A DNA stretch of 15,601 nucleotides from Bacillota bacterium (GTDB lineage: Bacteria; Bacillota; Bacilli; Alicyclobacillales; SLC66), in NCBI GenBank assembly GCA_021821185.1, contig JAKACU010000047.1, positions 1 to 15,601 on the forward strand, given 5' to 3'. Below, in pieces: positions 1-15,601 of this stretch. The notes below the pieces were generated by a model. The model did not search any database, was not told the origin of the DNA, and saw only the letters and a program-made list of their open reading frames with translations. The translations under genes were made by a program, and so were the position numbers. The stretch's first letter is position 1. Each line of letters begins with the position of its first letter.

Positions 1-127
1 AAAAGGGATGGCATTTTGAGCACACTTCTACATGCAGGTTTTGCTTAACGGAGCCTGTTTCAAACTGTTCACCGCAAGCACATGTCACGACAGCTTTTTT
101 ATATTCCGGATGGATGCCTTGTTTCAC
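1..127 (-). CDS. rpmE: Ribosomal protein L31, zinc-binding type (3' part outside window)
   Basis: This encodes the N-terminal 42 residues of large-subunit ribosomal protein L31; the gene runs off the left edge. The protein begins [10 protein letters not shown], the usual L31 opening. Cysteines at residues 16, 18, 37 and 40 form the CxC...CxxC set of the zinc-binding (C+) form of L31, which differs from the cysteine-free paralog made under zinc limitation. The start is GTG at 125-127. It is supported by a strong Shine-Dalgarno sequence (GGAGGTGA, 134-141) and by alignment with the family N terminus. It follows the radical SAM gene by 71 bp on the same strand, and that gap holds a promoter-like sequence. 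rpmE next to rho is the usual Bacillales arrangement; here one gene lies between them. Confidence 0.95.
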
Positions 128-144
128 TATGGTTCACCTCCACA

Positions 145-157
145 TGTTCTTAGAACA
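145..157. repeat. 13-bp perfect inverted repeat in the rpmE leader
   Basis: TGTTCT-T-AGAACA is a perfect 6-1-6 palindrome. It sits between the predicted rpmE start point and its Shine-Dalgarno sequence. It could be a protein operator, or with a one-base loop only a weak hairpin. Ribosomal leader elements controlling L31 are known in Firmicutes; I cannot tell whether this belongs to that family. Confidence 0.4.
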
Positions 158-163
158 CGATAA

Positions 164-172
164 TTTATAACA
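164..172 (-). promoter_or_regulatory. Putative extended -10 promoter for rpmE
   Basis: On the minus strand the sequence reads TG-T-TATAAA, an extended -10 element with five of six -10 matches. It lies about 37 bp upstream of the rpmE start. A TTGACT hexamer (193-198) is too far from this -10, though it would fit an alternative -10 TATGTT at 18-bp spacing. Transcription would begin near 157, giving a short leader of about 30 nt. Prediction from sequence only. Confidence 0.45.
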
Positions 173-198
173 TACCACGACAACGATAACTCAGTCAA

Positions 199-1440
199 TC
201 AATGAGGCGCATGAGTATAGCTACCAAGGCGAACACCTTTGCATTCGCGCTGCAAGATATCCATCATTTCAAGCATCGAGTATCGTTCGCCTTGTTGTTC
301 AGGTACGAGTTTTAGATAATAGTCAGGGTCAATGTTTAGGTTGCGCATCTGTACCAAGCTTACGCCCGCTCGAGAAATAAAGCCAATCATCGCTTCGATC
401 TCTTCTTCACGGTCCGTCACACCAGGAAATACAAGATAATTGATCGATACGAGTACCCCATGTTCCGATGCGTACCGCGCTGATGCTTCCACATCTTTTA
501 GCGTATATCCCCGTGGACGGTAGTACGCTTCATAGTGATCATCACGCGCACTGATGATCGATACGCGCATCAAATCAAGTCCAGCATCGACAACCTCTTG
601 CACTTGCGACGTCAAGCCAGCATTCGTGTTCACGTTAATGTACCCTGTCGTAATCCTTTCGCGCGTGCGACGTATCGCTTGCGCAATATCGTGACCGCGA
701 AGCATTGGCTCACCCTCACAACCTTGGCCAAAGGAGATAATCCCATTCGGGCCAGCGGAAGTTAGATGCGTCACCATCACATCGATCATTTCTTCAACAG
801 TGGGCCGTAAGGTGAGGCGTGTCTGCGCTGAAGGAAATAATGAGTCATCAGGTTGGTCACTAATGCAACCAATGCACCCCGCGTTGCATGATCCTGACAC
901 AGGCAACGCGCCTTCTTGACTTCCATAAAATGTATTGCGCGATGTGACACACTCATATTCCAAGGCACAAGTTTGCAAATGATCATAGAGGCGATTTTGT
1001 GGATGCGTTTGCCGAAGTTGCGATATTTTTGCCTGTACATCATGAGCGTCATCGTATTGACTCGGATCCCATAAAGAAGGTTCGTCTGTTTTATGTGCTG
1101 CAACATAAAATACACCTTGATCAAAACCGACGGCTGTATAACCAAAAAGGGGAAATGTCGTATCACCAGATTTCACGTAGGCAGGTAAATACAATCGTGT
1201 ATATCCCTGAGGTAAAAGCGCCCCGACAGCATGAAATTCTTTTGGCATGGCACGAACAGCACCAGCATTATCAAACCCTAACGCCCTCGTCTCAGGTAGC
1301 ATCACCATGGAGGCTCCCTTTGGCAAAGGAATCCACTCTATCATGTGCACATCCGTCATGTCTTTGCCTGATCTTCCCGCTGCCATCAGTGTAGATGAAT
1401 CAAATACTTCCCCCTGGGAGTTGGCGTAGACAATATTCAT
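199..1440 (-). CDS. Radical SAM protein of unknown function
   Basis: A 413-residue cytosolic protein with a radical SAM core. C185, C189 and C192 form the CxxxCxxC motif that binds the [4Fe-4S] cluster and S-adenosylmethionine. A FGQGCEGEP segment (237-245) resembles the GGE/GEP SAM-binding strand, and TIM-barrel-like strands follow to about residue 370. About 180 residues precede the core, including paired C158 and C164 and aromatic-rich stretches around 80-130, so there is an extra N-terminal domain that I do not recognise. There is no obvious RiPP precursor, quinone or cofactor gene beside it to suggest a substrate. The ATG start has an AGGTGAT ribosome site about 7 bases upstream. It begins 15 bp after the rho stop and is probably co-transcribed with rho. 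The fold is certain; the reaction is unknown. Confidence 0.9.
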   Translation of the reverse strand: MNIVYANSQGEVFDSSTLMAAGRSGKDMTDVHMIEWIPLPKGASMVMLPETRALGFDNAGAVRAMPKEFHAVGALLPQGYTRLYLPAYVKSGDTTFPLFGYTAVGFDQGVFYVAAHKTDEPSLWDPSQYDDAHDVQAKISQLRQTHPQNRLYDHLQTCALEYECVTSRNTFYGSQEGALPVSGSCNAGCIGCISDQPDDSLFPSAQTRLTLRPTVEEMIDVMVTHLTSAGPNGIISFGQGCEGEPMLRGHDIAQAIRRTRERITTGYINVNTNAGLTSQVQEVVDAGLDLMRVSIISARDDHYEAYYRPRGYTLKDVEASARYASEHGVLVSINYLVFPGVTDREEEIEAMIGFISRAGVSLVQMRNLNIDPDYYLKLVPEQQGERYSMLEMMDILQRECKGVRLGSYTHAPH

Positions 1441-1455
1441 GAAACAATCACCTGC

Positions 1456-2745
1456 TTATTTCGCATTGGCTTGACGGCTTTCCCGTCCGCCTTCACGTGA
1501 ATCTCTAGAAGCACTTTCCAATGTGGCCAAATAATCTACATTTGTCTTTGTCTGCATAAAACGGCGTAAAACCATCTCTGCATAATCGCTGTTATCACCC
1601 ATACTGCGACGCAATGCCCAAATTTTATCGAGTTCTTCACTTTTTAAGAGCATTTCCTCGCGTCTCGTACCTGAACGACGAATATCAATCGCAGGAAACA
1701 TTCGTTTTTCAGCTAAACGCCGATCCAAATGCAATTCCAAATTACCTGTACCCTTAAATTCTTCGTAAATCACATCATCCATCCGAGACCCTGTATCGAT
1801 CAAAGCTGTCGCCAAGATTGTCAAACTGCCGCCCTCTTCGATATTGCGAGCAGCGCCAAAAAATCTCTTCGGACGATGGAACGCCGCAGGATCGATACCA
1901 CCTGATAGCGTTCGTCCACTAGGTGGAATCACCAAGTTGTAGGCACGAGCAAGGCGCGTAATACTATCCATCAAAATAACAACATCTCGTTTGTGTTCAA
2001 CCAAACGCATGGCGCGTTCCAAGACTAGCTCGGTCACTTTGATGTGATTTTCTGGAACTTCGTCGAATGTGGACGCAATCACTTCACCGTTTACAGAACG
2101 CTGCATGTCCGTCACTTCTTCAGGCCGTTCATCGATCAGTAAGACGAACAGATCAATGCTTGGATAATTGGTAGAGATGCTATTTGCAATTTCCTTTAAC
2201 AAAAGCGTCTTACCAGCCTTTGGTGGAGCTACGATCAATCCGCGCTGTCCAAGTCCCACAGGACATAAAAGATCCATGATACGAGTGGCAAATCGATTCG
2301 GTGCTGTTTCTAAAACTAGCTTCGTTTGAGGAAACAACGGTGTAAGTGCGGGGAAATGCAATCTTTCTGCTGCTGTTTCTGGATTTGTGCCATTGACTGC
2401 TTCGACTTGCAACAACCCAAAATAACGTTCATTGTCTTTTGGAGGCCGAACCTTGCCGGAAACGAGATCACCCGGTCGTAAATCAAAGCGGCGAATCTGT
2501 GAGGCAGCCACATAAATATCTTCAGCGCTCGGAAGGTAACCAATAGGTCGTAAAAAACCGTATCCCTCAGACATCACATCGAGCACGCCTTCTGCAAAAA
2601 TCAGCCCATCTTTCTCAGCTTGAGCACGCAGAACAGCGAAAATAAGCTCCTTCTTTTTCATGCTAGCATAATAGGGAATCTGAAATTCCTTGGCCAGCTT
2701 GTAAAGTTCAGTGAGCTTCTTCGTCTCCAGCTCCTTAATTTGCAA
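1456..2745 (-). CDS. rho: Transcription termination factor Rho
   Basis: Hexameric RNA-dependent ATPase that ends transcription on untranslated RNA. The 429 residues cover the complete family layout: an N-terminal SAP-like Rho_N helical domain (1-43), a cold-shock-type RNA-binding domain (about 48-120) with the RNP1-like GYGFLRP (61-67), and a RecA-like ATPase. The Walker A is APPKAGKT (173-180), the conserved LIDERPEEVTDM runs 203-214, the Walker B is DVVILMD (254-260), and the C-terminal RRSGTRREE (356-364) is present. There is no long insertion in the N-terminal part. The start is TTG at 2743-2745, preceded by GAGGGTAGG; the next in-frame methionine (residue 29) would remove the start of Rho_N. 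It has its own extended -10 promoter. The tail (411-429) is polar and rich in R, S, E and G. Confidence 0.97.
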   Translation of the reverse strand: MQIKELETKKLTELYKLAKEFQIPYYASMKKKELIFAVLRAQAEKDGLIFAEGVLDVMSEGYGFLRPIGYLPSAEDIYVAASQIRRFDLRPGDLVSGKVRPPKDNERYFGLLQVEAVNGTNPETAAERLHFPALTPLFPQTKLVLETAPNRFATRIMDLLCPVGLGQRGLIVAPPKAGKTLLLKEIANSISTNYPSIDLFVLLIDERPEEVTDMQRSVNGEVIASTFDEVPENHIKVTELVLERAMRLVEHKRDVVILMDSITRLARAYNLVIPPSGRTLSGGIDPAAFHRPKRFFGAARNIEEGGSLTILATALIDTGSRMDDVIYEEFKGTGNLELHLDRRLAEKRMFPAIDIRRSGTRREEMLLKSEELDKIWALRRSMGDNSDYAEMVLRRFMQTKTNVDYLATLESASRDSREGGRESRQANAK

Positions 2746-2782
2746 TTGTACCTACCCTCGCCATATTAGATTATTACCATTC

Positions 2783-2791
2783 ATTATAGCA
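2783..2791 (-). promoter_or_regulatory. Extended -10 promoter of rho
   Basis: The minus strand reads TG-C-TATAAT, a perfect extended -10 consensus for the housekeeping sigma factor. The hexamer 17 bp upstream (TATCAA) is a poor -35, which an extended -10 tolerates. Start of transcription is predicted near 2776, leaving a leader of about 30 nt before the TTG start. The -35 zone falls inside the large inverted repeat at 2797-2830. Confidence 0.65.
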
Positions 2792-2796
2792 TGTTT

Positions 2797-2830
2797 GCCG
2801 CAGTCTTGATACTTTATGCAAAACTGCGGC
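2797..2830. repeat. 12-bp inverted repeat upstream of rho, no U-tract
   Basis: Arms GCCGCAGTTTTG and CAAGACTGCGGC (minus strand) pair over 12 positions with one G-U wobble around a 10-nt loop. The hairpin lies 12 bp after the DapL-like stop and overlaps the rho -35 region. Neither strand has a T-run after the stem, so it does not look like a normal intrinsic terminator. It may protect the 3' end of the upstream mRNA, act in Rho-dependent control, or be a DNA operator. Confidence 0.6.
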
Positions 2831-2841
2831 CACACTTATGA

Positions 2842-4086
2842 CTAAACGGGAAAAGTAAACTTCGTCCCAGACATACGCCGTTTGATCTCTTCGATCACGG
2901 CCATCTCTGCTTCGATACCATCGGCTTCAAACGTAACACTCCAACGAACATAGGCTCCCGCATCATCCCATGGAACGGTGGAAATTTGTTTTTCGGTGAT
3001 GAGCCATTGTGAAAAATCCTCTGCACTATGAAAGGATGGGCCCCCTTCAACGCCGATAGGTGCAGGAGAATACAGATAAAATGATCCTTTCGGCTTTTGT
3101 ACAGAAAAGCCAAGATCAGACAATGCGCGAACAAGCAGGTTATGACGCCGCGAATATTTTTGTGCAATGTCTTGTGTAATTTCCGGATGTTCCAAAGCGT
3201 AAACGGCAGCTTTTTGAATGGCGATGAACTGCCCAGAGTCATTATTGTCTTTTACTGTAGCGAATCCTTTCACAGCAAGTGCGTTACCCGCCACAAAAGC
3301 CATACGCCACCCTGTCATATTGTACGCTTTTGACAAAGAAAACAGCTCGACACCCACTTCTTTGGCACCAGGTACTGATAGAAAGGACAATGGCTTATGT
3401 TCGTCAAACGTAAGCGCAGAATACGCTGAGTCATGGATAACCAGGATGTTGTGTTTTTTGGCAAATTGGATCACATGTGAAAAAAACTCGACAGTTGCCG
3501 ATGCGCCAGTGGGGTTATTTGGGTAATTAAGGTAAAGGAGCTTTGTCCTTTGTAAGATCTCTTCAGGTACTGTTTCAAGCTGTGGTAAAAATCCGTTTTC
3601 CTTCGTCAAAGGAAGAGTATACACTTCGCCGCCTAAAAACTTGGTGTGTGTGCCAAGCACGGGGTAATTCGGCACCGGCATAATCGTCACATCGCCTGGG
3701 TTGATAAAAACCGTAGGCAACATGGCCAAAGCAGGTTTAGACCCGATGGCGTGATTAATTTCCGTGTCTTTATTGATATCATGAACGCCATACACTTCGG
3801 CCAGATAACGCGCAGCAGCTTCCTTAAATTCCGGAATGCCATTATCCGCATAAAAACGGTTCTCTCTTTTAGGGGCTTCTTTAGCTAGCGTTTCAACGAT
3901 CCCATCTGCCGCCCGATCATCCGGCTCACCGACACCCATATCGATCATAGCGATATCTGGATGAGCCGCCTTAGCAGCGGCTTTAGCTCGCTTAATTTTC
4001 TCAAACTTATAAAGCACGGTATCTTTGCCAAAAGCGAAACCGCCTATACGCTCGGCAAATAGATGCTGAATATAGTGTTCTGTCAC
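2842..4086 (-). CDS. dapL: LL-diaminopimelate aminotransferase-like PLP enzyme
   Basis: A 414-residue fold-type I, class I/II aminotransferase. K253 in SLSKAYNMTGWR is the expected PLP Schiff-base lysine. YPNNPTG (188-194), D219 of the HDSAY segment (pairs with the PLP ring nitrogen) and R381 of YVRWS (binds the substrate carboxylate) complete the active site. The opening GVGEPDDRAAD and the ENRFYADNGIPEFKEA segment resemble the LL-diaminopimelate aminotransferase group, which makes LL-diaminopimelate from tetrahydrodipicolinate in lysine and peptidoglycan synthesis. Substrate assignment is by resemblance; another amino-acid aminotransferase is possible. The GTG start has AAGGAGAGGG upstream, lying inside the last codons of the membrane-protein gene 2 bp away, so translation is probably coupled. 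There is no lysine-pathway neighbour in the window. Confidence 0.75.
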   Translation of the reverse strand: MTEHYIQHLFAERIGGFAFGKDTVLYKFEKIKRAKAAAKAAHPDIAMIDMGVGEPDDRAADGIVETLAKEAPKRENRFYADNGIPEFKEAAARYLAEVYGVHDINKDTEINHAIGSKPALAMLPTVFINPGDVTIMPVPNYPVLGTHTKFLGGEVYTLPLTKENGFLPQLETVPEEILQRTKLLYLNYPNNPTGASATVEFFSHVIQFAKKHNILVIHDSAYSALTFDEHKPLSFLSVPGAKEVGVELFSLSKAYNMTGWRMAFVAGNALAVKGFATVKDNNDSGQFIAIQKAAVYALEHPEITQDIAQKYSRRHNLLVRALSDLGFSVQKPKGSFYLYSPAPIGVEGGPSFHSAEDFSQWLITEKQISTVPWDDAGAYVRWSVTFEADGIEAEMAVIEEIKRRMSGTKFTFPV

Positions 4087-4088
4087 GG

Positions 4089-4718
4089 TTACCCTCTCCT
4101 TATGCCTAAGTATAGCACGATTGATCCGATCGCTTGAAACACATAAAACAATTCATAGACATGCAACGAATCGCCTAAGGATCCGCCAATAGAAAATAAA
4201 ATAACACCCAGAGCAATCCAGACCGCATATAATTTGCGTGTCTTCACGAAAGTGATCACGGCTCCAACAAAGACGGCGGTTGCACCAATACCACTTAATA
4301 ACGCAAAATAAATAGCGATCGCATTCGGAACAAAACCAGCAGCTTTTTCGCCTGCAGGCATGCTATGCAGCAGAGGCACGGGCGTAGTAATCAACGCGAT
4401 AGCCATAAAAAGGGCAATGATCGACATGATGGCAACGTAGATGTGCCCAACCTTTCGAAACAACAGATAAATCGTTCCGGCACCCATATAAGCAACGAGA
4501 GTTGCTGCGCAAAATAGATATAATTTATATTGCCACAAAGACCAATCTTGCATTACATAAGAGAAAAGATCCATGATGCCCGCCACAGCAGCTAACCAAA
4601 ACGAAATCGACCACCACAAAGTTGATACATGGCGTCGGATGGCATAGTCACGTGATAACGATACGGCAAGGACAACCATAAAAATCACAACAATTGCAGA
4701 AGAGATTTCCCCGAACAC
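4089..4718 (-). CDS. Seven-helix integral membrane protein, unknown function
   Basis: I do not recognise this 209-residue protein. Hydrophobic segments at roughly 5-22, 34-55, 64-87, 93-111, 130-157, 163-181 and 188-206 predict seven membrane helices. The chain starts almost inside the first helix with no signal peptide, and ends in a short basic RRG tail. Charged or polar residues within helices (D50 in the second, S180 and D183 near the sixth, E189 near the seventh) could be functional, but no cysteine or histidine metal motif is visible. The GTG start follows GGAAGGTG at good spacing. It begins 20 bp after the transaldolase-like gene and ends 2 bp before the aminotransferase gene, so it is probably in the middle of a three-gene operon. 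Confidence 0.8.
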   Translation of the reverse strand: MFGEISSAIVVIFMVVLAVSLSRDYAIRRHVSTLWWSISFWLAAVAGIMDLFSYVMQDWSLWQYKLYLFCAATLVAYMGAGTIYLLFRKVGHIYVAIMSIIALFMAIALITTPVPLLHSMPAGEKAAGFVPNAIAIYFALLSGIGATAVFVGAVITFVKTRKLYAVWIALGVILFSIGGSLGDSLHVYELFYVFQAIGSIVLYLGIRRG

Positions 4719-4738
4719 CGTTTACACCTTCCCACTAA

Positions 4739-5383
4739 TCAGTGTTGATTCTTTGCATCCATCAGCATCATTTCAAGGCTCAAATCGGTGACAGGATGAT
4801 AAGCCAACTGAGTCAGCACATCAAAGACTGAGATAATGCCATAAGCACCCGAAACGGCAAGCTTTCCTACACAATCCGCGGTCATCATTCCTTCTACGAG
4901 GATCTTCGTTGAAAGTTGGCTCACAGAGAATGCGTCATACATCGCCTTGACGACAGAGACTACGTCAAGGCCATATTCACCAAGACGTTTGTCATCAAGC
5001 AGGATATAGTGCGCTCCTGCTCTTGCCGCGACCAGGCCCTGAGCAACGGTGCACACATAAGATATTCCTGGTGTCACGCCAAGCGCAGTGACACTTCGCA
5101 CGGCTTTCAAACTTTCTAGTGTCATCGGCATAAAGAGTGTAAACGGTCGTTGAACTGCATATAGGAGATCTTGCGCCTGCCTTGTGATTGCGATTGCATC
5201 AATAGCATCTGCTTTTGCACCAACGAAAGTAAAACCGAGTTCATGCGCTTCTTGCAGCATCAAGGTAGTGTCTCGCCCAGAACGTTTTAAAGCGTGGGAA
5301 TCGAGCAACACACCTTCTACAAATCCAGTTCTTCCGGCCGTCTTTAGCATCGCCGGACCTTGTGCCAAGAGAAAAAAGCGCAT
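4739..5383 (-). CDS. Transaldolase/FSA-family protein with a lost active site
   Basis: A 214-residue protein of the small transaldolase / fructose-6-phosphate aldolase group. Length, the MRFF opening, PMTLESLKAV (86-95), AQGLVAARAGA (114-124) and the HPVTDLSLE (196-204) near the end all align with that family. The catalytic parts do not. The usual opening FFIDTA reads FFLLAQ, so the key Asp is Leu6. The TTNPSL loop reads LLDSHAL. The Schiff-base lysine of VVKIPMT is Phe84 (TLFMPMT). TNVT reads TPGISY, and the phosphate-site SPFVGR reads LDDKR. It cannot work as a normal class I aldolase. The ATG start (5381-5383) has AAGGAG 10 bases upstream; an upstream in-frame GTG sits only one base after that site. 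It follows fbaA beyond a terminator-like hairpin. The frame is intact, so it is probably a maintained pseudoenzyme or binding protein. Confidence 0.8.
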   Translation of the reverse strand: MRFFLLAQGPAMLKTAGRTGFVEGVLLDSHALKRSGRDTTLMLQEAHELGFTFVGAKADAIDAIAITRQAQDLLYAVQRPFTLFMPMTLESLKAVRSVTALGVTPGISYVCTVAQGLVAARAGAHYILLDDKRLGEYGLDVVSVVKAMYDAFSVSQLSTKILVEGMMTADCVGKLAVSGAYGIISVFDVLTQLAYHPVTDLSLEMMLMDAKNQH

Positions 5384-5404
5384 GTACCACACACTCCTTC
5401 ATCG

Positions 5405-5439
5405 AAAAACGCGAACGCCCAAAAGCAGGTGTCCGCGTT
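5405..5439 (-). terminator. Intrinsic terminator of fbaA
   Basis: On the minus strand AACGCGGACACC and GGCGTTCGCGTT form a 12-position stem with one mismatch and one wobble around an 8-nt loop, followed by a TTTTT run. It lies 23 bp after the fbaA stop and ends about 22 bp before the transaldolase-like start. No promoter is obvious after it, so the downstream genes probably depend on read-through. Confidence 0.7.
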
Positions 5440-5462
5440 ATCGTTCTGTATCTACCTCTTGC

Positions 5463-6317
5463 CTAGTAACGCCCAGCTGAACCAAACAAGCGAATCTTAG
5501 CACGCACAGCTTCTTTGATCGCTTCACGGCCCGGACCAAGATATTTCCTTGGATCATATACTTCTTTATTTTTATCAAAAATAGCACGAATCGTATCAGT
5601 GAAAGCAGACTGATTCTCTGTATTCACATTGATCTTCGACACCCCAAGAGATATTGCTTTCGTGATATCCTCATCAGGAATGCCTGTCCCACCATGTAAA
5701 ACCAAAGGAACGTCAACCAAGCTACGGACTTCTTTAAGACGGTCAAAAGCAAGTTCTGGTTTGCCGACGTAATGACCGTGCGCTGAGCCAATCGCAGGTG
5801 CCAAGGCATCTATACCCGTCAATTGGACAAATTCAACAGCTTCTTCCGGTTTGACAAGCGCTGCCTCTCTCGCATCCACACTAAGATCATCTTCAACACC
5901 GCCGATACGGCCGAGTTCACCTTCGACATGTACGCCGATGGCATGACAGGCTTCAACAACCTTTTTCGTCACAGCTACGTTCTCTTCGTAAGGATGATGA
6001 GAACCATCGATCATGATGGATGTAAAGCCATTTCTCAAGCATTGCATCACCACGTCAAAACTGCTGCCATGATCAAGATGCAAAATGACAGGTACGCGCG
6101 ACATACGCGCCGCCACTTGCGCGAGCGCCGCCGTATATTCCATGCCCATATACTTAATGGCGCCTTCTGAAGCACCAAGGATCACAGGCGCTCCTTCTTC
6201 ATTGGCTACTTCAACAATCGCCTGTGTAAATTCCAGGTTATTGATATTGAATTGTCCCACAGCATAGCCTTTTTGCTGTGCGTCTTTAAGCACTTCCTTA
6301 AACGAACCGAAAGGCAA
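5463..6317 (-). CDS. fbaA: Class II fructose-1,6-bisphosphate aldolase
   Basis: Zinc-dependent glycolytic and gluconeogenic enzyme that interconverts fructose-1,6-bisphosphate with dihydroxyacetone phosphate and glyceraldehyde-3-phosphate. With 284 residues it matches the Bacillus enzyme length. LDHGSS (81-86) carries catalytic D82 and zinc ligand H83. E134 in the VEGELG strand is a conserved metal-site residue, and H180 (GSAHG) and H208 (LVLHGGTG) complete the zinc site. GGTG (209-212) and NVNTE (230-234) form the phosphate and substrate site. The start chosen is TTG at 6315-6317, with AAGGGA 6 bases upstream. It gives the N terminus MPFGSFKEVLKDA, like the family's short beginning; the longer open frame adds 14 residues with no family match. 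It lies 53 bp after spo0F and has its own promoter candidate. Confidence 0.95.
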   Translation of the reverse strand: MPFGSFKEVLKDAQQKGYAVGQFNINNLEFTQAIVEVANEEGAPVILGASEGAIKYMGMEYTAALAQVAARMSRVPVILHLDHGSSFDVVMQCLRNGFTSIMIDGSHHPYEENVAVTKKVVEACHAIGVHVEGELGRIGGVEDDLSVDAREAALVKPEEAVEFVQLTGIDALAPAIGSAHGHYVGKPELAFDRLKEVRSLVDVPLVLHGGTGIPDEDITKAISLGVSKINVNTENQSAFTDTIRAIFDKNKEVYDPRKYLGPGREAIKEAVRAKIRLFGSAGRY

Positions 6318-6349
6318 AATAATCCCTTCTCTCCAGAGAGTATGTGAAT

Positions 6350-6358
6350 ATTGTATCA
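6350..6358 (-). promoter_or_regulatory. Extended -10 promoter for fbaA
   Basis: The minus strand reads TG-A-TACAAT, an extended -10 with five of six -10 matches. It is centred about 37 bp upstream of the TTG start, in the spo0F-fbaA gap. No good -35 is visible. Transcription would start near 6343, leaving a leader of about 26 nt. Confidence 0.45.
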
Positions 6359-6370
6359 CGAATGGACGGG

Positions 6371-6736
6371 TTATGCCGCACCGATCTCGCCGATCACGAA
6401 GCGTTTAATCTCATCGATGTCAAACGGTTTCGTAAAGTGACCTATAGCTTGCAACGCGGCCGCTTCCTTAATCAAATCAAGCTCACCATATGCCGTCATC
6501 ATAATCACTTTTAACTGTGTGTTGACTTTGCGAATGTTCGTCAAAATTTCAATGCCATCCATACCGGGAATTTTCATGTCAAGAAGGACCAGATCAAATT
6601 CGGTACCGCGTATAGCGTTTAGTGCTTCATGCCCATCTGCCGCTACCTGCACATGATATCCTTCACGTTCAAGGACTTCTTGTAACAAAATCCGTATACC
6701 AAACTGATCATCAACAACCAGGATGTTCTTTGCCAA
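6371..6736 (-). CDS. spo0F: Sporulation phosphorelay response regulator Spo0F
   Basis: Single-domain CheY-like receiver that takes phosphate from sporulation kinases and passes it to Spo0B, on the way to Spo0A. The 121 residues contain the acidic pocket D9, D10 and the phosphoacceptor D53 (LLDMKIPGMDG), plus T81 (MMTAYGELD) and K103 (FTKPFDIDEI). The YGELD and KPFDIDEI segments are characteristic of Spo0F rather than of general receivers. No output domain follows. The start is TTG at 6734-6736, with GGGGGTG 8 bases upstream, giving MAKNILVVDDQ as in other Spo0F proteins. An ATG at 6761-6763 would add nine unmatched residues and lies in a small GGCGC-AAT-GCGCC hairpin. It follows pyrG by 41 bp. 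It marks the organism as a spore former. Confidence 0.93.
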   Translation of the reverse strand: MAKNILVVDDQFGIRILLQEVLEREGYHVQVAADGHEALNAIRGTEFDLVLLDMKIPGMDGIEILTNIRKVNTQLKVIMMTAYGELDLIKEAAALQAIGHFTKPFDIDEIKRFVIGEIGAA

Positions 6737-6777
6737 GAATACGACACCCCCAGTATGGCGCATTGCGCCTCGTTTCC

Positions 6778-8376
<1,599 letters not shown>

Positions 8377-8403
8377 TTACAACCTCCTAGCCTGCTTCAC
8401 CAC

Positions 8404-8434
8404 AAAATAAACGTCCTGGCCAACGCCAGAACGT
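8404..8434 (-). terminator. Attenuator-like terminator in the pyrG leader
   Basis: On the minus strand ACGTTCTGGC-GTTG-GCCAGGACGT forms a 10-bp stem (one wobble) with a four-base loop, followed by TTTATTTT. It lies inside the pyrG 5' leader, about 27 nt after the predicted transcription start and 15 bp before the Shine-Dalgarno sequence. CTP-sensitive attenuation of pyrG by an intrinsic leader terminator is established in Bacillus and relatives. The hairpin position fits that model. Confidence 0.75.
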
Positions 8435-8467
8435 GCATAGCTTTATCCGATATACTTTAACTTGCTT

Positions 8468-8497
8468 ATAGTACCGAGAGAGCACATCTATTGTCAA
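8468..8497 (-). promoter_or_regulatory. pyrG promoter
   Basis: The minus strand has a perfect -35, TTGACA (8492-8497), an 18-bp spacer, and a -10 TACTAT (8468-8473). Predicted start is near 8461, giving a leader of about 90 nt. It begins directly after the rpoE terminator T-run. The expected start-site sequence is AAGCAAG, not the GGGC start of the classical Bacillus pyrG promoter. Confidence 0.7.
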
Positions 8498-8499
8498 GG

Positions 8500-8520
8500 A
8501 AAAGGGGCAATACGCCCCCT
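8500..8520 (-). terminator. Intrinsic terminator of rpoE
   Basis: Minus strand: GGGGC-GTATT-GCCCC stem, extended by outer G-U and A-T pairs, then TTTTCC. It lies 11 bp after the rpoE stop. The T-run is short but the stem is GC-only. It separates rpoE from the pyrG promoter. Confidence 0.7.
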
Positions 8521-8530
8521 GGCATACTAA

Positions 8531-9058
8531 TCAAAAATCTTCTTCCTCTTCTTCATCTTCTACGTCGAGATCATCTTCCTCAACATCAGCGTCTTCTTCA
8601 GTAAATCCATTTTCCTCGAGAACTTCTTCGTCCTCAACAAACGCCGACTCATCATCTTCGCCAAAACCAAACGGCGGCTCTTCCACAAGATCCTCTTCTT
8701 CTAATTCAACAACATCCACATCATCATCGTCATCATCGTAGTCCAACTCTTTACGCATGAACTTCTTACCGGCTCCGCGCTCCGTCGTCTTTTCCATAGG
8801 ATACCAACGTCTAAGACCCCAGACGTTATCGCCGATGCAAAGAAATCGTCCGTCGATATTCACTTCCGTGTAGAGTCGAGCGATCGCATCATCAGCCTCT
8901 TCTTGACTCATCTTGCGTAAACCTGCAATTCTTCCCATAAGGTCACGATAATAAATAGGTTCGTTTGTCTCGCTAAGCAATTCATGCGCCAATTCTACTA
9001 AAGGCGTTTCTCGCAACGTATCCAATGGGCGACTCTCTAGCTTATGCTCGCCAGCCAT
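8531..9058 (-). CDS. rpoE: RNA polymerase delta subunit
   Basis: Gram-positive-specific RNA polymerase subunit that raises promoter selectivity and recycling. The 175-residue protein has an N-terminal HARE-HTH domain (about 14-88: TPLVELAHELL, YTEVNIDGRFL, VWGLRRWYP) and an extremely acidic, probably disordered tail (106-175) made mostly of D and E, including a run of six D. Length matches the family (about 173). The start is ATG at 9056-9058 with GGGAG 9 bases upstream, giving MAGEHKLESR; a longer open frame to 9127 adds 23 residues unlike the family. It lies 65 bp after the Fe-S oxidoreductase gene with a promoter candidate in the gap, and is closed by its own terminator. Confidence 0.95.
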   Translation of the reverse strand: MAGEHKLESRPLDTLRETPLVELAHELLSETNEPIYYRDLMGRIAGLRKMSQEEADDAIARLYTEVNIDGRFLCIGDNVWGLRRWYPMEKTTERGAGKKFMRKELDYDDDDDDVDVVELEEEDLVEEPPFGFGEDDESAFVEDEEVLEENGFTEEDADVEEDDLDVEDEEEEEDF

Positions 9059-9091
9059 ACACACACTCCCATAAAAATATTGTCTGTTGGT

Positions 9092-9120
9092 ATTAAAACA
9101 CAACCAGCCTAGTTCGGCAA
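9092..9120 (-). promoter_or_regulatory. Putative rpoE promoter
   Basis: Minus strand: TTGCCG (9115-9120), 17-bp spacer, TTTAAT (9092-9097). It matches four of six -35 and five of six -10 positions, in the gap between the Fe-S oxidoreductase stop and rpoE. Prediction only; read-through from the upstream gene is also likely because no terminator is seen in the gap. Confidence 0.45.
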
Positions 9121-9123
9121 ACA

Positions 9124-11010
9124 TCAAACTGCCATGAGTAAAAGTTCTGCCACATCCAGTGTCTCTACCTGTTCTTCGACATTTTTTTGCTTCGTCCCAT
9201 CAATAAGCATCGTCATGCAATAGGGGCAAGCCGTGGCAATAACCGAAGCACCCGTTTCAAGAACTTGTTCTGTACGCATGATGTTAATGCGTTTCTTGCC
9301 TGTCTCCTCCTTAAACATCAAACCACCGCCCGCACCACAGCACAAACTGTTGTCGTGGTTTTGTTTCATCTCGACCAGTTCAAGACCCGGAATACTTTCT
9401 AGGACACGTCGCGGTGCATCATAGATTCCATTGTAACGGCCAAGATAGCATGAATCATGGTACGTAATTTTTTTCTCGATACGATGTTGCGGCGTGATTT
9501 TACCTTTTGCAAGCAACATGGCTAAAAACTCCGTGTGATGAATAACTTCACAAGAAAACCCAAAATCAACGTACTCCTTTTTAAACGCATTGTAGGCATG
9601 GGGGTCTGTCGTAATAATCTTTGTAACCCCATAAGATGTCATTAAGTTGATGTTACGGGACGCTAGCTCTTGGTACAAAAACTCATTGCCAAGTCGTCGC
9701 GCCGAATCACCGTCACTCTCCTCTTCTTCGCCAAAAATCGCAAAATTCACACCTGCTCGTTGCAATAATTGAACAAAAGCACGTGCAATCTTCTGATTTC
9801 TCGGGTCAAACGACGCAGCTGATCCTACATAATATAGATAGTCGACCTGTCCTTCGGTTTCTTTCATCGTAGGTACAGCAAGATCCTTTGCCCAATCACC
9901 GCGCATTCTTTTGGGCCTGCCCCATTCATTGGATTGGCGTTCTAGATTCGCAAAGGTGCGATTGACTTCCGCTGGCGCATTCCCTTCGGTCAACACAAAG
10001 TTCCTGCGCAAATCAACGATCAAACTCACATGTTCATTGGCTACGGGGCAGACTTGCTCACATGCGCGACATGTCGTGCAGGCCCAAATTTCATCCTCGC
10101 TATAAACAGAATTCATGAGGCTCGTTGCTGCAAAGCCTTCCGTTCCTGCCTCCAATTGCAGCAGACTCGGTCCAACATGTACAAGATTATCTTTCATCTT
10201 AAGGATCAAATATTTTGGCGATAACGCTTTGCCAGTAAGTTGTGCTGGACAGCTGACATGGCAACGCCCACACTCGGTGCACGCATAACCATCGAGTAAT
10301 TGCTTCCACGTAAGATCAGTAATATGTCCTGCACCAAATTGTTCTATCGTCTCATCGGACAGATCAAGTTTCTTCAATTTACCGACAGGTTCTAAAGATT
10401 GAAAATACCAATTTAAAACCGCAGCGATCATGTGCAAGTGTTTGGATCGCGGAATATAAACGAGAAAACCTAAGATAGCCAGGGTATGCGCCCAAAATAG
10501 CACTTCGCCAAACGCACCTGTGACAATGCCTTTCAAAAGAATTGTCACTACAATCACCGCGATGAGCAATAAAATAAATCCGGCTTCTAAGGTGGGTTCG
10601 AGTCGAGCTGGTCGAACGATGTACCGTCTGACCAAAGCTACAATGACGGCAAGGAGCACGAGAACAGCAAACCATTGTTGTACGAAAACAAACCAAGATG
10701 CTGTGAATCCCGGTATGTGTGCGCCAAAAACACCCGAAGAAAAATAGTCCAATTCACCAAATCCCAATAAAATAAAACCCCAAAAGATAAAAAAATGACC
10801 AATACCTGCAGGTTGCGCTAACACCTTACGTTGACCAAACACATTTTTCAAGACACCGTAGAGGCGCTTCCCTACCTGGTCGAAACGGTCCTCCGCTTTG
10901 CCTAGACGAAGATAATGATAACGCTCTATAATTCCCATCGTAAACGCATACAAAGCGGCAACTGCCAAGACCACAAATGCAATGACGCGCAACCAAAGCA
11001 TAGCCATCAC
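9124..11010 (-). CDS. fadF: Membrane Fe-S oxidoreductase, FadF / ETF-quinone type
   Basis: A 628-residue membrane-anchored electron-transfer protein. About five hydrophobic segments (6-26, 69-90, 104-128, 142-165, 170-188) form a NarI-like N-terminal part. Two [4Fe-4S] ferredoxin motifs follow (C244, C247, C250, C254 and C311, C314, C317, C321), then two HdrB/GlpC-type CCG repeats. The second repeat is intact, with C521, CCGAGGG (557-563) and CPYC (595-598). The first (about 393-480) has lost its cysteines: VGSAASFD, EESDGD and TTDPHAYN. This family passes electrons from acyl-CoA dehydrogenases, via electron-transfer flavoprotein, to menaquinone in fatty-acid oxidation. B. subtilis fadF also lies upstream of rpoE, with an acyl-CoA dehydrogenase gene that is missing here. 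The exact start is unsure: GTG 11010, ATG 11007 or ATG 11001. A FadR-like site covers its promoter. Confidence 0.85.
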   Translation of the reverse strand: MMAMLWLRVIAFVVLAVAALYAFTMGIIERYHYLRLGKAEDRFDQVGKRLYGVLKNVFGQRKVLAQPAGIGHFFIFWGFILLGFGELDYFSSGVFGAHIPGFTASWFVFVQQWFAVLVLLAVIVALVRRYIVRPARLEPTLEAGFILLLIAVIVVTILLKGIVTGAFGEVLFWAHTLAILGFLVYIPRSKHLHMIAAVLNWYFQSLEPVGKLKKLDLSDETIEQFGAGHITDLTWKQLLDGYACTECGRCHVSCPAQLTGKALSPKYLILKMKDNLVHVGPSLLQLEAGTEGFAATSLMNSVYSEDEIWACTTCRACEQVCPVANEHVSLIVDLRRNFVLTEGNAPAEVNRTFANLERQSNEWGRPKRMRGDWAKDLAVPTMKETEGQVDYLYYVGSAASFDPRNQKIARAFVQLLQRAGVNFAIFGEEEESDGDSARRLGNEFLYQELASRNINLMTSYGVTKIITTDPHAYNAFKKEYVDFGFSCEVIHHTEFLAMLLAKGKITPQHRIEKKITYHDSCYLGRYNGIYDAPRRVLESIPGLELVEMKQNHDNSLCCGAGGGLMFKEETGKKRINIMRTEQVLETGASVIATACPYCMTMLIDGTKQKNVEEQVETLDVAELLLMAV

Positions 11011-11042
11011 TCCCGACCGTTTCTCCTGATATCCCCTTCCTC

Positions 11043-11071
11043 AGTATAGCTAATAGATGAGTGAATGTACA
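11043..11071 (-). promoter_or_regulatory. Promoter of the Fe-S oxidoreductase gene
   Basis: Minus strand: -35 TGTACA (11066-11071), 17-bp spacer, -10 TATACT (11043-11048). Predicted start near 11036, about 26 nt before the first possible start codon. AGGAG (in the 11021-11027 zone) serves as ribosome site. The -35 lies at the centre of the palindrome 11062-11075. Confidence 0.55.
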
Positions 11072-11075
11072 TTCA
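11058..11075. promoter_or_regulatory. FadR-like operator
   Basis: Read on the minus strand, TGAATGTACATTCACTCA agrees at 15 of 18 positions with the Bacillus FadR box as I recall it (TGAATGAMTANTCATTCA). Within it, 11062-11075 is a perfect 14-bp palindrome, TGAATGTACATTCA. It covers the -35 of the Fe-S oxidoreductase promoter, where a bound TetR-family repressor would block RNA polymerase. FadR controls the fadF operon in B. subtilis, which fits. The half-sites of the perfect palindrome are closer together than in the consensus, so another regulator is possible. Confidence 0.55.
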
Positions 11076-11085
11076 TTTATAGGGG

Positions 11086-11120
11086 AAATAAAAAGACTGC
11101 CGAGCAAAAACTCGACAGCC
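11086..11120 (-). terminator. Strong intrinsic terminator
   Basis: Minus strand: GGCTGTCGAG-TTTTTG-CTCGGCAGTC, a 10-bp stem with two G-U pairs, then TTTTTATTT. It ends the minus-strand transcript that passes the HD-domain gene, 225 bp beyond that gene's stop. In the plus direction the stem is followed by only CCCTTTTG, so any reverse activity should be weak. Confidence 0.8.
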
Positions 11121-11345
11121 CTTTTGAACCCTGAGGTTCCTGACGATGGAACGTTTGACACTGCCAAGAAGTCACCTACAAGACGTGGTAAATAACCGAA
11201 GTGTCTTTAGCACATCCCTCCAACTTCCCAAGAAGTGGATTGACTATCTTACGTTATCTTACCTCGGAGAGCTCCGTTCCGTTTTCCAACGCAACCACAC
11301 CCTCTCTTCCACCGTCATCAATCAGTATGGCCAAGTTGCTGATCA
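11121..11345 (-). other. Gene-poor stretch with RNA fold-back potential and a 30-codon frame
   Basis: No recognised gene lies between the HD-domain stop and the terminator. What can be seen: a 30-codon minus frame (11254-11346) whose ATG shares a base with the HD-domain stop (TAATG) and reads MISNLAILIDDGGREG onward, with no clear ribosome site; a direct repeat TATCTTAC at 11245-11252 and 11255-11262; a 9-bp repeat CCAAGAAGT at 11164 and 11228; a hairpin ACTTC-CCAA-GAAGT (11223-11236); a long-range pair GACACT (11157-11162) with AGTGTC (11200-11205); and two hairpins sharing GGTTCC (11126-11139 and 11136-11152). It could be a structured 3' UTR, a small RNA, or a decayed gene. Confidence 0.35.
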
Positions 11346-12644
11346 TTATACATCGACATTCCACTCTGCTGGACACATCATTCTTTTTACGCTCACATGG
11401 CGGTTACGCACGGCTTCCACCACGAAAGATTCTTTTGATAAATCATGAGCCCTGCCTGCATCATCAAATAAAAAGACATTTTGCGATGGCGTCGGCAAGA
11501 TAGGATCCCCTGATTTTTGCCTCGGTGCTGTAATATAATCATCCTTGTATGCATTGCTATCCGCCCGATCATGAATCACATAATATTCCGGTGCGACACC
11601 TTTTTGCCTTGCTATCGACAATAACGTCGAGCGAACGGACAGTGCATGATCATCATCCTTCAAATCAATCGCCTGAAACAATCGGCGATGCAACAGCCTA
11701 GCCGACAGATCACGTAACACAGGATCGGGATGATCCTCCCATAAATGCATCGCCGTCCACAAGATACCATCGTCAAGCTTTAGATAATCTTGAATCGCCT
11801 GCGGATCACTTGTTCGTAATGACCCCTCTAAAAGGCGTTGCAAAGAAGGCAACATTTGTTCATAGGCTTGTACTTCTTTAGCGCGAGCCAGCAACTTTTC
11901 GACAAGTACTTCAGCCGCGCGTGTCATGCGATGAAAATAAACATGAAGGTACATATAGTAACGGCTCATCACATAATCTTCAGCGATGCTTTTCCCTTTG
12001 AACAGATCAAGTCCCACCTCAGGTTCTCCATCGACTTCACCCAGACGCATCACATGCAGTAACCACTCAACATCAAAAGACCCATACCCCGCTCCTGTCA
12101 TCAGGGCATCACGAAGCAGATAATCCGTACGATCCATATCAAGTTGACTCGATAAAAGTTTGACGATGGCACGTGATGGCGCAAAAGTGCGATCGATGAC
12201 TTGTGCTACTTGTTCAGCGAAACCGGATTCATAACCTTCAAGGACTTGATAAATCTCCGTTTGCGGCGATCTGATTAAAGTCGTCGTCCATTTTTCATGC
12301 CGTTCATGCGTCACTGACTCAAGTGCATGAGAAAACGGCCCGTGACCCACATCGTGCAACAATGCCGAAGCGATCGCTAGCAATCGATACTCCTTTACCC
12401 CTGTTTGAAACATGGCGTCCACATCGCGCAAAGGATCATCCAGGAATCGCTGCATCAAATGAGCCACACCGAGCGAATGGACAAAACGTGAGTGTTCCGC
12501 CCCAGGATAAGCGATATTGCTCAATCCCAATTGACGAATGCGGCGCAAACGCTGAACCTCTTTCGTGTTGATCAGATCGAGAATCAGACGGTCCTGATCA
12601 CGAAAGGCGATGAGATTATGCACAGGATCACGAAAACTCTTCAC
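11346..12644 (-). CDS. HD-domain phosphohydrolase, YwfO type (dNTPase-like)
   Basis: A 432-residue metal-dependent phosphohydrolase of the HD superfamily, close in length and opening (KSFRDPVHN) to B. subtilis YwfO. Relatives hydrolyse deoxynucleoside triphosphates, as SAMHD1 and dGTPases do. Metal-site residues are visible: H51 or H56 in GAEHSRFVHSLGV, the H97-D98 pair with H101 in LLHDVGHGPFSH, and D169 or D171 in QLDMDRTDYLLRD. The start chosen is GTG at 12642-12644 with GGGGAA 6 bases upstream. The longer open frame to 12794 adds 50 residues that run through the divergent promoter region and include a hydrophobic stretch unlike the family. The gene is divergent from the EcsC-like gene. 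The nucleotide substrate cannot be told from sequence. Confidence 0.9.
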   Translation of the reverse strand: MKSFRDPVHNLIAFRDQDRLILDLINTKEVQRLRRIRQLGLSNIAYPGAEHSRFVHSLGVAHLMQRFLDDPLRDVDAMFQTGVKEYRLLAIASALLHDVGHGPFSHALESVTHERHEKWTTTLIRSPQTEIYQVLEGYESGFAEQVAQVIDRTFAPSRAIVKLLSSQLDMDRTDYLLRDALMTGAGYGSFDVEWLLHVMRLGEVDGEPEVGLDLFKGKSIAEDYVMSRYYMYLHVYFHRMTRAAEVLVEKLLARAKEVQAYEQMLPSLQRLLEGSLRTSDPQAIQDYLKLDDGILWTAMHLWEDHPDPVLRDLSARLLHRRLFQAIDLKDDDHALSVRSTLLSIARQKGVAPEYYVIHDRADSNAYKDDYITAPRQKSGDPILPTPSQNVFLFDDAGRAHDLSKESFVVEAVRNRHVSVKRMMCPAEWNVDV

Positions 12645-12664
12645 GCATAGTTCCCCGTCCTTTA

Positions 12665-12687
12665 TGGTAGATTCTCTCACTCTACCA
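12665..12687. promoter_or_regulatory. 7-bp inverted repeat in the divergent intergenic region
   Basis: TGGTAGA-9 bp-TCTACCA is a perfect inverted repeat starting 21 bp upstream of the HD-domain start codon. It could be an operator or a hairpin just before the ribosome site. In the same gap the palindrome GTATAC (12738-12743) gives -10-like hexamers in both directions, but neither has a good -35, so I do not assign promoters. Confidence 0.3.
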
Positions 12688-12773
12688 ATATGCGACAACA
12701 GGAGCAAGCAGGAACCGGCGTAACCGACACCGAAATAGTATACAGAAATCATGTGATAGGGAGGGAAATGTCC

Positions 12774-13682
12774 ATGAATGCTTATGAACGCCAAGTTTTG
12801 CGCGATTGGCTACACGAAGATCAGCGCAAACTAAACCTAGCGACCTGTCTTACAAAACAACTAAGTGGTCGTCTTTCTAAGGTGGCCAAATTAGCCGCAG
12901 GACAAGAAACCCTCGCCAAAGGCATGGATAAACTTCGCGACGTAACACGCCATGCCTTATTGCAGGTGTTATCACAGGCAGCAACCGCCAAACAAATGCA
13001 CCAGGTGGAGCAAGTAGCCCATACGTTTGGCAGCCATGTCACCACCGCATCAGATCTTCGCATGTTACCTCTTGAAGTAAAAGATCAGATTAGTCACACC
13101 TTGACGAAAAAGCATACAGCACGTTTGACTACGGAAGGCGCAACAGCAGGTTTTGCAACGTCTTTATTTGAACTTGTACCAGGCCTGCAAACCTTGGTAT
13201 TGCCCACGATCATTGCCGATCTCACCGCTACGGTTTTTTTCATGGCGCAAAGCGCGGTGCAAATTGGCTACAGTTACGGTTACAGTATGGAAACAGAAGA
13301 GGACATTACTCATTTTCTCTTCGCTCTTTCACCGTATGATCTTGATGACAATATCATCGAAGCGAAAGTAGCACTTCATATGTCGATAAAAAAAGGGACG
13401 ATGCTTCCGATCGCCCAATTAGCCAATCACGAGGCATTGCGTCCACTTATCGATCGCATCGCAACGCGTATTGCGACAACATTTATGGAGCAACGAGTCA
13501 GCTTATTGATCCCCGTTGCTGGTGCCCTTTTACAAGGGACATTAAACGCCGCTTTTGCAAAATCATCCTATAAAAGTGCAAAACGATATTTTCAGCGCCA
13601 ACATTTTATGGAACGTTACGGAGAGGATTATCTCCAACAATGTCTTGAAGAGACCACGTCACCAGCATATCAAACTTTGTAG
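12774..13682 (+). CDS. EcsC-family protein
   Basis: The only plus-strand gene. The 302-residue protein fits the EcsC family: a helical amphipathic N-terminal third, a hydrophobic glycine-rich core at about 120-168 (GATAGFATSLFELVPG to VQIGYSYGY), the typical YGYSMETEEDITHFLFALS segment, and a second hydrophobic part, LLIPVAGALLQGTLNAAFAKS, at about 244-264. It is probably membrane-associated. EcsC was named from the ecs ABC-transporter operon of Bacillus; its biochemical role is unclear, and no transporter genes are near. The start is the ATG at 12774 because AGGGAGGG (12758-12765) is 8 bases upstream; the ATG at 12768 is too close. Its last 77 bp overlap the DUF1934 gene on the other strand. 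No intrinsic terminator follows. Confidence 0.85.
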   Translation: MNAYERQVLRDWLHEDQRKLNLATCLTKQLSGRLSKVAKLAAGQETLAKGMDKLRDVTRHALLQVLSQAATAKQMHQVEQVAHTFGSHVTTASDLRMLPLEVKDQISHTLTKKHTARLTTEGATAGFATSLFELVPGLQTLVLPTIIADLTATVFFMAQSAVQIGYSYGYSMETEEDITHFLFALSPYDLDDNIIEAKVALHMSIKKGTMLPIAQLANHEALRPLIDRIATRIATTFMEQRVSLLIPVAGALLQGTLNAAFAKSSYKSAKRYFQRQHFMERYGEDYLQQCLEETTSPAYQTL

Positions 13683-14037
13683 GCGTTCCCTCAATGCGAC
13701 TTACTACGATAACACGCACTGCATCATCGCCTTCATGGATGACGATATCTTCTGTATCGATAGCAAACTGCAGACTACCTTCGGCAAGTTGGTAATGACC
13801 TGTCGTACGTTTTTTTTGCGCAAACACGAGTGAACCAATGACTTGTCCCTCTCGCGTAATCTTAATAAAAGGCAATTTTGCTCCCTTAACGATGCGCACC
13901 GTTGTAATCGTCTGCTCAAAACCCTGTGCTTGTTCTTCATACTTTATCGTGAACTCCCCTGTCTGTCGAAGCACGACAGCAGGGGCTGTCGTTGTACCAG
14001 CATCATGATAAAGCGTTATAAAACCGTGTTGTGCCAT
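13606..14037 (-). CDS. DUF1934 (YwiB-type) beta-barrel protein
   Basis: A 143-residue protein matching the DUF1934 family in length, beta-rich pattern and place: in Bacillus ywiB lies in the speE-speB neighbourhood. The family is predicted to form a calycin-like beta-barrel and its function is unknown. Visible features are alternating hydrophobic strands (GFITLYHD, EFTIKYEE, FIKITREGQVIGSLVF, GSLQFAIDTEDI, FDMLVTWSL) and no cysteine or transmembrane segment. The ATG is 2 bp after the speB stop with no strong ribosome site, so translation is probably coupled. Residues from about 120 to the end are encoded inside the overlap with the convergent EcsC-like gene; the strand FDMLVTWSL there fits the barrel, so the overlap looks real. 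Confidence 0.8.
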   Translation of the reverse strand: MAQHGFITLYHDAGTTTAPAVVLRQTGEFTIKYEEQAQGFEQTITTVRIVKGAKLPFIKITREGQVIGSLVFAQKKRTTGHYQLAEGSLQFAIDTEDIVIHEGDDAVRVIVVSRIEGTPTKFDMLVTWSLQDIVGDNPLRNVP

Positions 14038-14039
14038 CG

Positions 14040-14921
14040 CTAGCGCAAAAAGCTCAACAATGCCTCACGCACAACTTTCGCTGCGACGATCGACGTTTGA
14101 TCCGATCCATCCAAAACAGGAGAAACCTCGACGAGGTCAAATCCGATCACATTGAGCTCTTTCATAGCATGAATGGCATCTAAAAGTTCCTTGGAGGAGA
14201 TTCCACCTGCCTCTGCAGTCCCTGTGCCTGGTGCAAAAGCTGGGTCTAATACATCAATATCAAGCGTCACATAGACAGGATGCTGCATTAACTCCGGTAA
14301 ACACTGTTCAAGTGGCCTCAATACCTCAAATGGGTGAAAATGAGTATGCAACTTAGCGTATTGAAACTCTTCTTTCATGCCAGAGCGAATACCAAATTGA
14401 TAAATAAAAGAAGGATCAATGAGCCCTGCTAATTTTTTGATCACCGCAGAATGCGACAGCTCTTCTCCTTCATACTGATCTCGCAAATCCGTATGAGCAT
14501 CAAGGTGAATCACACGCAAGTCAGGAAAACGTTTGGCTAGTACGCGAAAGACACCAAGGGATACAAGATGTTCCCCACCCAAACCAAGTATGAATTTGCC
14601 ATCATCAAGCCAACTACCTGTATACTGTTCGATCATAGCAAGGCTTCTTTTCGCGTTGCCAAACGGTAAGGCGATATCGCCGATATCAAAAAAGGCTATC
14701 TCAGCAAGCTCACGATCGAGGTATGGGCTATACTCCTCAAGACCAATCGAGACTTCCCGGATACGTTGTGGGCCAAGCCTTGTACCGGGACGAAAGGAAG
14801 TTGTCCAATCCATAGGCATGCCGTAGATGATCGCCTGAGCTGCTTCATAATCATCGGTTGATCCTATAAATGCATTGCCGGTATACGCAGGATCAAAGCG
14901 TTTGTTATACGTGTCACTCAT
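14040..14921 (-). CDS. speB: Agmatinase / ureohydrolase
   Basis: Manganese enzyme of the arginase-agmatinase family; with speE beside it, agmatinase (agmatine to putrescine plus urea) is the likely activity. The 293 residues hold the complete binuclear metal site: H118 in [10 protein letters not shown]141, H143 and D145 in DAHTDLRD, D221 and D223 in [20 protein letters not shown]. The family's late FDLVEVSP (261-268) is also present. The ATG overlaps the speE stop by 4 bp (ATGA), so translation is coupled. Putrescine made here would be the acceptor used by SpeE. Arginase or formimidoylglutamase specificity cannot be excluded from motifs alone, but length and context favour agmatinase. Confidence 0.93.
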
Positions 14922-15601
14922 GACCTTACAAGCAACTCCTCAACAAACCGTGGCAGATGAAATAAAGACGCTTGCAAGGACGGTGTGTAGTATTTGGTTT
15001 GTAAGCTATTGGCACGCTCTTGATCAGCAATGACGGAAGGATCATAGATTTTCGATCCAATCGTAAAACTCCACAAGCCGCTTGGATACGTCGGGATAGC
15101 TGCAAGATACAACTTGGTGATCGCAAAGATCGAAGAGATATCCCCATACACACGTGAGATCAGTGAACTGTTCAAAAAAGGTGATTCCGTTTGTGCCACA
15201 AAAATGCCGTCTTCTTTTAAAGCGCGCGCAATATTTTGATAAAAATCTTTGGCAAACAATCCCACCGCAGGTCCAATCGGATCTGTCGAATCCACGATAA
15301 TCACATCATACGTGTCAGGATTTTCTTCAACATGCTTAATACCATCGATCACTTGAATATCCACACGAACATCGGACAAGCCCTGTGCAATGGCCGGGAA
15401 ATACGTTTTTGAAGCTTCGATAACTTTTCCATCGATTTCTGCCAAAACAGCTTTTTCCACCGTGTTGTGCTTCATGATTTCACGAATCACGCCACCGTCG
15501 CCACCGCCTACGACAAGCACGCGCTTCGGATTTTTATGCGCTGACAAAGCTACATGCGTGATCATCTCGTGATACACAAATTCGTCTTTATCGGTTGTCA
15601 T
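14918..15601 (-). CDS. speE: Polyamine aminopropyltransferase (spermidine synthase), 5' end outside window
   Basis: Transfers the aminopropyl group from decarboxylated S-adenosylmethionine to putrescine to form spermidine. 227 residues are visible. The family's N-terminal beta-domain (about 50 residues) must lie beyond the right edge, since the ATG at 15599-15601 corresponds to an internal Met before [12 protein letters not shown]. The Rossmann core shows [12 protein letters not shown] (30-41), the ribose-binding acid in AEIDG (54-58), catalytic D104 in [10 protein letters not shown] (103-112), and [16 protein letters not shown] (169-184) at the polyamine pocket. It is the visible first gene of the speE-speB-DUF1934 operon; its promoter is outside the window. 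Confidence 0.95.

Follow-up and report, generated by a model that had tools for sequence, protein, structure and literature searches.

Gene content of the locus

The DNA analysed, referred to below as the window, is a stretch of 15,601 nucleotides from a Bacillota bacterium (contig JAKACU010000047.1). The genes that concern us are given here in reading order:

6778..8370, reverse strand: CTP synthase (pyrG), name recognised from sequence; syntenic marker and species-tree gene
6371..6763, reverse strand: Spo0F-like response regulator, name recognised from sequence and position; syntenic marker
5463..6359, reverse strand: class II fructose-bisphosphate aldolase (fba), upstream neighbour (family search and synteny)
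5394..5399, reverse strand: putative ribosome-binding site, AAGGAG, located 10 nt upstream of the pseudo-transaldolase ATG (direct reading)
4739..5383, reverse strand: pseudo-transaldolase (FSA/TalC family), 214 aa, no Schiff-base lysine (sequence, profile and structure matches)
4089..4718, reverse strand: small membrane protein, encoded 20 nt downstream and not always present (synteny)
2842..4086, reverse strand: class I/II aminotransferase, downstream neighbour throughout the family (family search and synteny)
1456..2745, reverse strand: transcription terminator Rho, name recognised from sequence; syntenic marker

Window positions 8531-9127 presumably encode an RpoE-like protein that ends in a long Asp/Glu-rich tail, a feature of the RNA polymerase delta subunit. 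The pseudo-transaldolase frame is open from the ATG at 5383 (an alternative GTG start lies at 5392), giving 214 aa, which confirms the intact, family-length frame described in the initial annotation. The protein matched TIGR00875 over residues 1-211 (E = 1.2e-21) with 77.2 bits, not reaching the cut-off of 245.95, and Pfam TAL_FSA (PF00923) with 18.4 bits (E = 0.0015), under the cut-off of 27. The best solved structure by sequence was the B. subtilis transaldolase 3r8r (E = 2e-16), and the predicted structure, a confident one, was a single-domain (beta/alpha)8 barrel like those of solved FSA/TalC members, about 215 aa long. The transaldolase fold claimed for this gene is therefore borne out by the profile match, the structure match and the predicted barrel. 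As to FSA/TalC membership, the protein has the fold of the family and the locus of the order's canonical copies, and lacks the family's curated score, its Lys and its Asp/Asn.

The catalytic residues are replaced in the window protein and its relatives

The site residues of the window protein were judged by alignment to canonical relatives from the same order, which placed the following positions:

5366..5368, reverse strand: Leu6 codon, at the position of the family's catalytic Asp6 (alignment)
5288..5308, reverse strand: LLDSHAL (26-32) instead of the TTNPSL loop (alignment)
5213..5215, reverse strand: Lys57 codon, end of beta-3, canonical Glu (alignment)
5132..5134, reverse strand: Phe84 codon at the position of the Schiff-base Lys (alignment)
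4985..4999, reverse strand: LDDKR (129-133) instead of the phosphate-site PFxGR, last Arg retained (alignment)
4784..4798, reverse strand: HPVTD (196-200), within the family's best-conserved element, at the start of the model's C-terminal helix (alignment and model)

A report on FSA names Asp6, Asn28, Gln59, Thr109 and Tyr131 as the residues surrounding its active site (PMC13259622). In the window protein the Asn of TTNP in beta-2 is Asp28, the Asn and Thr of beta-5 are Gly106 and Ser108, the Ser and Phe of beta-6 are Leu and Asp, and the Ser of beta-7 is Gly165; SPFxGR as a whole reads LLDDKR (128-133). The replacements noted in the initial annotation (Leu6, LLDSHAL, Phe84 and the changed phosphate site) were recovered with one exception: the phosphate-motif Arg, following beta-6, is kept as R133. 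Lys57, Gly106 and Ser108 were found as further losses beyond that list. By alignment, the window gene encodes an enzyme homologue from which essential catalytic residues are absent, one property that defines a pseudoenzyme.

Protein searches returned four relatives without the Lys, P0002 (82% identity), P0003 (57%), P0004 (34%) and P0006 (31%), of which P0002 corresponds to the protein of locus L001, one residue of start-codon reading aside. A profile of these four and the window protein was run over the taxonomic family of L001's genome (n = 18 genomes) and matched 16 of them. The two misses are no counter-examples, since the contig of G004 ends 651 bases beyond pyrG and G005 shows no pyrG. 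In the alignment both the Lys and the Asp were gone from all 16 loci, the Lys position being occupied by Phe, Leu, Val or Ala. Position 6 varied and was Glu in 4/16 loci, so that one sub-branch keeps an acid there, which speaks against the explanation favoured below. Given that relatives at 82%, 57% and lower identity are without the same Lys, its loss is more than chance, and the loss of catalytic Lys and Asp first read from the window alone (Phe84, Leu6) is upheld.

A profile search of a collection of 5.8 billion proteins (7996 candidates scored, best 120 of 149 matches) listed 117 new proteins, of which 111 keep the Lys and the remaining six belong to the same Lys-less group, separated from the others by a step in E-value from 7e-62 to 1e-38. 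As 7996 candidates were scored, the best 120 of 149 matches were taken and P0004 and P0006 were missed, the number of Lys-less proteins in the collection is at least that large. For the class as a whole (299 genomes sampled), 30 loci were read from the 33 below-cut-off genomes outside the order, and no Lys-less FSA was found among them, the Lys being kept in 29/29 loci covering the position; this survey set aside G090, G155, G179 and, apart from members of the order, the 243 genomes scoring above the cut-off. FSA matches on G140 contig 105 (L163) and G155 contig 1 were broken or interrupted by stops, so ordinary decay does occur elsewhere in the class.

Conservation and selection

Over 24 family rows, the mean entropy of the former catalytic columns was 2.10 bits, compared with 1.90 for all columns and 1.54 for the other canonically invariant columns (p = 0.051 against the latter, p = 0.59 against all the rest). 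No conserved ligand pocket is evident, since the former catalytic columns vary about like an average position. This bears on the idea that the protein is a re-purposed enzyme with a new, lysine-independent chemistry based on Arg29, Glu57, Gln108, Asp130 and Glu/Asp at 164-165, an idea that draws on the new Arg29 in 21/24 rows (Ser in the window; canonical rows have Pro, 152/152), Glu57 in 18/24 (Lys in the window), Gln108 in 14/24 and Asp130 in 13/24. However, every residue of this polar set varies, Arg29 is absent from the window protein and from its 82% and 57% relatives, all three of which carry Lys or Gln at position 57, and a catalytic site should rank among the most conserved parts of a protein. 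We consider a re-purposed enzyme unlikely.

For FSA itself, the same report describes an assembly of two rings, each a pentamer, in which neighbouring subunits swap helices (PMC13259622). The best-kept element of the family was YHPxTD (0.71 bits), followed by beta-1 (1.09 bits) and the helix with Q115 and AARAGA (1.22 bits), while the tail and several helices vary freely. These best-kept parts appear to point to scaffold and assembly, away from the pocket. We take the swapped helix of FSA to be the C-terminal one, and the retention of these parts, with HPxTD at the start of that helix, suggests a retained ring.

The ratio dN/dS was estimated by the Nei-Gojobori method with bootstrap for hand-chosen pairs. 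Five close family pairs gave values of 0.180-0.201 and two wider pairs 0.233 and 0.294, with upper limits of at most 0.42; for the window against L001's genome it was 0.183 (bootstrap 0.112-0.296). For the same two genomes, the neighbouring genes gave 0.015 (fba), 0.019 (rho), 0.034 (pyrG), 0.050 (aminotransferase), 0.073 (spo0F) and 0.089 (membrane protein), and four canonical FSA pairs gave 0.007-0.039, with 0.104 for a pair in which the Lys is Gln. The pseudo-transaldolase is thus under purifying selection, though about 5 to 40 times less constrained than the canonical pairs. The frame was intact in 16/16 family loci (G009 stops about six codons earlier by its own stop codon) at identities down to 21%. 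A slow decay, in which a displaced gene drifts to loss and meanwhile persists because housekeeping genes surround it, would account for a dN/dS several-fold above that of canonical copies and neighbours and for the freely varying tail and helices, but neutral decay should have broken frames at such divergence, and neither the upper limits of dN/dS nor the confident predicted barrel fit with it; we regard it as rather improbable. The gene is maintained by selection and is not a pseudogene, the other defining property of a pseudoenzyme, and the initial view of it as maintained rather than decaying stands, with the gene found in 16/18 family genomes at dN/dS 0.18-0.29 and without a disrupted frame among the orthologs.

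Chromosomal neighbours

Synteny was determined by searching the fetched loci with the window's genes (tblastn), as far as the contigs reach. The gene order in the family is pyrG, spo0F, (fba), pseudo-transaldolase, (membrane protein), aminotransferase, rho. In many canonical loci of the order, most of them read for 1500 bases on either side, the FSA gene adjoins spo0F and lies ahead of rho or an aminotransferase. The aminotransferase follows the pseudo-transaldolase in all 15 family loci reaching that far. The fba gene adjoins it in 13/16 loci and was not detected there in G006, G007 and G008, and Fba was rejected on these grounds as a partner by adjacency. Upstream of fba, at least two relatives (L010, L018) carry an additional open reading frame whose product we take to resemble a beta-keto acid cleavage enzyme; no such frame lies between spo0F and fba in the window.

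The 209-aa membrane protein, which matched no Pfam or NCBIfam family above cut-off, was detected beside the pseudo-transaldolase in 8/15 testable relatives (51-59% identity, 91% in L001). In the other seven it was not detected, and at most about 150 nt separate the pseudo-transaldolase from the aminotransferase. Adjacency singles out no partner, and a partnership with the membrane protein was rejected as a general feature. The initial annotation had proposed a sugar-phosphate sensor acting via this coupled seven-helix protein. The membrane gene does lie only 20 nt downstream and is itself constrained, but the coupling is weakened by the seven relatives that keep the pseudo-transaldolase with no membrane gene detected, and a sensor role is not borne out by the former catalytic columns, which vary, the exceptions Arg29 and Glu57 both being missing in the window. 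A sensor of this kind is very unlikely.

A relocated Schiff base in the window's lineage, in which Lys57 with Asp28 and Asp130 would replace the lost Lys, can be given hardly any weight from the alignment: Lys57 aligns with the conserved beta-3 Glu and is common to the window and L001, but among the 24 rows it is common only to these two, the 57% relative P0003 has Gln at this position and other rows have Glu, Gln or Gly, and no family column has Lys in more than 10/24 rows. The initial annotation had named a Lys and Asp elsewhere in the pocket as evidence against its reading; these residues formally provide such a set and, for the distribution just given, are not taken as catalytic.

A second transaldolase

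A PF00923 search found a second, long transaldolase in 15/18 family genomes; none was seen in G006, G010 and G011, whose assemblies may be incomplete. When one sequence per genome was scanned, 15/15 passed the TIGR00876 and PRK03343 cut-offs, as did three scanned outside the family. The Lys was kept in the sequence read from each of the 24 genomes of the order that own a long transaldolase, and a transketolase was also present in 14/16 family loci holding the long enzyme. Given that long enzymes are present, keep the Lys and mostly lie beside a transketolase, the displaced transaldolase step is probably covered, and a TIGR00876-type enzyme likely performs it in these genomes. Redundancy does not always bring loss, since G024, G025, G040 and G059 hold an intact FSA together with the long enzyme.

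Losses across the order

The order was sampled with 59 genomes, 41 of them outside the window's family. The FSA site was intact in 36 of these 41 (in G055 from two separate pieces) and altered in five. In G022 and G032 the Lys is Gln (CAG in both) with the other listed site residues kept, and each genome owns a further canonical FSA; the Lys-to-Gln copies lie at the pyrG-rho locus (L093 1501-2133, L094 1501-2133). The Lys-to-Gln copy scanned scored 306.9 bits, above the NCBIfam equivalog cut-off of 245.95, and would consequently be named fructose-6-phosphate aldolase and likely annotated as active. In G045 the Lys is Asn and other site residues are lost as well, while G046 and G019 keep the Lys and have lost other site residues. 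The G045 copy (L083 6184-6816) lies in a 238-residue frame, that is with a C-terminal extension of about 24 residues.

The long transaldolase was present in 5/5 altered and 4/36 canonical genomes outside the family (Fisher's exact test, p = 1.7e-4, kinship ignored), and a contrast test of site loss against the second transaldolase yielded three independent pairs, too few for significance. A species tree was built on pyrG, with a rooted version using eight outgroups. In the rooted tree the 40 non-family rows form one clade (support 100), in which G045 and G046 branch first (supports 87 and 89) and which contains G022 and G032 (98). Support for monophyly of the family was 100 in the unrooted tree and only 75 in the rooted one. 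From the positions of G022/G032, G045 and the family, at least three losses of the Lys are required unless lysines were regained; were the family not monophyletic, there would be more. The order thus offers a natural stepwise loss of chemistry in an enzyme of central metabolism, at one fixed locus, at least three times.

Proposed explanation

The account we favour, and hold to be probable, is that the pseudo-transaldolase is a vertical descendant of FSA that lost catalysis and was kept as a folded protein acting by binding. The ancestor would have been an FSA-type transaldolase beside spo0F and rho, as still carried by relatives in the same order; the second enzyme would have made its chemistry dispensable, and the catalytic set would then have been lost in the ancestor of the family. 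As a Lys-enamine intermediate could not form, the protein would be neither a transaldolase nor a fructose-6-phosphate aldolase. What was retained would be a folded, and as far as the sequence tells probably ring-forming, protein that binds a partner protein or a metabolite. Its retention at the same locus, with a different enzyme for the old job in most of these genomes, suggests a useful non-catalytic role.

This binding role would most likely have existed alongside catalysis in the active enzyme, which explains most simply why the protein was kept after each of several losses. More tentatively, and with less than even confidence, we propose that in this order, and possibly throughout Bacilli, FSA-type transaldolases do a hidden second job for which the folded ring is required but catalysis is not. 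Equally tentative is our reading of the altered copies as stages of this process: loss of a single residue (G022/G032), partial loss (G045, G046, G019) and complete loss (the window's family). If this is true, a second transaldolase that does the chemistry leaves the catalytic site free to be lost, and the protein stays. As leads only, one report names B. subtilis YwjH among the substrates of PrkC (PMC4205851), and another describes it as multimeric and as secreted with no signal peptide (PMC5343618). A phospho-switch inherited from YwjH was considered and rejected, as Thr occurs at position 125 in 2/24 family rows. We assume that Thr125 is the PrkC site of YwjH. With a probable replacement enzyme identified, the question of whether a housekeeping enzyme carries a second, non-catalytic function becomes directly testable.

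Comparison with known systems

Pseudoenzymes are a known kind of protein. No pseudo-transaldolase was found among the matches listed in the open-licence PMC literature. The window protein shares fold, length and single domain with the FSA/TalC transaldolases (B. subtilis 3r8r; T. maritima TM0295, 1vpx), and with the canonical FSA of the order also its place among neighbouring genes and two motifs, HPxTD and AARAGA; it differs from FSA/TalC in lacking Asp6, TTNP, the Glu of beta-3, the Lys, the Asn/Thr of beta-5, the Ser/Phe of beta-6 and the Ser of beta-7. TIGR00876 (tal_mycobact) belongs to the same transaldolase family but is matched over about 340 aa, keeps the Lys and lies at another locus, mostly beside transketolase. 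The T. acidophilum transaldolase Lys86Ala (PDB 3s1w) likewise has a barrel folded without the Lys, but is a laboratory point mutant. The trypanosome prozyme (PMC6221367), an example of pseudoenzymes that regulate an active relative or assemble with it, is also a retained enzyme homologue without catalysis; it is a paralogue bound to its active homologue, whereas the active counterpart of the window protein belongs to a distant branch.
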